Positions 1 through 64,000 of a stretch of DNA of 64,000 nucleotides are shown piece after piece. The notes beneath the pieces are model-generated. The model saw only the letters and a list, made by a program, of their open reading frames with translations, did not search any database and was not told the origin of the DNA. The stretch's first letter is position 1, and every line of letters begins with the position of its first letter. The position numbers and the translations under genes were made by a program. The stretch is from an uncultured Bacillota bacterium. Its GTDB lineage: Bacteria > Bacillota_I > Bacilli_A > RFN20 > CAG-826. Location: contig OX437086.1 of NCBI GenBank assembly GCA_949299565.1, positions 476,919 through 540,918 on the forward strand. Reading direction: 5' to 3'.

Positions 1-102
1 GATTTTATTTTATGAAACGAAGAGTATCAAGGCGAGAATGTTTTTTGTTCTCTAATCTTCCTCTCTTTTTTGCGAGAATCGAAGGCTTTATCGTCTTTTA
101 AC

Positions 103-122
103 TATGATATGATTAAAAAACG
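103..122 (+). promoter_or_regulatory. Promoter -10 for the first gene, probably leaderless
   Basis: TATGAT at 108-113 (a second overlapping TATGAT at 103-108) ends 9 nt before the ATG at 123, and no purine-rich ribosome-binding site lies between them. The transcript would start at or 1-3 nt before the start codon. No convincing -35 is visible. Confidence 0.45.
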
Positions 123-1499
123 ATGAAGCCTGAAATCAAAAAGTTCATTGAAAGAACACGCAATAACGAAAAAGCTATTCTTGAAAGCAAAAACGTATAT
201 TGCCTCTTTTGCGGCTCAATAACTAACGCAAAAGAGGTGAGTAGTTGGCATCAAGAAAGGGAAGAAATGCAAGCTCTTTGCCCGCATTGTCATTTCCCGT
301 TAATTATCGGGGACAATGAGACGTTTCCGTCTTCTAAAGAAAAAGAAAATCTTCATCGCTATTTTCTTAGCGACGGTTTTGTTGAGAAACATCAAAAATT
401 TATTTATTCTCTCGCATGGCGTTTCATTAACGACAGAGATTTTATTGATAAGGAACTGCTGGAATTTCTCTTAGAGATTCTTTCCTCTTACAGTCAAAAG
501 CACTCCGATAGTGATTTGATGACGATTTATTGCAGCATTTTATCCAATGGAATTCCTTTTTTGATGAAACCGAGTTATCAAAGAGCTTATGAAGTTTTAA
601 AGAAGACGCCGCCATCTTTTTCTCGTTGGTATACTTCCTCCTACGTCTTAAGAGAAATCGCGAAGGACAAAAAGGAAAGAGAAGAGGCCTATTACGACGC
701 AACGTTAGCCAACGCGATTTCACCTCATGAATCCCGCTTTCTTTTAATTGACTATTTAAGAACCGGATTCGGCGTCCGTAAGCAGTCGAAAGACGCCTTC
801 GCTTTAGCGCGCTTTGGTTATGATGAACTCCGCTGGCAAAATAATTTGAACAGCAGCTATTTTTACTTTCTTGATTATTTTTATGCTGCTGAATTAGCGA
901 TTCTTCTTTTTGATTTTCCAAAATTTAAGGAGCTTTTTGCGAATATAATTTCGGAGAAATATCAACCTTTGCTTCCTTTGATATTTTTGTTAGAGGCGCA
1001 TTATCTTCATGACAATTATTTTGATGACACAGCACTTTTGTTTCCTCTTGTTAGGAGGCTGGAAAATGAACTTGAAAAGCGGAGCAGTTTAATTTTAGAG
1101 GGGAAAGAAATGACTTCCTCAGCTTCAAAGAGACGTTTCTATGATTCGAAATCATCATTTGTTGCTTCTTTCCTTACGAGCAGTCTATCTCCTTCTGTCA
1201 CTCCGTTAAATTTTTCGCTGCGTGATGTTAATTATGATGAAAACAAAGAAACCCTTTCTTTTTATTTCAAAAACACAATGGTCCACGGCTGGCTCGTGGA
1301 TCCTCTTCATTTTTTCGTCAGCGATAAACGCAATAAGAATTGGGTTTTTAAGGGCGTTAAATGTGTTAAACAAGGGCTGAAAGATCAGTTCAATCTTGTC
1401 CATTTCTACACTGATAGATGGGAATTTTTCCAGCGCGGTGAAGAAAATCAACGTGAGGAGCTTGTTCTAGAAGTCGATTGGAAGAGGGAACATAAATGA
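123..1499 (+). CDS. Zinc-ribbon protein of unknown function
   Basis: A 458-residue protein I do not recognise. The N-terminus carries a CxxC-x22-CxxC zinc ribbon (C27, C30, C53, C56). The middle (about 85-300) is rich in aromatic residues and predicted-helix character, with the look of TPR/Sel1-like repeats. The C-terminal 100 residues look like a beta-rich domain. There is no signal peptide or membrane segment, so it is probably cytosolic. Its stop overlaps the start of the following ABC transporter gene by 4 nt (ATGA), so the three genes form an operon and this protein may serve or regulate the exporter. The start at 123 follows a -10 box directly, with no Shine-Dalgarno. Confidence 0.7.
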   Translation: MKPEIKKFIERTRNNEKAILESKNVYCLFCGSITNAKEVSSWHQEREEMQALCPHCHFPLIIGDNETFPSSKEKENLHRYFLSDGFVEKHQKFIYSLAWRFINDRDFIDKELLEFLLEILSSYSQKHSDSDLMTIYCSILSNGIPFLMKPSYQRAYEVLKKTPPSFSRWYTSSYVLREIAKDKKEREEAYYDATLANAISPHESRFLLIDYLRTGFGVRKQSKDAFALARFGYDELRWQNNLNSSYFYFLDYFYAAELAILLFDFPKFKELFANIISEKYQPLLPLIFLLEAHYLHDNYFDDTALLFPLVRRLENELEKRSSLILEGKEMTSSASKRRFYDSKSSFVASFLTSSLSPSVTPLNFSLRDVNYDENKETLSFYFKNTMVHGWLVDPLHFFVSDKRNKNWVFKGVKCVKQGLKDQFNLVHFYTDRWEFFQRGEENQREELVLEVDWKREHK

Positions 1500-3220
1500 C
1501 TTCATTAACACCTCTAAAAAAATATCGTTTAAAAGTGATAGCCGCTCCGATTTTAAAACTTTTAGAAGTTGTTTTTGAATTGACGGTTCCCTTTTTAACA
1601 AAATATGTCGTTGATGTCGGCTTGAGAAATAGCGATTGGAACTTTGTCTTTATCATGATTGCTCTAATGCTAACTTTCTCGATTATGGGCTTTTTCTCAA
1701 CTCTTTTGGCGCAATATCTTTCTTCACGTGTCGCTTCCAGTTATTGCTATGATCTTCGCAAAATACTTTATCATCACCTTTTGTCTCTTTCCGATCGGCA
1801 GTTGGAGGGATATGGACGCAAAAAAGCTCTAACAATTCTTCAAAATGATGCTTTTTCTCTTCAAACAGGCGTCAATATGTTCATGCGATTGATTTTTAGA
1901 CCGCCGTTTTTGCTGCTTGGATCATCTATTTTGTCTTTTTTCCTCGATTGGCGAGCCGGTCTTATCGTTTTAGGCGTTGTGATTTTAACTTTTCTTGTCT
2001 TTTTCCTTGTAATTCTCGTCTCTCCAAAGCGTTATAACGCAATTCAAAGCGATCTTGACAATATTTCTGGGCAAGGAGCAGACATCCTTAGAGGAGCGCG
2101 TCCGATTCGTGCTTTTGATAAAGTTGATTTTGAAGAGGAGAAATTTTCTAAAAAGCTTAAATCCTATCGTCAAAAGAATATGGAACTCTCCCTTTTTAAC
2201 GCTTTGGTCAATCCGCTCAGTTTTTTCTTCGTCAATTTAGGCATTATTTTGGTGATGTATCTTTCTTCTTTTACTGATGGCGTCTTTGGCTTAACGAGTG
2301 GAGATATCGCCTCGCTTCTATCTTATTTAAGTTATATCTTGGCTGCTCAAACAATGTTTGGGCGTCTGATTGTTTCTTTAAACAAAGCGAACGCGAGCCG
2401 CAAAAGAATTGACGATTTCTTAAAGATCAATCCAGAGATCAAGAATAATTTAAATTCAATTTCCGTGATAAAAGCTGGACCGCAGGAACCATTGTTAAAG
2501 GTCGAACATCTTTCTTTCTCTTATGGCGGAGAGAAGAAGGCTCTTAATGATATTTCTTTCACGTTAAAACGCGGCGAAACGCTCGGTATCTTAGGAGGAA
2601 CAGGCAGTGGGAAAAGCACCCTTTTAAAGCTCATCGCGCGTTTGATTGCCGAACAAGAGGGAACAATTTCTTATAAAGGAGAGAAAATAAAGAATTTCGA
2701 TCTTCATGCTTATCGTCAAGATGTGGCTTTTCTTGCTCAAAGATCAGGACTGTTTTCTGGAACTATTCGCGAAAATCTCCTTTCGGTAGCGCCGAGTGCC
2801 AATGACGAAAAGCTTATAGAAGCGCTTAAAGCGGCGTTAGCTTGGCCTTTTGTTTCACAATATGAAGATGGCTTAGATCATCAAATCGTGGAAGGCGGCG
2901 CCAATTTATCTGGCGGACAGAAGCAGCGCCTTCTTTTGGCGCGTCTTTTTTTGAGGCAGTCTGACTTGTTACTGATCGATGATGCGACTTCTGCGCTCGA
3001 TTATCTTTCGGAGCAGAAGATTCGTCAGCATTTAGCCACTCTCGATTCTGGAAAGATTTTCGTTTCGCAGCGCGTGTCATTTCTTCAAGACTGCACGCAT
3101 ATCTTGATGCTTGAACATGGGGAAGTTTTAGGCTATGACACGCCGAAGCAACTGGAGAAGACGCTTCCTGCTTATCGAGAGTTAGTCGCGCTTCAAAAAA
3201 GCGGGAGGGCGATTGAATGA
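1496..3220 (+). CDS. ABC exporter half-transporter with degenerate ATPase site (LmrC/BmrC-like)
   Basis: A 574-residue ABC half-exporter: six-helix transmembrane domain (about 1-310) followed by a nucleotide-binding domain (about 335-574). Walker A GGTGSGKS lies near residue 367 and the signature LSGGQ near 470. Walker B reads LLLIDDATSALD, so the catalytic Glu is Asp. The switch-His segment reads SQRVS instead of the usual AHRLS. Both changes are those known for the degenerate subunit of heterodimeric exporters such as LmrCD and BmrCD. The next gene, overlapping by 4 nt, has the intact residues, so the two should pair to export drugs, lipids or peptides. Substrate cannot be told from sequence. 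Confidence 0.9.
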   Translation: MTSLTPLKKYRLKVIAAPILKLLEVVFELTVPFLTKYVVDVGLRNSDWNFVFIMIALMLTFSIMGFFSTLLAQYLSSRVASSYCYDLRKILYHHLLSLSDRQLEGYGRKKALTILQNDAFSLQTGVNMFMRLIFRPPFLLLGSSILSFFLDWRAGLIVLGVVILTFLVFFLVILVSPKRYNAIQSDLDNISGQGADILRGARPIRAFDKVDFEEEKFSKKLKSYRQKNMELSLFNALVNPLSFFFVNLGIILVMYLSSFTDGVFGLTSGDIASLLSYLSYILAAQTMFGRLIVSLNKANASRKRIDDFLKINPEIKNNLNSISVIKAGPQEPLLKVEHLSFSYGGEKKALNDISFTLKRGETLGILGGTGSGKSTLLKLIARLIAEQEGTISYKGEKIKNFDLHAYRQDVAFLAQRSGLFSGTIRENLLSVAPSANDEKLIEALKAALAWPFVSQYEDGLDHQIVEGGANLSGGQKQRLLLARLFLRQSDLLLIDDATSALDYLSEQKIRQHLATLDSGKIFVSQRVSFLQDCTHILMLEHGEVLGYDTPKQLEKTLPAYRELVALQKSGRAIE

Positions 3221-4944
3221 AGAAGATTAAAAGATATTTTCATTATCTCTCGGGCCATTATCTCTTATTTGTTGCCACGCTTTTCTCCTCGATTCTTTCA
3301 ACGCTTGCAAAACTTTTTATTCCGTTTTTGGCAGGGCAGGTTCTCAATGTTTTAATCGGAGAGATGAATCCAGTTTTTGATCTTTCGTTCTATTTCGTTC
3401 TTATGGCTGTTCTATTGATGATTGGGGCGATTTTCGGCTATTTATTTCAATATGGCACTTCTTTGCTTGGCCAAATTGTGATTGAAACAGCTAGAAAGCA
3501 AGTGGCTGCTTCCTATCTTCACTGTGATATCTCTTCCTTGGATCGAGAAAAGCAAGGCGATTTATTGACGCGCCTTGTTCAAGATGTTGAAAACGTTCAA
3601 ACGGGTTTAGTTACAGGCTTTTCAGCTTTATTTGAGGGAATTGTCACGATCGTTGTGACCTTGATTTTCATGTTTGTTCTTCATTGGCTATTAGCCTTGG
3701 CTGTTTTAATTTTGACGCCTTTATCGCTTTTTATTGCTCGTAAAATTTCGAAAGCCAATGCCCAAAATTTTAAAAAACAAGCGGAGACAAACGGCTTTTT
3801 AGTCAGCAATGTCAACGAGAGCCTTGCAAATATCAATTCTATTCAAGCGTATGATCTTGCTGCTTTAAAGGAAGATGAATTTGATAATTTGAATAAGAAT
3901 AATCGTGAAGCTGCTTTCAAGGCCAATTTTGCTTCTTCTTTGATCAATCCTTCAACGCGCCTCGTCAACGGGATTATCAATGTTGCGATAATTTTATTAG
4001 GCTCCCTACTGATTTTAAATCCGATTTCTTTAGGCGTCAGTTTCTTCTTGGGCGATTTAACTGCTTTCTTAAATTATGCGAACAACTACATGCAGCCGTT
4101 CAATGAAATCACTTCCGTCATTGCTGAAATCGATTATGCCTTAGCCTCTTTAAAACGCATTGAAGAGGCTACATCTTTAAAAAAAGATAACGATAAAGGG
4201 ACATTGCTTTTACGAGAGGAAGTGACGAAATTAGAGGCCAAAAATGTCAATTTTGCGTATGAAACGGGAAAACCAATTATCAGCGACTTCAATTTAGACA
4301 TTTGGAAAGGGCATCAAATCGCTTTGGTAGGGCCTACTGGCAGCGGCAAAACAACGATTGTCAATCTTGTGATGCGCTTTTACGATCCGCAAGAAGGGGC
4401 TTTCTTTTTCAACGAGAAGGAAGGGCAGAAAATCAAAAAGTCAGCCTTGCGTGCTCATTTGGGAATGGTTCTTCAAGACACATGGATTTTTGAAGGAACG
4501 GTCGCTGAAAATATTGCATATGGTTTGCCAAACGCAAAAACGGACGACGTTATTAAAGCCGCAAAAAAAGCGCAAGCCCACGAATTTATCATGCGTTTGC
4601 CGAAAGGCTATCAGACGCTTATCAACGATTCTTCAGGACTTTCCGCAGGCGAACGTCAGCTTTTAACCATCGCACGTGTCTTCTTATTGAATCCTGAAAT
4701 CATCATTTTGGATGAAGCCACTAGTAATATCGATATGCACACAGAAGCGCTTCTTACAAAATCGCTTCAAGAATTGACAAGAGGAAAGACATCAATCGTT
4801 ATCGCTCATCGCCTCAGCACGATTGTTGATGCGGATTTGATTGTCGTGCTGCGCGATGGAAAAATCGTGGAAACCGGCAATCACCGAGAACTTATAGAGA
4901 AAAAGGGATTTTACGCCTCTTTATATGGCGCACAATTCAATTAG
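3217..4944 (+). CDS. ABC exporter half-transporter with canonical ATPase site (LmrD/BmrD-like)
   Basis: A 575-residue ABC half-exporter, partner of the preceding gene, which it overlaps by 4 nt (ATGA). N-terminal transmembrane domain with about six helices, then a nucleotide-binding domain with Walker A GPTGSGKT near residue 371, a signature altered to LSAGE near 474, Walker B IIILDEATS with the catalytic Glu, and switch His in IAHRLST. The variant signature would face the degenerate site of the partner, while the partner's LSGGQ would complete the working site here, as in known asymmetric exporters. A terminator hairpin follows directly. Confidence 0.92.
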   Translation: MKKIKRYFHYLSGHYLLFVATLFSSILSTLAKLFIPFLAGQVLNVLIGEMNPVFDLSFYFVLMAVLLMIGAIFGYLFQYGTSLLGQIVIETARKQVAASYLHCDISSLDREKQGDLLTRLVQDVENVQTGLVTGFSALFEGIVTIVVTLIFMFVLHWLLALAVLILTPLSLFIARKISKANAQNFKKQAETNGFLVSNVNESLANINSIQAYDLAALKEDEFDNLNKNNREAAFKANFASSLINPSTRLVNGIINVAIILLGSLLILNPISLGVSFFLGDLTAFLNYANNYMQPFNEITSVIAEIDYALASLKRIEEATSLKKDNDKGTLLLREEVTKLEAKNVNFAYETGKPIISDFNLDIWKGHQIALVGPTGSGKTTIVNLVMRFYDPQEGAFFFNEKEGQKIKKSALRAHLGMVLQDTWIFEGTVAENIAYGLPNAKTDDVIKAAKKAQAHEFIMRLPKGYQTLINDSSGLSAGERQLLTIARVFLLNPEIIILDEATSNIDMHTEALLTKSLQELTRGKTSIVIAHRLSTIVDADLIVVLRDGKIVETGNHRELIEKKGFYASLYGAQFN

Positions 4945-4952
4945 CCATCAAA

Positions 4953-4980
4953 AAAGACCTCGCTAGGAGGTCTTTGATTT
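4953..4980. terminator. Bidirectional rho-independent terminator
   Basis: Nine-bp stem AAAGACCTC / GAGGTCTTT (4953-4961 and 4967-4975) with a 5-nt loop. It is T-rich on the plus side and A-rich on the 5' side, so it can end both the ABC operon and the convergent gene at 4991-5488. Confidence 0.75.
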
Positions 4981-4990
4981 AAAGATGATT

Positions 4991-5488
4991 TTAATGGGCT
5001 TTTTTAATGCCGGTTTTCCGCACTTCGCCTTCATTATTGTGAATTAAGAGGGTTAGAAGAGCCAAAGCGGTGCCTAAGAAAGCGAAGACGGCTGTCGCAA
5101 TCGAACCAGCTCCAACGCTTGTAAAACCGGTCGTGCTTAAGTCGATGCCGTTAGCCATTTCGTAGAACATCGGCGAGAGCAAGAATAAAACGCCGGACAC
5201 TAAACTGACCACACCTAAACCGACGGCAAGAGGCTTTCCTTTTTCGCTTTTAAAGAAGAACGTGAAGAGGGAACCCAAGAACACAAGAATTAAAAGCACG
5301 AAGGCAATAATCAGCGGCCAAACATAGTTATAGCCCGAGTTGGCATCCGGGAAACAGATGGTGAAGAGATTTCCACGCACTGAACCGCCATCTTCATTAA
5401 AGGCGGTGGCAAACATGCAAAAAATGGCAATTAAGGCACATAGACCTTCCAAGATGGTGATGATACGAATGGAGTTATTCTTTTTCAT
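4991..5488 (-). CDS. Four-helix integral membrane protein, unknown function
   Basis: A 165-residue protein with four hydrophobic segments (about 10-30, 50-78, 88-110, 122-150) and a basic C-terminus. I recognise no family motif. A purine-rich AGGAAG lies 9-10 nt upstream of the ATG at 5488, supporting the start. It stands alone between a terminator and the MFS gene; a short intergenic gap (5489-5585) separates it from that gene. Confidence 0.65.
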   Translation of the reverse strand: MKKNNSIRIITILEGLCALIAIFCMFATAFNEDGGSVRGNLFTICFPDANSGYNYVWPLIIAFVLLILVFLGSLFTFFFKSEKGKPLAVGLGVVSLVSGVLFLLSPMFYEMANGIDLSTTGFTSVGAGSIATAVFAFLGTALALLTLLIHNNEGEVRKTGIKKAH

Positions 5489-5585
5489 GTACTTTACTTC
5501 CTAAATGATACGCATACAAAAATATACTTTTTCAGTTTGAATCTAGCAATAGGAGGTTCTTCCTTTAGGAAGGTTTTTTCGATTT

Positions 5586-6980
5586 TTAAGCTCTTTTTCT
5601 TAAATCTTTCCCTTCTTTCTTTGAAATGGAAAAGAGGAAGTAAAGAGGAATAAGCGATAAAAGCATGAAGATTAAAGAAACTAAGAACATGTCTTTAGTT
5701 GGAGCAAGACCTGTTCCCGTTTCTCCTTCGTAGGAAAGACCGGTGAAGGAGAAAACTAGATTCGAGACGTTAGAACCGACAATCATCGGAATCATCACGA
5801 CAAAGATCATCCTCACTCCTTGAAATAAACCAGTCTCGTTAACGGGCGTCTCGTCGCGCAATGTCGCGCCTAAAACGGCGGTTCCGATCAGATACCCGCT
5901 CATCATTAGAAGTCCTGCGATTGTCACAAGAACAGGATCGCTTGCAAAGTACATCAACAAATAGCCAATTAAGGACGATAAGAGCGCTGGAATTAAAAAC
6001 CATAAGCGTCCGACCTTGTCCATAAAAAGACCTACAACGATTGTGATGATAGAAGCCCCAACTAGAGCGACTAATAAGCAGATGTAGAAAAGGTAAATTT
6101 GTTCGCCAGAGAAACCTAATCCGCCATTGGCCGGACTATTTTGAAAATAAACCATGTAATAGGGGAGAAAAGCGTCAATCGCGGTATTAAAAATCATAAA
6201 TGTCAGAAGTGCGATATAGAAACGTCGATTGTTTTTTATGACTGTTGGGCGGAAGCCGTAAAGCAAAGAAGAAAAATAACGTCTCTCACGATTCGGCTTA
6301 ATCTGGTCTTTAGGCAAAAGGAAGAATGAAAGAATTCCGGTCAAAAGAACGAAAAGCCCGAAAACCAAGAAGAAGAGGAACCAAGGTTCAGCGAGGATTT
6401 TCGCGCTTTCTTCAAGCGAGAGATCGCTTCCGTTTTCACCAAGCGTTGCACTGGCTCCGAAAACCATCAAGGCACCAGTCATCAAAATGTTGGCGAGAAG
6501 CGGGAGCGTTGAAAGAATGCTTTCCACTTTTCCGCGGTTTTCAGGAACAGTGATGTCGGTCACGTAGGCGTTGAAGCAAGCGTCATTCGCAGTGCTTCCA
6601 AAAAATGTCATCACGCAGTCACAAATGACCATGCAAACGCCGACCATCAAAGAGGCGTTCCAAAAAGGAAAAGCGTTTTTCATGTTTTCGTAGGAACATA
6701 ATCCGAAAAGAATTACTGATAGCCCCCAAAGACAATAACCGCCAGTAATAAAAATTTTACGTTTGCCGAGGCGATCTGATAATGCGCCCATGAAAAATGT
6801 TGTAACCGTTGCGGCAATTGCGCTCGCGGTCGTCATCCAATTGATGTAGGAACTATCTTGCGTTTGCGAAAATACCCAAAGATTAATTTGTCCATTTTCA
6901 ATCGCCCACGCCAATTGTCCGGCAAGGCCGACTAAAAGAAGCCCGAGCCAATCGTTCCAACGGAGGTGTGAACTTTTCAT
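5586..6980 (-). CDS. MFS transporter
   Basis: A 464-residue protein with about twelve transmembrane helices and the major-facilitator loop 2-3 motif (GALSDRLGKRK, about residues 64-74). The N-terminal helix includes an ENGQINLW segment resembling the sugar-transporting SLC45/GPH-type carriers, so a sugar or glycoside substrate is possible, but this is a weak guess. The ATG at 6980 is preceded by TATAAT ending 6 nt upstream with no Shine-Dalgarno, which suggests a leaderless transcript starting inside the end of rdgB. Confidence 0.8.
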   Translation of the reverse strand: MKSSHLRWNDWLGLLLVGLAGQLAWAIENGQINLWVFSQTQDSSYINWMTTASAIAATVTTFFMGALSDRLGKRKIFITGGYCLWGLSVILFGLCSYENMKNAFPFWNASLMVGVCMVICDCVMTFFGSTANDACFNAYVTDITVPENRGKVESILSTLPLLANILMTGALMVFGASATLGENGSDLSLEESAKILAEPWFLFFLVFGLFVLLTGILSFFLLPKDQIKPNRERRYFSSLLYGFRPTVIKNNRRFYIALLTFMIFNTAIDAFLPYYMVYFQNSPANGGLGFSGEQIYLFYICLLVALVGASIITIVVGLFMDKVGRLWFLIPALLSSLIGYLLMYFASDPVLVTIAGLLMMSGYLIGTAVLGATLRDETPVNETGLFQGVRMIFVVMIPMIVGSNVSNLVFSFTGLSYEGETGTGLAPTKDMFLVSLIFMLLSLIPLYFLFSISKKEGKDLRKRA

Positions 6981-6986
6981 ATTCTA

Positions 6987-6992
6987 ATTATA
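6987..6992 (-). promoter_or_regulatory. -10 box of the MFS gene, probably leaderless
   Basis: On the minus strand TATAAT is followed by six bases and then the ATG at 6980. There is no ribosome-binding site between. The box lies just upstream of the last codons of rdgB. No good -35 was seen. Confidence 0.45.
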
Positions 6993-6994
6993 TT

Positions 6995-7588
6995 CTAAAT
7001 TGCAAAGTAAAGGATGAGTTGATCAATAGCTTTTCGGCGATGCGATATAGCGTCTTTTTCTTCTTTCTTCGCTAGACCCCAGTCCAAATCCTTCTCGTAA
7101 CTATGGAAGATAGGATCGTAACCAAAACCATAATCGCCTTTTGGCTCTTCAAGAATGTAACCAAAAGCTACACCTCTAAAAAAGAGCGGTTTTTGGCTAT
7201 TGGGATCCAAAAGACAGATGACAGAAACAAAACGAGCCTCGCGATTCTTTTGATTTTCAAGACGCCTTATAAGTTCAAGTTGAGCATCGTGATAACTTTT
7301 AAATGTTGAAGCAAAACGCGCGCTATGAAGACCGGGGAAACTATTGAGCGCAGCGATTTCTAGTCCTGAGTCATCGGCAATAACAGGATATTTAACGTAT
7401 TTTTGCAGCGATTTAGCTTTGATATAAGCGTTTTCTTCATACGTTGATCCGTCCTCTTTCGGCTCGTCTTTTTCTAAATTTAAATCATTTTCGCCGTATA
7501 TTGTAAAACCGTGCGGAACCATAATTTCCCGGAATTCTTCTAATTTATGTTTATTGTGGGTCGCTAAAACAATTACTTTATTGAACAT
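6995..7588 (-). CDS. rdgB: XTP/dITP pyrophosphatase (RdgB/HAM1 family)
   Basis: Hydrolyses non-canonical purine triphosphates (XTP, ITP, dITP) to monophosphates, keeping them out of DNA and RNA. Family signatures seen: N-terminal LATHNKHKLEEF, the central ADDSGLEI metal/substrate motif, the SARFAS segment, and the C-terminal GYGFGYDPIF and SHRRKAI motifs. The open frame extends to 7669, but the added N-terminus has no family match. ATG 7588 (or its neighbour 7591) gives 197-198 residues, the normal length. A TAAAAT box ends a few nt upstream, so the mRNA may be leaderless. Confidence 0.9.
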   Translation of the reverse strand: MFNKVIVLATHNKHKLEEFREIMVPHGFTIYGENDLNLEKDEPKEDGSTYEENAYIKAKSLQKYVKYPVIADDSGLEIAALNSFPGLHSARFASTFKSYHDAQLELIRRLENQKNREARFVSVICLLDPNSQKPLFFRGVAFGYILEEPKGDYGFGYDPIFHSYEKDLDWGLAKKEEKDAISHRRKAIDQLILYFAI

Positions 7589-7731
7589 CATCCAAATTTT
7601 AATAAAGATTTTAAACGAGAACAAACAGTATTCACGTCTGATTAACTTATAAGGCGTCCTATGTTTCAACTATTCTTTCTTATTTTTATTTTAGGCAGTG
7701 GAATTTATAATAATAAAAAAGGAGAAGATAA

Positions 7732-8667
7732 ATGAGCAATCGCATGTTCCCTCTGCTTGTCTTGATAAGCAGCGCTTTTTTGATCAGTTGTTCAGAAGGA
7801 GGCGAAACAGCGTCGTCTTTTTTATCTTCTGATGACGATAGTTCTAGTTCGATTATGGTTTCGTCTTCCTCGTCTTCAAGCGATAAGATATGGGAAGAAG
7901 TGGCATCTGATGGAGATGTTAAAATTATTGACGTTCCCTCTGAAGTTGTTATTGGGGCAGCTAATTATTATCGAGTTGATTTAGCGTTTACCAGAACAAT
8001 CTACAATTCTGAGGCAATTTTTGCTGTTTCAGATTCGAGTGTTTTGCCATTAGAGGCTCTTGAATATCATGATGAAGGAGACGGGAGTCTCGATACATCT
8101 GGTTATGTTTCCATAGATGCAACAAAGTTGAAAAGCAGTGGCTCAGTTTTTCTTGAAATAGAGATATCTTCGCCCAACAATTCTTCTTTAGGCGGAATTG
8201 TAGTTTGTGAACTTTCAATTGTTGAAACCCCTAATGTTACTTATTGGGATGAAACCATTGAATTCACAGGAACCAGCGCCTTCAGTAAAATTGTCCTTCA
8301 ACCACAATATAAAGTTATTGCACAATTTACTGATAATGATCACGTTGTTGGTGTTGAAACCCCTAATCGTCTAGAAGAAGAAAATAAAACTTATGGGTGG
8401 TTTGAAAGAGAAATTACTCCTCTATTAGAAGGTGAAGACACTGTCTCTATTACATTTAAATACGCTGTCGGTCACAATTGGACGTTGCGGGTTTATATTG
8501 AGAATGAAGATGGGAAGGCGGTTAATTGGTATACAATTTCCGACACTGTTAGTCACGGTTCATCTCAAAGCGGTTTTAATGAGTATGACAAAGAAGACGC
8601 AAGCTTGACGTTTGTTGATCCAAATTTTACGCTTGAGCTCACGATTACTGATAAAACGTACTCATAA
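7732..8667 (+). CDS. Ser/Asp-rich surface lipoprotein, unknown function
   Basis: A 311-residue protein with a short lipoprotein signal peptide ending in LISC (Cys20), followed by a low-complexity Ser/Asp linker (about 28-52) typical of surface lipoproteins in this group. The rest is beta-rich with no cysteine pair or catalytic motif I recognise; the segments around 55-165 and 170-300 may be two Ig-like domains. A good Shine-Dalgarno (AAGGAG) lies 7 nt before the ATG. Predicted to be anchored to the outer face of the membrane. It is a single gene followed by minus-strand tRNAs. Confidence 0.75.
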   Translation: MSNRMFPLLVLISSAFLISCSEGGETASSFLSSDDDSSSSIMVSSSSSSSDKIWEEVASDGDVKIIDVPSEVVIGAANYYRVDLAFTRTIYNSEAIFAVSDSSVLPLEALEYHDEGDGSLDTSGYVSIDATKLKSSGSVFLEIEISSPNNSSLGGIVVCELSIVETPNVTYWDETIEFTGTSAFSKIVLQPQYKVIAQFTDNDHVVGVETPNRLEEENKTYGWFEREITPLLEGEDTVSITFKYAVGHNWTLRVYIENEDGKAVNWYTISDTVSHGSSQSGFNEYDKEDASLTFVDPNFTLELTITDKTYS

Positions 8668-8707
8668 TAATTAAACAAACAAGATTTTATGTCTCTCAAA
8701 TTTTATA

Positions 8708-8757
8708 ATAAAAATTCCCTTCGAATTGACCAATTCAACGGTTTCATTCTAGGGAAC
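8708..8757 (-). terminator. Terminator of the tRNA-Asp/tRNA-Gly transcript
   Basis: Read on the minus strand: TTCCCT (8756-8751) pairs with AGGGAA (8720-8715) around an inner GAATT/AATTC hairpin, followed by TTTTTATTAT. This is a good rho-independent terminator directly downstream of the two minus-strand tRNA genes. Confidence 0.65.
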
Positions 8758-8771
8758 ATATTCACAAAACA

Positions 8772-8845
8772 TGGAGCAGACGACGGGAATCGAACCCGCA
8801 TAGTCAGCTTGGAAGGCTGATGTTCTACCACTGAACTACGTCTGC
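8772..8845 (-). tRNA. tRNA-Gly (anticodon TCC)
   Basis: 74 nt with encoded CCA. Acceptor stem GCAGACG / CGTCTGC, T-arm GGGTTCGATTCCC, anticodon stem-loop CAGCCTTCCAAGCTG giving anticodon TCC (reads GGA/GGG). It lies 4 nt after tRNA-Asp on the same strand. Confidence 0.97.
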
Positions 8846-8849
8846 AGCT

Positions 8850-8926
8850 TGGCGGATCATACGGGATTCGAACCCGTGGTCTCCTCCGTGACAGGGAGGC
8901 ATGTTAGGCCGCTACACCAATGATCC
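8850..8926 (-). tRNA. tRNA-Asp (anticodon GTC)
   Basis: 77 nt with encoded CCA. Acceptor GGATCAT / ATGATCC, discriminator G, anticodon stem-loop CTCCCTGTCACGGAG with GTC, T-arm CGGGTTCGAATCCCG. It lies 52 nt downstream of the thioredoxin gene and is probably cotranscribed with tRNA-Gly. Confidence 0.97.
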
Positions 8927-8978
8927 AAGTGCAAGCGGGCATTATCATAAACCCGCAAAGCCGTTCTGGGAAGAGATT

Positions 8979-9287
8979 TTAGAGATTAACAAAATTTAAA
9001 AGTGATGGGTATGGGCGATAACCAGCCTGCTGTCTGACTTTTTCCCCCTTTTCAAAATAGACGAGAGTTGGGACAGAAAAGACTTCATAAAGCGCGGCTA
9101 ATTCTGGTGATTTGTCAACATCAACGGCAATGACTTCAATTTCCGGATGTTCTTCTGCTAACTGTTCCACTAATGGCGTCAGCATTTTGCAAGGACCACA
9201 CCACGTCGCATGAAAATCAAGCAAGAGGCGGGGACTGTTGCTGATGAGGGAAAGCACTTCGTTTTTATCGCTTAAATGTTTAACCAT
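8979..9287 (-). CDS. trxA: Thioredoxin
   Basis: A 102-residue single-domain thioredoxin with the redox motif WCGPC (Cys30, Cys33), the conserved cis-Pro segment SVPTLVYF and the buried Asp24. It reduces disulfides of cytosolic proteins with electrons from thioredoxin reductase; no reductase gene lies in the window. A Shine-Dalgarno-like AGGAGG is present just upstream of the ATG at 9287. It reads toward the two tRNA genes. Confidence 0.93.
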   Translation of the reverse strand: MVKHLSDKNEVLSLISNSPRLLLDFHATWCGPCKMLTPLVEQLAEEHPEIEVIAVDVDKSPELAALYEVFSVPTLVYFEKGEKVRQQAGYRPYPSLLNFVNL

Positions 9288-9312
9288 AATTTATTTCCTC
9301 CTTGTGTTGAAG

Positions 9313-10227
9313 TTATATTAGCCAAAATATCAACGCCAATAAACAGATATGCACCGGATAATAGAAATATGTGAAGTAACGGAAGGCTTTTGAATCGCGT
9401 CCTCTTTTTCCCGAATAAAAATATAGGAAGATAGCGTCTATCAAACAATAAGACTGAGTTCCCATCAAGAAGACATCATATTGCGGGAAGAAATAGTGGA
9501 AGGCCCAAAAAACAACGTTGATGATAACAAAAAGCGTCAAGCCTGTTGTATTGATGAGACGTTGGAATTCAAAACTTTCTTTGTATGTCTCGAAATCTTT
9601 TGCTGCTTCTAAGGAAGAATGACTGATGATTTTTTTTGAAATAACAGGCGCGTAATAAAAACCTAAAAACATTAAAAAGCCATAGATCGAATAACCAGAA
9701 CGCAAGAAATGCGGAAAATAGATAGTCCAACTAGTGGTGCCGATTGACCAAGGATCCAAGCCGCTTAAAAGTTCAGTCATCGAAGCAGCAAAGCTTAGCC
9801 CAATATAGGCTAGGGGCAAGACGGCCAATAGTTTCCAATAACCCTTCTTTTCTAAAAAATAGATGAAGAGCGCATAAAGCAAAAGATCAGTAAAAGCCTG
9901 CGGATTTGCTAGATCCGGCGCGACGTTGTTTAAAATCGCAAGGACAATTGTAATTGGCGCCCAGATGCAAGCTAAGCGGAGAAGATAATTGGAACGGCTG
10001 TGCGTTTTGTGGAGACCTTCGGCAAGAAAAAGAAGAAAAAGAGGAAGCGCTAAACGGCCGACGCAGCGAAAAGCATAAGCGGTGTAATAAAGAGGCGAGT
10101 TATCAGGACACATTCCGCTTGAGAGGAGGAACATTCCGATGTGGTCTAATGTCATAAAGACAATGGCCAAGATTTTTAGAGGAAATTGATTGATTGTAAG
10201 TTTCTTCATGTTTTTATAACGCGACAT
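9313..10227 (-). CDS. TraX-family integral membrane protein
   Basis: A 304-residue polytopic protein with the TraX signature near its N-terminus (LKILAIVFMTLDHIG) and about eight hydrophobic helices. TraX acetylates F-pilin, but chromosomal homologues in Firmicutes are of unknown function and probably membrane acyltransferases. It overlaps the end of the upstream CPBP gene by 14 nt if the ATG at 10227 is used; the ATG at 10209 (MKKLTINQF) is also possible. Neither start has a clear Shine-Dalgarno, so translation is likely coupled. Confidence 0.75.
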   Translation of the reverse strand: MSRYKNMKKLTINQFPLKILAIVFMTLDHIGMFLLSSGMCPDNSPLYYTAYAFRCVGRLALPLFLLFLAEGLHKTHSRSNYLLRLACIWAPITIVLAILNNVAPDLANPQAFTDLLLYALFIYFLEKKGYWKLLAVLPLAYIGLSFAASMTELLSGLDPWSIGTTSWTIYFPHFLRSGYSIYGFLMFLGFYYAPVISKKIISHSSLEAAKDFETYKESFEFQRLINTTGLTLFVIINVVFWAFHYFFPQYDVFLMGTQSYCLIDAIFLYFYSGKRGRDSKAFRYFTYFYYPVHICLLALIFWLI

Positions 10228-11065
10228 TGATAATCAGCGCGGAAAGATTATAGATGACATGCCCTAAATAAGCAGCCCCGAAACCAAAGCGGTGATAAAG
10301 GAAGGAAAAAGCAAAACCTCCTAGTAAATAAACGGGGAAGGCAGCCCACTCGCTTATTGAAGTGAAATCATGGAGATGAAGAAGAGCAAAAATTAAAGTG
10401 CTCGCTATATATGCAACAACGACATTGATGCGACGCGTGAGGTTAAAAAGAGCCAAGCGGTATGTTACTTCCTCAATGAAAGGGATTATGAAACCGCTCA
10501 TTAAGAAACCGAGAACAAGAGAAGATTCTAAAATTTTATCAGCGGCTTCTTGATTATCGGAACTAGTGTAGCCTCCTAAACTTAAAAGGTAGGAAAAGAG
10601 TAAAGAAATTCCTAAAAGCAATAACCCTCCTAGAATGCCCCAATAAGTTTTTTTGTTTTTAAATGTATGAACGAGACGCAAAAAATCGTTATTGATGGCA
10701 AAAAGGAGCAGAAGAAGCGTGACAAAATAAGAACCGTAATTCAAAAAAGCTAGGAATTCTCCCGATTGAGCGAAAGCTTCGAGTCCAACATTCAAAGAAG
10801 CTCCGCTTAAACCGCCGGAACTCAGCGCGATACGACCGATAAAAAGTAAGATGCTTTGAAAGATAAGGGCGAGAATTTGAAAACCCAAAAAGCCGATTAA
10901 AAAGATGATTATTTCTTTATTCGGGCCGAGAGGAATCAAATGTTCAAAAGCTTTTAAACTTCGTTCGTTTGGGTTTTTTTGATGGCATTTCGGGCAAGAG
11001 TCTCTCGCTACGTCATAAAGCGCGCCACAATTCTCGCATTGGTGTTTATGGAAAAACATGCTCAC
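10214..11065 (-). CDS. Zinc-ribbon CPBP-family intramembrane metalloprotease
   Basis: A 283-residue protein. An N-terminal zinc ribbon (C10, C13, C24, C27) is followed by about eight transmembrane helices. The CPBP (CAAX protease / bacteriocin-processing) motifs are seen: the Glu pair E198-E199 followed by R203, then HLHDF and GHVIYN with the expected metal-binding His residues. In this family the Glu and His residues form the protease site in the membrane. Roles range from bacteriocin self-immunity to processing of membrane proteins; no bacteriocin gene is visible nearby, so the role here is open. Confidence 0.85.
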   Translation of the reverse strand: MSMFFHKHQCENCGALYDVARDSCPKCHQKNPNERSLKAFEHLIPLGPNKEIIIFLIGFLGFQILALIFQSILLFIGRIALSSGGLSGASLNVGLEAFAQSGEFLAFLNYGSYFVTLLLLLFAINNDFLRLVHTFKNKKTYWGILGGLLLLGISLLFSYLLSLGGYTSSDNQEAADKILESSLVLGFLMSGFIIPFIEEVTYRLALFNLTRRINVVVAYIASTLIFALLHLHDFTSISEWAAFPVYLLGGFAFSFLYHRFGFGAAYLGHVIYNLSALIINVAL

Positions 11066-11135
11066 ATTATATGGAGATTGTTAGACAAAATGATATGTGT
11101 TTTCTTAAAATTAACGAAGAAAATAGAAGATAACG

Positions 11136-11729
11136 ATGAAGATAATAAAAAGCGAAAAAGAAGTGGCAATTAAAATTATGGGCTCATCTTTCAATAGTTA
11201 TCTTTTTCGGATAGAGAGTGAAGAAGACATCGATGCGCATTTAACTGAAATTAAAGAGAAACATTCAAAAGCGACCCACATAGTTTATGGATATCGCTTT
11301 CAAAATTTAGAGCGCTTCAATGATGATCAAGAGCCTATTCATAGTGCCGGTTATCTCTTGTTGGAATTACTGAAAGAAAAAGATGTTCAGCAAGCAATGA
11401 TTATCACGGTTCGTTATTTCGGCGGAACGAAATTAGGCTTGCCCCGTTTAAGAAGAGCGTATAAAGAAGGCGGTCTCTTGCTTCTAGAGGATAATTTAGT
11501 TGAGGCTGCTGTCGGTTTTAAAGCCGAAGTCGAAGTGCCTTATGAGCTCTTGCGCAATGTGAATTATCAGCTCACGAAAATAGGCTTATTAGTTGAGACT
11601 AACAACTTTCCCGAAAAAGCCATTCTTTTGTTGCGAGGAAGTGTTAACATGATACAGCCGAGTCGCGATTACTTATCGAGACAAGGACTTAGTTTTAACC
11701 CGGTACCGGCATTATTTATAAAGGAGTAG
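11136..11729 (+). CDS. YigZ/IMPACT (UPF0029) family protein
   Basis: A 197-residue member of the IMPACT/YigZ family. Its signature region reads DDQEPIHSAG followed by TVRYFGGTKLG, matching the family's usual DDGEPxGTAG and RYFGGxxLG with some drift in the first motif. The fold resembles ribosomal-protein S5 domain 2 plus an EF-G V-like domain, and eukaryotic IMPACT acts in translation control; the bacterial role is not settled. It lies 4 nt before the M24 peptidase gene and is probably cotranscribed with it. Confidence 0.88.
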   Translation: MKIIKSEKEVAIKIMGSSFNSYLFRIESEEDIDAHLTEIKEKHSKATHIVYGYRFQNLERFNDDQEPIHSAGYLLLELLKEKDVQQAMIITVRYFGGTKLGLPRLRRAYKEGGLLLLEDNLVEAAVGFKAEVEVPYELLRNVNYQLTKIGLLVETNNFPEKAILLLRGSVNMIQPSRDYLSRQGLSFNPVPALFIKE

Positions 11730-11733
11730 TTGT

Positions 11734-13029
11734 ATGATTCCAGCAAAAGAATATATCGCAAGACGTGAGCGCTTTTTTTCGATGATGGAGCGCGATAGCG
11801 CAGCTCTCATCTATAGTGGGGTTCCGAAAGTCAGAAGCGCGGATGACACATATCCTTTTGAAGTTAACCGTAATTTCTATTATCTGACGGGCATTGATCA
11901 AGAAGATTCAATCCTTTTCATGGTCAACGCGGATGGAGAAAGGCACGAATTCCTTTTTGTCTTACCATATGATGCGAATAAAGAAAGATGGTATGGACGG
12001 CGCTTGACTCTTGATGAAGCGCGTGAAATTTCAGGTATCAACAACGTCTTGGTGAATAACGCTTTGAATCCTAGAATTGAAGGGGCTTTTGCGGAGAATT
12101 ATGCGCAATATGGTGAATTAAATACTCTATATTTAGATTTAGATGACGAGATTAAAGTAGCCGCGAATACTTCAACGCACGAAATCGAAAAGATATTCGA
12201 GGAAAAATATCCGCATATCAAAACGCGCGATGCCTATCCATTAATCACGACCCTTCGTCTTCGGAAGTCGCCATGTGAAATTGAAGAATTTAGAAAAGCG
12301 ATCGCCACGACTAAATTAGGGATAATGGCGGTCATTTCTGAGATGCGTCCCGGGGTGAAGGAATACGAATTAGCTGATCTTTTTTTGAAAGTCATCAACG
12401 ACGATAGTGGTTATCAAGGACTGAGTTTCAATACGATTATGGCGAGTGGAAAAAACGCGGTCATCCTTCATTATCCAAAGCCTCTTTCGACGTTAGAAGA
12501 TGGCGATTTGTTGATGATGGATCTCGGGGCAAGGTGTGGTTATTATAACGCCGACGTCAGCCGAACTTTCCCGATTTCTGGTAAATTTAATCCTACTCAA
12601 AAAGCTCTCTACAACATTGTTTTAGGCGCCAATAAGTTAGTGGCTTCCATGGCTCGTCCTGGCGTGACGGTCAATGAGTTGCAGAGAGCTGTTAAAACTT
12701 ATATGGCTGAGGAATGCTTAGCTCAAGGCTTCTTAAAAGATAAAGGAGAAATCGATAGCGTTTATTATCATAGCGTCTCGCACTTGATTGGTCTTGACAC
12801 CCATGATCCTTATCTTTCGCCAGTTGATCGCAAATACAAAGACATGCCATTAGAACCCGGAATGGTAATCTCTGATGAGCCAGGGCTTTATTTCGCTAAC
12901 TTAGGAATCGGAATTAGAATTGAGGATGATTTATTAATCACCGACGAAGGGGCGGAAGTTTTGACAAAAGACATCATTAAGGAGGCAGACGAGATTGAGC
13001 GTTTCTTCGCTTCCTCTAACAATATCTAG
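11734..13029 (+). CDS. pepP: M24-family Xaa-Pro aminopeptidase
   Basis: A 431-residue creatinase-fold peptidase that removes N-terminal residues before proline. The N-terminal domain (about 1-180) is of the aminopeptidase P type. The C-terminal domain holds the five metal ligands: Asp in LMMDLGARCG, Asp in NADVSRTFP, His in HSVSHLIGLDTHD, Glu in SDEPGLYF and Glu in GIRIEDD, which bind two Mn2+. The length fits the PepP rather than the shorter PepQ type. A Shine-Dalgarno (AAGGAG) precedes the ATG. Confidence 0.93.
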   Translation: MIPAKEYIARRERFFSMMERDSAALIYSGVPKVRSADDTYPFEVNRNFYYLTGIDQEDSILFMVNADGERHEFLFVLPYDANKERWYGRRLTLDEAREISGINNVLVNNALNPRIEGAFAENYAQYGELNTLYLDLDDEIKVAANTSTHEIEKIFEEKYPHIKTRDAYPLITTLRLRKSPCEIEEFRKAIATTKLGIMAVISEMRPGVKEYELADLFLKVINDDSGYQGLSFNTIMASGKNAVILHYPKPLSTLEDGDLLMMDLGARCGYYNADVSRTFPISGKFNPTQKALYNIVLGANKLVASMARPGVTVNELQRAVKTYMAEECLAQGFLKDKGEIDSVYYHSVSHLIGLDTHDPYLSPVDRKYKDMPLEPGMVISDEPGLYFANLGIGIRIEDDLLITDEGAEVLTKDIIKEADEIERFFASSNNI

Positions 13030-13040
13030 CTCTTTCTCTG

Positions 13041-13046
13041 TATAAT
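13041..13046 (+). promoter_or_regulatory. -10 box of glpK, probably leaderless
   Basis: TATAAT ends 7 nt before the ATG at 13054. That spacing would place the transcription start at the start codon itself. The GAGG directly abutting the ATG is too close to act as a Shine-Dalgarno. No good -35 was found. Confidence 0.5.
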
Positions 13047-13053
13047 CTAGAGG

Positions 13054-14535
13054 ATGAAAAATTATATTCTTGCTCTAGATCAGGGCACAACTTCAACGAG
13101 AGCGCTTTTGCTTGATGAAGAATGCACAGTTCATTCGCTCGCACAGCGAGAACTAGAATGCTTTTATCCACACCCTGGTTGGGTAGAACAAGACGCTAAT
13201 TCGCTTTTTGTTTCAACAATTGACGTCATTAATGAACTCTTGATTAAGGGTAACGTCAGTTGGGAACAGATTGCCGCCATTGGTTTATCGAATCAACGCG
13301 AAACGACAATCGCTTGGGACAAAAGGACGGGACAAACGTTAGCGCCAGCCATCGTTTGGCAGTCAATGCAAACAAAAGAGATTTGTGATTCTTACGCTCC
13401 CTATTCTCCTTTATTGAGCGAGAAAACGGGGTTACGGCTCAATCCATATTTCAGTGCTTCAAAGATTCGCTTTCTTTTAGATCACATTCCTAACGCAAAG
13501 GAATTGATTGATAAGGGCGCGTTAGCGGTCGGGACTGTTGATTCGTGGCTTATTTATAAACTTACAAAAGGAAAAGTTTTTGCAACCGATCACACAAACG
13601 CCTCGCGCACGATGCTTTATAACTTGAAGGAAGGCACCTGGGATCAAGAACTTTGCGATCTTTTTAAGATTCCGATGAGCATTTTGCCAACCATCAAGAA
13701 CAATAACGATTTCTATGGCGAGGCAGCTTTCTTTGATGTGCGAACGCCGATACATGGCGTAATCGGCGATCAACAATCGGCCTTATTTGGGCAAGGATGT
13801 TTTAATCCCGGCGAGAGTAAGAATACTTACGGCACCGGTTGCTTTATGTTGATGAATACAGGCGAAAAGATTGCTCGTTCGAAGGGCGGCCTTTTAAGCA
13901 CGGTTGCAAGTTCTTTAGATGGCAAACGACAATTCGCGCTTGAAGGTTCAGTCTTTGTCGGAGGCGCGGTCGTTCAATGGTTACGCGATCAAATGCGCTG
14001 GTTTAAGGAGAGCAAGGACAGCGAAGAATATGCGTTGAGGCGCGAGGACGGAAGCGGAATTTATTTTGTCCCGGCTTTTGTCGGGCTCGGAACTCCTTAT
14101 TGGGACGATGAAGCGCGAGGAGCGATTTTCGGTTTAACGCGTGGAAGCGATCGTCATCAGATTGTAAGAGCCGCCCTTGAAGCTATTGCATACCAAAGCA
14201 AAGACGTCATCGATCTAATGATTGAAGAAACCGGACTTAAAATCCCCTCTTTAAAAGTTGACGGCGGGGCTTCTAGCAATTCTCTTCTCATGCAATTTCA
14301 AAGCGATATTCTCGGCGTCGATGTTGTCTTGCCGCATAACCGCGAAACAACGGCGATGGGCGCCGGATTCTTAGCCGGTTTAGGCGTTGGCTTTTACCCT
14401 AGTTTAAGTTATCTTGCTGATTCATTGAAAGTTGAAAGAATTTTCCATCCTTCAATGGAAGAAAACGAACGGAATAAACGTTATAAAGGTTGGAAGAAAG
14501 CAGTGGAAGCAACCAGAGTCTTTAAAGTCGATTAA
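13054..14535 (+). CDS. glpK: Glycerol kinase
   Basis: A 493-residue FGGY-family kinase of normal length that phosphorylates glycerol to glycerol 3-phosphate for glycolysis or lipid synthesis. Signatures seen: N-terminal DQGTTSTRALL phosphate loop, SNQRETT near residue 80, and the C-terminal FGGY signature 2 region around DGGASSNSLLMQFQSDILG. No glycerol facilitator or glycerol-phosphate oxidase/dehydrogenase gene is adjacent. It ends 2 nt before the AddB gene. Confidence 0.95.
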   Translation: MKNYILALDQGTTSTRALLLDEECTVHSLAQRELECFYPHPGWVEQDANSLFVSTIDVINELLIKGNVSWEQIAAIGLSNQRETTIAWDKRTGQTLAPAIVWQSMQTKEICDSYAPYSPLLSEKTGLRLNPYFSASKIRFLLDHIPNAKELIDKGALAVGTVDSWLIYKLTKGKVFATDHTNASRTMLYNLKEGTWDQELCDLFKIPMSILPTIKNNNDFYGEAAFFDVRTPIHGVIGDQQSALFGQGCFNPGESKNTYGTGCFMLMNTGEKIARSKGGLLSTVASSLDGKRQFALEGSVFVGGAVVQWLRDQMRWFKESKDSEEYALRREDGSGIYFVPAFVGLGTPYWDDEARGAIFGLTRGSDRHQIVRAALEAIAYQSKDVIDLMIEETGLKIPSLKVDGGASSNSLLMQFQSDILGVDVVLPHNRETTAMGAGFLAGLGVGFYPSLSYLADSLKVERIFHPSMEENERNKRYKGWKKAVEATRVFKVD

Positions 14536-14537
14536 TC

Positions 14538-16838
14538 ATGTCATCTTATCGTTTCCTTCATAATTCACTGCTCATTGCTCCAAATGCATTACGGAGAAGT
14601 TTTCTGGCCATCAAAAAGGAAAACCCTCATCTAAATTTTTCAATGATGAGTTTAAACAAACTTATCGATTCTTTTTTCTATCTTTCCGATGAACGCGTCA
14701 TCGCTTATTTTTTGGCGAAAGGCGTTTCTTATGATTTGGCAAAAGAATATCAAAAAGTTGTTCGTTCACCATTTTTAGACAGATCAATGACGCGTCTATC
14801 CTTTCTAAAAGAGGATCAAGAATTGCTTTTAAAACAAGGAATTTTAGGGAAGGACGAAGTCAATGCGTTATATTTTAAACGTCCGATTTTAATTGCGGGG
14901 TATCAGAACGGGACGTGCCTGTCTCGCTTTCTTGGTGAGATTCATTCAGCGATGGCGATTGGGTATTGCCTCCATAAAAACATTTTCAAAAAACATCCGG
15001 TTTTTTCCTTCACGGACGCTTACGATGAATTGCATTACGTTTATAACCGCATTGCTAAACTTTTAGATAGTGGCGTTAAAGCCGATGATATTTATCTATA
15101 TGGCGTCAACGATCAATACCGAAATATTATGCGGTTTTTGCAAGGAAAATATGGATTTTACGTTGATTTAAATGAAAGTGAGCCTTTACGATATACAAGA
15201 GTTTATCAGGAATTTCGTCGTCTTTATAAAGAGGGTGAAACTGAAATTCTTGATAAATTAAATGAGGGATATGCACAGGATCCTTCTTATATCGCTTTAA
15301 AAAATTTTTTAATCTCATGGGAACAAATAGAAGCCCCATATTATAAGGACAACCGTCTGGCTTTTTATGATGATTTAGCCTTAGATTTGATGGTTGATAA
15401 GAGCTTTAAAATTAAAAACGCTATTCAAATTCTTCAAGAACCATACATTCCGCACAACGCGCATATTTTTGTTTTAGGATTTTCTCTAGATAGTTATCCC
15501 CGCCTTTTTAAGGACAATAGTTTTCTTTCCAAAAAAGAGAAAAAGGAATTAGGTTATCAAACGGGAGAAGAAAAAAGCGAAGAGGAAAATTTAGCGCTCC
15601 GTCGTCTTTTGACTTCTAATGCCGTTGAAGCAATTTCTTTCAGCGAAATAATTTTAGGGAAAGCAAATCTTTTAAGTTCTTTAGCCAACGATTTGTCTTT
15701 AGAGATTATTAAAGATCCAGTTTTGGAATATGAATACGCATCTGATAAAGGAGCCTTTTATTTTGCAGGTCTTTATGACGACTATTATCTATATCACATC
15801 GATAATGAAAGATATCGACAATATCTTGAATACTTTAAGCCACATCCCTTTTATCGAAGCGATTATCAAAAGATTGAAGGGTATTCTTTAAATAAAAACG
15901 AATATCGTTATTCCTATACCTCTATCGAGAAATACTATAGCTGTCCTTTCTCATATTACCTCGAAAAAATTCTAAAACTCTCAGAGAGCGAGCCAAGTTT
16001 AAATATTTCAATCGGTTTAGTCGTCCATAAATATTTTGAACACCTTGCAAAAGGCGAGGAGAAATACCGTTATTTAGACGCGCTTAAAGAATTTTTAGAT
16101 GAACATCCAGAAACTAAAACGCGAGAGAAAATGATTTTAGAAAGCATCGCCTCAGAGATAGAAGAGGCCTATTCTTGGCATTATAAACATCTTCATTCCT
16201 TGCCTGATTCTAAATTCTATAGCGAGAAAGAATTTACGATTCCTTTAGAAGAAAGCGAAGACAAAATCTTTCTTACCGGGCGTTATGACCTTTTGGTGAC
16301 TTTTGATCCGAACGCCTTGTTGATCGTCGATTATAAAACGGGGAATGCGGCCTATAGTGAAGAAAAATTTGAAGACGGCACGGGACTTCAACTTCCTCTT
16401 TATGCGGCCTACGCTTTAGAAGATGAAAACTTTTCAACGCGGGAAATCTCGGGTTTATTTATTGCGAATCTTTTCCGCAAATTAGATGATCGGGCAGCCA
16501 AAAAACCTTTCAATCTCAACGGCTTATTTTCTAATGAACGCGAAATCATTACTCCTCTAGTGTCGTTAGATGAAAGTTATGTCAGCGGCTTCAAAATTAA
16601 TAAAGTCGGAGCGATTACCAGCACTAGACACAATTGTCTCACGGCGGCCGAATTTAGCGAGAAAGCTAAAGCCTCTCTTCTCAAAGTTTTAGAAGCCCAT
16701 CAACTTATTAAATCCGGCGCTTTTGAAATAAAACCATCAAGCGATGCCTGCCGCTTCTGCACTTTCATGGATATTTGCTATCGGAAAAAAGGCGAAGCTA
16801 AAAGCAAAGAAAACGATGAAGAAGAGGAAGAAAAATAA
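14538..16838 (+). CDS. addB: AddB-like helicase/nuclease subunit, shortened
   Basis: A 766-residue AddB-type subunit of the AddAB recombination complex that processes DNA double-strand ends. The C-terminal nuclease carries LLIVDYKTG followed by a Gln-containing QLPLY segment (RecB-type PD-(D/E)XK), flanked by four cysteines of an iron-sulfur staple: one in YSCPFSYY and three in CRFCTFMDIC. The family usually has about 1100-1170 residues and begins with a GxxGxGKS P-loop. Here the N-terminus lacks any P-loop, so the subunit is a minimal form that keeps the nuclease but probably does not bind ATP there. It is directly upstream of addA. Confidence 0.85.
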   Translation: MSSYRFLHNSLLIAPNALRRSFLAIKKENPHLNFSMMSLNKLIDSFFYLSDERVIAYFLAKGVSYDLAKEYQKVVRSPFLDRSMTRLSFLKEDQELLLKQGILGKDEVNALYFKRPILIAGYQNGTCLSRFLGEIHSAMAIGYCLHKNIFKKHPVFSFTDAYDELHYVYNRIAKLLDSGVKADDIYLYGVNDQYRNIMRFLQGKYGFYVDLNESEPLRYTRVYQEFRRLYKEGETEILDKLNEGYAQDPSYIALKNFLISWEQIEAPYYKDNRLAFYDDLALDLMVDKSFKIKNAIQILQEPYIPHNAHIFVLGFSLDSYPRLFKDNSFLSKKEKKELGYQTGEEKSEEENLALRRLLTSNAVEAISFSEIILGKANLLSSLANDLSLEIIKDPVLEYEYASDKGAFYFAGLYDDYYLYHIDNERYRQYLEYFKPHPFYRSDYQKIEGYSLNKNEYRYSYTSIEKYYSCPFSYYLEKILKLSESEPSLNISIGLVVHKYFEHLAKGEEKYRYLDALKEFLDEHPETKTREKMILESIASEIEEAYSWHYKHLHSLPDSKFYSEKEFTIPLEESEDKIFLTGRYDLLVTFDPNALLIVDYKTGNAAYSEEKFEDGTGLQLPLYAAYALEDENFSTREISGLFIANLFRKLDDRAAKKPFNLNGLFSNEREIITPLVSLDESYVSGFKINKVGAITSTRHNCLTAAEFSEKAKASLLKVLEAHQLIKSGAFEIKPSSDACRFCTFMDICYRKKGEAKSKENDEEEEEK

Positions 16839-16859
16839 AGGAAAGGAGGGGACAACGAG

Positions 16860-19800
16860 ATGGCTTGGACAGTAGAACAAAAGCAAGCGATTCACGCTAA
16901 AGAAGGGCGTTATTTAGTATCTGCAGGTGCCGGATCGGGAAAAACAGCCGTTCTCACCGAACGAATTAAGGAATTAGTCTTTCCGAGCGATGAAAGCACT
17001 CAAGATTGTCAACTCGAGAACCTTTTGGTTTTGACCTTCACGAAAAACGCGGCCGCGGAAATGAAAGAAAGAATCCGCAAACGTTTGTTAAAACTCGGCA
17101 AAGAAGACTTATCCTCAAAGGCTGAACAATCAGACATCACCGATTTCGATGCTTTTGCCTTGAGTCTCGTCAAGCGTTTCTATTATTTAATTGACGTGCC
17201 TTCTTCCCCGGACATTGTTGATCCTTCTTTATATTCTGCGATTCGAGAAAATATTATCGATGAAGTGTTGGAACGCCATTATGAGGAGTCTGACGATGAT
17301 TTAAAAAAGTGGTTAGAACATTACGAGAAAAAAGACGATGCGAACCTATATTTGGCAATTACAATCCTTTTAGATGCGAGCGAAAAATCAATCGACCAAA
17401 AAGCTTTCTACGAGGACTTGTTGGATAAGGCCATAAAACCGGTAAACATCAAGAATGACGTATATGCGAACTTTCATGAAAAATTAGAGAAACTTTCCCG
17501 TTTGCAATTAAAAATTGATTCAGACGAAGTGCGTGAAAAATTAACGCCTTGTTTTGATTATTTTAAAGGCGTCCATGATTATGAAAGTCTTAAAACGATT
17601 ATCAGCGAGAGGGGTTTCGAAAGCCCGAGAGCGTCCTTTTCTAAAGGAACCGATGAAAAAGATAAAAAGGTATTTGCCTATATTCGCGATGAAATTAAAA
17701 AACTTCAAGCATCTTTATTGGAATCTTTTTCAATAGACACGAATAATTCGCTTTCCTCATATAAAATCTTTCTCATCAATCTAGCGAAAGAATGTGAGGA
17801 AAAACTGCAAGAATGGAAAAAAGAAAGAGGCGTATACACTTTCTCTGACATCGCCTCTTTTGCTCGTCAAATCGTTTCGCATCCAAAGGCACACGACATC
17901 CTTCAAAAGCAATATCGTTACGTCATGATCGATGAATATCAGGACACCTCCGATTTACAAGAAAATTTGATTAAGGAATTAGGAAGCGAGAACGTCTTCA
18001 TGGTCGGGGATCTCAAGCAAAGCATTTATCGTTTTCGTAACGCGAATCCAAGTTTATTTAAGGAAAAACTTGAAACGTATCAAAATCATGAAAAAGGCAC
18101 GATTATTTCTCTCAATCATAATTTTCGTTCAAAAGAGGAAGTCCTCAATGACATCAACCGCCTTTTCTCCAGCCTCATGCATGAAACTCTCGGGGGCGTT
18201 GAATATCAATACGGCCACCAGCTTCAATATGGCAATTTGACACTCAAAGGAGAAAAAGATCCGAAAAACGGATTCAGCGTTCTCCGTTATTCATTAGACG
18301 AATATCAGGATCAAGAAGATCAAAAAACAAAAATAGAAAGCAGTGAAGTTGAAGCTCGCATTATTGCGGAGGACATCATCAAAAAAGTTCAAACAAAATA
18401 TTTAATAAGCACAAAAGACAAGAACGAGAAACATTGTTATCGAGAGGCGAAATACGGGGATTTTGCAATTCTTTTAGATCGAAGAAACGATTTTTCCACT
18501 TATCGAAGAGTTTTTGAAGAATACGGAATTCCCTTAGCAATCAGCGATCGACCGGATATTTCCGCGAGTGAGACGCTTCTTGCTTTCGTTGCCATCCTCC
18601 GTTATTTGGTTAAAGGCGATGAAGCACTTCTCCATACCTATTTGAGTTTAGCCCGTTCCTTTCTTTATCGTTATGATGATACGCGCATCTATCAAGAGGT
18701 TACGGATGGAAGCTATAAACAAGCTGATTTTATTTTGTTACTTCGCGAGAAACGAGGGACGATCCAGCTTCTTTCAATAAGCGAGGTCGTTGAATGGATT
18801 TTGGAAAACTTCCCTTGGCAAGAAGCTTTCACTCATCTAGGACACGTAAAAGACAACATGACGATCCTTTTGAATTTCTTAGAGAGCGCGAAGGCCGCGG
18901 ATCGTTATTATTGGAAACTCGAGGATTATTATGAACGTTATGCGAATAACGTCTTTTCCGATAGCAAAATCGAGGGAACGGCCACTCAGCCATCGGGCGA
19001 TTTAGTGCGCTTGATGACGATACATGCTTCTAAGGGTTTAGAATTTCCGCTTGTTTATTTAGCCTCTCTCAGCAAAAAACGAAACAAGAGCAACGAAAAC
19101 AAACGGATGTTCTATAACAAAAAAACGGGATTGGTCATCCCGTCTCCTGATTGTTATGACAGGAGACCTTTCGAGGAATACCTCAATAAAGAAGAAGAGG
19201 AAAGAGAAGCAATCTCGGAACGGATGCGTCTATTCTATGTCGCGGTTACGCGGGCATCGCAGCACCTGTTTTTCGTCTACGATAAAGGAAAAAAAGAATA
19301 TGACGCGTTAGGGGACAATCTCCTTTTGATTGAAGATTTAGAAAAAGAGAAAAATTCTTTCACAGTGCGCGAGCCGCGCGATTTTAAAGAATATTTATTG
19401 ATGGCAAACATTGAATCGCCCACTTTTGCCGAAGTTAAAGACGTCAAAATTCAAGAAAATGTCGAAAAGCCAGCCTCTTCAAAATCTTTAGAAGCATCGC
19501 CTCTATCCTTCCATCATCTCAATGTGAAGCCTGAATTTTATAAGGAGGAAGGGATCTCAAAACGTTTGGGTTCAGAAATCAATTACGGAGCCTTAAGATA
19601 CGGCAACAAACTTCATCGTTATATGGAACTCTTAGATTTTAAGAGTAAGGATCTCACCTTCATTAAGGAAAATAACATTCGTGAGAAGATTGAGGAGATT
19701 TTAAATCTTCCGCCTTTTCAAGATTTAAAAGAGGCGGAAATTTATCCGGAATATCGATATTTTGATGAAGAAAGAGGGCAGGAAGCTTCAATTGACCTTT

Positions 19801-19994
19801 TGCTCCTTTATCCGCATGAGGCAGTTGTTATTGACTATAAAGCTTTCGATATTGATGATCCTTCTTACGATAAGCAACTAAATTCTTACGGAGAATATGT
19901 AAGGAGGACTTTCCAAAAACCGACAACACTTTATCTTCTTTCATTAGGGCAAAAGCGTTATCGCAAGGTAGAATTAAAAGGCGATGGAGAATAA
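16860..19994 (+). CDS. addA: AddA helicase/nuclease subunit
   Basis: A 1044-residue UvrD-family helicase with a C-terminal nuclease. Helicase motifs in order: Walker A SAGAGSGKTA (21-30), motif Ia LTFTKNAAAEM, motif II VMIDEYQDTSD, motif III DLKQSIYRFR, motif IV NHNFRS, motif V TIHASKGLEFPLV, motif VI RMRLFYVAVTRA. The nuclease motif VVIDYKAF with downstream QLNSY lies in the last 60 residues. It is somewhat shorter than the Bacillus protein (about 1230). A strong GGAGG precedes the ATG. With AddB it resects broken ends to Chi for RecA loading. Confidence 0.95.
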   Translation: MAWTVEQKQAIHAKEGRYLVSAGAGSGKTAVLTERIKELVFPSDESTQDCQLENLLVLTFTKNAAAEMKERIRKRLLKLGKEDLSSKAEQSDITDFDAFALSLVKRFYYLIDVPSSPDIVDPSLYSAIRENIIDEVLERHYEESDDDLKKWLEHYEKKDDANLYLAITILLDASEKSIDQKAFYEDLLDKAIKPVNIKNDVYANFHEKLEKLSRLQLKIDSDEVREKLTPCFDYFKGVHDYESLKTIISERGFESPRASFSKGTDEKDKKVFAYIRDEIKKLQASLLESFSIDTNNSLSSYKIFLINLAKECEEKLQEWKKERGVYTFSDIASFARQIVSHPKAHDILQKQYRYVMIDEYQDTSDLQENLIKELGSENVFMVGDLKQSIYRFRNANPSLFKEKLETYQNHEKGTIISLNHNFRSKEEVLNDINRLFSSLMHETLGGVEYQYGHQLQYGNLTLKGEKDPKNGFSVLRYSLDEYQDQEDQKTKIESSEVEARIIAEDIIKKVQTKYLISTKDKNEKHCYREAKYGDFAILLDRRNDFSTYRRVFEEYGIPLAISDRPDISASETLLAFVAILRYLVKGDEALLHTYLSLARSFLYRYDDTRIYQEVTDGSYKQADFILLLREKRGTIQLLSISEVVEWILENFPWQEAFTHLGHVKDNMTILLNFLESAKAADRYYWKLEDYYERYANNVFSDSKIEGTATQPSGDLVRLMTIHASKGLEFPLVYLASLSKKRNKSNENKRMFYNKKTGLVIPSPDCYDRRPFEEYLNKEEEEREAISERMRLFYVAVTRASQHLFFVYDKGKKEYDALGDNLLLIEDLEKEKNSFTVREPRDFKEYLLMANIESPTFAEVKDVKIQENVEKPASSKSLEASPLSFHHLNVKPEFYKEEGISKRLGSEINYGALRYGNKLHRYMELLDFKSKDLTFIKENNIREKIEEILNLPPFQDLKEAEIYPEYRYFDEERGQEASIDLLLLYPHEAVVIDYKAFDIDDPSYDKQLNSYGEYVRRTFQKPTTLYLLSLGQKRYRKVELKGDGE

Positions 19995-21081
19995 CAAGAA
20001 ACAAGAAAGATTAAATCTCCTCCTTGAAGATTTAGGAGTGGACGGACAAGAGAAAGAAGAACTGAGAATTCTTTTCTTTGAAGCAGAGAAGTCCGCGGAT
20101 GTCTTGAGCGAGAAGTCGCCTTTTTTAGCGAGAATTCCTCTTAACCCATTAAAACTTCTTTTATATCTTCTTAGCGAGGAACGCTTTTTCTATCAGCAAA
20201 TGAAATTAGAAAAAAACGAGGACAGCAAAAGAAAAATCATCTCAACCGCGCTTGATAAATATTTCACGAATGAACATCTTTCTTTTCGAAGCGAGACATT
20301 TACGACACGATTTCGCCCGGAGATTTCCACGATCAGCCTTTATCTAAATTTCATTCTTGGAATTCTCAAGCGTTATCGAAAAAACGAACCGCAAGAAACT
20401 TTGATTGTCGACATCATGCAGAAGGGCTTTTCGATGGCTAAATGCATCGTTGGCCTTTTGATTGATGGTTTTGAAACAGAGGCCTTCTCCACTTGGCGGA
20501 CTCTCCACGAAAACGAATGCATTTTATTGATTTTGGTGAGGCACGGCGAACCGGTTATCAAAGCCTATTTAGAACATTTACGTTATGCGATGGCTTTCCG
20601 CGGGGCTTTCGCGAGCAAAGAAGAGACAGACGCGGTTTTTCTCATGATTAAAGAAGGAATGCGGAAAGCTGATTTGAAAAGCAAAGACATAAAACGCTTT
20701 ATCGAATATGGTTGGCTTCTAACGATTCCCGAGGTCAACCAGATTCCCGATTTCAAGCTTAACTTCCGCGATGGCGTGGAACGGGTCGCAGATCTTCGTC
20801 AATACGCGAAAGTCTATGAGATGTCATCGGAGATCGCGCATTCTTCACCCTTATTGATTTATTCGCGGGAGGCATATTTTCATTATTTGACGCTTCTAAA
20901 TCTCTATGAATCGTTTTTCCGTTTGGAAAAAGTCTTTTCCAATCTTTATCTCGCGAGCATTTCAAAAAAAGATGAAGAGCAATACATCACGATGCGAAAC
21001 CTGTATTTTGAGGAATTGAAGGAGTGTTATCGTTTGAGCAAGGAACGCTTCTCTTCAATAAATGAGGAAAAGAAAAGCTAG
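19984..21081 (+). CDS. DUF5677-like alpha-helical protein in the addBA operon
   Basis: A 365-residue protein overlapping the end of addA by 11 nt. The central part (about 145-240), with a DGFETEAFSTWRTLHE segment, resembles the DUF5677 family of helical proteins of unknown function; this match is from memory and uncertain. It is rich in Glu, Lys and Leu, with no signal peptide or membrane helix. Tight coupling to addA suggests a role in DNA-end processing or phage defence, but nothing in the sequence proves it. An imperfect hairpin follows the stop. Confidence 0.65.
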   Translation: MENNKKQERLNLLLEDLGVDGQEKEELRILFFEAEKSADVLSEKSPFLARIPLNPLKLLLYLLSEERFFYQQMKLEKNEDSKRKIISTALDKYFTNEHLSFRSETFTTRFRPEISTISLYLNFILGILKRYRKNEPQETLIVDIMQKGFSMAKCIVGLLIDGFETEAFSTWRTLHENECILLILVRHGEPVIKAYLEHLRYAMAFRGAFASKEETDAVFLMIKEGMRKADLKSKDIKRFIEYGWLLTIPEVNQIPDFKLNFRDGVERVADLRQYAKVYEMSSEIAHSSPLLIYSREAYFHYLTLLNLYESFFRLEKVFSNLYLASISKKDEEQYITMRNLYFEELKECYRLSKERFSSINEEKKS

Positions 21082-21113
21082 GCCTCGGACCGAATTTGTT
21101 CGTAATGCCTAGC
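21077..21113 (+). terminator. Possible terminator hairpin after the addBA operon
   Basis: GCTAGGC (21077-21083) pairs with GCCTAGC (21107-21113) around an inner CGAA/TTCG hairpin (21091-21094 and 21099-21102). No clear T-run follows, so termination is uncertain. It sits between convergent genes. Confidence 0.4.
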
Positions 21114-21137
21114 GATTCTGACAAATAGGATAATACT

Positions 21138-22790
21138 TTAGACGTCCGCGTAGCAAGAGCCACCAATAAATTCTCGCATTAAGGAGTTTGATGGGACCCA
21201 GGCGTCCTCTAAAGGAATGAAGAATTTCAGCATCCGCATGAGACGTTCGGCGATTGTGAAATAGGGGCTGTCCTTATCGATCGCTTGAAGAAGCGGCATC
21301 GCGTATTTCTTCATGACGGGCAATTCGTAGGGTAAATAGGAATTGAAGACAAAGTCTGCTCCCTCTTGCGTTGCATAAATCCATTTAAATTCGCCAGCCC
21401 GGACCTTCGGCCACATTCCAAACGTTTCTTCAGCCGGAGCGCTTCTGAACTTTTTATCGCGAACTAGACGTCTTAGAAGTCTAAGATCCGTTAAGGAGAG
21501 AGGGCTGTGGTCGTCTAAATTGATCTGAGCTTGGGGCGAGATGAAAATTTTAAATTTATTGCTCTTTGGAATCGAGGTCGTCAACTTGTCATTCAAAGCA
21601 TGAATTCCTTCAATGATGATCGGCTGTTCTTTATTTAGACGCAAGGTACGTCCGGGAACCTGACGCCCGATTTCAAAATCAAAACGCGGAAGCGAAACTT
21701 CTTCGCCGTTGATGAGGTCGAGCATATTGTCATTGAATTCAGCGATGTCAAGCGCCTCTAAACATTCAAGGTCTGGTTCGCCATCCTTATCTTTCGGCAC
21801 TTGGGATTTCGGTTTGTAATAATCATCAATCGAAATTCGAATCGGGTTGATTCCGCGTGAAAGTAGTTCGATTCTCAAGCGATTGGCGAACGTGGTTTTG
21901 CCAGAGGAGGAAGGTCCAGCCACGCAGATGAGACGGATATCATCGATGCCGTCTTCGATCATTTGGCCAAGTTCGCAGAGCATCCGACTGTGGCGCGCCT
22001 CAGCCATGTTTATGAATTCAACGGCTCCGCGATTTTTAATCGTCTCGTTGATGTGAGCGACCGTATCAACGCCGATAATTTTTGCCCAATCGTGAGACTC
22101 TTTAAGAGTGCGTCCGAAAGTTGGGGCATCTTCAAACGGAGGAATTTCGCCTCCACATTCGCTGCGCGGATATTGAATGAGGAATCCCGGCGCATAAAGG
22201 CGAATTTTATAATCCTTCAAATACCCAGTCGAAGGCACAAGATGTGCGTACATGTAATTTAAATAGTCATCGCATTCATAGAAGTGGACAGTTTTTTCCG
22301 GTCGGTAGGAGAGGATCTCCAATTTGTCGAGGAATCCGTGCTTTTTATAAATTTCAGCAGCCTCTTCATTCGGTACAACAAAACGTTTAAGGGGGTAGTC
22401 GGCTTTGACGATGTCATTGACCTCATGAGTCAATTTTAGAAGCATTGCCGTATTCGCGGTCACCTTCGGATCGAGGAGATGAACAGAGATGCAGCGCGAG
22501 ACGTTATAAGAGAAGCGAATATGCAAATCGGGATAGAGGCGGTGGAAAGCCATCGCGATCACATAACGTAACGAGGCTTCATATATTTTCATTGCCTCAT
22601 GATCTTTGACTGTTAAAAATTCGACCTCCGCATCGTAATAAACTTCATAAGATAAATCGCGAACTTGGTTATTAACTTTCGCACAAATGTAAGTTTTTTC
22701 TTCTTTCTCTTCTTCGGTTAATAAATCAAGAAGGGCGACTCTTTTTTCAAATGTTTTGGTAGTGTTACCAATGCTTATTGTAAATGCCAT
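21138..22790 (-). CDS. TGS-domain nucleoside (uridine-type) kinase
   Basis: A 550-residue fusion typical of Firmicutes. N-terminal TGS domain (about 1-65), a ThrRS/AlaRS second additional domain-like region (about 70-250), then a uridine-kinase domain with Walker A GPSSSGKTTFANRL near residue 295 and ISIDDYYKP, followed by the LEALDIAEFN segment. Uridine kinases phosphorylate uridine/cytidine with GTP or ATP; the role of the tRNA-synthetase-like part is not settled. A GGAG lies about 9 nt upstream of the ATG at 22790. Divergent from the CRISPR locus. Confidence 0.88.
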   Translation of the reverse strand: MAFTISIGNTTKTFEKRVALLDLLTEEEKEEKTYICAKVNNQVRDLSYEVYYDAEVEFLTVKDHEAMKIYEASLRYVIAMAFHRLYPDLHIRFSYNVSRCISVHLLDPKVTANTAMLLKLTHEVNDIVKADYPLKRFVVPNEEAAEIYKKHGFLDKLEILSYRPEKTVHFYECDDYLNYMYAHLVPSTGYLKDYKIRLYAPGFLIQYPRSECGGEIPPFEDAPTFGRTLKESHDWAKIIGVDTVAHINETIKNRGAVEFINMAEARHSRMLCELGQMIEDGIDDIRLICVAGPSSSGKTTFANRLRIELLSRGINPIRISIDDYYKPKSQVPKDKDGEPDLECLEALDIAEFNDNMLDLINGEEVSLPRFDFEIGRQVPGRTLRLNKEQPIIIEGIHALNDKLTTSIPKSNKFKIFISPQAQINLDDHSPLSLTDLRLLRRLVRDKKFRSAPAEETFGMWPKVRAGEFKWIYATQEGADFVFNSYLPYELPVMKKYAMPLLQAIDKDSPYFTIAERLMRMLKFFIPLEDAWVPSNSLMREFIGGSCYADV

Positions 22791-23034
22791 AGGCTGTGGC
22801 TCCTGCTATTAGTTAGCCGTACATTGTAGCAAGGAATAAAAAAATGGTTAATAGGCTAACTAATTTTTGTAAAGAAGAAAGAGGATAAAAATGCTCAAAC
22901 GCTAGACTTTTTAATTGTTATAAAAACTTTTTCGCTCAAAATGTTGATTTTTAGATAGTAAGTAAAAGCAAAAAAAGTAAAGGAGCGACTATTTTTAAAA
23001 ACGCGAGGGGAATATAATTATCGATAGTGTTGAG
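22791..23034. other. Intergenic region between nucleoside kinase and tracrRNA
   Basis: No gene seen. It holds an 11-bp inverted repeat, ATTAGTTAGCC (22808-22818) and GGCTAACTAAT (22854-22864). A plus-strand TATAAT at 23013-23018 could be the -10 box of a cas9 promoter, although no good -35 accompanies it. A transcript from there would run antisense through the tracrRNA gene into cas9. Confidence 0.5.
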
Positions 23035-23137
23035 AAAATAAAAAGTTCACCAGAGGTGAACTCTTATTCGACCCCCATACGGGGTTAACTCCAAGTCCTT
23101 GAAGACTTGAACTAAGCTGCCTTTCTCCAACAAAGGC
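23035..23137 (-). ncRNA. tracrRNA of the type II CRISPR-Cas system
   Basis: Minus-strand RNA of about 103 nt. In order: a 5' hairpin GCCTTT/AAAGGC (23119-23136), an anti-repeat (23087-23118), a nexus-like hairpin ACCCC/GGGGT (23071-23085), and a terminator AGTTCACC/GGTGAACT (23044-23062) with a T-rich tail. The anti-repeat matches the CRISPR repeat in two blocks, 11 of 13 nt at the repeat 5' side and 12 of 12 nt (TTGAACTAAGCT) beyond a short bulge. The repeat 5' half pairs next to the nexus, as in known tracrRNA:crRNA duplexes. It is encoded on the opposite strand to both cas9 and the array. Confidence 0.88.
23044..23062 (-). terminator. Terminator of tracrRNA
   Basis: Perfect 8-bp stem AGTTCACC / GGTGAACT with a 3-nt loop, followed on the minus strand by TTTTATTTTC. 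Confidence 0.85.
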
Positions 23138-23143
23138 AAGTTC

Positions 23144-23173
23144 ATTATAGAGCATTTTAATTAAAGGAGACAA
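23144..23173 (-). promoter_or_regulatory. tracrRNA promoter, overlapping the cas9 ribosome-binding site
   Basis: On the minus strand: -35 TTGTCT (23173-23168), 18-nt spacer, consensus -10 TATAAT (23149-23144). The predicted start is near 23137. The -35 covers bases of the cas9 Shine-Dalgarno (AAAGGAGA, 23163-23170). Confidence 0.7.
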
Positions 23174-23177
23174 GAAA

Positions 23178-25310
23178 ATGAAAACGTTAGGCCTTGATTT
23201 AGGGATCGGTTCAGTCGGGTGGTGCCTTTATGAAACAGATGAACAGCATATTCCTTTAAGCATCATCGATTTAGGTTCTTATGTTTTTGATCAAATAGAA
23301 GATAGAAAAACTGGAGAAACCGAAAATATCAAGCGAAGAGAAAAACGTTTGATGCGAAGGCAAAGAAGAAGACATGTCAAAAGACTTGCCTATGTTAGAA
23401 CTCTATTCGCTTCTTACTTTCATAAAGATTTCCTTAAAGACGTCATACCTAACAATCATTTAAATCCCTTTGAAATAAAGAAGAAGGGGCTTGTAGAAAA
23501 GCTCTCTCCCGAAGAATTGATGATTGCGCTTTATCATTACGCTAAATATCGTGGCTTTAAATCGAACCGCAAAAGCGAAAAATCTGACGACGAAGGCGGC
23601 AAGATGACAAAAGGAATCAAGGCGATAAACGATAGACTTGAAGAAAGAAGAAAAGATGGTGAAGTGATTACGATCACGCCCTATCTTTTAGAAATGCAAA
23701 ATAGTCGAAAGGATTCGTGGGACAATAGAATTCATAATTCTAGCGACAAATATAATTTCACCGTTTCGCGTGAACTATACGAAGAAGAAATTGAATTGCT
23801 TCTCAATAAACAAATTGAACATGGTGTGATTAACCAAAAATTTAAAGATGATTATTTTCAAATTTATAGAAAACAACGAAGTTATTCGGAGGGACCGGCT
23901 TCCGGGCCTTATCAAATTGATCGCGAGAAGATTGTTGGAAAATGTCAATTTGAAAAAGATGAATTAAGAGCACCTAAAGACAGTTTATCGGCCACTAAAT
24001 TCATAGCGTTGACGAAACTTGTAAATTTTGGATACAAGAAGCACGCGGAAGATAAAGACTATTCTAGATTGACAGGAGAACAAATTACAAAAGCCCTTGA
24101 TGCGATGCTTAAAGTTCAAAAAGTCGACTATAAAAAACTTTTTAAAACAGTCGGAATTAGTAATGACGATGTTTATCGAGTGAAAGATCTCAAATTATCA
24201 AGAAAAGAGTACATAGAGGCGCTTCAGGCATTTAAGAAGGAAAAATCAATTCCTGAAAATAGTTATTTGCCAGAACAATATACAGAGGAATTTGCTAAAT
24301 ATGTTAAGGGAAAAACTTATAGCAAAGTATTCTTCAATAATTCTCCATTCTTTTATGAACTTCAAAAAGCATTGAAAGGCGTTACTGATCTACCAGAGAG
24401 CGATAAAGAACTGATCAAAAAAGATGAATTTTTCGATGATGTTGCGAATATCTTTTTGTTTTCAAAGGATGACGAAAAAATAAAGAACGAATGTCTAAAA
24501 GGAGAGGATAGTAAATATAAAGCTCTCAAAGTGCCATATAGCGAAAAACTAATCGACGTCATCTTGAACCTTAATGCTGATGTCAAAAATACAGTCAACT
24601 TATCGTTAAAGGTTCTCCGAAAAATCATTCCTTTTATGAAAAGCGGCCTTGTATATAGCGAGGCATCAGAGAAAGCCGGCTATAACCATAGCGAAAGCAA
24701 TAAGTGGGGTAGTGAGACGTTGAGTTATATTCCGCCAATTGATGAAGCACTAGAAAAAGCACACATATATTTGAAAAACCCGGTCGTTAAACACTCATTA
24801 GTGCAAATGAGGAAGGTAATTAATGCTGTAATTCAAACATACGGCATCGTCGATGACTATGTCGTTGAATTAAGCCGCGAATTACGTCATTCGTTCGATG
24901 AGAGGAAAAGCATTCAAAACTCTCAACTCGAAAATCAGAGCAAAAATATTTCATATAAGAATGAAATACTTGAAAAATTCCCAAATATAAAATCCTTTAG
25001 AGGCATCAGCCGTTCAAACGACTATTTATTGCGTTATAAACTTTTTAAAGAGCAAAACGGCAAAAGTCCTTATACAAATAACCCAATCAGCGAACGAGAC
25101 ATCTTTGGTAATTCCTATCAAATCGATCACATTATTCCTTTTTCCAGAAGTTTCGATGATTCTTACGACAATAAAGTTTTAGTTGAGACGAAGTGCAATC
25201 AAGATAAAAAGAATTGCACGCCATATGAGTGGGATCGTTCAGTTTATGAAAATATTCAGAAATTTTTGAACACTACCAACGTTTCTCTAAAAAGAAAGAA
25301 AACCTTTTAA
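23178..25310 (+). CDS. cas9: Cas9 N-terminal part (RuvC-I, bridge helix, REC, RuvC-II, HNH)
   Basis: A 710-residue open frame holding the first two RuvC motifs, the bridge helix, the recognition lobe and the whole HNH domain. It ends in an out-of-frame tail (KRKKTF) after the A5 run. On its own it lacks RuvC-III and the PAM-interacting domain and should not cut double-stranded DNA. Confidence 0.85.
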   Translation: MKTLGLDLGIGSVGWCLYETDEQHIPLSIIDLGSYVFDQIEDRKTGETENIKRREKRLMRRQRRRHVKRLAYVRTLFASYFHKDFLKDVIPNNHLNPFEIKKKGLVEKLSPEELMIALYHYAKYRGFKSNRKSEKSDDEGGKMTKGIKAINDRLEERRKDGEVITITPYLLEMQNSRKDSWDNRIHNSSDKYNFTVSRELYEEEIELLLNKQIEHGVINQKFKDDYFQIYRKQRSYSEGPASGPYQIDREKIVGKCQFEKDELRAPKDSLSATKFIALTKLVNFGYKKHAEDKDYSRLTGEQITKALDAMLKVQKVDYKKLFKTVGISNDDVYRVKDLKLSRKEYIEALQAFKKEKSIPENSYLPEQYTEEFAKYVKGKTYSKVFFNNSPFFYELQKALKGVTDLPESDKELIKKDEFFDDVANIFLFSKDDEKIKNECLKGEDSKYKALKVPYSEKLIDVILNLNADVKNTVNLSLKVLRKIIPFMKSGLVYSEASEKAGYNHSESNKWGSETLSYIPPIDEALEKAHIYLKNPVVKHSLVQMRKVINAVIQTYGIVDDYVVELSRELRHSFDERKSIQNSQLENQSKNISYKNEILEKFPNIKSFRGISRSNDYLLRYKLFKEQNGKSPYTNNPISERDIFGNSYQIDHIIPFSRSFDDSYDNKVLVETKCNQDKKNCTPYEWDRSVYENIQKFLNTTNVSLKRKKTF

Positions 25311-25411
25311 TCAAGGATTTTAGTGATCAAGAGCAAGACTTCCTTAATAAAGACTTAAACGATAGTAGTCATATTGCTACGCTTGCTAAGGATTTAATCA
25401 CTTATTATTTA

Positions 25412-27055
25412 TTGCCTAAAGATCATAAATGTCGTTCGACTACGGGTGGCGTGACAAGCAAACTCAGAGAAATTTGGGGTTTATCTGGAAAGACGCACAC
25501 GTACCACCCTGGCGTCAGTTATGAAAACAAATGTTATCAAGCTCGTTTTTTGTCTGACTATCATTACGAAAGTTTTGAAGTTGACGAAAAAGATAAGACA
25601 ATAACATTCTTCTTCAATCTAATAAATATGGATGATCAGAATCCATCCAAAGTCAAATTTGAAATCAAAAAAGAAAAAAAGAAGACTAATCGCGACCTTA
25701 GTCCAGCCCAAAACAAACACAATGAATATATCGATTTTTTCTCCGACAATAAAACTAAGAATAATCGAGAATATTTCAAAGAACAATTTTACAACGCTTT
25801 GGGGAAGGATATAAACGAACTGCAAGAACAGATTTCTGGTGAGCGGATTGCTGCTAACGGAGAAAGCAGCAATTGTTCGGAGATTGGGCGCTATATTTTA
25901 GGTAAAGTGCGAGAACAAATTCAGGAAGACATAAATAAAAAAGACAGAAGCAATGACTTACATCATGCGCTTGATGCGGCAGTGATTGGGGCTACAAACC
26001 CGACACTCATTAAAAGAGTCAATGAATACAATAAACTGAAAGAAGTGGGTGATGAATTAAATAATCAGAAAATTCTTTCTGATCCTAAAACAGGTGAGAT
26101 TTCTTCTACGACTTTCCCTTATTCTGATTTTCAAAAAGATGTTCTTTTACGTGTTTATGAGCGCGATCAAGAAAAGCTTCTCAGAATTCTAAATTCCTTG
26201 GAACCTTATAAAAATAATCCGAGAACCGATGAGAATACGCACGTTTTAATACCGGCGAGAAGTCCGTTAAAGAATATCAAAGGACCTATATCGGATGAGA
26301 CGATCTATGGAAGGCCTCGAGCCTTTAGCGAAAAGAAACTAACAAGAGTTGTCTCTGTTAAAAAAATAACGGATAAACAAATAGAAAACATATACGATAA
26401 AGAAGGCGGGAATAGTGCTGTCTATAAAGCGATAAAAGAGTGGTTTGCACAAGATGCAGGCAGCCGTCCCGAGTTCCCGAAGCTGCCAAAGAAAGGCACT
26501 TTTATCAAGAGTGTTCGGATAGTTGATATATTAACTCCTGAAAAAGCGGTTGATTTATCAAATGGCCGGTACGCTAAAAATAGCGATGTCATTAGAGTTG
26601 ATGTGTATAGAAAAAAAGATTCTGATAATGAGAACTTATATTTTGTTCCGATTTATTATTATCAAATAAGCCGTGAAAGAATAATCGCTGAGCAGAAAAA
26701 GAAGGGCGTCAAAAATTTAACTAGCGAACCTAAATATAATTTGATGTGGACATCAGGAGAGAACGGAAGGGTTTTCCTTTCTTTAAGCGAACTAAAAGAG
26801 AATTACGAACGCATTGCTAAGTTGCCTCTACGATCTTTTGTTGAACTTGAGATGAAAGACGGAAGGAAATTTTGCTGTTATTCAGGTGGGTGTACTAACG
26901 GAATGCTTGAAATCTACTCTCTGATTGGTGACAACTTGGATGCAAGAAATGAATGGCGTGCTCCTCTTGATTCATATGGCAGGATTCGCCCATCGTTATC
27001 AACAATTAAAGATATTAAACTTCGCAATATATCAGTCCTAGGAAAAATCAGTTAA
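25412..27055 (+). CDS. cas9: Cas9 C-terminal part (RuvC-III and PAM-interacting domain)
   Basis: A 547-residue frame counted from a TTG at 25412, but the same frame is open back through the A5 run, where it reads KKENLLIKDFSDQEQ in continuity with the HNH part. It has no Shine-Dalgarno of its own. It contains GGVTSKLREIWGL, the RuvC-III HHALDAAVIGA motif (Asp188 here) and the C-terminal domain. The stop overlaps the cas1 start (TAATG). Confidence 0.85.
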   Translation: MPKDHKCRSTTGGVTSKLREIWGLSGKTHTYHPGVSYENKCYQARFLSDYHYESFEVDEKDKTITFFFNLINMDDQNPSKVKFEIKKEKKKTNRDLSPAQNKHNEYIDFFSDNKTKNNREYFKEQFYNALGKDINELQEQISGERIAANGESSNCSEIGRYILGKVREQIQEDINKKDRSNDLHHALDAAVIGATNPTLIKRVNEYNKLKEVGDELNNQKILSDPKTGEISSTTFPYSDFQKDVLLRVYERDQEKLLRILNSLEPYKNNPRTDENTHVLIPARSPLKNIKGPISDETIYGRPRAFSEKKLTRVVSVKKITDKQIENIYDKEGGNSAVYKAIKEWFAQDAGSRPEFPKLPKKGTFIKSVRIVDILTPEKAVDLSNGRYAKNSDVIRVDVYRKKDSDNENLYFVPIYYYQISRERIIAEQKKKGVKNLTSEPKYNLMWTSGENGRVFLSLSELKENYERIAKLPLRSFVELEMKDGRKFCCYSGGCTNGMLEIYSLIGDNLDARNEWRAPLDSYGRIRPSLSTIKDIKLRNISVLGKIS

Positions 27056-27972
27056 TGGGCTTTCGGCAAATTTATATAAAGGAGGCAAAGAAGCTTTCAA
27101 CTTCCGATAATTGCCTTGATATCATCAAGGGAGAAGGGAAAACTGATGTCTCTTTTCCCTTAGAAGATTTAGATTTAATTTTTGTCGAAGATCCTAATGT
27201 AGTAGTAACGTCGCGTCTATTATCGCAATTATCAAAATATGGAATTTCGATGATTTTTTGTGGTCCGAATTATTTGCCAGCGACAATCACCGTACCGATG
27301 AATGGTCATTATTTGCAGTCTAGTCTCCTCGATTTGCAGTTGAAATTATTGCCGTCTAAGAAAAACAAATTTTGGGAGACGATAATCAAAGCCAAAATAA
27401 ATAACCAAATGAAAGTGTTAGAAAACACTAATAATGATGTTGAGACGTTTTTGCGTCTTAAGGAATATTGTTCGCAGGTTAAATTCGGCGATGAAAAGAA
27501 CATGGAAGGACAAGCGGCTAAAGAATATTTCAAGGCTCTTTTTGGCTCTGATTTCATTCGTTTCAGCGACACTGCCATCAGTTCGGCTTTAAATTATGGT
27601 TATTCAATTTTAACGGGCGCTATTATTCGCACGGTTGCCTTTGCTGGTCTCAATGATAATTTAGGAATTTGGCATCATAGTTCGCAAAACGCGAATAATT
27701 TAAGTTGCGATCTTGTAGAACCTTTTAGACCGATAGTGGACTATTGCGTTTACAACAATTTAAATAGCTTAACGTTGCCCTTATCAATGGAAATTAGAAA
27801 AAAATTAGTCAATCTTTTAAATTATTATGTCCTTGTTGATGGCAAGAAATATCAAGTATCTTATGCGATTTCTTTATTGGTAAATGACTATGTAAATTAT
27901 TTGAAGGATGGTGACATTGAACACGTCAAAATGCCGTCTTTCTTTGTGAATGATGCGACAAATGGACTATGA
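27055..27972 (+). CDS. cas1: CRISPR-associated endonuclease Cas1
   Basis: A 305-residue type II Cas1 integrase subunit that with Cas2 inserts new spacers. The metal-binding residues are in place: E151 (MEGQAAKEYF), H207/H208 (GIWHHSSQN) and D219 with E222 (CDLVEPFRP). The helical ALNYGYSILTG segment is typical of the family. The ATG at 27055 overlaps the cas9 stop by 1 nt, so translation is coupled. Full length, with no damage seen, which contrasts with the broken cas9. Confidence 0.96.
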   Translation: MGFRQIYIKEAKKLSTSDNCLDIIKGEGKTDVSFPLEDLDLIFVEDPNVVVTSRLLSQLSKYGISMIFCGPNYLPATITVPMNGHYLQSSLLDLQLKLLPSKKNKFWETIIKAKINNQMKVLENTNNDVETFLRLKEYCSQVKFGDEKNMEGQAAKEYFKALFGSDFIRFSDTAISSALNYGYSILTGAIIRTVAFAGLNDNLGIWHHSSQNANNLSCDLVEPFRPIVDYCVYNNLNSLTLPLSMEIRKKLVNLLNYYVLVDGKKYQVSYAISLLVNDYVNYLKDGDIEHVKMPSFFVNDATNGL

Positions 27973-28300
27973 AGGGAAAAGTTATAAAAATATGCGTTTG
28001 ATGGTGCTTTTTGATATGCCTGTTGAAACAGACGCCCAAAGACGCGAATACACTCACTTTCGAAAATTCATCATGGACGATGGTTTTATGATGCTGCAGT
28101 TCTCCGTCTACACTAGGTATTGCAATAATGATAGCGATGCGGAAAAACATATGAAACGTGTCTCATCTTATAAGCCTAAATATGGTAACGTCCGCATATT
28201 GAAAGTCACTGAAAACCAATTTTCTTCAATGGTAGTTTTATCAGGTGAAAAAAGCGCACAAGAAATTGTAGAAACAGTGGAGCAATTAACAATTATTTAA
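27962..28300 (+). CDS. cas2: CRISPR-associated protein Cas2
   Basis: About 112 residues. Core RLMVLFDMPVET with the family Asp at the end of beta-1, then FRKFIMDDGFMMLQFSVYTRYC and a VRILKVTENQF strand. It forms the dimer that bridges two Cas1 dimers during spacer integration. The frame opens at 27950; ATG 27962, overlapping cas1 by 11 nt, is a reasonable start, and ATG 27992 is also possible. The stop codon shares TTAA with the stop of the convergent ATPase gene. Confidence 0.93.
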   Translation: MDYEGKSYKNMRLMVLFDMPVETDAQRREYTHFRKFIMDDGFMMLQFSVYTRYCNNDSDAEKHMKRVSSYKPKYGNVRILKVTENQFSSMVVLSGEKSAQEIVETVEQLTII

Positions 28301-29292
28301 AGGGGAATTTCAAGCATTTCGAAAATCTTTTTATAGAGATTTTCCTCTTCCTTTGTCCGTGGTGCGATTACTACGCAATTCTTGCTTCTTTCATGAGAAA
28401 TCCGTGGATTTTTGGCCGTTAAAATTCTCAGAATGTTTGTCAGTTCGTCATTGCGGATATATTCAGCAAAAATCTTAGCGATTCCAGATTTTTCATTGTA
28501 GCCTTGCGAAATCATATATTCCTCAAAAGTTTGATATTCATTAAATTCATTGATTGAACTTGCGACCAGTTTTTCTAATGACGGGAGTGAGAAAATTTTG
28601 TTGTTTCGAATTGCAAATAAGCGCGTTTCTTCATCAATTAAAAACTGGGGTATGCTCTTTTTCGAGGTCAAGATAAAGTAGGCGTCGGTAGTGCTTATCT
28701 TATTTAGAAAGTTGATGGTGCTTTCTTCATCGAGATTATTGTTGAAATCGTCTATGAGCACGACCGTCTTGTTTTTTGTTGTTTTCGCTAGAGCGTTCAC
28801 TAACGAAAAGAGCTCTTCACGTTCTTCAGAACTAGAATCCATTTCAAGCGAAATGCTCATGTTATCCAGTAAGAGATCTAACGGGCGATCATAATCGCTT
28901 ATATTGGTTTTAGTTCCGGGGAGAATTGTCCGAACGATTCCTTCTATTTCTTGTTGAGCAACGTTGATTCCTTTTTGAATCATTTGACATGAACTATGAA
29001 AATCAGGAGAAAATTCGCTTTCGTTAATCATTCTTCTGATCAAACTTTTCGACGATAATTTTAAATGGTTCGATATTCCTTCATCGCTTGGAAGATAAAA
29101 AACATTAAAGTCACCACTGATTGTTTGGGTGCCATTAACAAGATGATGGCGATCTTTGCCAGTGAATATTGAATTTAGATTTGAGAGTGTTTCAGTTTTG
29201 CCTGATTTTCCATATCCGAAAAGCAAATTTATCTTCGAAAAAGTTAAAATTTTTTTCGTTTCTTTATTAAAAACCGTAAGTGGATTAAGCAT
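28297..29292 (-). CDS. Csn2-like P-loop ATPase next to the CRISPR array
   Basis: A 331-residue protein with an ABC/AAA-type P-loop: Walker A GYGKSGKT (26-33) and Walker B VVLIDD (177-182), followed by a LDEES stretch. It lies where csn2 sits in type II-A loci, between cas2 and the array, but on the opposite strand. From the Walker B segment on, its order (hydrophobic strand, LDEE, helix, strand ending YFILTSKKSIPQFLID) resembles the C-terminal half of Csn2. Known Csn2 proteins are ABC-ATPase-derived DNA-end-binding rings whose nucleotide site is degenerate; here it looks intact. Best reading: large Csn2-type adaptation protein with a working ATPase; a generic ATPase is the alternative. AAGGA precedes the ATG at 29292. 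Confidence 0.7.
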   Translation of the reverse strand: MLNPLTVFNKETKKILTFSKINLLFGYGKSGKTETLSNLNSIFTGKDRHHLVNGTQTISGDFNVFYLPSDEGISNHLKLSSKSLIRRMINESEFSPDFHSSCQMIQKGINVAQQEIEGIVRTILPGTKTNISDYDRPLDLLLDNMSISLEMDSSSEEREELFSLVNALAKTTKNKTVVLIDDFNNNLDEESTINFLNKISTTDAYFILTSKKSIPQFLIDEETRLFAIRNNKIFSLPSLEKLVASSINEFNEYQTFEEYMISQGYNEKSGIAKIFAEYIRNDELTNILRILTAKNPRISHERSKNCVVIAPRTKEEENLYKKIFEMLEIPL

Positions 29293-29333
29293 ATTTTTCC
29301 TTTGCCTTCTTTAAATTGTATCAATTAATTGTG

Positions 29334-29361
29334 TGTACAGGCTAACTTTTTAGTGTAAAAT
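29334..29361 (+). promoter_or_regulatory. CRISPR leader promoter
   Basis: -35-like TGTACA (29334-29339), 16-nt spacer, -10 TAAAAT (29356-29361), with a predicted start near 29368, just before the first repeat. This plus-strand orientation agrees with the crRNA strand required by the minus-strand tracrRNA. Confidence 0.5.
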
Positions 29362-29371
29362 ACGGATACAG

Positions 29372-29473
29372 GACTCCAACTCCTGAAAATTTGAACTAAG
29401 CTAAAACTAACGCTGACGGGCTGATTACCAGGTGCGCGACTCCAACTCCTGAAAATTTGAACTAAGCTAAAAC
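29372..29473 (+). CRISPR. Minimal CRISPR array: two identical 36-nt repeats, one 30-nt spacer
   Basis: Repeats at 29372-29407 and 29438-29473 are identical, start GACTCCAACTCC and end GCTAAAAC; the period is 66 nt. The spacer (29408-29437) has about 60% G+C, well above the surrounding DNA. Both repeats are followed by TAACG, so the conserved unit could be read as 41 nt with a 25-nt spacer. Transcription is inferred to be on the plus strand, because the tracrRNA with its own terminator is complementary to this strand. Confidence 0.92.
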
Positions 29474-29489
29474 TAACGAGAAACAAAAA

Positions 29490-29702
29490 ATGGAAGAAAC
29501 TCAAACAACTGCAGTACCTAAAAAATCAAAAGTAAAATCCTTCTTTTACGCAATATGGAAGTTTATTAAGTTTGTAGTGGTTGGCTTTTTTAAGATCATT
29601 TTTAAGATAATTTATTGGATTTTCGCTATTATCTTTTTCTCTTATCGCTTGGGAGAAGAAACGCATTATACTTTTAATCTCAATGATAAGGATTATTTGT
29701 GA
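29490..29702 (+). CDS. Small membrane protein directly downstream of the array
   Basis: A 70-residue ORF starting 16 nt after the last repeat. It has a basic N-terminus (KKSKVKS), one long or two short hydrophobic helices (about 18-52, rich in Ile, Phe and Trp) and a polar C-terminus. No Shine-Dalgarno precedes the ATG, so translation is uncertain, but composition and length favour a real protein. It could only be transcribed from the leader promoter through the array, or from an unseen promoter. I recognise no family. A 27-codon GTG frame overlaps its stop (29699-29782). Confidence 0.45.
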   Translation: MEETQTTAVPKKSKVKSFFYAIWKFIKFVVVGFFKIIFKIIYWIFAIIFFSYRLGEETHYTFNLNDKDYL

Positions 29703-29758
29703 GTAAAGATAATGCTTCAATTAACAACTCTTTAGAAACTAAAGAAGAATACGCTTTA

Positions 29759-29835
29759 AACTCGTCCATGATAAAAAGATAGGCTTTGTGTTTTGCCTAT
29801 TACCACATAAAGACTTACAAAGTCTTTGACGAGTT
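29759..29835. other. Predicted three-way-junction RNA/DNA structure, unassigned
   Basis: P1 AACTCGTC / GACGAGTT (29759-29766, 29828-29835, 8 bp) encloses P2 ATAGGC / GCCTAT (29779-29784, 29795-29800) and P3 AAAGACTT / AAGTCTTT (29809-29816, 29820-29827, 3-nt loop). P3 and P1 are directly stacked. All three stems are perfect. It matches no riboswitch class I know. The atp promoter -35 begins on the last two bases of P1. Confidence 0.45.
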
Positions 29836-29861
29836 GACTTTGCCATTAAGGTGGGTACAAT
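29834..29861 (+). promoter_or_regulatory. Promoter of the ATP synthase operon
   Basis: -35 TTGACT (29834-29839), 16-nt spacer, -10 TACAAT (29856-29861), start near 29868. AGAGGT 6 nt before the ATG at 29884 serves as ribosome-binding site. Confidence 0.65.
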
Positions 29862-29883
29862 TTAGCCGTTCTAGAGGTATCGT

Positions 29884-30441
29884 ATGAAACTGGCAAAATG
29901 GTACTTAAATCTCGATACAAATAGAAAAACTCTCTTTTGGATTGCAGCAGTCGGAATTGCCGGTTTCCTTCTTCAAACGCCGCTTTTCTTTTTTCGAAGC
30001 GCTGACGGATATCCCGGCGGTGCTTATGCTTTAGGTTGGCTTTTAGGAAGCGTTATTTCTGTTATTTCCTTTTATACGATGATTCTTATGAGCAACGCCT
30101 TGCTCTCCTCTTCGACAAAAGGCTATACGATGGGGCTTTCGTTAGGGAGTGCCTTCCTCCGCATTTTGTTATACGGAGCAGCTTTAGTTGTCTCAGCCAT
30201 TTGCACTTTCCGAGCGGAGTGGTTTAGCGGTTTCAACGCCTTTAATTTTTATACGACTTTCGGGGCAATGTTGCCGTTTCCTTTCGTTACTCTCTTCTTC
30301 TATTTCCATGAAGGACGGAAAGCAACAGTTGTTTCCTCTCTTCCAAAAACTGAGAACACAAAAGTTGAAGAAGCAAGTCAAATAAAGGAAGAGAAAGGCG
30401 AAAGCAGTGAAATCATTCTTTCTGAGGATGAGAAACAATGA
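29884..30441 (+). CDS. Putative ATP synthase subunit I-like membrane protein
   Basis: A 185-residue protein with four predicted transmembrane helices (about 18-36, 48-72, 92-112, 120-140) and a charged, Glu/Lys-rich C-terminal tail. Its position, directly before atpB and overlapping it by 4 nt, is that of atpI, which aids c-ring assembly or ion homeostasis. Sequence similarity to AtpI is not obvious by eye and the length is greater than usual (about 130), so the call rests mainly on context. Confidence 0.6.
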   Translation: MKLAKWYLNLDTNRKTLFWIAAVGIAGFLLQTPLFFFRSADGYPGGAYALGWLLGSVISVISFYTMILMSNALLSSSTKGYTMGLSLGSAFLRILLYGAALVVSAICTFRAEWFSGFNAFNFYTTFGAMLPFPFVTLFFYFHEGRKATVVSSLPKTENTKVEEASQIKEEKGESSEIILSEDEKQ

Positions 30442-31295
30442 CCTTTGAAGAGCGAATTTCACATATGCTCGATTGGGAGATGGACGCCTCTCTTTATTCA
30501 TCGCTTCTCGTGATGCTCATCGTCCTAATTCTTGGAATCATTGTAGGCTTTTTAGCTAGGAGAGGTCTTAAGAAAAAGACGTATCTTGAACGCCCGAAAG
30601 GTCTTCTTTATTTAGCGGAACTTTATACCGGTTACATCGAAAAGTTCGTTGAAGACAATATGGGAGAAGAAAATAAGGCTTGGAGCGGCTATATTTTCAC
30701 GCTTTTCATTTATTTGATTGTCGCTTTCAATATTTCGCTTCTCGGTCTCCCTTCTGTAATCGATTGGTTAGCGGCTCCTCTTTCTTTATCGGTCATCATG
30801 TTTGTTTTAATCCAAGCGACAGCAATCAGACATCAACATTTCGGTTATTTTCATCGTTATATCGAACCGATCTTTGTCTTTTTGCCAATCAATTTGGTGA
30901 CGATGTGGTCGCCAATCATTTCCACGACAATGCGTCTTGTCGGCAATTGTTTGGCGGGTACCGTCATCATCGGTCTTGTCCAGTGGGCCTTATCGGAGGC
31001 TTCCGGCGCAATCTTCAATTTGATGGGTGGTCTCACCGATTTAGCGCATGCGAATTATGTGCCGTTTTGGGACGTTGACCAGGGGACGGTTTGGACACAA
31101 ATTTTCCTTGCGCCGATTCCGATGGGAATTTTAAATCTTTATTTCTCGCTGTTCTCCTCTGTTGTTCAGACGCTTGTCTTCGCCTCTCTTAACGCCCTTT
31201 GGATCGCGCAAGAGATTCCTGAAAAAGATGTCAGCGGCGTCATCGCGGAACGTCCGCCTCAAACGCCTCCGAAATTAGTTAGCGTTCACCAATAA
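30438..31295 (+). CDS. atpB: ATP synthase F0 subunit a
   Basis: A 285-residue integral membrane subunit that forms the ion half-channels of F0. The essential stator arginine lies in STTMRLVGNCLAG, followed by the VIIGLVQWAL helix, and the C-terminal helix pair ends near LVFASLNALWIAQEI. It overlaps the upstream gene by 4 nt. The partner c subunit suggests Na+ as coupling ion. Confidence 0.93.
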   Translation: MTFEERISHMLDWEMDASLYSSLLVMLIVLILGIIVGFLARRGLKKKTYLERPKGLLYLAELYTGYIEKFVEDNMGEENKAWSGYIFTLFIYLIVAFNISLLGLPSVIDWLAAPLSLSVIMFVLIQATAIRHQHFGYFHRYIEPIFVFLPINLVTMWSPIISTTMRLVGNCLAGTVIIGLVQWALSEASGAIFNLMGGLTDLAHANYVPFWDVDQGTVWTQIFLAPIPMGILNLYFSLFSSVVQTLVFASLNALWIAQEIPEKDVSGVIAERPPQTPPKLVSVHQ

Positions 31296-31327
31296 GTAAC
31301 AAATAGAAAAAAGAAAGGAGTTTACTT

Positions 31328-31564
31328 ATGGAACTTGGTCTCATTGCGATTGCTGCCGCCATCTGTGTGGCCTTCGGCTGCTTATCGGCAATCGGAGAAG
31401 GGATGATTTGCTGCCACGCGATCGACGGCATGGTGCGGAATCCGGAAATGGAAAAGAAGTTGAGAAGCACGATGATCATTGCCGTCGCTCTCGATGAATC
31501 GACAGCCATCTATTGCTTGATCATGGCAATTCTCATTGTCTTCGTCCTTGGAGGTCGGGTCTAA
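31328..31564 (+). CDS. atpE: ATP synthase F0 subunit c with two-carboxylate Na+ motif
   Basis: A 78-residue hairpin of two helices forming the rotor ring. The outer helix has the ion-binding Glu57 followed by S58, T59 and Y62 (DESTAIY), the pattern of Na+-binding c subunits (E65, S66, T67, Y70 in Ilyobacter numbering). At the position of Gln32 there is Glu24 (IGEGM). Two carboxylates, E32 and E65, are known from the Na+-driven rotor of Fusobacterium. The usual GxGxGxG of the inner helix is degenerate, and two Cys (C28-C29) follow. A Shine-Dalgarno (AAAGGAG) precedes the ATG. Confidence 0.92.
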   Translation: MELGLIAIAAAICVAFGCLSAIGEGMICCHAIDGMVRNPEMEKKLRSTMIIAVALDESTAIYCLIMAILIVFVLGGRV

Positions 31565-31577
31565 TACCCACTTTTAC

Positions 31578-32120
31578 ATGCCAATCATCTTCATCTTCGA
31601 TGATCCTTTTACTTCGGAAGATTTCTTGAACAAACTCTTTCCGAATATTTGGAGTTTGCTCATCAATCTTCTAGCTTTAATCGTCCTTTTCATCGCCCTG
31701 TATTTTTTGGCTTATAAACCCGTCAGTCGTTATCTCAAAGCGCGGAAAGATCATATCGAAGGGGATTTAAAGGAAGCGCGTGTCGCGAAGGAAAAGGCTC
31801 AGAAAGTGGCTTCTGAAAGCGAGAACATCATCGCGAAGGCTAAAGATCAGGCCGATGAGATTGTGAAGGAAGCAAAAAGCAACGCGCAAGTCGTTTCTGA
31901 ACGCCTCCAAAAAGAAGCTGAAGAAGAAATCCGTCGGAAAAAAGAGATGGCGGAAGAGGACATCTTAAAGAAGAAAGAGAAGGCCGCGCGCGAGATGAAA
32001 AAAGAGATGGTAGAAGTCGCTCTTTCGACTTCCGAAAAGATTTTAGGGCGCAGCATCAACGAGGAAGATGAGAAACGCTTCCTTCAAGAATTCAAGGTCG
32101 ATGAAGATGAAAAGAAGTGA
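31578..32120 (+). CDS. atpF: ATP synthase F0 subunit b
   Basis: About 180 residues: one N-terminal transmembrane helix (about 18-43), then a long charged coiled coil (about 50-150) that makes the peripheral stalk. The frame is open from a TTG at 31536, overlapping atpE, but ATG 31578 gives the usual short N-terminus before the helix. The nearest GGAGGT (31550-31555) is 22 nt away, too far for a normal Shine-Dalgarno, so translation may be coupled to atpE. Confidence 0.9.
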   Translation: MPIIFIFDDPFTSEDFLNKLFPNIWSLLINLLALIVLFIALYFLAYKPVSRYLKARKDHIEGDLKEARVAKEKAQKVASESENIIAKAKDQADEIVKEAKSNAQVVSERLQKEAEEEIRRKKEMAEEDILKKKEKAAREMKKEMVEVALSTSEKILGRSINEEDEKRFLQEFKVDEDEKK

Positions 32121-32637
32121 GATTACTTCCTACGCCCAAGCTTTTCTTCATTCATATCCGAAACACGAAGAAGAGATGGTCTCTCTTTTTGAAAAGTTCG
32201 TCGTTTTAGTAAAGAAAGAAGAAAAGATTTTTGCTTTTTTAGCTTCTCCGGCAATCGATAAAGAAGAAAAGAAACATTTACTCTCTTTGATTTCTGAGAA
32301 AGAAGGGATAACGCCGATAAACGCTTATCTTTTCCTTTTAAATAAACATGATGCCTTCCCGTATTTAGAAGAGATAAGAGAAGCGCTTCATCTCGCCTTA
32401 AATGATTTTAAGGGCGTGGAAGAAGGGATTGTTTATTCGCATTTGCCGTTAGAAGAGCAAGAAATTAAAAGCATCGAGAAAAAAATCGAAAAAGAATTAA
32501 AAGCAGAAGTGCATTTAGAAAACAAAATCGATAAAACGTTACTTGGCGGTTTTCGCGTTTTTGTGGCTGGCAAGCTCTTTGATGCTTCAATCAACGGGCG
32601 TCTGGCGCGTCTTAAGGAACATTTGTTAAAAGAATAG
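32107..32637 (+). CDS. atpH: ATP synthase F1 subunit delta
   Basis: About 176 residues. N-terminal helical domain (SYAQAF start typical of delta/OSCP), then a C-terminal KTLLGGFRVFVAGKLFDASINGRLARLK motif region of which LGGFRV and LFDASINGRLARL are the family signature. It links the b-subunit stalk to the alpha3beta3 head. The frame is open from 32068; ATG 32107 has AAGG at 9 nt, and ATG 32101 is also possible. It overlaps atpF. Confidence 0.9.
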   Translation: MKRSEITSYAQAFLHSYPKHEEEMVSLFEKFVVLVKKEEKIFAFLASPAIDKEEKKHLLSLISEKEGITPINAYLFLLNKHDAFPYLEEIREALHLALNDFKGVEEGIVYSHLPLEEQEIKSIEKKIEKELKAEVHLENKIDKTLLGGFRVFVAGKLFDASINGRLARLKEHLLKE

Positions 32638-32652
32638 ACAGGAGGAGAGTCC

Positions 32653-34167
32653 ATGGCTGACTACAGTGTGAAGAATTTAGCGTCCCTTCTCACGAAAGAG
32701 ATTGAGTCTTTTTCCAGTTTCCATGAGGAGAGTTCGGTAGGGACTGTCATTTCGGTCGGAGATGGCATCGCAAGAGTCTATGGACTTAAACAAGCGATGC
32801 TCGGCGAGCTTCTTTTATTTCCGAACGGTGCGACGGGCATGGCTTTAAATCTCGATCAGGATGATATCGGGGTCGTCTTATTGGAAAACGGAGACGCGAT
32901 TAAAGAAGGGGATGAAGTAAAAGCCACTGGGCGTGTTGTCGAAGTGCCAGTCGGCGACGCTTTATTGGGACGCGTTGTGAATGCACTGGGGAAGCCGATT
33001 GATGGATTAGGCGAAATAAAAAGCGAAAAACGGCGTCCGATCGAACGAGTTGCGCCCGGCGTCATGAAACGAGAAAGCGTCAATCGTCCGCTCTTCACGG
33101 GTTTAAAAGCTATCGATTCGATGATTCCGATCGGACGCGGGCAACGTGAGTTGATTATCGGCGATCGTCAAACGGGAAAAACAGCGATCGCAATCGACGC
33201 AATCCTCTCGCAGAAAAAGAGCGGCGTTAAATGCGTTTATGTGGCGATTGGACAAAAAGACTCTTCTGTTGCCTCTTTAGTTCATAAGTTAAAGGAGGCT
33301 GATTCCTTTTCTTATGTCACGGTCGTCAATGCCGGGGCCAGCGAAGCTTCTCCGGAACTTTATGTCGCTCCTTTTGCCGGGATGGCGATTGCTGAAGAAT
33401 GGATGGAAAAAGGAGAGGATGTTTTGATCATCTTCGATGATTTATCAAAGCACGCGGTCGCATATCGCGCCCTGTCATTGCTCCTTCGCCGTTCGCCGGG
33501 ACGTGAAGCATATCCGGGTGATATTTTCTATCTCCATTCTCGTCTTTTGGAACGGGCATGCAAGCTTTCCAAAGAATATGGCGGTGGTTCGATCACCGCG
33601 CTTCCGATTGTTGAAACGCAAGCGGGCGACATCTCTTCTTATATTCCAACGAACATCATTTCAATCACCGATGGTCAGATCTTTTTAGTGACTGATTATT
33701 TCAATGAAGGTCAACGTCCCGCTATCGATTCAGGCCTTTCGGTTTCGCGGGTCGGAAGCGCCGCTCAAACTCCGGCTATGAAAAAGGTTTCGGCGTCTTT
33801 AAAAATTTCGCTTGCCAATTACCGTGAAAATCTTTCTTTTGCGCAGTTTGGAAGTGACCTTGATAAGGACACTAAACGGATTTTGACAAGAGGTGCCCGC
33901 GCAATGGAAGTCTTAAAGCAAACTAACTTCCAACCATATAAAGAAAGCCAGGAAGTAGTCGAACTTTTGCTTCTCCAAGAAGGGAAACTCGATAATTTGA
34001 AAGTCGAAAGTCTTCATGAAATCCTTTCTTCCTTCTTTGCCTTTCTTCTAGACCAGCATCATCAGATTATTGAACATCTTGAGCAAGAACATACTTTGCC
34101 ATCAGAAATTAGTGAGGAGATCACTAATTCGTTTGATGACTTTTTAGCAAGGAGCGAATACGCGTGA
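32653..34167 (+). CDS. atpA: ATP synthase F1 subunit alpha
   Basis: A 504-residue non-catalytic nucleotide-binding subunit. Walker [11 protein letters not shown], Walker [12 protein letters not shown], and the alpha signature with [17 protein letters not shown] are all present. Length is normal. GGAGGAG lies 6-7 nt before the ATG. The TGA stop overlaps the GTG start of atpG. Confidence 0.97.
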
Positions 34168-35009
34168 GTCTCTCTTTAGAAAAAACAAAGCATCGCATTG
34201 CCTCCATTCAAAGTATCGGAAAGACGACGAAAGCGATGGGCTTATTGGCTGCGGCCAAACTCAATCGTTATCGTTCGACGTTTGAAAAAGAAAAAACATA
34301 CATGAACGAGATGCAAGAATTAGCCGCGCTTCTTCTTTCTTATGCCAAAAAGAGTCAACACTTTTTAAAGAAAGGCGAAGGCGAAACGCTTTACATCGTC
34401 ATTGGCTCTGATCTCGGGCTTTGCGGCGCTTATAACGAAGTTATTTTTAAAGAAGCACTCAAACAATTAGAGGAAGAAAAGGGTTTACTTCTTCCGCTTG
34501 GCAAAAAGGCCGAGAATTATTTTAAGAGCCGTTATTCGGAACTTCTCATCAATGAGGCTCCGACTGTCAAAATAGAAAGTAGAGCCTATGAGCTGAGAGA
34601 GCTCGCCAATTATTTATTGGACGGCTTCCTCTCTAAGAAATTCAAAAGCATTAAAATCATTCACGCCCATTACATAAACGCGATGAAATATTTGCCGGTA
34701 ACTTTTGAGCTTTTGCCTTTAAGTCATAGACGTCAAAAATGGGCTCATGAAGAATATTGTCCGCCTCTTTTCGATGGCGATGTCGATACTTTGTTCGCTG
34801 AATTGCTGCCTTCCTATCTTTCTTCGATCTTACATGATTTATTTCTCGAATCGTTAGTGACAGAGAACAGCGCGCGTCATTTAGCGATGGAAAATGCGAA
34901 TGAAAATGTCGATAACTTGTTAGAAGCGTTGAAAATCGAATATAACAAAGCGCGGCAGAACGCGATTACTCAAGAAATAAGCGAAGTGACGGGCGGAAGT
35001 GTCAATTAA
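34164..35009 (+). CDS. atpG: ATP synthase F1 subunit gamma
   Basis: A 281-residue central-stalk subunit. N-terminal helix with [14 protein letters not shown] and C-terminal helix with [13 protein letters not shown] and [18 protein letters not shown], the two halves of the coiled coil that turns inside the head. [10 protein letters not shown]-type Rossmann motif reads [10 protein letters not shown]. It starts with GTG at 34164, overlapping atpA by 4 nt. Confidence 0.95.
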
Positions 35010-35022
35010 GGAGGTTTAATAG

Positions 35023-36431
<1,409 letters not shown>

Positions 36432-36432
<1 letters not shown>

Positions 36433-36752
36433 TGGCCACCAGCGCAAGCTTTCCTTACATGATCATTACGCCGGAGGGGACTTTCCTTTCGGGGGAGGCT
36501 GAAGAATTATTGGTTCCATCGATAAATGGTCCGCTTGGGATTTTAAAAGGGCATACGCCTTATGTTTCGCCGCTTAAAGAGAACGGGAAACTCAAAATCG
36601 TCGAACACGGACAAGAATCATTTTATTTTCTCGAAGGCGGAATTCTCGAAGTGAAAGAAGATATTGTCTTGATTTTAGCTTTGCGCGTTCGAAAAGATCT
36701 TTCAGACGTTGATTCAAAGACGATGAATGTTAAGATAAGCGAGGGAGCATGA
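36432..36752 (+). CDS. atpC: ATP synthase F1 subunit epsilon, lacking the C-terminal helices
   Basis: A 106-residue epsilon subunit, while most have about 130-140. The N-terminal beta-sandwich (about 8-88) is complete (MIITPEG start, GILKGHTPYVSPL, FLEGGILEV). The C-terminal helical hairpin, which in other bacteria inhibits ATP hydrolysis, is reduced to some 20 residues. It begins on the last base of atpD and ends 1 nt before the next gene, so the shortening is not due to a visible frameshift. Confidence 0.9.
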
Positions 36753-36753
36753 A

Positions 36754-37977
36754 ATGAATTTCCTTTTTCTTTCGCCGAATTTCCCGGTCCGTTATTTTAA
36801 ATGGGTTGAAGCTTTAAAAAACCACGGAGTCACGGTTTTAGGCATTGGCGATTCGCCTCTTTATGATGTCCATCCGCGTTTGATTTCTTCGCTTAAAGAA
36901 TATCGCTTCGTGCAGGATCTCAATGACTATCCTTCTCTTTTAATGGCCGCGCGTTCTTTAAGCGAGCGTTATGGCCCCATCGATTATTCAGAAAGCGACA
37001 ATGAGTGGTGGCTTTCTACGGACGCGCGTTTGAGGAAAGATTTAAATATCAAAACCGGTCTTTGGCCGGAAGACATGGAAAAGATCAAAGCCAAACACGC
37101 GATGAAAGAGGCTTTTCAAAAAGCGGGCGCGAAAACGATGCGTTATGTTTTGGTGGATGGTCCTAAGGATTTAGAACGTGTTTTAGCTTTTGCTCAAGAA
37201 GTAGGTTATCCTCTCTTTGCGAAGCCCGACATCGGTGTCGGAGCTTCTGACTCCTTTAAATTAAAAGACGAAGAGGCAGTCCGTTTTTTCTTAAAAGAGC
37301 CATTAAAAGAAACCCACATTATCGAAGAATATATCCAAGGAACCATCGTCAGCTTCGATGGCATTTGCGATAAAGACAGCAATGTCGTTTTTGCAACGTC
37401 TGATCACTTTGAAACGCCGGTCGCGGACGTCGTGAATGAAAAGATCGATTATTTATATTTCGCCAATCCGTTTGCGCTTCCGTTTCCTGATTCTGACGGA
37501 GAAGAGTTTTTAGAATTAGGGAAGCGCGTTGTTAAATCTTTTGCAATTTCCAAACGCTTTTTCCATATTGAATTCTTCCTTCTAACAGAAGACCGTCCGG
37601 GTTTAGCTAAGAAGGGAGAATTTGTCGCTTTGGAGTGCAACATGCGACCGCCGGGTGGCTATACGCCCGATTTAATCGACTTCGCCAATAGCGTTTCTTG
37701 TTACGAAATCTACGCAGATGTCATCTGTTATAACGAAAATCGTCAGAATATGAACCTCGAAAAATATTACGCTTTCGCAAGTGCGCGAAAGGATAATCTC
37801 TCATATCTTCATAGCCCCGATGAAATTAAAAGCCGTTATAAAAACAGCCTCTGCATGTCGGGGCGTTATCCTCCTCATATCGCATCCGCGATGGGCAACG
37901 AATTTTATTACGCGAAGTTCAAAGACTATCAAGAAGGCGTTCTCTTCGATCGTTACGTGCGAGCAAAGAAAAATTAA
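36754..37977 (+). CDS. ATP-grasp family ligase, substrate unknown
   Basis: A 407-residue ATP-grasp protein. Residues about 115-290 form the ATP-grasp core: KHAMKEAFQKAGAKT lead-in, YPLFAKPDIGVGASDSFKL glycine-rich loop, EEYIQGTIVSFDG, and the metal-binding ALECNMRPPGG. The N-terminus is a Rossmann-like domain as in carbamoyl-phosphate-synthase-type ligases. Such enzymes join a carboxylate to an amine with ATP; the substrate is not evident. It follows atpC by 1 nt and so appears cotranscribed with the ATP synthase. Its stop shares TTAA with the convergent lipoprotein gene. Confidence 0.85.
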   Translation: MNFLFLSPNFPVRYFKWVEALKNHGVTVLGIGDSPLYDVHPRLISSLKEYRFVQDLNDYPSLLMAARSLSERYGPIDYSESDNEWWLSTDARLRKDLNIKTGLWPEDMEKIKAKHAMKEAFQKAGAKTMRYVLVDGPKDLERVLAFAQEVGYPLFAKPDIGVGASDSFKLKDEEAVRFFLKEPLKETHIIEEYIQGTIVSFDGICDKDSNVVFATSDHFETPVADVVNEKIDYLYFANPFALPFPDSDGEEFLELGKRVVKSFAISKRFFHIEFFLLTEDRPGLAKKGEFVALECNMRPPGGYTPDLIDFANSVSCYEIYADVICYNENRQNMNLEKYYAFASARKDNLSYLHSPDEIKSRYKNSLCMSGRYPPHIASAMGNEFYYAKFKDYQEGVLFDRYVRAKKN

Positions 37978-38762
37978 GCCAAATATTCTTCAAGAAGTTC
38001 TTGCGCCCCTTCAGTGGCGATAGGAGCTTCTTTTTCTTTGTATTTGAGAGTCGCTTCTTCTTCCTCGATTTCAAAGAAAGCAAGCGTTCTTTCTTGATCT
38101 TCAATCGTCATTTTTCCGTAATCGAAAACCAATAACGGCTTTGCTTGCCTCGTTTCGAATAGTGGAAGCAATTTCTCATCAAAATATGTGTCATTGGATG
38201 GCGATAAATAATAAAGAGGGTCTTCAAAATCCGCTTCAATCAAATCGTCATAACTTTTTCCTAAATAATATGAGGCAGCGGAGGCTTCAGCATCGAAGCT
38301 ATTTTCTAAATAATAAGCACTTACGTTTCCGGCCACTATCGAATGAACCTCTTGCCCTTTTGCTAAAAACAGTTCTGGGGTGGCGCCATTTAGTTCCTCG
38401 CCTTCTATAAAATAATCATTGAGTCTTCTTAATTCTTCCTGATATTGCGTAAGATTTTCATTATTTTCCACAAGGTAGAAAGTGAGACCTTCTTGGATAA
38501 TGAAATTAAGGAATGTTGGAGCAAAACGGTCACAGTAAACGCATTCTGTCGAACTTAAAAGGAAAAGGACGTCCTCACCGCGTTCTAGCGCCTCAATGAT
38601 ATTTTGAGCTCCGATTCCATAAGCATAATCGCGATATTCGGGGGCGGGGGAAGCCTTCAAACTCAAATTATGCGGAATATTGTATTCGCGCATTCCGCCA
38701 GCGTAATCGCATCCCGCCAGCGGGAATAAAAGCAAAAAAGCCAGGAAAGATGATTTCTTCAT
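37974..38762 (-). CDS. Thioredoxin-like lipoprotein with CxxC motif
   Basis: A 262-residue protein with a lipoprotein signal ending in LAGC (Cys18). A thioredoxin-like region follows, with ECVYCDRF (Cys74, Cys77) after a VLFLLSSTE strand, the expected place for a redox-active pair. The C-terminal part is acidic. Probably an extracytoplasmic disulfide oxidoreductase or a bacteriocin-transport accessory-type protein. It overlaps the upstream gene by 4 nt (minus-strand operon with the choline-kinase-like gene and rqcH). Confidence 0.75.
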   Translation of the reverse strand: MKKSSFLAFLLLFPLAGCDYAGGMREYNIPHNLSLKASPAPEYRDYAYGIGAQNIIEALERGEDVLFLLSSTECVYCDRFAPTFLNFIIQEGLTFYLVENNENLTQYQEELRRLNDYFIEGEELNGATPELFLAKGQEVHSIVAGNVSAYYLENSFDAEASAASYYLGKSYDDLIEADFEDPLYYLSPSNDTYFDEKLLPLFETRQAKPLLVFDYGKMTIEDQERTLAFFEIEEEEATLKYKEKEAPIATEGAQELLEEYLA

Positions 38763-39619
38763 AAAAACATTCTATCGTAATTTCCTTTTTGATAGAGGGC
38801 GAGACGCTTTTTTCTCCGTTCCTTTTTTTCTTGATGAATTTTGATGAAAGTTGGGTTGTTTGTCTCGTAGTAGCGTTTGAGGCTCCAACTTTCCCATAAA
38901 GCATCGAGGAAAAACAAGAAAGGGCTGAGTTCAGCATGAGAATAATTCGTATCGATAAGAAGAATTTGAGCATCCTTCTCTTCTTCGTTTTCTTGACTTG
39001 GATTTTCCGAAAGAAAGGAAGCGTAATCGAATAGAGGATGGGCTAAAGAGGCGAATTCATAGTCGATGATGTAATTCTTCTTTTTGCTTTTTAAGAAATT
39101 GCCGGGCACTAAATCAAGATGCGAAACGACCATTTCTTGTCTCTTTAAAAGTTCTTGAAAACTTTTGAGAAAAGAAGAGGGCAATAATTCTTCAACTTCT
39201 TTTCCGCTTTTCATAGTGTAGAAAGAAAGACGTTTAAAAGGCGAAAAGGATTTTAAAGCAAGGAGAGCATCGCTTTTTATCGAATGTAGTTTCTTAATTA
39301 GTGAACCCGCTTCTTTTAAAGCATTTTCGCGGTTTTTAAAAAAGTTTTCAGTTTTTTGCAAGTAAGGTTCGATGAAATTTCCTTCTTTATCAAAATATAG
39401 AAGCGACGGAGCGATTCCGATCTCATGAGCTTTTTTCTGAATGACGTATTCGTTATTGACGTTATAAAAAGGAACATCACTTGCTTCTTTTAAACGCAAG
39501 ACGTAATTGCCGTTTATAAGAAAAAGCGAATTTGAAAGCCCGCCGTCTAAAGGAAGGATCTTTATAATCGGTTCATCTATAAAGGAAGCGAAAATTCTTT
39601 TTGCTTTTTCAAGTTTCAT
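38759..39619 (-). CDS. Choline/ethanolamine kinase-like (LicA/APH-family) phosphotransferase
   Basis: A 286-residue aminoglycoside-phosphotransferase-fold kinase. It has the Brenner motif as HLDLVPGN and the metal-binding Asp in IDYEFASLAHPLFD, both typical of LicA-type choline kinases and bacterial thiamine/choline kinases. The N-lobe has LPLDGGLSNSLFLI with the Lys-bearing strand YVLRLKE. It may make phosphocholine for surface decoration, but no licB/C/D genes are seen, so the substrate is open. It overlaps both neighbours by 4 nt. Confidence 0.8.
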   Translation of the reverse strand: MKLEKAKRIFASFIDEPIIKILPLDGGLSNSLFLINGNYVLRLKEASDVPFYNVNNEYVIQKKAHEIGIAPSLLYFDKEGNFIEPYLQKTENFFKNRENALKEAGSLIKKLHSIKSDALLALKSFSPFKRLSFYTMKSGKEVEELLPSSFLKSFQELLKRQEMVVSHLDLVPGNFLKSKKKNYIIDYEFASLAHPLFDYASFLSENPSQENEEEKDAQILLIDTNYSHAELSPFLFFLDALWESWSLKRYYETNNPTFIKIHQEKKERRKKRLALYQKGNYDRMFL

Positions 39620-41013
39620 AATTTTTCGATCTTCTCTGCTTCTTTATAAAGAGACATGGCTTCCTCTTCTAGTTTTCTAATGTGAATCGTTTCGTGCGTC
39701 AAAACCTTAACTTCTCCCGTCTTATGTCCTTTTTGAAGATTCTTTTTCAGAGCATAGATGACGTCGCCGTCCTCTTGTTTAATCGAGATGAGCGCCAGCG
39801 AGCAAGCGATGCGCAAGGCTTTTTCTGAGGGTTTATCGCTTAAAATAGCGACATGGGCACCAGAAGTGTTTGCGACATGAAACCATGGATAATTTCGATT
39901 TTTCAATAAGAGGAAAGTCAAGGTTTCGTTCTGTTTGGCGTTTTTGCCAAACAAGAAGGTAAAGCCGTTCCATTTGCAAATATACGGGAGCCTCGCCTCC
40001 TTTAAAGAAGTAGGAAGAGCTTTGACTTTCTTTTCGTTTTTTAATGAAGGAAGCAATTCCTCTAAATCCTTTTCATCAGCGAGAGAAATGGTTACGAGCA
40101 TCTCTTGGAGATGCTTTTGCTCTTCTTGTGTTTTTTCTAGATGTTCTTGAATGAGAGGCAAGGCTTTTTTCGCCTTTTTCGCCTTTTGGAAATAAGCCTC
40201 ACTATTTTGGAAGATGCTTTTTTTCGGATTTAGGGCAATTTCTTCTCCTTCAAGAACAACTTTCTCGCTGAGTTGAATTTCGTTTTGGTAGGTGAGGAGG
40301 AGAGTTCCTTTTTTGTAATCATTGAGAGCTTCTGAAGAAATAAGGTAATCTCTTTTTAAACTTTCTTCCTTCCGCGCCAAGAGGCGGGCGCGGTTATGAA
40401 GACTCTTAAGTAAGGGCATAAAAAGATAGTCTCGGCGTTTCTTCTCCAATGTCTTTAAAATTTCTTCACGCATATTCGTTTCGAAACTATGAGGGACATA
40501 ACGCGCTTCAACGTTCCTTTGTCCTTTAAACATCGGCTTTTGATATTGAAGGTTCGGCATTAAAGGGCGAGGTTCCTCAATGGAAGAAGGGCGATAGACG
40601 GCAATAATTTTCTCCTTCTCATCGGTTATGATGAGATTAGGATGATGCGGAATCAATTCGAGAAAAAGCGAACGTTTTTCTAGTTGAAGCGCTTCTCCGA
40701 TGATTGTGAAATTTAAACGGACGATCCGTTCGTTTTCTAATACTTCGCCGTCTTGATAATGAGCGCGTCTTAATTCCTTCTCCAACTTCAAAAAGAAAGG
40801 GTCGTTGAGACTTTTTAAACGAGGGAATTCAGCGATAAATAGAAGCGGAGAAGGGGCTAAAAGCGAAAGGAAAAGCGCTTGATTATCGCTTCCGTTCAAA
40901 CGAAAAACATAGACGCCCGGAAGATAGAGCAAGGAGCGCTCCAATGAGCGCCCTTTTAATACTTGATCAACTTCGGGGAAGTAAATCTCTAAATCGCGCG
41001 CGGAAAATGACAT
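39616..41013 (-). CDS. rqcH: Rqc2/RqcH-type ribosome quality-control protein (NFACT family)
   Basis: About 465 residues. It has an NFACT-N domain (about 1-200; the family motif appears as ERIVRLNF and LELIPHHPNLII), a coiled-coil middle (about 230-320) and an NFACT-R (DUF814) domain with YPWFHVANTSGAHVAI. RqcH recruits tRNA-Ala to add alanine tails to stalled chains on 50S subunits. At some 465 residues it is shorter than the Bacillus protein (570), and the usual Asp-Arg of the tRNA-binding motif appears as Glu-Arg. ATG 41013 follows TATACT by 6 nt with no ribosome-binding site; the upstream in-frame TTG (41031) is less likely. Confidence 0.88.
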   Translation of the reverse strand: MSFSARDLEIYFPEVDQVLKGRSLERSLLYLPGVYVFRLNGSDNQALFLSLLAPSPLLFIAEFPRLKSLNDPFFLKLEKELRRAHYQDGEVLENERIVRLNFTIIGEALQLEKRSLFLELIPHHPNLIITDEKEKIIAVYRPSSIEEPRPLMPNLQYQKPMFKGQRNVEARYVPHSFETNMREEILKTLEKKRRDYLFMPLLKSLHNRARLLARKEESLKRDYLISSEALNDYKKGTLLLTYQNEIQLSEKVVLEGEEIALNPKKSIFQNSEAYFQKAKKAKKALPLIQEHLEKTQEEQKHLQEMLVTISLADEKDLEELLPSLKNEKKVKALPTSLKEARLPYICKWNGFTFLFGKNAKQNETLTFLLLKNRNYPWFHVANTSGAHVAILSDKPSEKALRIACSLALISIKQEDGDVIYALKKNLQKGHKTGEVKVLTHETIHIRKLEEEAMSLYKEAEKIEKL

Positions 41014-41019
41014 GGAAAT

Positions 41020-41025
41020 AGTATA
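41020..41025 (-). promoter_or_regulatory. -10 box of rqcH, probably leaderless
   Basis: TATACT on the minus strand ends 6 nt before the ATG at 41013; no Shine-Dalgarno lies between. Confidence 0.45.
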
Positions 41026-41089
41026 GCGCAAAATGTAGTTTGCTTGACCTCGTATTGAAAACGAGATAGCCTATATCGGGGTTGAAAAT

Positions 41090-41953
41090 ATGTCAGAAAA
41101 AATTGCTATTTCCGCGGAAACCACAATCGACCTTCCGAAGGAAGACTTAGAAAAATATAACATTCACGTCTTGCCTTTCCACGTTTTGATGGGTGGAAAG
41201 GAAGGCTACGACAACGAATTTACGAACGAAGATCTTTTTGAATACACGAAAAAGACGGGCAAACTTTGCCGCACGAGCGCTTGCAATGTCGAAGAATTGG
41301 AGAAACATTTCGCGGCGCTTTTTGAAGAAGGTTATACCCAAATTATTCATTTTTCGATATCCGATAAACTCTCAAGCGGTTATAAAAACGCTGTGCAGGC
41401 CGCGCACGGAAATCCAAATATTGTTGTGATTGACACGCATGTTGCGAGCAGCGGGATTTTCTTGTTAGTCCGCGTTGCTTATGAAGCATTGGAAAAAGGC
41501 TTGAGTCTTTTAGAAATTGAGAAAAATGTTTTAGAAGCGCGCGACAAGAATTTGCAAACTTCTCTCATCGTCTCTTCTTTGGACTTTTTATATCGTGGCG
41601 GCCGTTGTTCCAAATTAGCGGCTTTAGGCGCGAATCTTTTAAAGATCAAACCCGCTGTGGTGTGCGACGAGAACGGGAGCCTCCAAATGAAAAAGAAATT
41701 TAGAGGCAACGTCGACCGCTGCGTCCGCTTCTATGTCGATTGGCTCCTTGAAACTTATCCAAACATCGATAAGCGAGTCGGTTATCTCGATTATACGGTC
41801 ATGGATCCGAAAATATTGGAAGAAACGAAGCGCTATTTGCTTGAAGAGAAAGGCTTCCAAGAGATTGGCGTTTATCGCGTTTCCGCCACAATCGGAGTTC
41901 ATACAGGTCCTGACGCCATGGGATTTCAGTTCCTATATAACGTCAATAAATAA
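41090..41953 (+). CDS. DegV-family fatty-acid-binding protein
   Basis: A 287-residue DegV protein. N-terminal domain with AETTIDLPKEDLEKYNI and a TSACNVEELEKHF segment; C-terminal domain with LDFLYRGGRCSK and a HTGPDAMGF end, as in FakB proteins. FakB delivers fatty acids to FakA for phosphorylation and use in phospholipids. No fakA lies in the window. It is preceded on the plus strand by TTGACC (41044-41049) and a small dyad CTCGT/ACGAG (41049-41065) that might be a control site. A terminator follows. Confidence 0.9.
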   Translation: MSEKIAISAETTIDLPKEDLEKYNIHVLPFHVLMGGKEGYDNEFTNEDLFEYTKKTGKLCRTSACNVEELEKHFAALFEEGYTQIIHFSISDKLSSGYKNAVQAAHGNPNIVVIDTHVASSGIFLLVRVAYEALEKGLSLLEIEKNVLEARDKNLQTSLIVSSLDFLYRGGRCSKLAALGANLLKIKPAVVCDENGSLQMKKKFRGNVDRCVRFYVDWLLETYPNIDKRVGYLDYTVMDPKILEETKRYLLEEKGFQEIGVYRVSATIGVHTGPDAMGFQFLYNVNK

Positions 41954-41977
41954 TTATTAAACAGAAAGCAAATAATG

Positions 41978-42010
41978 AGGCTAGGTCTTGGTCATCTAGC
42001 CTTTTTCTTT
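41978..42010 (+). terminator. Rho-independent terminator after the degV gene
   Basis: AGGCTAG (41978-41984) pairs with CTAGCCT (41996-42002), followed by TTTTCTTT. Confidence 0.75.
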
Positions 42011-42115
42011 AGATGTTTACGAATTTATTTTCTCGATAATGTTTCTTTTTGTTAAAATCAAATTGCTTTTTTCTTCTCTTTGTTCACAAGATGAACTAAT
42101 ATCAATAAATACACT

Positions 42116-42709
42116 ATGAATAAAGGTCTTTTGGTCATACTTTCAGGTCCTAGCGGTGTCGGCAAGGGAACAGTGCGTGAGTCTATAATGGCTCATCGAG
42201 AGCTTAACCTGGCTTATTCTGTCTCGATGACGACAAGACCGATGCGTCCTGGAGAAGTCGAAGGACGCGATTATTACTTTGTTGACGATGCGACCTTTAA
42301 AAAAGCCGTTAAAGATAAACTATTTCTTGAGCATACTTCCTTTGTTAAACATAATTACGGAACTTTAAAATCCGAAGTCTTTTCTCTTCTAGAGCAAGGG
42401 AAAAATGTTCTTCTTGAGATTGAAGTCAATGGTGCTCACCAAGTGATGAATGAAATTAATCGCGATGATTTATTGACAATCTTTCTTCTTCCGCCTTCTT
42501 ATGACGAATTGGAGAACCGCATTCGTCATCGTTCGACTGAACCAGAACCCGTCATCGAAAAGCGTTTAGCGAAGGCTAAATTAGAGATGGAAATGGCGCG
42601 CGGTTACAATTATCAAGTTGTTAATGATGATGTGACGCGCGTTTCTCAAGAGATCGTTTCAATCCTTCAAAAAGCCTTTCAGGAACGTGCGACATTGACT
42701 ACACTTTAG
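42116..42709 (+). CDS. gmk: Guanylate kinase
   Basis: A 197-residue kinase that converts GMP to GDP. P-loop GPSGVGKGT near residue 12, GMP-binding segments TTRPMRPGEVEGRDYYFV and the lid region around IRHRSTE. Normal length. There is no Shine-Dalgarno; TAATAT at 42097-42102 ends 13 nt before the ATG, implying a very short leader. It is followed directly by priA; rpoZ and coaBC, usual in this cluster, are absent. Confidence 0.95.
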   Translation: MNKGLLVILSGPSGVGKGTVRESIMAHRELNLAYSVSMTTRPMRPGEVEGRDYYFVDDATFKKAVKDKLFLEHTSFVKHNYGTLKSEVFSLLEQGKNVLLEIEVNGAHQVMNEINRDDLLTIFLLPPSYDELENRIRHRSTEPEPVIEKRLAKAKLEMEMARGYNYQVVNDDVTRVSQEIVSILQKAFQERATLTTL

Positions 42710-42712
42710 TTG

Positions 42713-44899
42713 ATGTGGCGCGTTGATGTTTTGTTAGAAATCGTTAGTCGGGGACTCGACCGCACTTTCAGTTATTTTTATTGCGGAAAGAAATCGTTAG
42801 ATATTTATTTTCGCGTATTAGTGGATTTTAATGGTCGTTCTTTGATGGGATTCGTCTTGAAGAAGAAAGAAATAAGCAAAGAAGAGATAGGGGATTTAAA
42901 AGAGATCAAAGAAGAAAACATAGTCGATGAAGAACCGCTTCTGAGTCCCTCGCTTTTTCAACTAGCAGAGGTGGTTGCGAATTATTATCTAGCTTCGCGC
43001 GCTCGCGTGCTTCAATCGATGCTTCCGCGTTCTCTTTCTCCGCGTCGTTCTTCACTCAAAGGCGTAAAAATCGCCTACGAAACTTATGTTAAATTGTTAG
43101 ATGATTCGGAGAAGGATTTATCGCCGAAACAATTGGAATGCGTGCGATTATTGAAGGAGAATAACTACGAAATTCGTAAAAAAGAAGCGGGCTCTCCTTC
43201 GATTTTGAAAGCTTTATCTTCTAAAGGCGTCATTTCCTTTTTTCGAGTTGAAAAGAAAAGGGGTTTGCATCGGATCAAGGCCTTTCCGCATGAAAAATTA
43301 GAATTGACTCCCGCTCAGAAAGAAGCCTTTTTTGGCATTTTGAAAGCCAAACAAGACGTCACTTTATTAGAAGGCGTTACCGGTTCTGGCAAAACGGAAA
43401 TTTATCTCCAATTGTCCGAGAAAGCATTAGAAGAAGGAAAAAGCGTCATCATGTTAGTTCCTGAAATCAATCTTACCCCTCAGATGGTCAGTTATTTTGC
43501 TGCTCGCTTTCATGAGAAGGTGGCGATTCTTCATAGCGGTCTTACGGAGGGCGAGCGTTATGATGAATATCGACGGATCGCAAAAGGGGAAGCTCAAATT
43601 GTTATTGGGGCTAGAAGCGCGGTTTTTGCTCCTTTAAAAAATGTTGGTTTGATCATTTTAGATGAAGAGCACGTTGAATCGTATAAGCAAGAAACAGCCC
43701 CTTTTTATCATGCACGCGAAGTGGCGATTATGCGCGGAAAAATTGAAGGTGCCCGCGTTCTTTTAGGCAGTGCCACGCCATCGCTTGAAAGCCGAGCCCG
43801 CGCCCATAAAGGAGTCTATGCTTTTGTCGAACTAAAAGAGCGAGTAAACGGAAAAGCTCTTCCGAAGGTTCGGATTTTAGACTTAAGGACGCCTGATATT
43901 TTTACGAAAGCTTCCGATAAAATTTCGCGTCCTTTGCTTTATGCTCTCAAGGAGCGTTTAGAAAAAGGCGAGCAAAGCCTTTTGCTTCTCAATCGTCGCG
44001 GTTATTGGACAGGCATTGAATGTCCTGATTGCGGTCATCTTTTCATGTGTCCTGATTGCGGTGGTTATCTGACTTATCATATGAGCGATCAACTCCTTAA
44101 ATGTCATCATTGCGGTTACGTTGAAGAATATCCAGAATGCTGTCCTCAATGTCATAACACGAAACTTCGGCGGATTGGTTACGGAACCGAGAGATTGGAG
44201 AGAGATTTGCGCGATTTATTGCCAGAAGCTCGGATAGCGCGTCTTGACCGAGACGTCGGGCGCGTTTCGAAAAAAATGGAGGAGATTTTAGAGGATTTTC
44301 GGGCTGGCAAATACGATATTCTGCTCGGGACTCAAATGATTGCGAAAGGGCATGATTTTCCAAACCTCACCTTAGCGGGAATGGCCTTGGCAGACATCGG
44401 GTTAGCCCTTCCTTCTTATCGTTCGAGCGAACGAACTTTCAATCTTGTGACTCAAACCGTCGGGCGCGCTGGAAGATCAGAAAAAAACGGAGAAGCCTTT
44501 ATTCAAACTTTTAACCCCGAACATTACGCGATTGTTTTAGGGGCACGCCAAGATTATGAGGCCTTCTTCCGTTACGAGATGAAGATGCGGCACGATAACG
44601 AGGAACCGCCTTATGTTTATATGTTGACCCTCTATGTTTCAGCAAAAAGCGAGGAACGATCTTTTCAAGGTGCTTCTGATTTAAGGGCAATGATTGAAGA
44701 ACTTAAATTGAATGATTTACGAATCATCGGTCCTTTTACTCCCTATATCAGCGTTTCGCAGGGCCTATATCGAAAAGTCCTCCTTTTAAAGGCACGCGAC
44801 ATGTCTAGACTTAAACCCAAACTTAAAGAAATCATCGAGACGTATGGTCAAAGGGGCGGTTTAAAGACGGAAGTGAACGTGGATCCTCTCGATTATTAA
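42713..44899 (+). CDS. priA: Primosomal protein N' (PriA helicase)
   Basis: A 728-residue superfamily-2 DNA helicase that restarts stalled replication forks. N-terminal DNA-binding domain, Walker A GVTGSGKTEI (about 221), DEEH box (ILDEEH), then the double zinc-binding module with paired CxxC motifs (CPDCGHLFMCPDCGG, CHHCG, CPQC) and the helicase C-terminal part with TQMIAKGHDFPNL and QTVGRAGR. ATG 42713 is preferred to the TTG at 42710. It starts 3 nt after the gmk stop. Confidence 0.96.
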   Translation: MWRVDVLLEIVSRGLDRTFSYFYCGKKSLDIYFRVLVDFNGRSLMGFVLKKKEISKEEIGDLKEIKEENIVDEEPLLSPSLFQLAEVVANYYLASRARVLQSMLPRSLSPRRSSLKGVKIAYETYVKLLDDSEKDLSPKQLECVRLLKENNYEIRKKEAGSPSILKALSSKGVISFFRVEKKRGLHRIKAFPHEKLELTPAQKEAFFGILKAKQDVTLLEGVTGSGKTEIYLQLSEKALEEGKSVIMLVPEINLTPQMVSYFAARFHEKVAILHSGLTEGERYDEYRRIAKGEAQIVIGARSAVFAPLKNVGLIILDEEHVESYKQETAPFYHAREVAIMRGKIEGARVLLGSATPSLESRARAHKGVYAFVELKERVNGKALPKVRILDLRTPDIFTKASDKISRPLLYALKERLEKGEQSLLLLNRRGYWTGIECPDCGHLFMCPDCGGYLTYHMSDQLLKCHHCGYVEEYPECCPQCHNTKLRRIGYGTERLERDLRDLLPEARIARLDRDVGRVSKKMEEILEDFRAGKYDILLGTQMIAKGHDFPNLTLAGMALADIGLALPSYRSSERTFNLVTQTVGRAGRSEKNGEAFIQTFNPEHYAIVLGARQDYEAFFRYEMKMRHDNEEPPYVYMLTLYVSAKSEERSFQGASDLRAMIEELKLNDLRIIGPFTPYISVSQGLYRKVLLLKARDMSRLKPKLKEIIETYGQRGGLKTEVNVDPLDY

Positions 44900-44925
44900 C
44901 ATTTTTGGGTTACTAAATGGACGTA

Positions 44926-44942
44926 TGTGATATATAATCACA
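44926..44942 (+). promoter_or_regulatory. Dyad operator overlapping a -10 box
   Basis: The perfect inverted repeat TGTGAT-ATATA-ATCACA contains TATAAT (44933-44938), the likely -10 of the gene at 44955. The arms resemble CRP/FNR-type half sites, but the spacing is 7 rather than 6 nt between TGTGA and TCACA. A repressor bound here would block the promoter. Confidence 0.5.
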
Positions 44943-44954
44943 TCACGTAGGCTT

Positions 44955-45512
44955 ATGATTACAATTGCAGTTCTCGGACTCGATCAATATGTTGTTGGTC
45001 ATTATTCAAAGGAGCACACGGAAAATTTAGCGAATATTCTCGAAGTCGAAGAGGATGAGATAAATTTTTATGCACCTCAATCCGTCATCTTTCATCGCGG
45101 GGTTGAGCAGACCTCATGGAACACTTTAATCATCGTTTCTCTTCCCGAACGTTTGGCGGTTTTAGAAGAGAAAGTCGCCACCTATTTGCTGAATACTTTC
45201 ACGAACTTCACGATCAATTTAGAGATTGAATTCCAGTATTTCCATGAAGGACATCGTTATCAAAAAAACAATTCTGACTTCCCGCGTTTTATCCAAGAAG
45301 AACAATTAGAAAAAGAAGCGAATCTTCTTAGAGAAGCTGAAGAAGAAGCGCATAAAGGCGCGGATTTGTTAGACGATGAAGATGATGAAGACGAGATTGA
45401 CATCAATAACCCCGAGGAACTTTATCTCGGGAACGTCTTCGCTGGTCATGAAGAGGAATTAGAGGCCAAAGCCGAAAAGGATTTGGCTATGCTAAGAAAG
45501 AAACGAAAGTAG
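44955..45512 (+). CDS. Conserved-looking acidic protein, unknown function
   Basis: A 185-residue protein. The first 115 residues are mixed alpha/beta (ITIAVLGLDQYVV start) and the rest is a charged helical tail with the acidic stretch DLLDDEDDEDEIDI and a basic end. No known motif. It sits where def and fmt usually lie, between priA and the rsmB position. No Shine-Dalgarno is seen; the mRNA leader would be only about 10 nt. Expression may be controlled by the dyad at 44926-44942. Confidence 0.65.
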   Translation: MITIAVLGLDQYVVGHYSKEHTENLANILEVEEDEINFYAPQSVIFHRGVEQTSWNTLIIVSLPERLAVLEEKVATYLLNTFTNFTINLEIEFQYFHEGHRYQKNNSDFPRFIQEEQLEKEANLLREAEEEAHKGADLLDDEDDEDEIDINNPEELYLGNVFAGHEEELEAKAEKDLAMLRKKRK

Positions 45513-45528
45513 AGGCAAGGAGGTCTAT

Positions 45529-46926
45529 ATGCAAGAATTAGATTTGGCTCTCATAGCGTTAAATGATGTGATCGATAATGACGTGGATTTTGGGGAAGCA
45601 CTCCGCAAAATCTTCCAAAAGGACGTCAGCGTCCGTCCTTTAAGGAGCGTAGTCGCAGGCCTAGTTGGTTGCGAACTTCGTCATCATTTGCTTTTCACTT
45701 ATCTTTTTGAGGAGATGCCTCTTTCGCAAGATGAGAAGCGTTTGGCGGCTTTGGCAACGGCGAATCATTGCTATTTCCGGCGTTTAGATGACGCAAGCGT
45801 CCGTTCTTATCTTGTTGAGAAGATGGGAGAAGAGAAGGTTGCGCTTTTCAATGGCTATTTAACAAGCGATCCTAAGGCTTCATTGATACCGCCGGCTTTT
45901 GCTCCTCGCTCAACTCGCTTCTTATCGCTTCATTACAATATTCCCGAATGGCTTTTGAAGATTTTCCTTCATTACGGATATGGGAATACAATCCGGACTT
46001 TGCGTCAATTTAGGAAACCGTACGTTCAAAGCATTCGCGTCCGTTCTTCATTGCCGAATAATAGCGAAGCTAACCTCTTAGAAAAAGATCCGAGCGCTTT
46101 TAAAAAGAGCAAAGTAGAGGATATTCTCTTCTATCAAGGGAAATCGCCTCTTCGCCGCCTCCGTGAATTCGAAAACGGTTCGGTGTATCTTGAAAAACCA
46201 GCTACCAAGTGGATTTTTGATAAAACGAAGATTGAAGAACCGTTCGAAGCCTTTATCTATTCTTCCTACCACAATGTTGAACCGATTTTAGAAGCGATTG
46301 AAACGTATGATTCTTCAATCGGCTTAAATATCGGGGTCCCGGACGTTGACGCTTTCCCGATTGTGCAGCGGACAATCAAACACGGCAATCTCCATAACAT
46401 CAATTATTTCGGTGGTGGAGTTGAATCGTTTGAAGCCGCGATTTCGCGTCCGCAAGATTTAGTGATGCTTTTCCCTGAATCGACAAATTTCGATCTCATC
46501 GGTTCTCTGCCCGATTATTTATTGCATTTCAAGCGTGAAAATATCGATGGCATCATCAATCATGAACGTGAACTTTTAGGGGCTGCAAGCAAGGTGGTGG
46601 CCGAAAAAGGAAAGCTCGTTTACGCGATTTACACAATCAACAAGAAAGAAGCACATAGTTTAATCTCTCATTTCTTGTCAGAGAATCCTGAATTCCACTT
46701 GATTGAAGAACAGCAAATGTTCCCGAGCGGCGAATTGGCGACCGCCTTCTATTATGCGATTTTAGAGAAAGATAGTTCGCTTGCCAAAAAAGGAACGCCG
46801 CTTGAAACTTTGGCGCCTTTAACTGCTCCGACAAAAGAAAATCCCGAAATCAGCTTCGAAGATTCAGTTGAAGTTCCTGTCCAGCCGCTTCCAAAAGAAG
46901 AATTATCAATAAATAGCAAGGAGTGA
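45529..46926 (+). CDS. RsmB-like protein without methyltransferase active site
   Basis: A 465-residue homologue of RsmB (Sun), which makes m5C967 in 16S rRNA. It keeps the NusB-like N-terminal domain (about 1-130) and the outline of the Rossmann domain. The SAM motif (DACAAPGGKT-like) is replaced by EAFIYSSYHN (240-249). The PCS of motif IV reads PES (316-318) and the TC of motif VI reads IYT (367-369), so both catalytic cysteines are gone. The last 60 residues are Pro/Glu-rich. The frame is intact and an AAGGAGG precedes the ATG, so the protein is probably made and does something other than methylate. Followed by rlmN, as rsmB usually is. Confidence 0.8.
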   Translation: MQELDLALIALNDVIDNDVDFGEALRKIFQKDVSVRPLRSVVAGLVGCELRHHLLFTYLFEEMPLSQDEKRLAALATANHCYFRRLDDASVRSYLVEKMGEEKVALFNGYLTSDPKASLIPPAFAPRSTRFLSLHYNIPEWLLKIFLHYGYGNTIRTLRQFRKPYVQSIRVRSSLPNNSEANLLEKDPSAFKKSKVEDILFYQGKSPLRRLREFENGSVYLEKPATKWIFDKTKIEEPFEAFIYSSYHNVEPILEAIETYDSSIGLNIGVPDVDAFPIVQRTIKHGNLHNINYFGGGVESFEAAISRPQDLVMLFPESTNFDLIGSLPDYLLHFKRENIDGIINHERELLGAASKVVAEKGKLVYAIYTINKKEAHSLISHFLSENPEFHLIEEQQMFPSGELATAFYYAILEKDSSLAKKGTPLETLAPLTAPTKENPEISFEDSVEVPVQPLPKEELSINSKE

Positions 46927-46933
46927 ATTTCTG

Positions 46934-47980
46934 ATGGCCGCTAGAAATATCTACGGCTTAACTCCTGAGAGCCTGTCTACATTTTTGAAAGAGCAGCAAT
47001 TGCCTGCTTTTCGCTTGACGCAAATATATGATTGGCTCTACCGCAAAAACGTCACTTCCTTTAGCGAAATGACGAATTTGAGCAAGGATTTGCGGGAACA
47101 ATTGGAAAAAGAGTTCTATTTTGCACTCCCGAAGGAAAGCGTTATCCAGCACAGTAAAGATGGCACGATTAAAGCTTTGTTGGAGCTTGAAGATGGGGCG
47201 AAAGTTGAAGCCGCTCTGATGCCTTATGATTACGGAAACGCTCTCTGCGTTTCTTCTGAAGTCGGTTGCAACATGGGATGCGCTTTTTGCGCTTCCGGGC
47301 TTTTAAAGCGCGAACGCGATTTAACAGCGGCTGAAATGGTAGGGCAAGTTCTTTTTTTCAATCAGCTTTTAAATGAAAGAGGAGAACACGTAACGCATGT
47401 CGTGGTTATGGGGACCGGCGAGCCTTTTGCAAATTACGACAATGTCCTCGACTTTTTGAAAATCATCAATTCAGAATACGGTTTAGCGATGGGCGCGCGC
47501 CACTTGACGGTTTCAACGTGCGGACTAATTGATGGCATCAAACGCTATGCGCGCGAAGGCTTTCAATTCAATCTTGCAATCTCTTTGCACGCGCCGAATG
47601 ATGAGTTGCGGAAACGATTGATGCCAATCGCCTATCGTTATTCTTTGAAGGAGCTTATTGAGGCTGCTCGTGAATACGTAGAGGTTTCTCATCGCCGCAT
47701 TACCTTCGAATATTTGATGATTAAGGACTTAAATGATTCTTTAGAGTCCGCTGATGAATTAGCTGATCTTTTAAAGGGCTTACTGTGTTATGTCAATTTG
47801 ATCCCCTTTAATCCAGTCAGTGAAAAGCCTTTCGAAAGAAGTCCGCGCAACCGCGTTTTCCGTTTCCGCGATCGTCTTAACATGCGAGGGATCAAATGCA
47901 CGATTCGAAAGGAATTCGGGCAAGACATTGACGCCGCATGCGGTCAATTGAGGGCGAAGGATAAGGAGCAAGGAAAATGA
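46934..47980 (+). CDS. rlmN: 23S rRNA (adenine2503-C2)-methyltransferase RlmN
   Basis: A 348-residue radical SAM enzyme that methylates A2503 of 23S rRNA and A37 of some tRNAs. The iron-sulfur cysteines form CxxxCxxC (GCNMGCAFCAS); the methyl-carrying Cys lies near the C-terminus (IDAACGQL), and VVMGTGEPFANYDNV is the SAM-binding GEP motif. Normal length. Overlaps prpC by 4 nt. Confidence 0.96.
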   Translation: MAARNIYGLTPESLSTFLKEQQLPAFRLTQIYDWLYRKNVTSFSEMTNLSKDLREQLEKEFYFALPKESVIQHSKDGTIKALLELEDGAKVEAALMPYDYGNALCVSSEVGCNMGCAFCASGLLKRERDLTAAEMVGQVLFFNQLLNERGEHVTHVVVMGTGEPFANYDNVLDFLKIINSEYGLAMGARHLTVSTCGLIDGIKRYAREGFQFNLAISLHAPNDELRKRLMPIAYRYSLKELIEAAREYVEVSHRRITFEYLMIKDLNDSLESADELADLLKGLLCYVNLIPFNPVSEKPFERSPRNRVFRFRDRLNMRGIKCTIRKEFGQDIDAACGQLRAKDKEQGK

Positions 47981-48732
47981 AAAAAGTTTTCCACGGGACT
48001 TATGCTTATAAGACGGATACCGGTCTATTGAGAAGCAATAACGAAGATCAGGCTCTCGTGACGATGAATGCTTCTGGCGAAGTCTTTTTAATCGTTTGCG
48101 ACGGCATGGGCGGCGCAAAAAAAGGAGATTTGGCTTCTAAAATCGCAATCGACACTTTGGCGAAAGCTTTTAAAAATAAAAAACGACATCATTTTCCTTA
48201 TTTTGATCGCTTATGGCTCACGCGCGTTTGTCGCGAAGCCAATTCTCTCATCTATAAGTCAGCGGAAAAAAACGAGAAATACCGCGGGATGGGAACGACG
48301 CTTGTGGCCGCTCTTCTTTCCGGCGATCGGCTTTTGATTGCGAATATCGGCGATTCGCGGGCGTACATGATCAAAGAACGCGCTCTCCATCAATTGACAG
48401 AAGATCAGACCTATGTTCGATATTTAGTAAACACGGGCTCTCTTTCTGAGAAGGAAGCTTCCTATCATCCCGATCGTCATGTTTTGATGAACGCGCTCGG
48501 CGTTTATCCATCTTTAAGCGTTACTTTTTCTCAGTTTAAATATGACGGAGAACCGCTTCTTCTTTGCTCAGATGGTCTTTATAACCAAGTTCCGCCAAAA
48601 GAAATTGTCGCTGTTCTTTCAACCGATGAACGGGTTGACCAAAAGGTATTAGGCTTGATTTTAGAAGCCAACGAAGCTGGTGGCAACGATAACGCGGCTG
48701 TCGCTTATTGGGAGGTTATCGATCATGATTGA
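47977..48732 (+). CDS. prpC: PP2C-type Ser/Thr protein phosphatase
   Basis: A 251-residue PPM-family phosphatase. Metal-binding Asp residues lie in NNEDQAL, VCDGMGGAKKG, IGDSRAYMI and near the end in GGNDNAAV. It removes phosphates placed by the adjacent Ser/Thr kinase. It overlaps rlmN by 4 nt and the kinase gene by 8 nt, so the pair is cotranslated. Confidence 0.95.
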   Translation: MKKVFHGTYAYKTDTGLLRSNNEDQALVTMNASGEVFLIVCDGMGGAKKGDLASKIAIDTLAKAFKNKKRHHFPYFDRLWLTRVCREANSLIYKSAEKNEKYRGMGTTLVAALLSGDRLLIANIGDSRAYMIKERALHQLTEDQTYVRYLVNTGSLSEKEASYHPDRHVLMNALGVYPSLSVTFSQFKYDGEPLLLCSDGLYNQVPPKEIVAVLSTDERVDQKVLGLILEANEAGGNDNAAVAYWEVIDHD

Positions 48733-49606
48733 AATTGGCGATAAACTCGATAATCGTTACCGCGTGACGGGACGGATTGCCCACGGCGGGATGGCGGACG
48801 TTTATGAAGCATATGACATCGTGACTCGGCGTCCGGTGGCTCTTAAACTTTTGCGCCTCGACATGATGAAAAAGAAAGAGAATCTCGAGCGTTTCAAGCG
48901 TGAATGCATCGCCGCGGCCTCTTTGAACAATCCAAATATCGTGAAAGTTTATGGAAGCGGGGAGATCGATGGTCGTCCATACATGGCCAATGAATATATT
49001 GATGGGCGAACATTGCGCGACAAACTCAATGTGACATCCGGTCACAATTTAGCGCCTCTTGAAGCTTGCGAAGTGATGTTGCAGCTTACAAGCGGCGTTC
49101 AATACATTCATGACCACGGACTTATCCATCGCGATTTAAAACCAGACAACCTTTTCTATCTTCCGGACGGTTCAATCAAAATTTCTGATTTCGGTATTTC
49201 TTCGCCTATCGGCAGCAAAAGAGAAAAAGGCGACGCCGTGACGGGAACGGTTTATTACACGGCGCCCGAAATTTTGATGGGTGGCGCGCCTCTTGTTCAA
49301 AGCGATATTTATTCGATGGGCATTCTTTTTTATGAAATTTTAGTTGGGAACGTTCCTTTTGACGGGGCAACCCCGGAAGAAGTGGCTGTTAAACAAATCA
49401 AAGGTCACATCGAAGAACCGAGCCGTCTTTTAACGAATATTCCGCGTTCGTTAGACAAAATCGTAATCAAGGCCACGCGGAAGCGGCCCGCGGAACGTTA
49501 TAAGACCGCGATGGAAATGCATGAGGCGGTCCGTCTTGCAATGAAGGATGGCGATGATTTTAAGGAGAAACGTGGCTTTTTGAGCCGCCTTTTTGGGTTC
49601 AAATGA
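48725..49606 (+). CDS. prkC: Soluble Ser/Thr protein kinase (PrkC catalytic domain only)
   Basis: A 293-residue Hanks-type kinase. Gly-rich loop AHGGMADVYEAYD (19-31), Lys41 in VALKLL, catalytic HRDLKPDN and DFGIS, and the APE motif as TAPEIL. PrkC/PknB/Stk1 usually continue into a transmembrane helix and several PASTA domains that sense cell wall; here the protein ends 20 residues after the kinase domain, with no membrane segment. It must be cytosolic. ATG 48725 has GGAGG at 9 nt. Overlaps rpe by 4 nt; rsgA, usual between them, is missing. Confidence 0.92.
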   Translation: MIEIGDKLDNRYRVTGRIAHGGMADVYEAYDIVTRRPVALKLLRLDMMKKKENLERFKRECIAAASLNNPNIVKVYGSGEIDGRPYMANEYIDGRTLRDKLNVTSGHNLAPLEACEVMLQLTSGVQYIHDHGLIHRDLKPDNLFYLPDGSIKISDFGISSPIGSKREKGDAVTGTVYYTAPEILMGGAPLVQSDIYSMGILFYEILVGNVPFDGATPEEVAVKQIKGHIEEPSRLLTNIPRSLDKIVIKATRKRPAERYKTAMEMHEAVRLAMKDGDDFKEKRGFLSRLFGFK

Positions 49607-50274
49607 AGAAATTAAGAGAATTTTCTTTCCCGCTTATCGCCCCGTCATTATTGGGGGCTAAACACGAATTGCTTTTAGATGAGACGAGAAGAGTGTTTGA
49701 GCACGGATTCAATTTTCTCCATTTCGATGTGATGGATGGTCGTTTCGTCCCCAATTTAGCTCTGAATTCTTTGGATTTCACACTTCTAAAAAAGCATTTC
49801 GCGGCTTTTTATGATGTCCATTTGATGGTTGAAGATCCTTTAAAATGGGTCAAAGAATATATGCACTTAGGTGCCTCGCATATCACGATTCATTTAGAAG
49901 CAAGTAACCGTGATGAAATTTTTTCTTTAGGAGATTTGCTTCATGAAAACGGTTTGACGTTTGGCTTATCTTTAAAACCAAACACGCCTTTAGAGGCGCT
50001 CGATCCTTATCTTTCTATCGTGGATTTGATTCTTCTAATGAGCGTAGAACCCGGGAAAGGCGGACAAAGTTTTTTGCCTTCTTCTTATGAACGCTTGCGA
50101 TTATTGAAAGAGAAAGTCGCTTCAAAGAAAATTGTCATCGAGATCGATGGCGGCATCAACGATAAGACGGGACCAGAAGTTTCAAGGCTAGGGGCCGATA
50201 TTCTTGTTTCCGGTTCTTATTTATTCAAGAGCCAAGATTTAGAAGAGGCGGCGAGGTTATTGCTCAATGAATAG
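49603..50274 (+). CDS. rpe: Ribulose-phosphate 3-epimerase
   Basis: A 223-residue TIM-barrel enzyme of the pentose phosphate pathway. Motifs seen: APSLLGAK, HFDVMDGRFVPN, DVHLMVEDP, LMSVEPGKGGQSF and IEIDGGIN, with metal-binding His and catalytic Asp residues. Normal length. Overlaps both neighbours by 4-8 nt. Confidence 0.96.
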   Translation: MKKLREFSFPLIAPSLLGAKHELLLDETRRVFEHGFNFLHFDVMDGRFVPNLALNSLDFTLLKKHFAAFYDVHLMVEDPLKWVKEYMHLGASHITIHLEASNRDEIFSLGDLLHENGLTFGLSLKPNTPLEALDPYLSIVDLILLMSVEPGKGGQSFLPSSYERLRLLKEKVASKKIVIEIDGGINDKTGPEVSRLGADILVSGSYLFKSQDLEEAARLLLNE

Positions 50275-50971
50275 TTTGGGGTTTTCAATTTTTTATTTGT
50301 TTTTAGGGTTTTTATTTCCGCTTCTTTTTCTTTTCGCCCATCATGGCTATCTTTATTTTTTGGCTAAAAAAGAAAATAAACTTTTTTCTTTCAAGAACGT
50401 TTTCCCTTATGAAATAGCGAGTGGCAGGGGCAAGAAAGAAACGCTCATTTTTAACCTTCTGTCTTTTGGCTATGTTTTAAGCGTCGGGGTCTTTCCTTTG
50501 ATTTTGCTTTATTATGAACTGAGCCTCAGTTTCTCTTATGTTGTTTACTGCGTTTTCAGTTTGGCCATCAATCTTTTGGGAGCCTTTTCTTACATTTTGT
50601 CGTTTCACATTCCTCTGGCAAAAAATCCACGAGGACACAGCGCCTCTTTCATTTTAGGAATTCTTGGAATGAGCTTAGGAAGTGCCTCTTTCGGGATTAT
50701 TCTTTTCTCTTATGGTCAACGGCAAGTCGTGCCTTTTGAAATGGGAGTGGGTCTCGGTTTATTTTTGATTATTGTCTCGCTTCTATTTATTGTTCCGCTT
50801 CTATTCCCGCAATTAAAGGATTGGAACCGCATGGATCAAGTGATTGAAAAAGACGGCACATATGCTTATCAACGGCCGCGTTTCATTTATTTAGCTTTTT
50901 TAGAGTGGTTATATCCTTTCGCCTTTCTCGTCCTTTCTCTTTTTTCCTTTATCGCTTTCGCGCTTATTTAA
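50267..50971 (+). CDS. Polytopic membrane protein, unknown function
   Basis: A 234-residue protein with about six hydrophobic segments (about 6-30, 62-84, 88-112, 124-150, 158-184, 205-232). No family motif recognised. It overlaps the end of rpe by 8 nt and is the last gene of the gmk-to-rpe cluster. Confidence 0.65.
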   Translation: MNSLGFSIFYLFLGFLFPLLFLFAHHGYLYFLAKKENKLFSFKNVFPYEIASGRGKKETLIFNLLSFGYVLSVGVFPLILLYYELSLSFSYVVYCVFSLAINLLGAFSYILSFHIPLAKNPRGHSASFILGILGMSLGSASFGIILFSYGQRQVVPFEMGVGLGLFLIIVSLLFIVPLLFPQLKDWNRMDQVIEKDGTYAYQRPRFIYLAFLEWLYPFAFLVLSLFSFIAFALI

Positions 50972-50990
50972 TCGATAAAAGTAAATAAAA

Positions 50991-51017
50991 AAAGAGGGTT
51001 ACTCCCTCCTTTTTCTT
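50991..51017. terminator. Bidirectional terminator
   Basis: GAGGG (50994-50998) pairs with CCCTC (51004-51008), with A-rich sequence before and TTTTTC after, between the convergent membrane-protein gene and rpmB. Confidence 0.65.
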
Positions 51018-51029
51018 GGAAACTGGATT

Positions 51030-51233
51030 TTAGTTTCCTTGTTTTCCCTTGGTGGACTTCATTAGCGTCCGATAGGCCCGGGCGGAAAGTTTAACCTCCA
51101 CCATCTTTCCATCAATTTCAATGCGATGCTTTTGAAGGTTGACATTCCAGGTGCGACGGGTCGCCAAGACGGAATGGCTCCGGTTATTGCCACTCATTGG
51201 TCCTTTTCCGGTTAAAGGGCATGTTCTCGACAT
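51030..51233 (-). CDS. rpmB: 50S ribosomal protein L28
   Basis: A 67-residue L28, normal for the family. It begins MSRTCPLTGKGPMSGNNRSHS and ends with a TLMKSTKG segment. The frame is open upstream to 51278, but the start at 51233 has AGGTGA 5 nt before the ATG and matches the family N-terminus. It carries a single Cys rather than the zinc-binding pairs of C+ paralogues. Confidence 0.95.
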   Translation of the reverse strand: MSRTCPLTGKGPMSGNNRSHSVLATRRTWNVNLQKHRIEIDGKMVEVKLSARAYRTLMKSTKGKQGN

Positions 51234-51397
51234 ATTATTCACCTCGTGCGCAAAATGGCGCGGTATAAATTCAAGCACTTTGCGAAACGTTTTTCAATAA
51301 GAGGATATCAAAACTCTTCTAGATGTCGCTGATGGTTTATAGGTCAAAACATTCATGGTAAAGTTATTACAAGGAAAGAAGACGTAAGGAGGGCCTT

Positions 51398-52537
51398 ATG
51401 GGAACGAAACTCGCGGCGATGATTTTAGCGGGTGGTAAGGGGACGCGTCTCCAAGCTTTGACGCGGAAAGTTGCTAAACCTGCTGTCAGTTATGGCGGTA
51501 AGTACCGAATCATCGATTTCCCGCTTTCTAACTGTGCGAATTCCGGCATTTCTGCCGTCAGCGTTCTCACGCAATATGAATCGAGCGCTCTCAACACGTA
51601 TATTGGGAATGGCGAGAAGTGGGGCTTAAACGGCGTCCGTTCTTTGACTTCTGTTTTGACGCCTAAACAAACGGAAGAAGGAAGCAATTGGTATTCAGGG
51701 ACCGCAGACGCGATTTATCAAAATATCGATTGGCTTGACCGCGTCGATCCCGAATACGTCTTGATCCTTTCGGGCGATCATATTTATTGTTGTTCTTATC
51801 AGCCGATGCTCCGGGCGCATATCAAAGAAGGAGCGGATTGCACGATCGCTGCTTATCAAGTGAGTTATGAAGACGCTTCGCGTTTCGGAATTATTGTTCC
51901 GGACGAAAATGGGCACGTTTTAGACTTCCAAGAGAAGCCAAAAAAGCCAGCTTCTAATTTGGCCTCAATGGGCATCTATATTTTCACTTATAAAGTTTTG
52001 CGGAATGCTTTGATAAATGATGCGAAGAACGAAAAATCAACGCACGATTTCGGCAAAGATGTGATTCCCACAATGCTCAAAGAAGGCAAGAAACTTCTCG
52101 CTTATCGTTATTCTGGTTATTGGCGAGATGTCGGAACTGTTACTTCTTTGCACCAAGCGAACATGGATTTGCTGATGTCGGGAGATCCGACAATCAATCT
52201 TTATACGGTTCAAGGCGGTCACCGCATCTATTCAGAAGATACGCACAGCACCCCGCAATATATCGGTCCTCGGGCTCGCGTTCAAGATTCGTTAGTCAAT
52301 CAAGGAGCAATTGTTGAAGGAACAATCGATCACTGCGTCGTTTCATCAGACACTTTGATTGAAGAAGGGGCTGTCTGCAAAAATGTCGTGATTATGAATG
52401 GAGCCCATGTTGCAAAAAATGCGCAGATCGAAAACGCGATTGTCGGCCCAGACACCTTAATTGAAAAAGACGAAAAAATTAATATCGGCGGACAAGAGAT
52501 TGTCTTAGTCGTCAATGGACGCGGGAGGAAAGGATAA
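51398..52537 (+). CDS. glgC: Glucose-1-phosphate adenylyltransferase (GlgC)
   Basis: A 379-residue ADP-glucose pyrophosphorylase that makes ADP-glucose from ATP and glucose 1-phosphate for glycogen. N-terminal nucleotidyltransferase with LAGGKGTRLQALT, the FPLSNCANSGI segment, LSGDHIYC and EKPKKP; C-terminal left-handed beta-helix (about 290-370). A strong AAGGAGG precedes the ATG. It ends on the first base of the glgD start, so the two are coupled. Confidence 0.95.
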   Translation: MGTKLAAMILAGGKGTRLQALTRKVAKPAVSYGGKYRIIDFPLSNCANSGISAVSVLTQYESSALNTYIGNGEKWGLNGVRSLTSVLTPKQTEEGSNWYSGTADAIYQNIDWLDRVDPEYVLILSGDHIYCCSYQPMLRAHIKEGADCTIAAYQVSYEDASRFGIIVPDENGHVLDFQEKPKKPASNLASMGIYIFTYKVLRNALINDAKNEKSTHDFGKDVIPTMLKEGKKLLAYRYSGYWRDVGTVTSLHQANMDLLMSGDPTINLYTVQGGHRIYSEDTHSTPQYIGPRARVQDSLVNQGAIVEGTIDHCVVSSDTLIEEGAVCKNVVIMNGAHVAKNAQIENAIVGPDTLIEKDEKINIGGQEIVLVVNGRGRKG

Positions 52538-53655
52538 TGCGTGACGTAATCGGACTTTTAGATTGTCATAATTCTCCGGGTTTAGGCCCTTTGACGCATG
52601 AGCGTGATTTAGCTTCAACCTCTTTCCTCGGACGTTACGCTTTTATGGATTTCGCGCTTTCTAATTTTTGCAATTCAGAAATTGAAACAGTTGGGATTTT
52701 AGTACGCGATCATCAACGTTCGATTCTCAAACACACAGGCAACATGCTTTCATGGGTCAATAACACGAAGACCGGGCGGACGACAATTTTCTATAATGAG
52801 CGTGGACAGCTCAACGAGATGTACAATAGCGACATCAATAACATTAAGGAGAATGACTGGGTTCTTTATGATTCGAATGCTTCTTATATTGTCTTTTTAG
52901 CGCCCCATGTCGTTTATGATCTCGATATTCGGATTCCGCTTGAGGAGCATATTGCCCGTCATGAGGAAGTGACGATTGTTTATCACGAAATTGAGGACGC
53001 GGATCAAGAATTTTTAGGGGCTTATGCCGTTGATGTTGATAAGAACGGTTATATCAATGACATTTATATCAATGACGGGCGGAAGAAAAAGGCCAAAGTT
53101 TCTCTCGAGTGCTGGATTGTTAACCGCACAACGTTAGCTGATTTAATTAGACGTCACGTTCGCGTCAACGCTTCCTTTGGGATGAAAGACATGATTGCTT
53201 ATGGCTTAGAAAACGGCATTTTCAAGATTCATGCTTATGAGCATCGCGGCTATGCCCGCCGTTTTGATTCATTGAAGCATTATGTCGATTATTCTTTTGA
53301 ACTTTTGGACCGGAAAGTGGCGGACACCCTCTTTTTAGATGATTGGCCGATTTACACTTTGACGCATGACACGCCGCCCGCTCTTTATGGTTTGAATTCC
53401 AAAGTTGAGAATTCTTTTATTTCAAACGGCTGCATCATTGAAGGAGAAGTCAAGGATTCAATCATTTGTCGAAACGTAAGAATTGGCCGCGGTTCGAAAA
53501 TCTCCCGGAGCATCCTCTTATCAAACGTTGCCGTCGGGACGAATTGCGCGGTTACAGACGCCGTCATCGATAAATATGCAGTGGTGACAACTCGTCATGC
53601 AGTATCCGGCAGTCTTGAAGACCCCGTCTATTTAAAACAAGGAGACATTTTATGA
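52537..53655 (+). CDS. glgD: ADP-glucose pyrophosphorylase regulatory subunit GlgD
   Basis: A 372-residue paralogue of GlgC. The glycine-rich catalytic loop is missing (the N-terminus reads VIGLLDCHNSPGLGPLTHERDLAST), while the GRYAFMDFALSNFCNS segment and the C-terminal beta-helix are kept. In Firmicutes GlgD binds GlgC as a largely non-catalytic subunit that raises activity. Overlaps glgC by 1 nt and glgA by 4 nt. Confidence 0.93.
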   Translation: MRDVIGLLDCHNSPGLGPLTHERDLASTSFLGRYAFMDFALSNFCNSEIETVGILVRDHQRSILKHTGNMLSWVNNTKTGRTTIFYNERGQLNEMYNSDINNIKENDWVLYDSNASYIVFLAPHVVYDLDIRIPLEEHIARHEEVTIVYHEIEDADQEFLGAYAVDVDKNGYINDIYINDGRKKKAKVSLECWIVNRTTLADLIRRHVRVNASFGMKDMIAYGLENGIFKIHAYEHRGYARRFDSLKHYVDYSFELLDRKVADTLFLDDWPIYTLTHDTPPALYGLNSKVENSFISNGCIIEGEVKDSIICRNVRIGRGSKISRSILLSNVAVGTNCAVTDAVIDKYAVVTTRHAVSGSLEDPVYLKQGDIL

Positions 53656-55076
53656 AAATTGCGATGCTTACTTCCGAGACTAATCCTTATGCAAAAACCG
53701 GCGGTCTCGCTGATGTTGTTTACGCTTTATCAGAGTCATTAAGCAAACTCGAACAAGAAGTCATTGTCGTCCTTCCGGCTTATTTATCGGTTTTGGAACG
53801 AAACCCGAAACTCACGAAAAAGGGATCGTTTTTCGTCTACATGTCGTGGCGGAAGCAATGCGCGGATATTTACTATAAAAAGAAAAACGGGATCACTTAT
53901 TATTTTATCGGCAACGACTATTATTTTGGACGAGATCGCCTCTATGGCTACGATGATGACGGCGAACGTTTCGCTTTCTTTTCGTTAGCGGCTCGTAAAC
54001 TCTTAAAATTCATTAATTTTCAAGCCGACATCGTCCATGTTCATGACTGGCAAACAGCGATTGTTCCAACATTGATTCGCGAACAAAACGCGGATGATCC
54101 CTTCTATAAAAAGATGCGTTTCGTTTTGACGATTCATAACCCGTCCTTCAAAGGCATGTTAGATCGCTTTTTCGTCAATGATTTTTTCGGACTCGACGAT
54201 GCGCTTTTCGATCAAGGAAAAATCCGCTTTCAAGGAATGTTCTCAACTTTAAAATCAGGAATTATTTACGCTGATAAAATCACGACTGTTTCGCCTACTC
54301 ACCGCGAGGAACTTTTATGCGAAGAGAGCGGGCAAGGGCTCGCCAGCGTCTTATCGCTTCGGAAACGTGATTTTCTGGGGATTTTGAATGGCATCGATTT
54401 AGAAGAATGGAATCCCAACAAAGATCGTTTTATTTCCCATTCATATAGCGGCAAGAATTTAGAGGAAGGCAAGCGTCTCAATCAATCGGACTTATTGCGC
54501 AGCTTCAATATCCATTGGTATGGAGGACCGGTTTATGGTCTCGTGAGCCGCTTATCATGGCAGAAAGGGATCGATTTGGTTTTAGGCTCTTTAAATAAGG
54601 AGCTTGAAAAAGGCGCTTCTTTGGTGATTCTAGGAAGCGGAGAAGATAATTTAGAACGAAAATGTCAAACTCTCCGTGATCGTTTCCCGGGGACAGTTGG
54701 TCTTTTTATCGGTTATAGCAACGAATTGGCCCATAAAATTTATGCCGGTTCCGATTTCTTTTTGATGCCCTCGCTTTTTGAACCATGCGGAATTTCGCAG
54801 ATGATTGCTCAACGTTACGGGACGCTTCCAATCGTCCGAGCGACCGGAGGTCTTAAAGATACGGTGACGCCATTTTTAGGTTTCCCGAACAATTCTGCAA
54901 GCGGAATCGTCTTTAACGATTATAATGAAGCGGGCCTTGATTATGGGATTGGAATGGCCCGCAGTTTATACGCTGACCAAAGCCTTTATTACGCGATTGC
55001 TCGCAATGCCATGAAGCTCGATCATGGCTGGGAAACTTCGGCCCGTGAATATTTAAGGCTCTATCAAGAGGCGTAA
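53652..55076 (+). CDS. glgA: Glycogen synthase (GlgA)
   Basis: A 474-residue GT5 glycosyltransferase that extends alpha-1,4-glucan from ADP-glucose. N-terminal KTGGLADVV motif, HVHDWQTA, and the C-terminal SLFEPCGISQ and RATGGLKDTV nucleotide-binding segments. Normal length. Neither branching enzyme (glgB) nor phosphorylase (glgP) lies in the window. Confidence 0.95.
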   Translation: MKIAMLTSETNPYAKTGGLADVVYALSESLSKLEQEVIVVLPAYLSVLERNPKLTKKGSFFVYMSWRKQCADIYYKKKNGITYYFIGNDYYFGRDRLYGYDDDGERFAFFSLAARKLLKFINFQADIVHVHDWQTAIVPTLIREQNADDPFYKKMRFVLTIHNPSFKGMLDRFFVNDFFGLDDALFDQGKIRFQGMFSTLKSGIIYADKITTVSPTHREELLCEESGQGLASVLSLRKRDFLGILNGIDLEEWNPNKDRFISHSYSGKNLEEGKRLNQSDLLRSFNIHWYGGPVYGLVSRLSWQKGIDLVLGSLNKELEKGASLVILGSGEDNLERKCQTLRDRFPGTVGLFIGYSNELAHKIYAGSDFFLMPSLFEPCGISQMIAQRYGTLPIVRATGGLKDTVTPFLGFPNNSASGIVFNDYNEAGLDYGIGMARSLYADQSLYYAIARNAMKLDHGWETSAREYLRLYQEA

Positions 55077-55093
55077 AAAACAAGAGGATTTTT

Positions 55094-57499
55094 ATGGCAT
55101 ACGATCATCAACGCATCGAAAATAAATGGGTTCAATATTGGGATGAACATCAAACCTTTTATTGCGATACTCACGACTTCACAAAACCTAAATATTACGT
55201 TTTGGACATGTTCCCTTTTCCGAGTGCTCAAGGTCTTCATGTCGGTCATCCGGAAGGATACACCGCGACAGATATCGTCGCGCGGATGAAGAGAATGCAA
55301 GGCTATAACGTTCTTCACCCGATGGGATGGGATGCTTTCGGTTTGCCGAGCGAACAATACGCCATTGAGCACAACGAACACCCGGAAAAAGCGACCCGTG
55401 AGAATATTTCTCGTTTCCGTAAGCAAATCAAATCTTTAGGGATGTCGATTGATTGGAGCAAAGAAATCGCCACCATTGACCCGGGCTATTACAAATGGAC
55501 GCAGTGGATCTTTGCGAAAATGTTTGAGCATGATCTTGCTTATGTGGCGGACATTCCCGTCAATTTCTGCCCCGAATTAGGCACAGTTTTAGCAAACGAA
55601 GAGGTGATTGACGGGGTCTCAGAGAGGGGAGGCTATCCTGTTATCCGGATGCCGATGCGGCAGTGGATGCTTAAAATCACTGCCTATGCTGAAGATTTAG
55701 AAAAAGATTTAGAGGGCTTAGATTGGCCGAAATCAACAATCGAAATGCAAAAAAACTGGATCGGTCGCTCAAGTGGAGTCGAAGTGACTTTCGATTTGGC
55801 GGAGCAAGAAGGATCTTTCCGTGTTTACACAACAAGAGTCGATACGTTGTATGGCTGCACTTATTGCGTTTTGGCGCCTGAACATCCTTTAGCGCTTTCT
55901 CTTGCAAAAGGCGCGCAGAAAGAAGCGGTCGCAAAATACATTGAGGAAACAACGCATAAAAGTGAATTGACGCGCATTTCGCTTTCAAAAGAAAAAACCG
56001 GTGTTTTTACCGGCAGTTACGCCATCAACCCGATAAATAACGAACGGGTTCCGATTTGGTTGGCCGATTATGTTTTGTCTTCCTATGGAACCGGTGCCGT
56101 AATGGCTTGTCCAGCTCATGATGAACGCGATTATAGTTTCGCTAAAGAACACAATTTAAAAATTGTTCCGGTTTTAGATGGCGACATTAGTCAAAACGCT
56201 TTTACCGGCGATGCTCCGCACATTAATAGCGGACGAGCCAACGGTTTATTGATTGATGAAGCTAAACGCGTGATTTTCGAAGAATTAAAAAACAAAGGAA
56301 AAGGCGAAGAAAAAATTAACTGTCGTTTACGCGACTGGATTTTTTCAAGACAACGTTATTGGGGGGAGCCGATTCCGACTTTCCAAACCGAGGATAAGGT
56401 CGAACACGTTTTAAAGGATGAGGAATTGCCTTTGACGCTTCCGCTTCTCAGCGATTATCGTCCTTCAAAAGACGGAAAACCTCCTTTGGCTCGCGCTCCG
56501 AAAGAGTGGTTGGAATTTGAATATCAAGGACAAAAAGCTGTTCGCGAAACAAACACGATGCCGCAGTGGGCAGGCTCATCTTGGTATTACATCCGTTATT
56601 TGGATCCACATAACGATAAGGAATTAGCGGATCCGAAGTTAATCGAACATTGGTTGCCAGTCGATCTTTATATCGGCGGTCAGGAACATGCGGTCCTTCA
56701 TTTGCTTTATGCGCGTTTTTGGCATAAGTTTTTGTATGATTTAGGAATCACAAAATGCAAGGAACCATTTAAGCGCTTGTTCCATCAAGGAATGATTCTT
56801 GGCAGCAACAACGAAAAGATGTCCAAGAGTCGCGGGAATGTTGTAAATCCCGACGATGTCGTGCGGGATTCAGGCGCGGATTCTCTCCGTCTTTTCGAAA
56901 TGTTTATGGGTCCTTTGGAGGAATCAAAGCCTTGGAACACCGAAGGATTAAAAGGCGCCAGAAGGTTTATTGAACGCGTGTATCGTCTTTATGATGATGA
57001 GAGTTTCCGCTTGCGCTGGAGCGTTGATGATGATGGCGAATTAGCGAAAGAATATAACGCGATGATTCAAAAATGCACGCTTGATTTTGAGGCTCTGCAT
57101 TTTAACACCGCGATTGCTCAAATGATGATCTTCGTTAATGCTTGCTATAAAGCCCAAAAGTTGAAAATTGAATATTTGGAGGGCTTTTGTAAGGTTTTCT
57201 CCTGTATATGTCCGTTTGTTGGCGAAGAGATGTGGGAGAAATTAAATCATCATGAATCAATCGCTTATGCGAGCTGGCCAAGTTACGATCCTAAACTTTT
57301 AGAAGAAGAGAAAGTCACGCTTGTTTTGGCAATCAACGGGAAAGCGCGCGCGACGATTGAAGTAGAAAAGAATTTGAAAGAAGAGGAAATCATAGAACTT
57401 GCTAAAAATAACGAAAAAATCGCCCGTTATCTAGAAGGAGTGAAGATTGTTAAAACAATCTTTGTTCCCGGCAAGATTTTCAATTTTATCGTCAAGTGA
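55094..57499 (+). CDS. leuS: Leucyl-tRNA synthetase
   Basis: An 801-residue class I synthetase charging tRNA-Leu. HIGH motif as HVGH (GLHVGHPEGY), editing domain (about 220-390), WAGSSWYYIRYLDP and KMSKS (NEKMSKSRGN). Normal length for Firmicutes. GAGGA lies upstream of the ATG. No T-box leader is present; only 17 nt separate it from glgA. Confidence 0.97.
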   Translation: MAYDHQRIENKWVQYWDEHQTFYCDTHDFTKPKYYVLDMFPFPSAQGLHVGHPEGYTATDIVARMKRMQGYNVLHPMGWDAFGLPSEQYAIEHNEHPEKATRENISRFRKQIKSLGMSIDWSKEIATIDPGYYKWTQWIFAKMFEHDLAYVADIPVNFCPELGTVLANEEVIDGVSERGGYPVIRMPMRQWMLKITAYAEDLEKDLEGLDWPKSTIEMQKNWIGRSSGVEVTFDLAEQEGSFRVYTTRVDTLYGCTYCVLAPEHPLALSLAKGAQKEAVAKYIEETTHKSELTRISLSKEKTGVFTGSYAINPINNERVPIWLADYVLSSYGTGAVMACPAHDERDYSFAKEHNLKIVPVLDGDISQNAFTGDAPHINSGRANGLLIDEAKRVIFEELKNKGKGEEKINCRLRDWIFSRQRYWGEPIPTFQTEDKVEHVLKDEELPLTLPLLSDYRPSKDGKPPLARAPKEWLEFEYQGQKAVRETNTMPQWAGSSWYYIRYLDPHNDKELADPKLIEHWLPVDLYIGGQEHAVLHLLYARFWHKFLYDLGITKCKEPFKRLFHQGMILGSNNEKMSKSRGNVVNPDDVVRDSGADSLRLFEMFMGPLEESKPWNTEGLKGARRFIERVYRLYDDESFRLRWSVDDDGELAKEYNAMIQKCTLDFEALHFNTAIAQMMIFVNACYKAQKLKIEYLEGFCKVFSCICPFVGEEMWEKLNHHESIAYASWPSYDPKLLEEEKVTLVLAINGKARATIEVEKNLKEEEIIELAKNNEKIARYLEGVKIVKTIFVPGKIFNFIVK

Positions 57500-57527
57500 T
57501 TTTCCTACTAATTTCTTAACGCCTCGT

Positions 57528-57533
57528 TATAAT
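57528..57533 (+). promoter_or_regulatory. -10 box of coaX, probably leaderless
   Basis: TATAAT ends 9 nt before the ATG at 57543; no Shine-Dalgarno lies between, so the transcript should start within a few bases of the start codon. Confidence 0.5.
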
Positions 57534-57542
57534 TTCAATGCT

Positions 57543-58310
57543 ATGGAGAAAAGCCTTTTAACTGTCGATTTAGGAAACACGAGAATCAATCTCGGCGTTT
57601 TTGAAGGCGAAAAATTGCTAGTCAGTTTCTTTTTGCCAAGCAAAGAGACGCTTACGCCACGCCTTTTGAAGGAAAAATTAGAGAAGAAATTTCTCGCTTT
57701 GCCAAAAAGGAAATATTTGGTTGTTTATTCTTCAGTGGTTCCATCGTTTGATGAAGTTCTCGTTCCTTTTTTTGAAAGTTGGAGCGGGCAAAAAATATTG
57801 AAGGTCGACTCCTCTCTCCCTTTATCTTTGAAATTCAAAATCGATGATCGAAATGAAGTTGGAAGCGATTTGATTGCAGCCTCCATCGGTGCAAAAAGCC
57901 TATATAAAACGCCTCTTTTCATCGCGGATATGGGAACGGCTGCTAAATACATTTACCTCGACGAGGAGGGGGCTTTTAGAGGTTTAGCGATTGCGTCTGG
58001 TCTTTCGCTTTCTTATGAAGCGCTTCTAAAAAGGACGGGGACATTGGGAAATAATGAATTATCGATTCCGGAAAAGGCCTTAGGGACGAATACGCGCGCT
58101 TGTTTAGATAGCGGGGCGATTTTCGGCAAAATGTATGAAGCCTTAGGCTTTTATCAAACTTTCAAAGGTCAGAAAGAAGAAATGCCTTTTATTTTAACGG
58201 GTGGCGACAGCGAATATCTTTTGCCGCTTCTAAATGATTTTTCAGTTCAATATGAACCGGCGCTTCTTTTAAAAGGCCTCCAAAAAATTTATGAGGAGCT
58301 TGATTTATGA
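57543..58310 (+). CDS. coaX: Type III pantothenate kinase
   Basis: About 255 residues, first step of coenzyme A synthesis. Phosphate-binding loop DLGNTRINLGVFEG at residues 9-22, the central VGSDLIAA segment, and the DMGTAAKY motif that binds ATP and K+. The frame is open from 57447 inside leuS, but the added N-terminus is not family sequence and ATG 57543 gives the usual length. Overlaps the next gene by 4 nt. Confidence 0.93.
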   Translation: MEKSLLTVDLGNTRINLGVFEGEKLLVSFFLPSKETLTPRLLKEKLEKKFLALPKRKYLVVYSSVVPSFDEVLVPFFESWSGQKILKVDSSLPLSLKFKIDDRNEVGSDLIAASIGAKSLYKTPLFIADMGTAAKYIYLDEEGAFRGLAIASGLSLSYEALLKRTGTLGNNELSIPEKALGTNTRACLDSGAIFGKMYEALGFYQTFKGQKEEMPFILTGGDSEYLLPLLNDFSVQYEPALLLKGLQKIYEELDL

Positions 58311-58999
58311 ATTGGACTGACATTGTTTTTTGGATTGTATTAGTCTTTCTTTTTCTCTTTTTCCTTTTCCTTCTTCGTCGCGAAAATCCGACCGGCGTCA
58401 CCGCGCGTTCAATCGCGCTTGATGCGATGTTTATCGCAATTATCGTTTTGATGGGTTTTGTTCCTCAACTGGGTTATATCAGCATTATTCCTGGTCTATC
58501 TTTGACTTTATTGCATTTACCGGTTCTTCTCGGGGCCGCGATCATGGGTCCTAAAAAAGGACTGCTTTATGGTTTGGCTTTCGGTTTAACGAGTTGGGCG
58601 CAAGCTCTTATGAATCCGATCGGTCTCAATGCTCTTTTCATTTATCCGTGGATCAGCGTTCTTCCGCGTTTAGTTTTTGGTCTTTTAGCGGGCTTTTCAT
58701 TTAAAATTTTAGCAAAAGCCCCTAAAATCTTGAGGGGAGGAATCGGTGAAGTTTTAACTTCCTTCCTCTTGACTCTTGTTCATACGGGGTTAGTCTTCCT
58801 CTTCCTCTTTATTTTCAATAGCAGCGAGGTTTTGGCCTTCTTCACAAGCGATGAGGTGCTCGTCAGCGCTTTAGGGCTCACATTCCTCGGAGTTATTCTT
58901 TTAGGGGCGTTAGGAGAAGCGCTTGTGGCCGCGATTATCGTGCCGCTTCTGAGTAGAGCTTTAAGAAAAGTCACCAATTTGAAACGAAGGAGGGCTTAA
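58307..58999 (+). CDS. ECF transporter S component, probably for pantothenate
   Basis: A 230-residue membrane protein with an N-terminal helix (about 6-24) and five to six further helices. The segment ARSIALDAMFIAIIVLMGFVP and the GPKKGLLYGLAFGLTSW region are typical of energy-coupling-factor substrate-binding subunits. The 4-nt overlap with coaX suggests pantothenate as substrate (PanT-like); this is inference from context. The EcfA/A'/T module must be encoded elsewhere. Confidence 0.8.
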   Translation: MNWTDIVFWIVLVFLFLFFLFLLRRENPTGVTARSIALDAMFIAIIVLMGFVPQLGYISIIPGLSLTLLHLPVLLGAAIMGPKKGLLYGLAFGLTSWAQALMNPIGLNALFIYPWISVLPRLVFGLLAGFSFKILAKAPKILRGGIGEVLTSFLLTLVHTGLVFLFLFIFNSSEVLAFFTSDEVLVSALGLTFLGVILLGALGEALVAAIIVPLLSRALRKVTNLKRRRA

Positions 59000-59000
59000 A

Positions 59001-60362
59001 ATGCCGAATTTTCGAAAATTGTCAAAATTATATGAAAAGCAAGCAATCATTGCTTTGCAGCAATTCATCCGCATTGATTCCACATATGACGCGCAAAGCG
59101 TCGATGAGAAAAAACCATACGGAAAAGGCGTTGCCAAAGCCCTCGCTTATTTTGCTAAATTAGGACGCGAGATGGGTTTTAAGATTCGCGATGTCGATGG
59201 ACATGCCGTTGAATTGTCGTATGGCGAAGAAGGACCGCTCATCGGCGTTTACGGTCACGCTGATGTGGTCCCTGTTTCCGGCACTTGGACTTATCCGCCC
59301 TTTTCCGGGACTTATAAAGACGGGGTGATTTACGGGCGCGGCGCTATTGATGATAAAGGACCTTTAACAGCCGCTCTTTATGCTGCTAAACTCTTAAAAG
59401 ACAATCATTTATTATCTGGATATCGTTTGAAAATCGTTGCTGGCGGAGATGAGGAGCGCGGTTCTTCGTGCTTGAAATATTATTTTGAAAAAGGAAATGG
59501 CGAAGCGCCGAAATTCGGCTTTACTCCCGACGCAGATTTTCCAGTTGTGATGGCCGAAAAAGGCAATTATAACGGAACGCTAGTCCGCGTGGTGAACTTA
59601 GATCCGATCGTGGCGATGGATGGCGGAACCGTCCGCAATGCCGTTTGTAGTTCCTTATTGGTGACTCTTCAAAAAGACAAGCGCCTCGAAAAATGGGCCA
59701 AAGAACATCAAGACATCGTTGAAGATTTATCGAACGAAGTTTTGACAATGTTGCGCTTTATCGGGAAACCTGCCCATGGATCTGAACCTCAAAAAGGGAA
59801 AAATGCAGCGGCGATTGCCTTTAAAGCTCTCGGCGAATTTTATCAAAACAAATATTTGGAAAGTTTGGCGAATATTTTATCAAGCGGATACGGCGAAGCA
59901 TTTAACGGCAATTTCAATAGCAAAGTTTTAGGACCGAACACCTTTAACTTCGGAGTTATAAAATACGATGGACGGGCTCTTAAAATTTCTTTAGATTTCC
60001 GGTACGGCGAGGAAGCAAAGCCGCAAGAAAGCGTCAAATCGCTGGAACTTGTCAGCAAAATGACGTTTGTCAAAGACGGCTCTGTGAAGCCGCTTCTATA
60101 TCCCGCTAACGGACCTTTGATCAAAACGTTGCTTAAGGCTTATCGCCATCAAACCCATCGTTATTTTGAGAAGCCTTTGGCAATCGGCGGCGGAACTTAT
60201 GCCAAAGAAGCGCCAAATACCGTGGCTTTCGGGGCTTGTTTCGATGGGAAAGACGGAAACATGCACGGAATTGACGAATTCATCGAAACTAATGAATTGC
60301 GGAAAGACATCGCAATCTATGCCGAGGCTATCTATCGCCTCGGAAAGGAAGCTCAAAAATGA
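59001..60362 (+). CDS. Sapep/PepV-type M20 dipeptidase
   Basis: A 453-residue zinc dipeptidase. Metal ligands: His in YGHADVVPVSG, Asp in GRGAIDDKGPL, the Glu pair in GGDEERGSS, Asp in FTPDADFP, and a C-terminal His in NMHGIDE. The lid domain (about 180-340) separates the catalytic halves. It releases amino acids from dipeptides in the cytosol. Overlaps trmB by 4 nt. Confidence 0.93.
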   Translation: MPNFRKLSKLYEKQAIIALQQFIRIDSTYDAQSVDEKKPYGKGVAKALAYFAKLGREMGFKIRDVDGHAVELSYGEEGPLIGVYGHADVVPVSGTWTYPPFSGTYKDGVIYGRGAIDDKGPLTAALYAAKLLKDNHLLSGYRLKIVAGGDEERGSSCLKYYFEKGNGEAPKFGFTPDADFPVVMAEKGNYNGTLVRVVNLDPIVAMDGGTVRNAVCSSLLVTLQKDKRLEKWAKEHQDIVEDLSNEVLTMLRFIGKPAHGSEPQKGKNAAAIAFKALGEFYQNKYLESLANILSSGYGEAFNGNFNSKVLGPNTFNFGVIKYDGRALKISLDFRYGEEAKPQESVKSLELVSKMTFVKDGSVKPLLYPANGPLIKTLLKAYRHQTHRYFEKPLAIGGGTYAKEAPNTVAFGACFDGKDGNMHGIDEFIETNELRKDIAIYAEAIYRLGKEAQK

Positions 60363-60982
60363 GAGGCCACTATAAAAAGTGGGCTCCTGCTTTACTTCAA
60401 GAGCACCCGGAATGGGTGCTTTCTTCTCCTGATGCCATAGCTTCTTTCTTTGCTGAGAAACCGTTGTTAGAGATCGGAGGCGGCAAGGGTGACTTCGCAA
60501 TCATGAGCGCGGAAAAAGGTCTTCCGATTCTCTCTTTAGAACGCGATACCTCAATCGCTGGTCTCTTCTTGAAAAAGGTTCTTAGTTTGGAGAATCCTCA
60601 ATTGCCATTAAAAATTTGGAATATCGATTTCGATCTAGCTTATCCGCTTCTTGTAGACTATCGCTTTTCTTCCATATTTTTAAATTTCCCGGATCCTTGG
60701 CCGAAAAAGCGGCATGAAAAGAGGCGTTTATTGACGAAAGAACGTCTTTTGAAGATGATGTCTTTATTGACAGTCGACGGACATTTACGCCTTCTCACCG
60801 ATCAAGAAAATCTTTATCTTTTCGCTTTGAAGGAAGCTGAGAAAGCTTCTTTATCGGTTGAAGAAGCAACCTCTTCTTATCATTTTAAGGACGAAGAGCC
60901 GATTTCAGAATATGGACGAAAATTTAAAGAAGCAGGGCAGCCGATTTATTGCTTGCTTCTCAAAAAAGGAGATGCTCAATGA
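60359..60982 (+). CDS. trmB: tRNA (guanine46-N7)-methyltransferase TrmB
   Basis: A 207-residue SAM-dependent methyltransferase. SAM-binding EIGGGKGDF and the family signature FPDPWPKKRHEKRRL with the catalytic Asp are present. Normal length. Overlaps the next gene by 4 nt. Confidence 0.95.
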   Translation: MRGHYKKWAPALLQEHPEWVLSSPDAIASFFAEKPLLEIGGGKGDFAIMSAEKGLPILSLERDTSIAGLFLKKVLSLENPQLPLKIWNIDFDLAYPLLVDYRFSSIFLNFPDPWPKKRHEKRRLLTKERLLKMMSLLTVDGHLRLLTDQENLYLFALKEAEKASLSVEEATSSYHFKDEEPISEYGRKFKEAGQPIYCLLLKKGDAQ

Positions 60983-61590
60983 AAAATTATCGACTTTTCT
61001 ATAATTACAAAGTTACCGGTGATGTTTTGCTTTGTTTAATACGCCCGGATTTAGAAGTTACAAAATGCGAAGAAAAGGATAATCTCTCGCTTTTATTTCA
61101 TGATGAAGAGATTGTTGGTTGGAACCTTTTTAAGGTTTCGGAGTTTTTGAAGATTAAAAGCGACGGAATTATTTTTTGCCCGCCGAAAGAATTGCTGATA
61201 GTCATAAATTCATTCCTCAAAAGATATGATGCTGCCCCGCTTCTAGAAGAGCCGGATTCCTCCTTTTATCACGTTTATCAAATTCTTAATCTCGAGGAAC
61301 ATCCGCTTGATGAAAAATTACAAATCGTGACTCTAGCAAAAAACGAAAAAGAAACTTTAACAACCGTCAGCGGTCTAAAGGGATTAGAAAAAGGAAAGTT
61401 TGTCGTCGCTTTATCATCGGGCGCGATCACATATGATGGAGAATTTTTTGTTCAGCATCTTGAACATAAGTTGCCGATTGAAGTTTTGATGTGTTCAGGC
61501 GCGGATTTAAAGATCAACGATGATCGAGTTAACGCCTTCCTTGTTGAAGGATATGAGGCGGGATCTGACTTTTTTCTTGGAGGCAAATAA
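60979..61590 (+). CDS. YtpR-family tRNA-binding-domain protein
   Basis: About 203 residues. N-terminal DUF4479-like domain (NYKVTGDVLL start) and a C-terminal EMAP/OB-fold tRNA-binding domain (about 105-203: LQIVTLAKNE, VVALSSGAITYDG). Seen beside translation genes in many Firmicutes; its precise role is not known. The frame is open from 60949, but ATG 60979, overlapping trmB by 4 nt, gives the family N-terminus. Confidence 0.85.
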   Translation: MKNYRLFYNYKVTGDVLLCLIRPDLEVTKCEEKDNLSLLFHDEEIVGWNLFKVSEFLKIKSDGIIFCPPKELLIVINSFLKRYDAAPLLEEPDSSFYHVYQILNLEEHPLDEKLQIVTLAKNEKETLTTVSGLKGLEKGKFVVALSSGAITYDGEFFVQHLEHKLPIEVLMCSGADLKINDDRVNAFLVEGYEAGSDFFLGGK

Positions 61591-62685
61591 ATGGAAACGC
61601 TAGAAATAAAATTGAAAGAAGAAGGAAAGATAGAACGTTTAACAAACGCGACTTTTCATTTCGATCAAAGGATTGCGGAGGGATTTTACAGTGCGAATTA
61701 TTTCTTGAAATCTCGACATATCGCCGCGACGAAATTGCCTGGTCATTTAGTGGAGGAGCAATGGTTTCAAAGAAGCGACGATGCGATGGTTTGCGGCGTT
61801 GATGAAGCAATTGCTCTTTTGCATACTTTTGCGGCACATCCAGAGAAATTGAAAATTGAGGCGCTCAATGACGGCGATTTGATTTCGGCTAACGAGCCGG
61901 TTTTAAAGGTCAGCGGAGCTTATGAGGATTTCGGCTTTCTCGAATCGATCATCGACGGGACGTTGAGTCGTCGGAGCAGCGTTGCCACCAACGTCATGCG
62001 CTTAAAACGCGCTTTAAGAGGCGCTGATTGTTTTTCGATGGCCGATCGCCAAGACGATGTTTTGACGCAACCGGGCGATGGCTATGCCACATATGTAGCC
62101 GGAATCAAGAAATTCAGCACGGATGCGCAAGGAAGCTGGGTCGGCGTCAAAGGAATGGGAACGATGCCGCATGCTCTCATCGCCTTAGCCGGAGGCGATA
62201 TTGTCAAGGCATCTAAACTTTATGCGGAGAGTTATCCAAAAGAAAAAGTAACGGCCCTTGTCGATTATCATAATAACGTCATCCGCGATTCTTTGAAAGT
62301 TGCTATGAGCTTAGGCGAACGTTTAGGAGCGGTTCGTGTCGATACTTCGAAAGCCTTGATTGACCATTATTTTGACGATAAAGACACAAGCACTTTCGAT
62401 CCGCACGGCGTTTGCAGGGAAATTATATACGCTCTTAGAGATGCGCTTACAAAAAATGGTTACCCTTTCGTTAAAATCGTTGTTTCCAGCGGTTTCACCG
62501 CGGCGAAAATCGATGAATGGACGAAAGAAGGGGTGCCGGTTGATACTTACGGGGTCGGAAGCTCCCTCGTTATCAACAACACCTGTGGTTTCACGGGCGA
62601 TTTAGTGATGCTGGACGGCAAGCCGCAAGCGAAAGAAGGAAGAGGAGATATCCCGAGCACAAGATTAAAAATTGTAAAATATTAG
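61591..62685 (+). CDS. pncB: Nicotinate phosphoribosyltransferase
   Basis: A 364-residue type II PRTase that makes nicotinate mononucleotide from nicotinate, PRPP and ATP (NAD salvage). Signatures: FHFDQRIAEGFYSANYFLKS near the N-terminus, GTMPHALIALAGGD, VDYHNN, RVDTSKAL and the VVSSGF and DTYGVGSSLV phosphate-binding segments. It belongs to the short form of the family. It starts directly after the YtpR stop. Confidence 0.93.
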   Translation: METLEIKLKEEGKIERLTNATFHFDQRIAEGFYSANYFLKSRHIAATKLPGHLVEEQWFQRSDDAMVCGVDEAIALLHTFAAHPEKLKIEALNDGDLISANEPVLKVSGAYEDFGFLESIIDGTLSRRSSVATNVMRLKRALRGADCFSMADRQDDVLTQPGDGYATYVAGIKKFSTDAQGSWVGVKGMGTMPHALIALAGGDIVKASKLYAESYPKEKVTALVDYHNNVIRDSLKVAMSLGERLGAVRVDTSKALIDHYFDDKDTSTFDPHGVCREIIYALRDALTKNGYPFVKIVVSSGFTAAKIDEWTKEGVPVDTYGVGSSLVINNTCGFTGDLVMLDGKPQAKEGRGDIPSTRLKIVKY

Positions 62686-62829
62686 TTCGGATTTAAACTT
62701 TCTCATGAAAAAACTTTCTTTCATTTTCCTTAGATAGAAGGCTTACTTTTTTCTTGTTTTTGAAAATTAAGAAAACTTCTTCATTGAAAATGACAAATAG
62801 AATTTTAAAATGCAAGGGAGGAGATTGGT
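62686..62829. other. Intergenic region before the LacI-family gene
   Basis: AT-rich, 144 nt. It must hold the regulator's promoter, but no clear -35/-10 pair or operator was found, and no hairpin with a T-run ends the upstream operon. Confidence 0.4.
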
Positions 62830-63837
62830 ATGAAAAATCTTAAAGACCGCGTCACTATCTATCAGGTCGCTCAAGCATCTGGCGTCTCCTTAGCTACTGT
62901 CTCGCGCGTTATCAACAAAAAAGGTAATGTGACTGAGGAAACACGTAAACGTGTCGAAGACACTATCAAACAGATGGGATATAAGCCATCAGGTTTAGCG
63001 CAGGCTCTCGCTACTAATAAGTCAACGAACATCGGTCTTATTATTCCGAGCGCGAACTATGTTTATATCGCAAACATGCTGAACGGAATTACGGAAGTCG
63101 CTAAAGAAAAGGGCTTCGTTATTTCCCTTTTTACAACGTCACACACGCGTTCAGAAGCGCTTTCGACAATTGAGAAAGTTATTATTTCGCATGTTGATGG
63201 GGCGATTATTTTCGATGATGAGTTAGATGAGGAGGACGTCATGACGATTTCCTCTTATTCGGTGCCGACTGTAGTTATCAATAATGCGATCGTCAGCGAA
63301 AAAGTTGCCTCCGTTACTTTTTCTTACGAAAGCGTATTGGAGAAAACGATTCTCGATCACTATAAACTAAATGATCCGAAGGAGATGGTGTTTCTTCATG
63401 TCCATGATGGAGGGCGTCTTTTAGCGCATTTCGAGAAAACTTTCGTCGAGACACATGTCAAGATCGGGAAGTCATATCACATCATCAATTGCGGAGATTC
63501 CTATACGCGTACTTATAGCGATTTCCTTGAATATTTTAAGAGTCATCATCGTGGATATTTTGTGGCCTATCGCGATTCGATTGCGGCTGCGATTGAAAAT
63601 GCGGCGACTGACTCTGGACTTAAAGTCCCGGAGGATGTTGAAGTTCTCTCTCTTGTCGGCACTAAATATGCTAATATTGTGCGGCCAACGATCACTGCGA
63701 TGCACATCGACATGGCAGAAGTCGGTAAGCGCAGCATGTATATGCTGATTGATCTTTTGAATGAAGATTTAGTGGAGAAGACATATAAATTCGAGGCTTC
63801 TCTTACTGAACGTTCTTCGACCTTGCGTCTTAAATAA
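62830..63837 (+). CDS. LacI-family transcriptional regulator, CcpA-like
   Basis: A 335-residue regulator. N-terminal helix-turn-helix (VTIYQVAQASGVSLATVSRVIN) and hinge helix (SGLAQALATNKS), then a periplasmic-binding-type effector domain from about residue 62. The HTH is close to that of CcpA, but the effector-binding part is diverged and no sugar operon lies beside it, so the ligand is unknown. GGGAGGAG precedes the ATG. tRNA-Arg follows 11 nt after the stop. Confidence 0.92.
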   Translation: MKNLKDRVTIYQVAQASGVSLATVSRVINKKGNVTEETRKRVEDTIKQMGYKPSGLAQALATNKSTNIGLIIPSANYVYIANMLNGITEVAKEKGFVISLFTTSHTRSEALSTIEKVIISHVDGAIIFDDELDEEDVMTISSYSVPTVVINNAIVSEKVASVTFSYESVLEKTILDHYKLNDPKEMVFLHVHDGGRLLAHFEKTFVETHVKIGKSYHIINCGDSYTRTYSDFLEYFKSHHRGYFVAYRDSIAAAIENAATDSGLKVPEDVEVLSLVGTKYANIVRPTITAMHIDMAEVGKRSMYMLIDLLNEDLVEKTYKFEASLTERSSTLRLK

Positions 63838-63848
63838 AATAGACGCTT

Positions 63849-63925
63849 GCCTCGATAGCGCAATTGGATAGAGCATCGGACTTCGAATCCGAAGGCTGCG
63901 GGTTCGAATCCTGCTCGGGGCGCCA
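63849..63925 (+). tRNA. tRNA-Arg (anticodon TCG)
   Basis: 77 nt with encoded CCA. Acceptor GCCTCGA / TCGGGGC (one T-G pair), discriminator G, anticodon stem-loop CGGACTTCGAATCCG with TCG, T-arm GCGGGTTCGAATCCTGC. No separate promoter is seen, so it may be read from the LacI gene. Confidence 0.96.
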
Positions 63926-63939
63926 TATTTGTACGACTT

Positions 63940-63985
63940 GTCTGACACAAACTTAGAACTTCTAAGGGTGTGCAGACTTTTTGTT
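63940..63985 (+). terminator. Terminator after tRNA-Arg
   Basis: GTCTG...CACA pairs with TGTG CAGAC around an inner CTTAGA/TCTAAG hairpin (63951-63965 region), followed by TTTTTGTTTT. Confidence 0.85.
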
Positions 63986-64000
63986 TTATGCAATAAATAG

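What the first reader, a model, noticed from the sequence alone, without database searches (positions are those of the whole stretch)
28297..29292. Csn2-position protein with intact Walker A and B: an ATP-hydrolysing adaptation factor?
In type II-A loci csn2 lies between cas2 and the array, and Csn2 proteins descend from ABC ATPases but have lost nucleotide hydrolysis. Here a 331-residue protein sits at this place, inverted relative to cas2, with GYGKSGKT and VVLIDD and a C-terminal segment resembling Csn2. It may be an ancestral-type or re-activated Csn2 that uses ATP during spacer capture. Its inversion gives it its own promoter, divergent from the array.
Basis: partly seen in the sequence, partly recalled or inferred. 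Interest (0 to 1): 0.65.

Follow-up and report, generated by a model that had tools for sequence, protein, structure and literature searches.

The report
Csn2 that kept its ATP site
Next to a Cas9 gene and a CRISPR array lies a backwards-facing gene for a known kind of helper protein (large Csn2) that, unlike the studied Csn2 proteins, still carries a complete ATP-binding site, which suggests that some bacteria use ATP when they store new viral memories.

Summary
The 331-aa ORF at 28297-29292 (minus strand) lies tail-to-tail with cas2 and faces away from a two-repeat array. It carries GYGKSGKT (Walker A) and VVLIDD (Walker B). It is a large Csn2: a full-length match to a PADLOC type II-A Csn2 profile (E 3e-19), and its predicted fold best matches the solved large Csn2 Stu0660 (3zth; Z 16.4 over 290 residues, next best 14.0).

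It is not a lone re-activated oddity. Among 14 relatives the only invariant columns are Walker A Gly-Lys, a signature-type Ser, and Walker B Ile-Asp. The same site is lost in the St-type large Csn2, in one further large Csn2, and its Walker A is absent from 19 of 19 short Csn2. The simplest reading is retention of an ancestral site. The inverted gene is shared by eight loci that form one clade in both Csn2 and Cas1 trees, with the leader between csn2 and the array.

ATP binding is well supported; hydrolysis is unproven, because the catalytic-Glu position is Asp here and varies among relatives, although the host's RecF also has Asp there. My best guess is an ATP-gated DNA clamp that holds and then releases prespacers. 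In this genome cas9 is frameshifted and there is only one spacer.

The parts
28297..29292 (-). large Csn2, 331 aa, with intact Walker A and B
   Evidence: PADLOC PDLC01597 Csn2 10-329/338 E=3e-19; predicted fold best matches 3zth, Z 16.4
29194..29217 (-). Walker A GYGKSGKT (residues 26-33); G31 and K32 invariant in 14 relatives
28834..28836 (-). Ser153, signature-type Ser about 28 residues before Walker B Asp, invariant; assignment as ABC signature Ser is inferred
28747..28764 (-). Walker B VVLIDD (residues 177-182); I180 and D181 invariant, D182 at the catalytic-Glu position variable
29293..29371 (.). 79-bp leader shared by csn2 (minus) and array (plus): array promoter TGTACA-16-TAAAAT at 29334-29361; possible csn2 extended -10 TGATACAAT at 29323-29315 (by eye)
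29372..29407 (+). CRISPR repeat 1 GACTCCAACTCCTGAAAATTTGAACTAAGCTAAAAC
29408..29437 (+). the only spacer, 30 nt
   Evidence: no significant match found
29438..29473 (+). CRISPR repeat 2
27950..28300 (+). cas2
   Evidence: TIGR01573 8.5e-24
27055..27972 (+). cas1, type II
   Evidence: TIGR03639 9.2e-79
23178..27055 (+). cas9, broken by a frameshift near 25290-25310 between HNH and RuvC-III
   Evidence: TIGR01865 in two pieces; frames; relatives have intact 1245-1302-residue frames
23041..23138 (-). predicted tracrRNA: anti-repeat 23088-23118, nexus hairpin, terminator 23065-23041; promoter TTGTCT-18-TATAAT at 23173-23144

Best explanation
The gene encodes a large Csn2, the adaptation accessory protein of a type II-A CRISPR-Cas9 system of the small-Cas9/large-Csn2 kind. 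Unlike the short Csn2 and the St-type large Csn2, it belongs to a subfamily that has kept the ATP site of its ABC/RecF-type ancestor. Shown: membership, fold, conserved ATP-site residues, conserved inverted gene order. Inferred: it binds ATP, and two head domains close over ATP around double-stranded DNA ends, as in RecF, Rad50 and SMC. It holds a prespacer next to Cas1-Cas2-Cas9, and ATP turnover or exchange opens the clamp so that the DNA passes to Cas1-Cas2 for insertion at the leader beside its own gene. The inverted gene has its own promoter in the leader, so csn2 can be expressed apart from cas9-cas1-cas2.
For: Full-length Csn2 profile match, found for 14 of 14 relatives. 3zth is the top fold match for two models, of the window protein and of relative L054: Z 16.4 vs 14.0 for the next and 17.0 vs 14.2; Foldseek also lists short Csn2 structures 3qhq, 3toc, 3v7f, 6qxf and 3s5u. 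Invariant columns are only G31, K32, S153, I180, D181. The site is lost in St-type L049 and Stu0660, in G448, and Walker A is absent in 19 of 19 short Csn2. Inverted csn2 abutting cas2 in eight loci, one side of a branch in the Csn2 tree (88/98) and Cas1 tree (92/93). Relatives' arrays are long and varied: 76 of 76 unique spacers in L030, 38 of 38 in L036, 31 of 31 in L029. The published S. pyogenes Csn2 wraps the prespacer and must slide off before integration (PMC8034620), a step that an ATP cycle could drive.
Against: The catalytic-Glu position is Asp here and D8, N2, E2, G1, Q1 over 14 relatives; no switch His is seen. So hydrolysis may be slow or absent. No biochemical data. In this genome cas9 is frameshifted and the array has one spacer, so this copy may be inactive. 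The mechanism beyond ATP binding is inference.
Confidence: 0.6

Rival explanations
1. It is a large Csn2 that binds ATP as a structural cofactor only: the nucleotide stabilises the ring on DNA, with no productive hydrolysis.
For: Walker A, signature-type Ser and Walker B Asp are invariant, but the catalytic-Glu position varies (D, N, E, G, Q) and the switch His is missing.
Against: The host's own RecF also has Asp at that position (VLDDVYGELD); RecF proteins are known from general knowledge to be slow DNA-stimulated ATPases.
Confidence: 0.27
2. It is a generic anti-phage or RecF-type ATPase that happens to lie beside the CRISPR locus.
For: RecF, GajA, AriA profiles match weakly; GajA and OLD are the next fold matches at Z 14.0 and 13.2.
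Against: Csn2 profile is far stronger and full length; 3zth tops both models; same gene in the same place in eight loci with concordant Csn2 and Cas1 clades; the protein is too short for an OLD/GajA nuclease domain; the host RecF control matches no Csn2 model among its 25 best.
Confidence: 0.04
3. A standard Csn2 re-gained an ATP site from an inactivated ancestor.
For: The solved large Csn2 (Stu0660) lacks the site, and so do the short Csn2 sampled here.
Against: 13 of 14 family members have strict GxxxxGK[ST] and the other SxxxxGKT, across Bacillota, mycoplasma-like and Fusobacteriaceae genomes. Retention needs fewer changes than repeated regain.
Confidence: 0.04
4. In this genome the locus is decaying: cas9 is broken and csn2 is a remnant that no longer works. 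(Compatible with the other readings, which concern the family.)
For: cas9 frameshift; only one spacer; relatives have intact cas9 and long arrays.
Against: cas1, cas2 and csn2 are open and conserved; the frameshift lies in an A-rich run and could be an assembly error.
Confidence: 0.3

Closest known systems
PADLOC PDLC01597 Csn2 (CAS-II-A, acquisition-associated; its best match in the class sample is a TGA-reading, mycoplasma-like genome)
   Same: Full-length profile match, locus, size, P-loop
   Different: Only 3e-19 against 3.6e-121 for that genome: a distant branch, with csn2 inverted
Stu0660 / St-type large Csn2 (PDB 3zth, PF16813)
   Same: Whole predicted fold, length near 350 residues, beside cas1-cas2 of a II-A system
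   Different: Stu0660 has lost Walker A (GQNNELKY) and the Walker B Asp (IVLKNI); PF16813 does not match the window protein; the St-type gene is co-directional in L049
Short Csn2 (PF09711; PDB 3qhq, 3toc, 3v7f, 3s5u, 6qxf)
   Same: Head-domain fold; adaptation role by locus
   Different: 215-232 residues, no C-terminal domain, no Walker A in 19 of 19; separate Cas1 clade (100/100)
RecF / SMC / Rad50 head ATPases
   Same: Walker A, signature-type Ser, Walker B with a RecF-like IDDF..LDEE stretch
   Different: Not a RecF by the curated cut-off (19 vs 172 bits); no coiled coil; belongs to a cas locus

Membership tests
Large Csn2 of type II-A (large-Csn2/small-Cas9 kind) | Full-length match to a Csn2 profile | tested here: met
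   PDLC01597 10-329/338, E 3e-19; 14 of 14 relatives
Large Csn2 of type II-A (large-Csn2/small-Cas9 kind) | Fold of Stu0660 including the C-terminal part | tested here: met
   3zth Z 16.4, rmsd 4.8, 290 aligned, model 5-331; relative L054 Z 17.0
Large Csn2 of type II-A (large-Csn2/small-Cas9 kind) | Csn2 length about 317 +/- 38 aa in a locus with cas9, cas1, cas2 and array | tested here: met
   331 aa; cas genes; size class from PMC4607530. Cas9 of relatives, 1245-1302 residues, is somewhat above that paper's 1130 +/- 60
Large Csn2 of type II-A (large-Csn2/small-Cas9 kind) | Ring oligomer that binds linear dsDNA ends; need in spacer acquisition | not testable with these tools
   no biochemistry available
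St-type large Csn2 (PF16813) | Match to PF16813 | tested here: not met
   no match up to E 10; own genome no match
Short Csn2 (PF09711) | Match to the model and about 220 aa | tested here: not met
   331 aa
Csn2 as described for the solved members | Walker motifs degenerate | tested here: not met
   intact GxxxxGKT and LIDD; invariant in family
ABC/RecF-type ATPase | Walker A, Walker B Asp | tested here: met
ABC/RecF-type ATPase | Signature Ser | tested here: inconclusive
   S153 invariant and at the expected distance, but the LSGGQ context is absent
ABC/RecF-type ATPase | Catalytic carboxylate after Walker B and switch His | tested here: inconclusive
   Asp182 as in the host RecF, but N, G or Q in relatives; no His
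ABC/RecF-type ATPase | ATP hydrolysis | not testable with these tools
   needs an assay
RecF | TIGR00611 above cut-off | tested here: not met
   19 vs 172 bits; the genome's RecF is elsewhere
GajA/OLD anti-phage ATPase | Full-length profile match with the C-terminal nuclease domain | tested here: not met
   GajA model's best stretch covers only residues 62-119, E 3.4e-5; the protein is 331 aa against a 659-position model

The most novel reading that the evidence does not exclude
A subfamily of Csn2 uses ATP binding and turnover as a switch or timer for prespacer capture and release, making adaptation in these Cas9 systems energy-dependent; csn2 is expressed from the leader, so that spacer insertion and csn2 expression are physically linked.
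Probability: 0.35. Interest if true: 0.78.

Novelty: new variant of a known kind. Interest (0 to 1): 0.5.

Why it matters
Stu0660 and the short Csn2 sampled here lack a working ATP site, and how Csn2 lets go of the prespacer is unknown (PMC8034620). A Csn2 branch whose only invariant residues form an ATP site gives a direct genetic and biochemical test of whether nucleotide controls this step, and shows what the ancestral Csn2 probably looked like.

Tried and rejected
My first reading of array polarity (minus strand, from the GTTTTAG-like reverse complement) was wrong: tracrRNA orientation, terminator, degenerate distal repeats and the -10 box all put it on the plus strand. A first scan of genome contigs with the single protein found nothing; the alignment found seven loci. 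No relatives in viral contigs, plasmids or phages. The spacer has no significant match. Seven weak PDLC01597 hits (E 1e-5 to 1e-7; L042-L048) have no cas homologues nearby by tblastn and were treated as generic ATPases. hhalign of the family against the single host RecF sequence gave no useful alignment. PDLC02128 and PF16813 surveys of the class found few members. Short Csn2 structures appear in Foldseek's list but are not among the 50 rows shown by VIA-align. Literature: the papers most likely to discuss Walker motifs in Csn2 subfamilies (Chylinski 2014, Arslan 2013) are not held and Lee 2012 was seen only as a citation, so prior notice of the intact site cannot be excluded.

Full report
WHAT IS THERE. 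The ORF at 28297-29292 (minus) encodes 331 aa with GYGKSGKT at residues 26-33 and VVLIDD at 177-182. It follows cas9 (23178-27055, in two frames), cas1 and cas2 on the plus strand and overlaps the end of cas2 by 4 bp, tail to tail. A 79-bp gap separates its start codon from a two-repeat, one-spacer array (29372-29473). The window lies in a complete 1.06-Mb genome in one contig with no other copy of the repeat apart from the tracrRNA anti-repeat.

ARRAY POLARITY. The repeat resembles an anti-repeat at 23088-23118 upstream of cas9. On the minus strand this stretch is followed by a nexus hairpin (CCCCGTATGGGG) and an 11-pair terminator with a T run at 23065-23041, and preceded by TTGTCT-18-TATAAT. 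Six loci share this layout. The array is therefore on the plus strand. In relatives the degenerate repeat lies at the far end, and a -10-like box lies just before the first repeat next to csn2.

WHAT THE PROTEIN IS. Pfam and NCBIfam give no match above any cut-off, but PADLOC's Csn2 model PDLC01597 (CAS-II-A) matches residues 10-329 of 331 at 3e-19; the next non-Csn2 model, AriA, is at 7.6e-6. All 14 relatives match the same model. The AlphaFold2 model (mean pLDDT 82, pTM 0.77) has Stu0660 of S. thermophilus, a large Csn2, as best match: Foldseek E 8.4e-8, with short Csn2 structures also listed, and VIA-align Z 16.4, rmsd 4.8, 290 residues aligned over 5-331, ahead of GajA at 14.0 and OLD at 13.2. 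A model of the Fusobacteriaceae relative L054 gave the same answer: 3zth Z 17.0 against 14.2 for the next. The host's RecF, as a control, has no Csn2 model among its 25 best matches.

THE ATP SITE. In the alignment of 14 relatives (mean column identity 35%) the invariant columns are exactly G31, K32, S153, I180 and D181. 13 have strict GxxxxGK[ST]; one has SxxxxGKT. S153 lies at the start of a helix about 28 residues before the Walker B Asp, where ABC and RecF proteins have their signature Ser; that assignment is inferred. The St-type large Csn2 (L049; Stu0660) has GCNRKAQV and GQNNELKY in place of Walker A and lacks the Walker B Asp. The large Csn2 of G448 has GENNTYKK and IIIENF, so both motifs went together. 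Retention from the ancestor is the simplest reading; a rooted superfamily tree was not made.

BINDING VERSUS HYDROLYSIS. The position after the Walker B Asp, normally Glu in ABC ATPases, is Asp in the window and D8, N2, E2, G1, Q1 over the family, and no switch His is apparent. The genome's own RecF also has Asp there (VLDDVYGELD), so Asp does not exclude hydrolysis. The ATP site is under clear constraint, which supports binding; hydrolysis is possible but not shown.

CONSERVED INVERSION. Eight loci (window, L029, L030, L031, L036, L037, L054, L056) have csn2 inverted, directly next to cas2. They form one side of a branch in the Csn2 tree (88/98; one change, 0 of 500 shuffles as low) and in the Cas1 tree (92/93). 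The Cas1 tree also splits large-Csn2 from short-Csn2 systems (100/100). Outside the clade csn2 lies co-directional with cas2 (L039) or beyond the array (L038). In loci with enough sequence the leader is 68-97 bp. Arrays in the clade hold many different spacers (76 of 76 unique in L030, 38 of 38 in L036, 31 of 31 in L029), as expected of working adaptation.

MECHANISM. Published work on S. pyogenes shows Csn2 wrapping the prespacer within the Cas1-Cas2-Csn2 complex, from which it must slide off before integration (PMC8034620). From the RecF/SMC-like site I infer that two Csn2 heads close over ATP on a DNA end, and that nucleotide turnover or exchange lets the clamp open. Expression from its own promoter in the leader would separate Csn2 dose from the cas operon. 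These steps are inference. The main rival is ATP as a structural cofactor without hydrolysis.

STATE OF THIS COPY. cas9 changes frame near 25290-25310, in an A-rich run between HNH and RuvC-III, while six relatives have intact frames of 1245-1302 residues. With a single spacer, this copy may be inactive, or the frameshift may be an assembly error; this cannot be decided here.

KNOWN OR NEW. Type II-A systems with small Cas9 and large Csn2 are described (PMC4607530), as are csn2 genes in mollicutes (PMC6882279) and gene inversions in mollicute CRISPR loci (PMC8725752). I found no paper in the library stating that a Csn2 subfamily keeps an intact, invariant ATP site, but key papers are not held. 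I rate it a new variant of a known kind.

Noticed in passing
window 25285-25412: cas9 frameshift in an A-rich run (CTAAAAAGAAAGAAAACC) between HNH and RuvC-III; all six relatives examined have an intact frame.
   Followed up: partly
window 29408-29412 and 29474-29478: Both repeats are followed by the same five bases TAACG, so the duplicated unit looks like 41 nt rather than 36; chance or an odd duplication.
   Followed up: no
window 29490-29702: A 70-aa ORF with a hydrophobic stretch starts 16 nt after the last repeat and may be on the array transcript; no good family match.
   Followed up: no
L034, L035 (genome G448): A large Csn2 split over two contig ends has lost both Walker A and Walker B, as in the St-type: apparently an independent loss of the ATP site.
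   Followed up: partly
L071 (genome G253, same genus as the window): A genome of the same genus carries a short Csn2 with a Cas1 of the other clade, so both kinds of II-A system occur within one genus.
   Followed up: no
window 29884-36752: The CRISPR locus abuts an ATP synthase operon; in Mycoplasma salivarium the CRISPR locus also lies next to an ATP synthase gene (PMC8725752).
   Followed up: no
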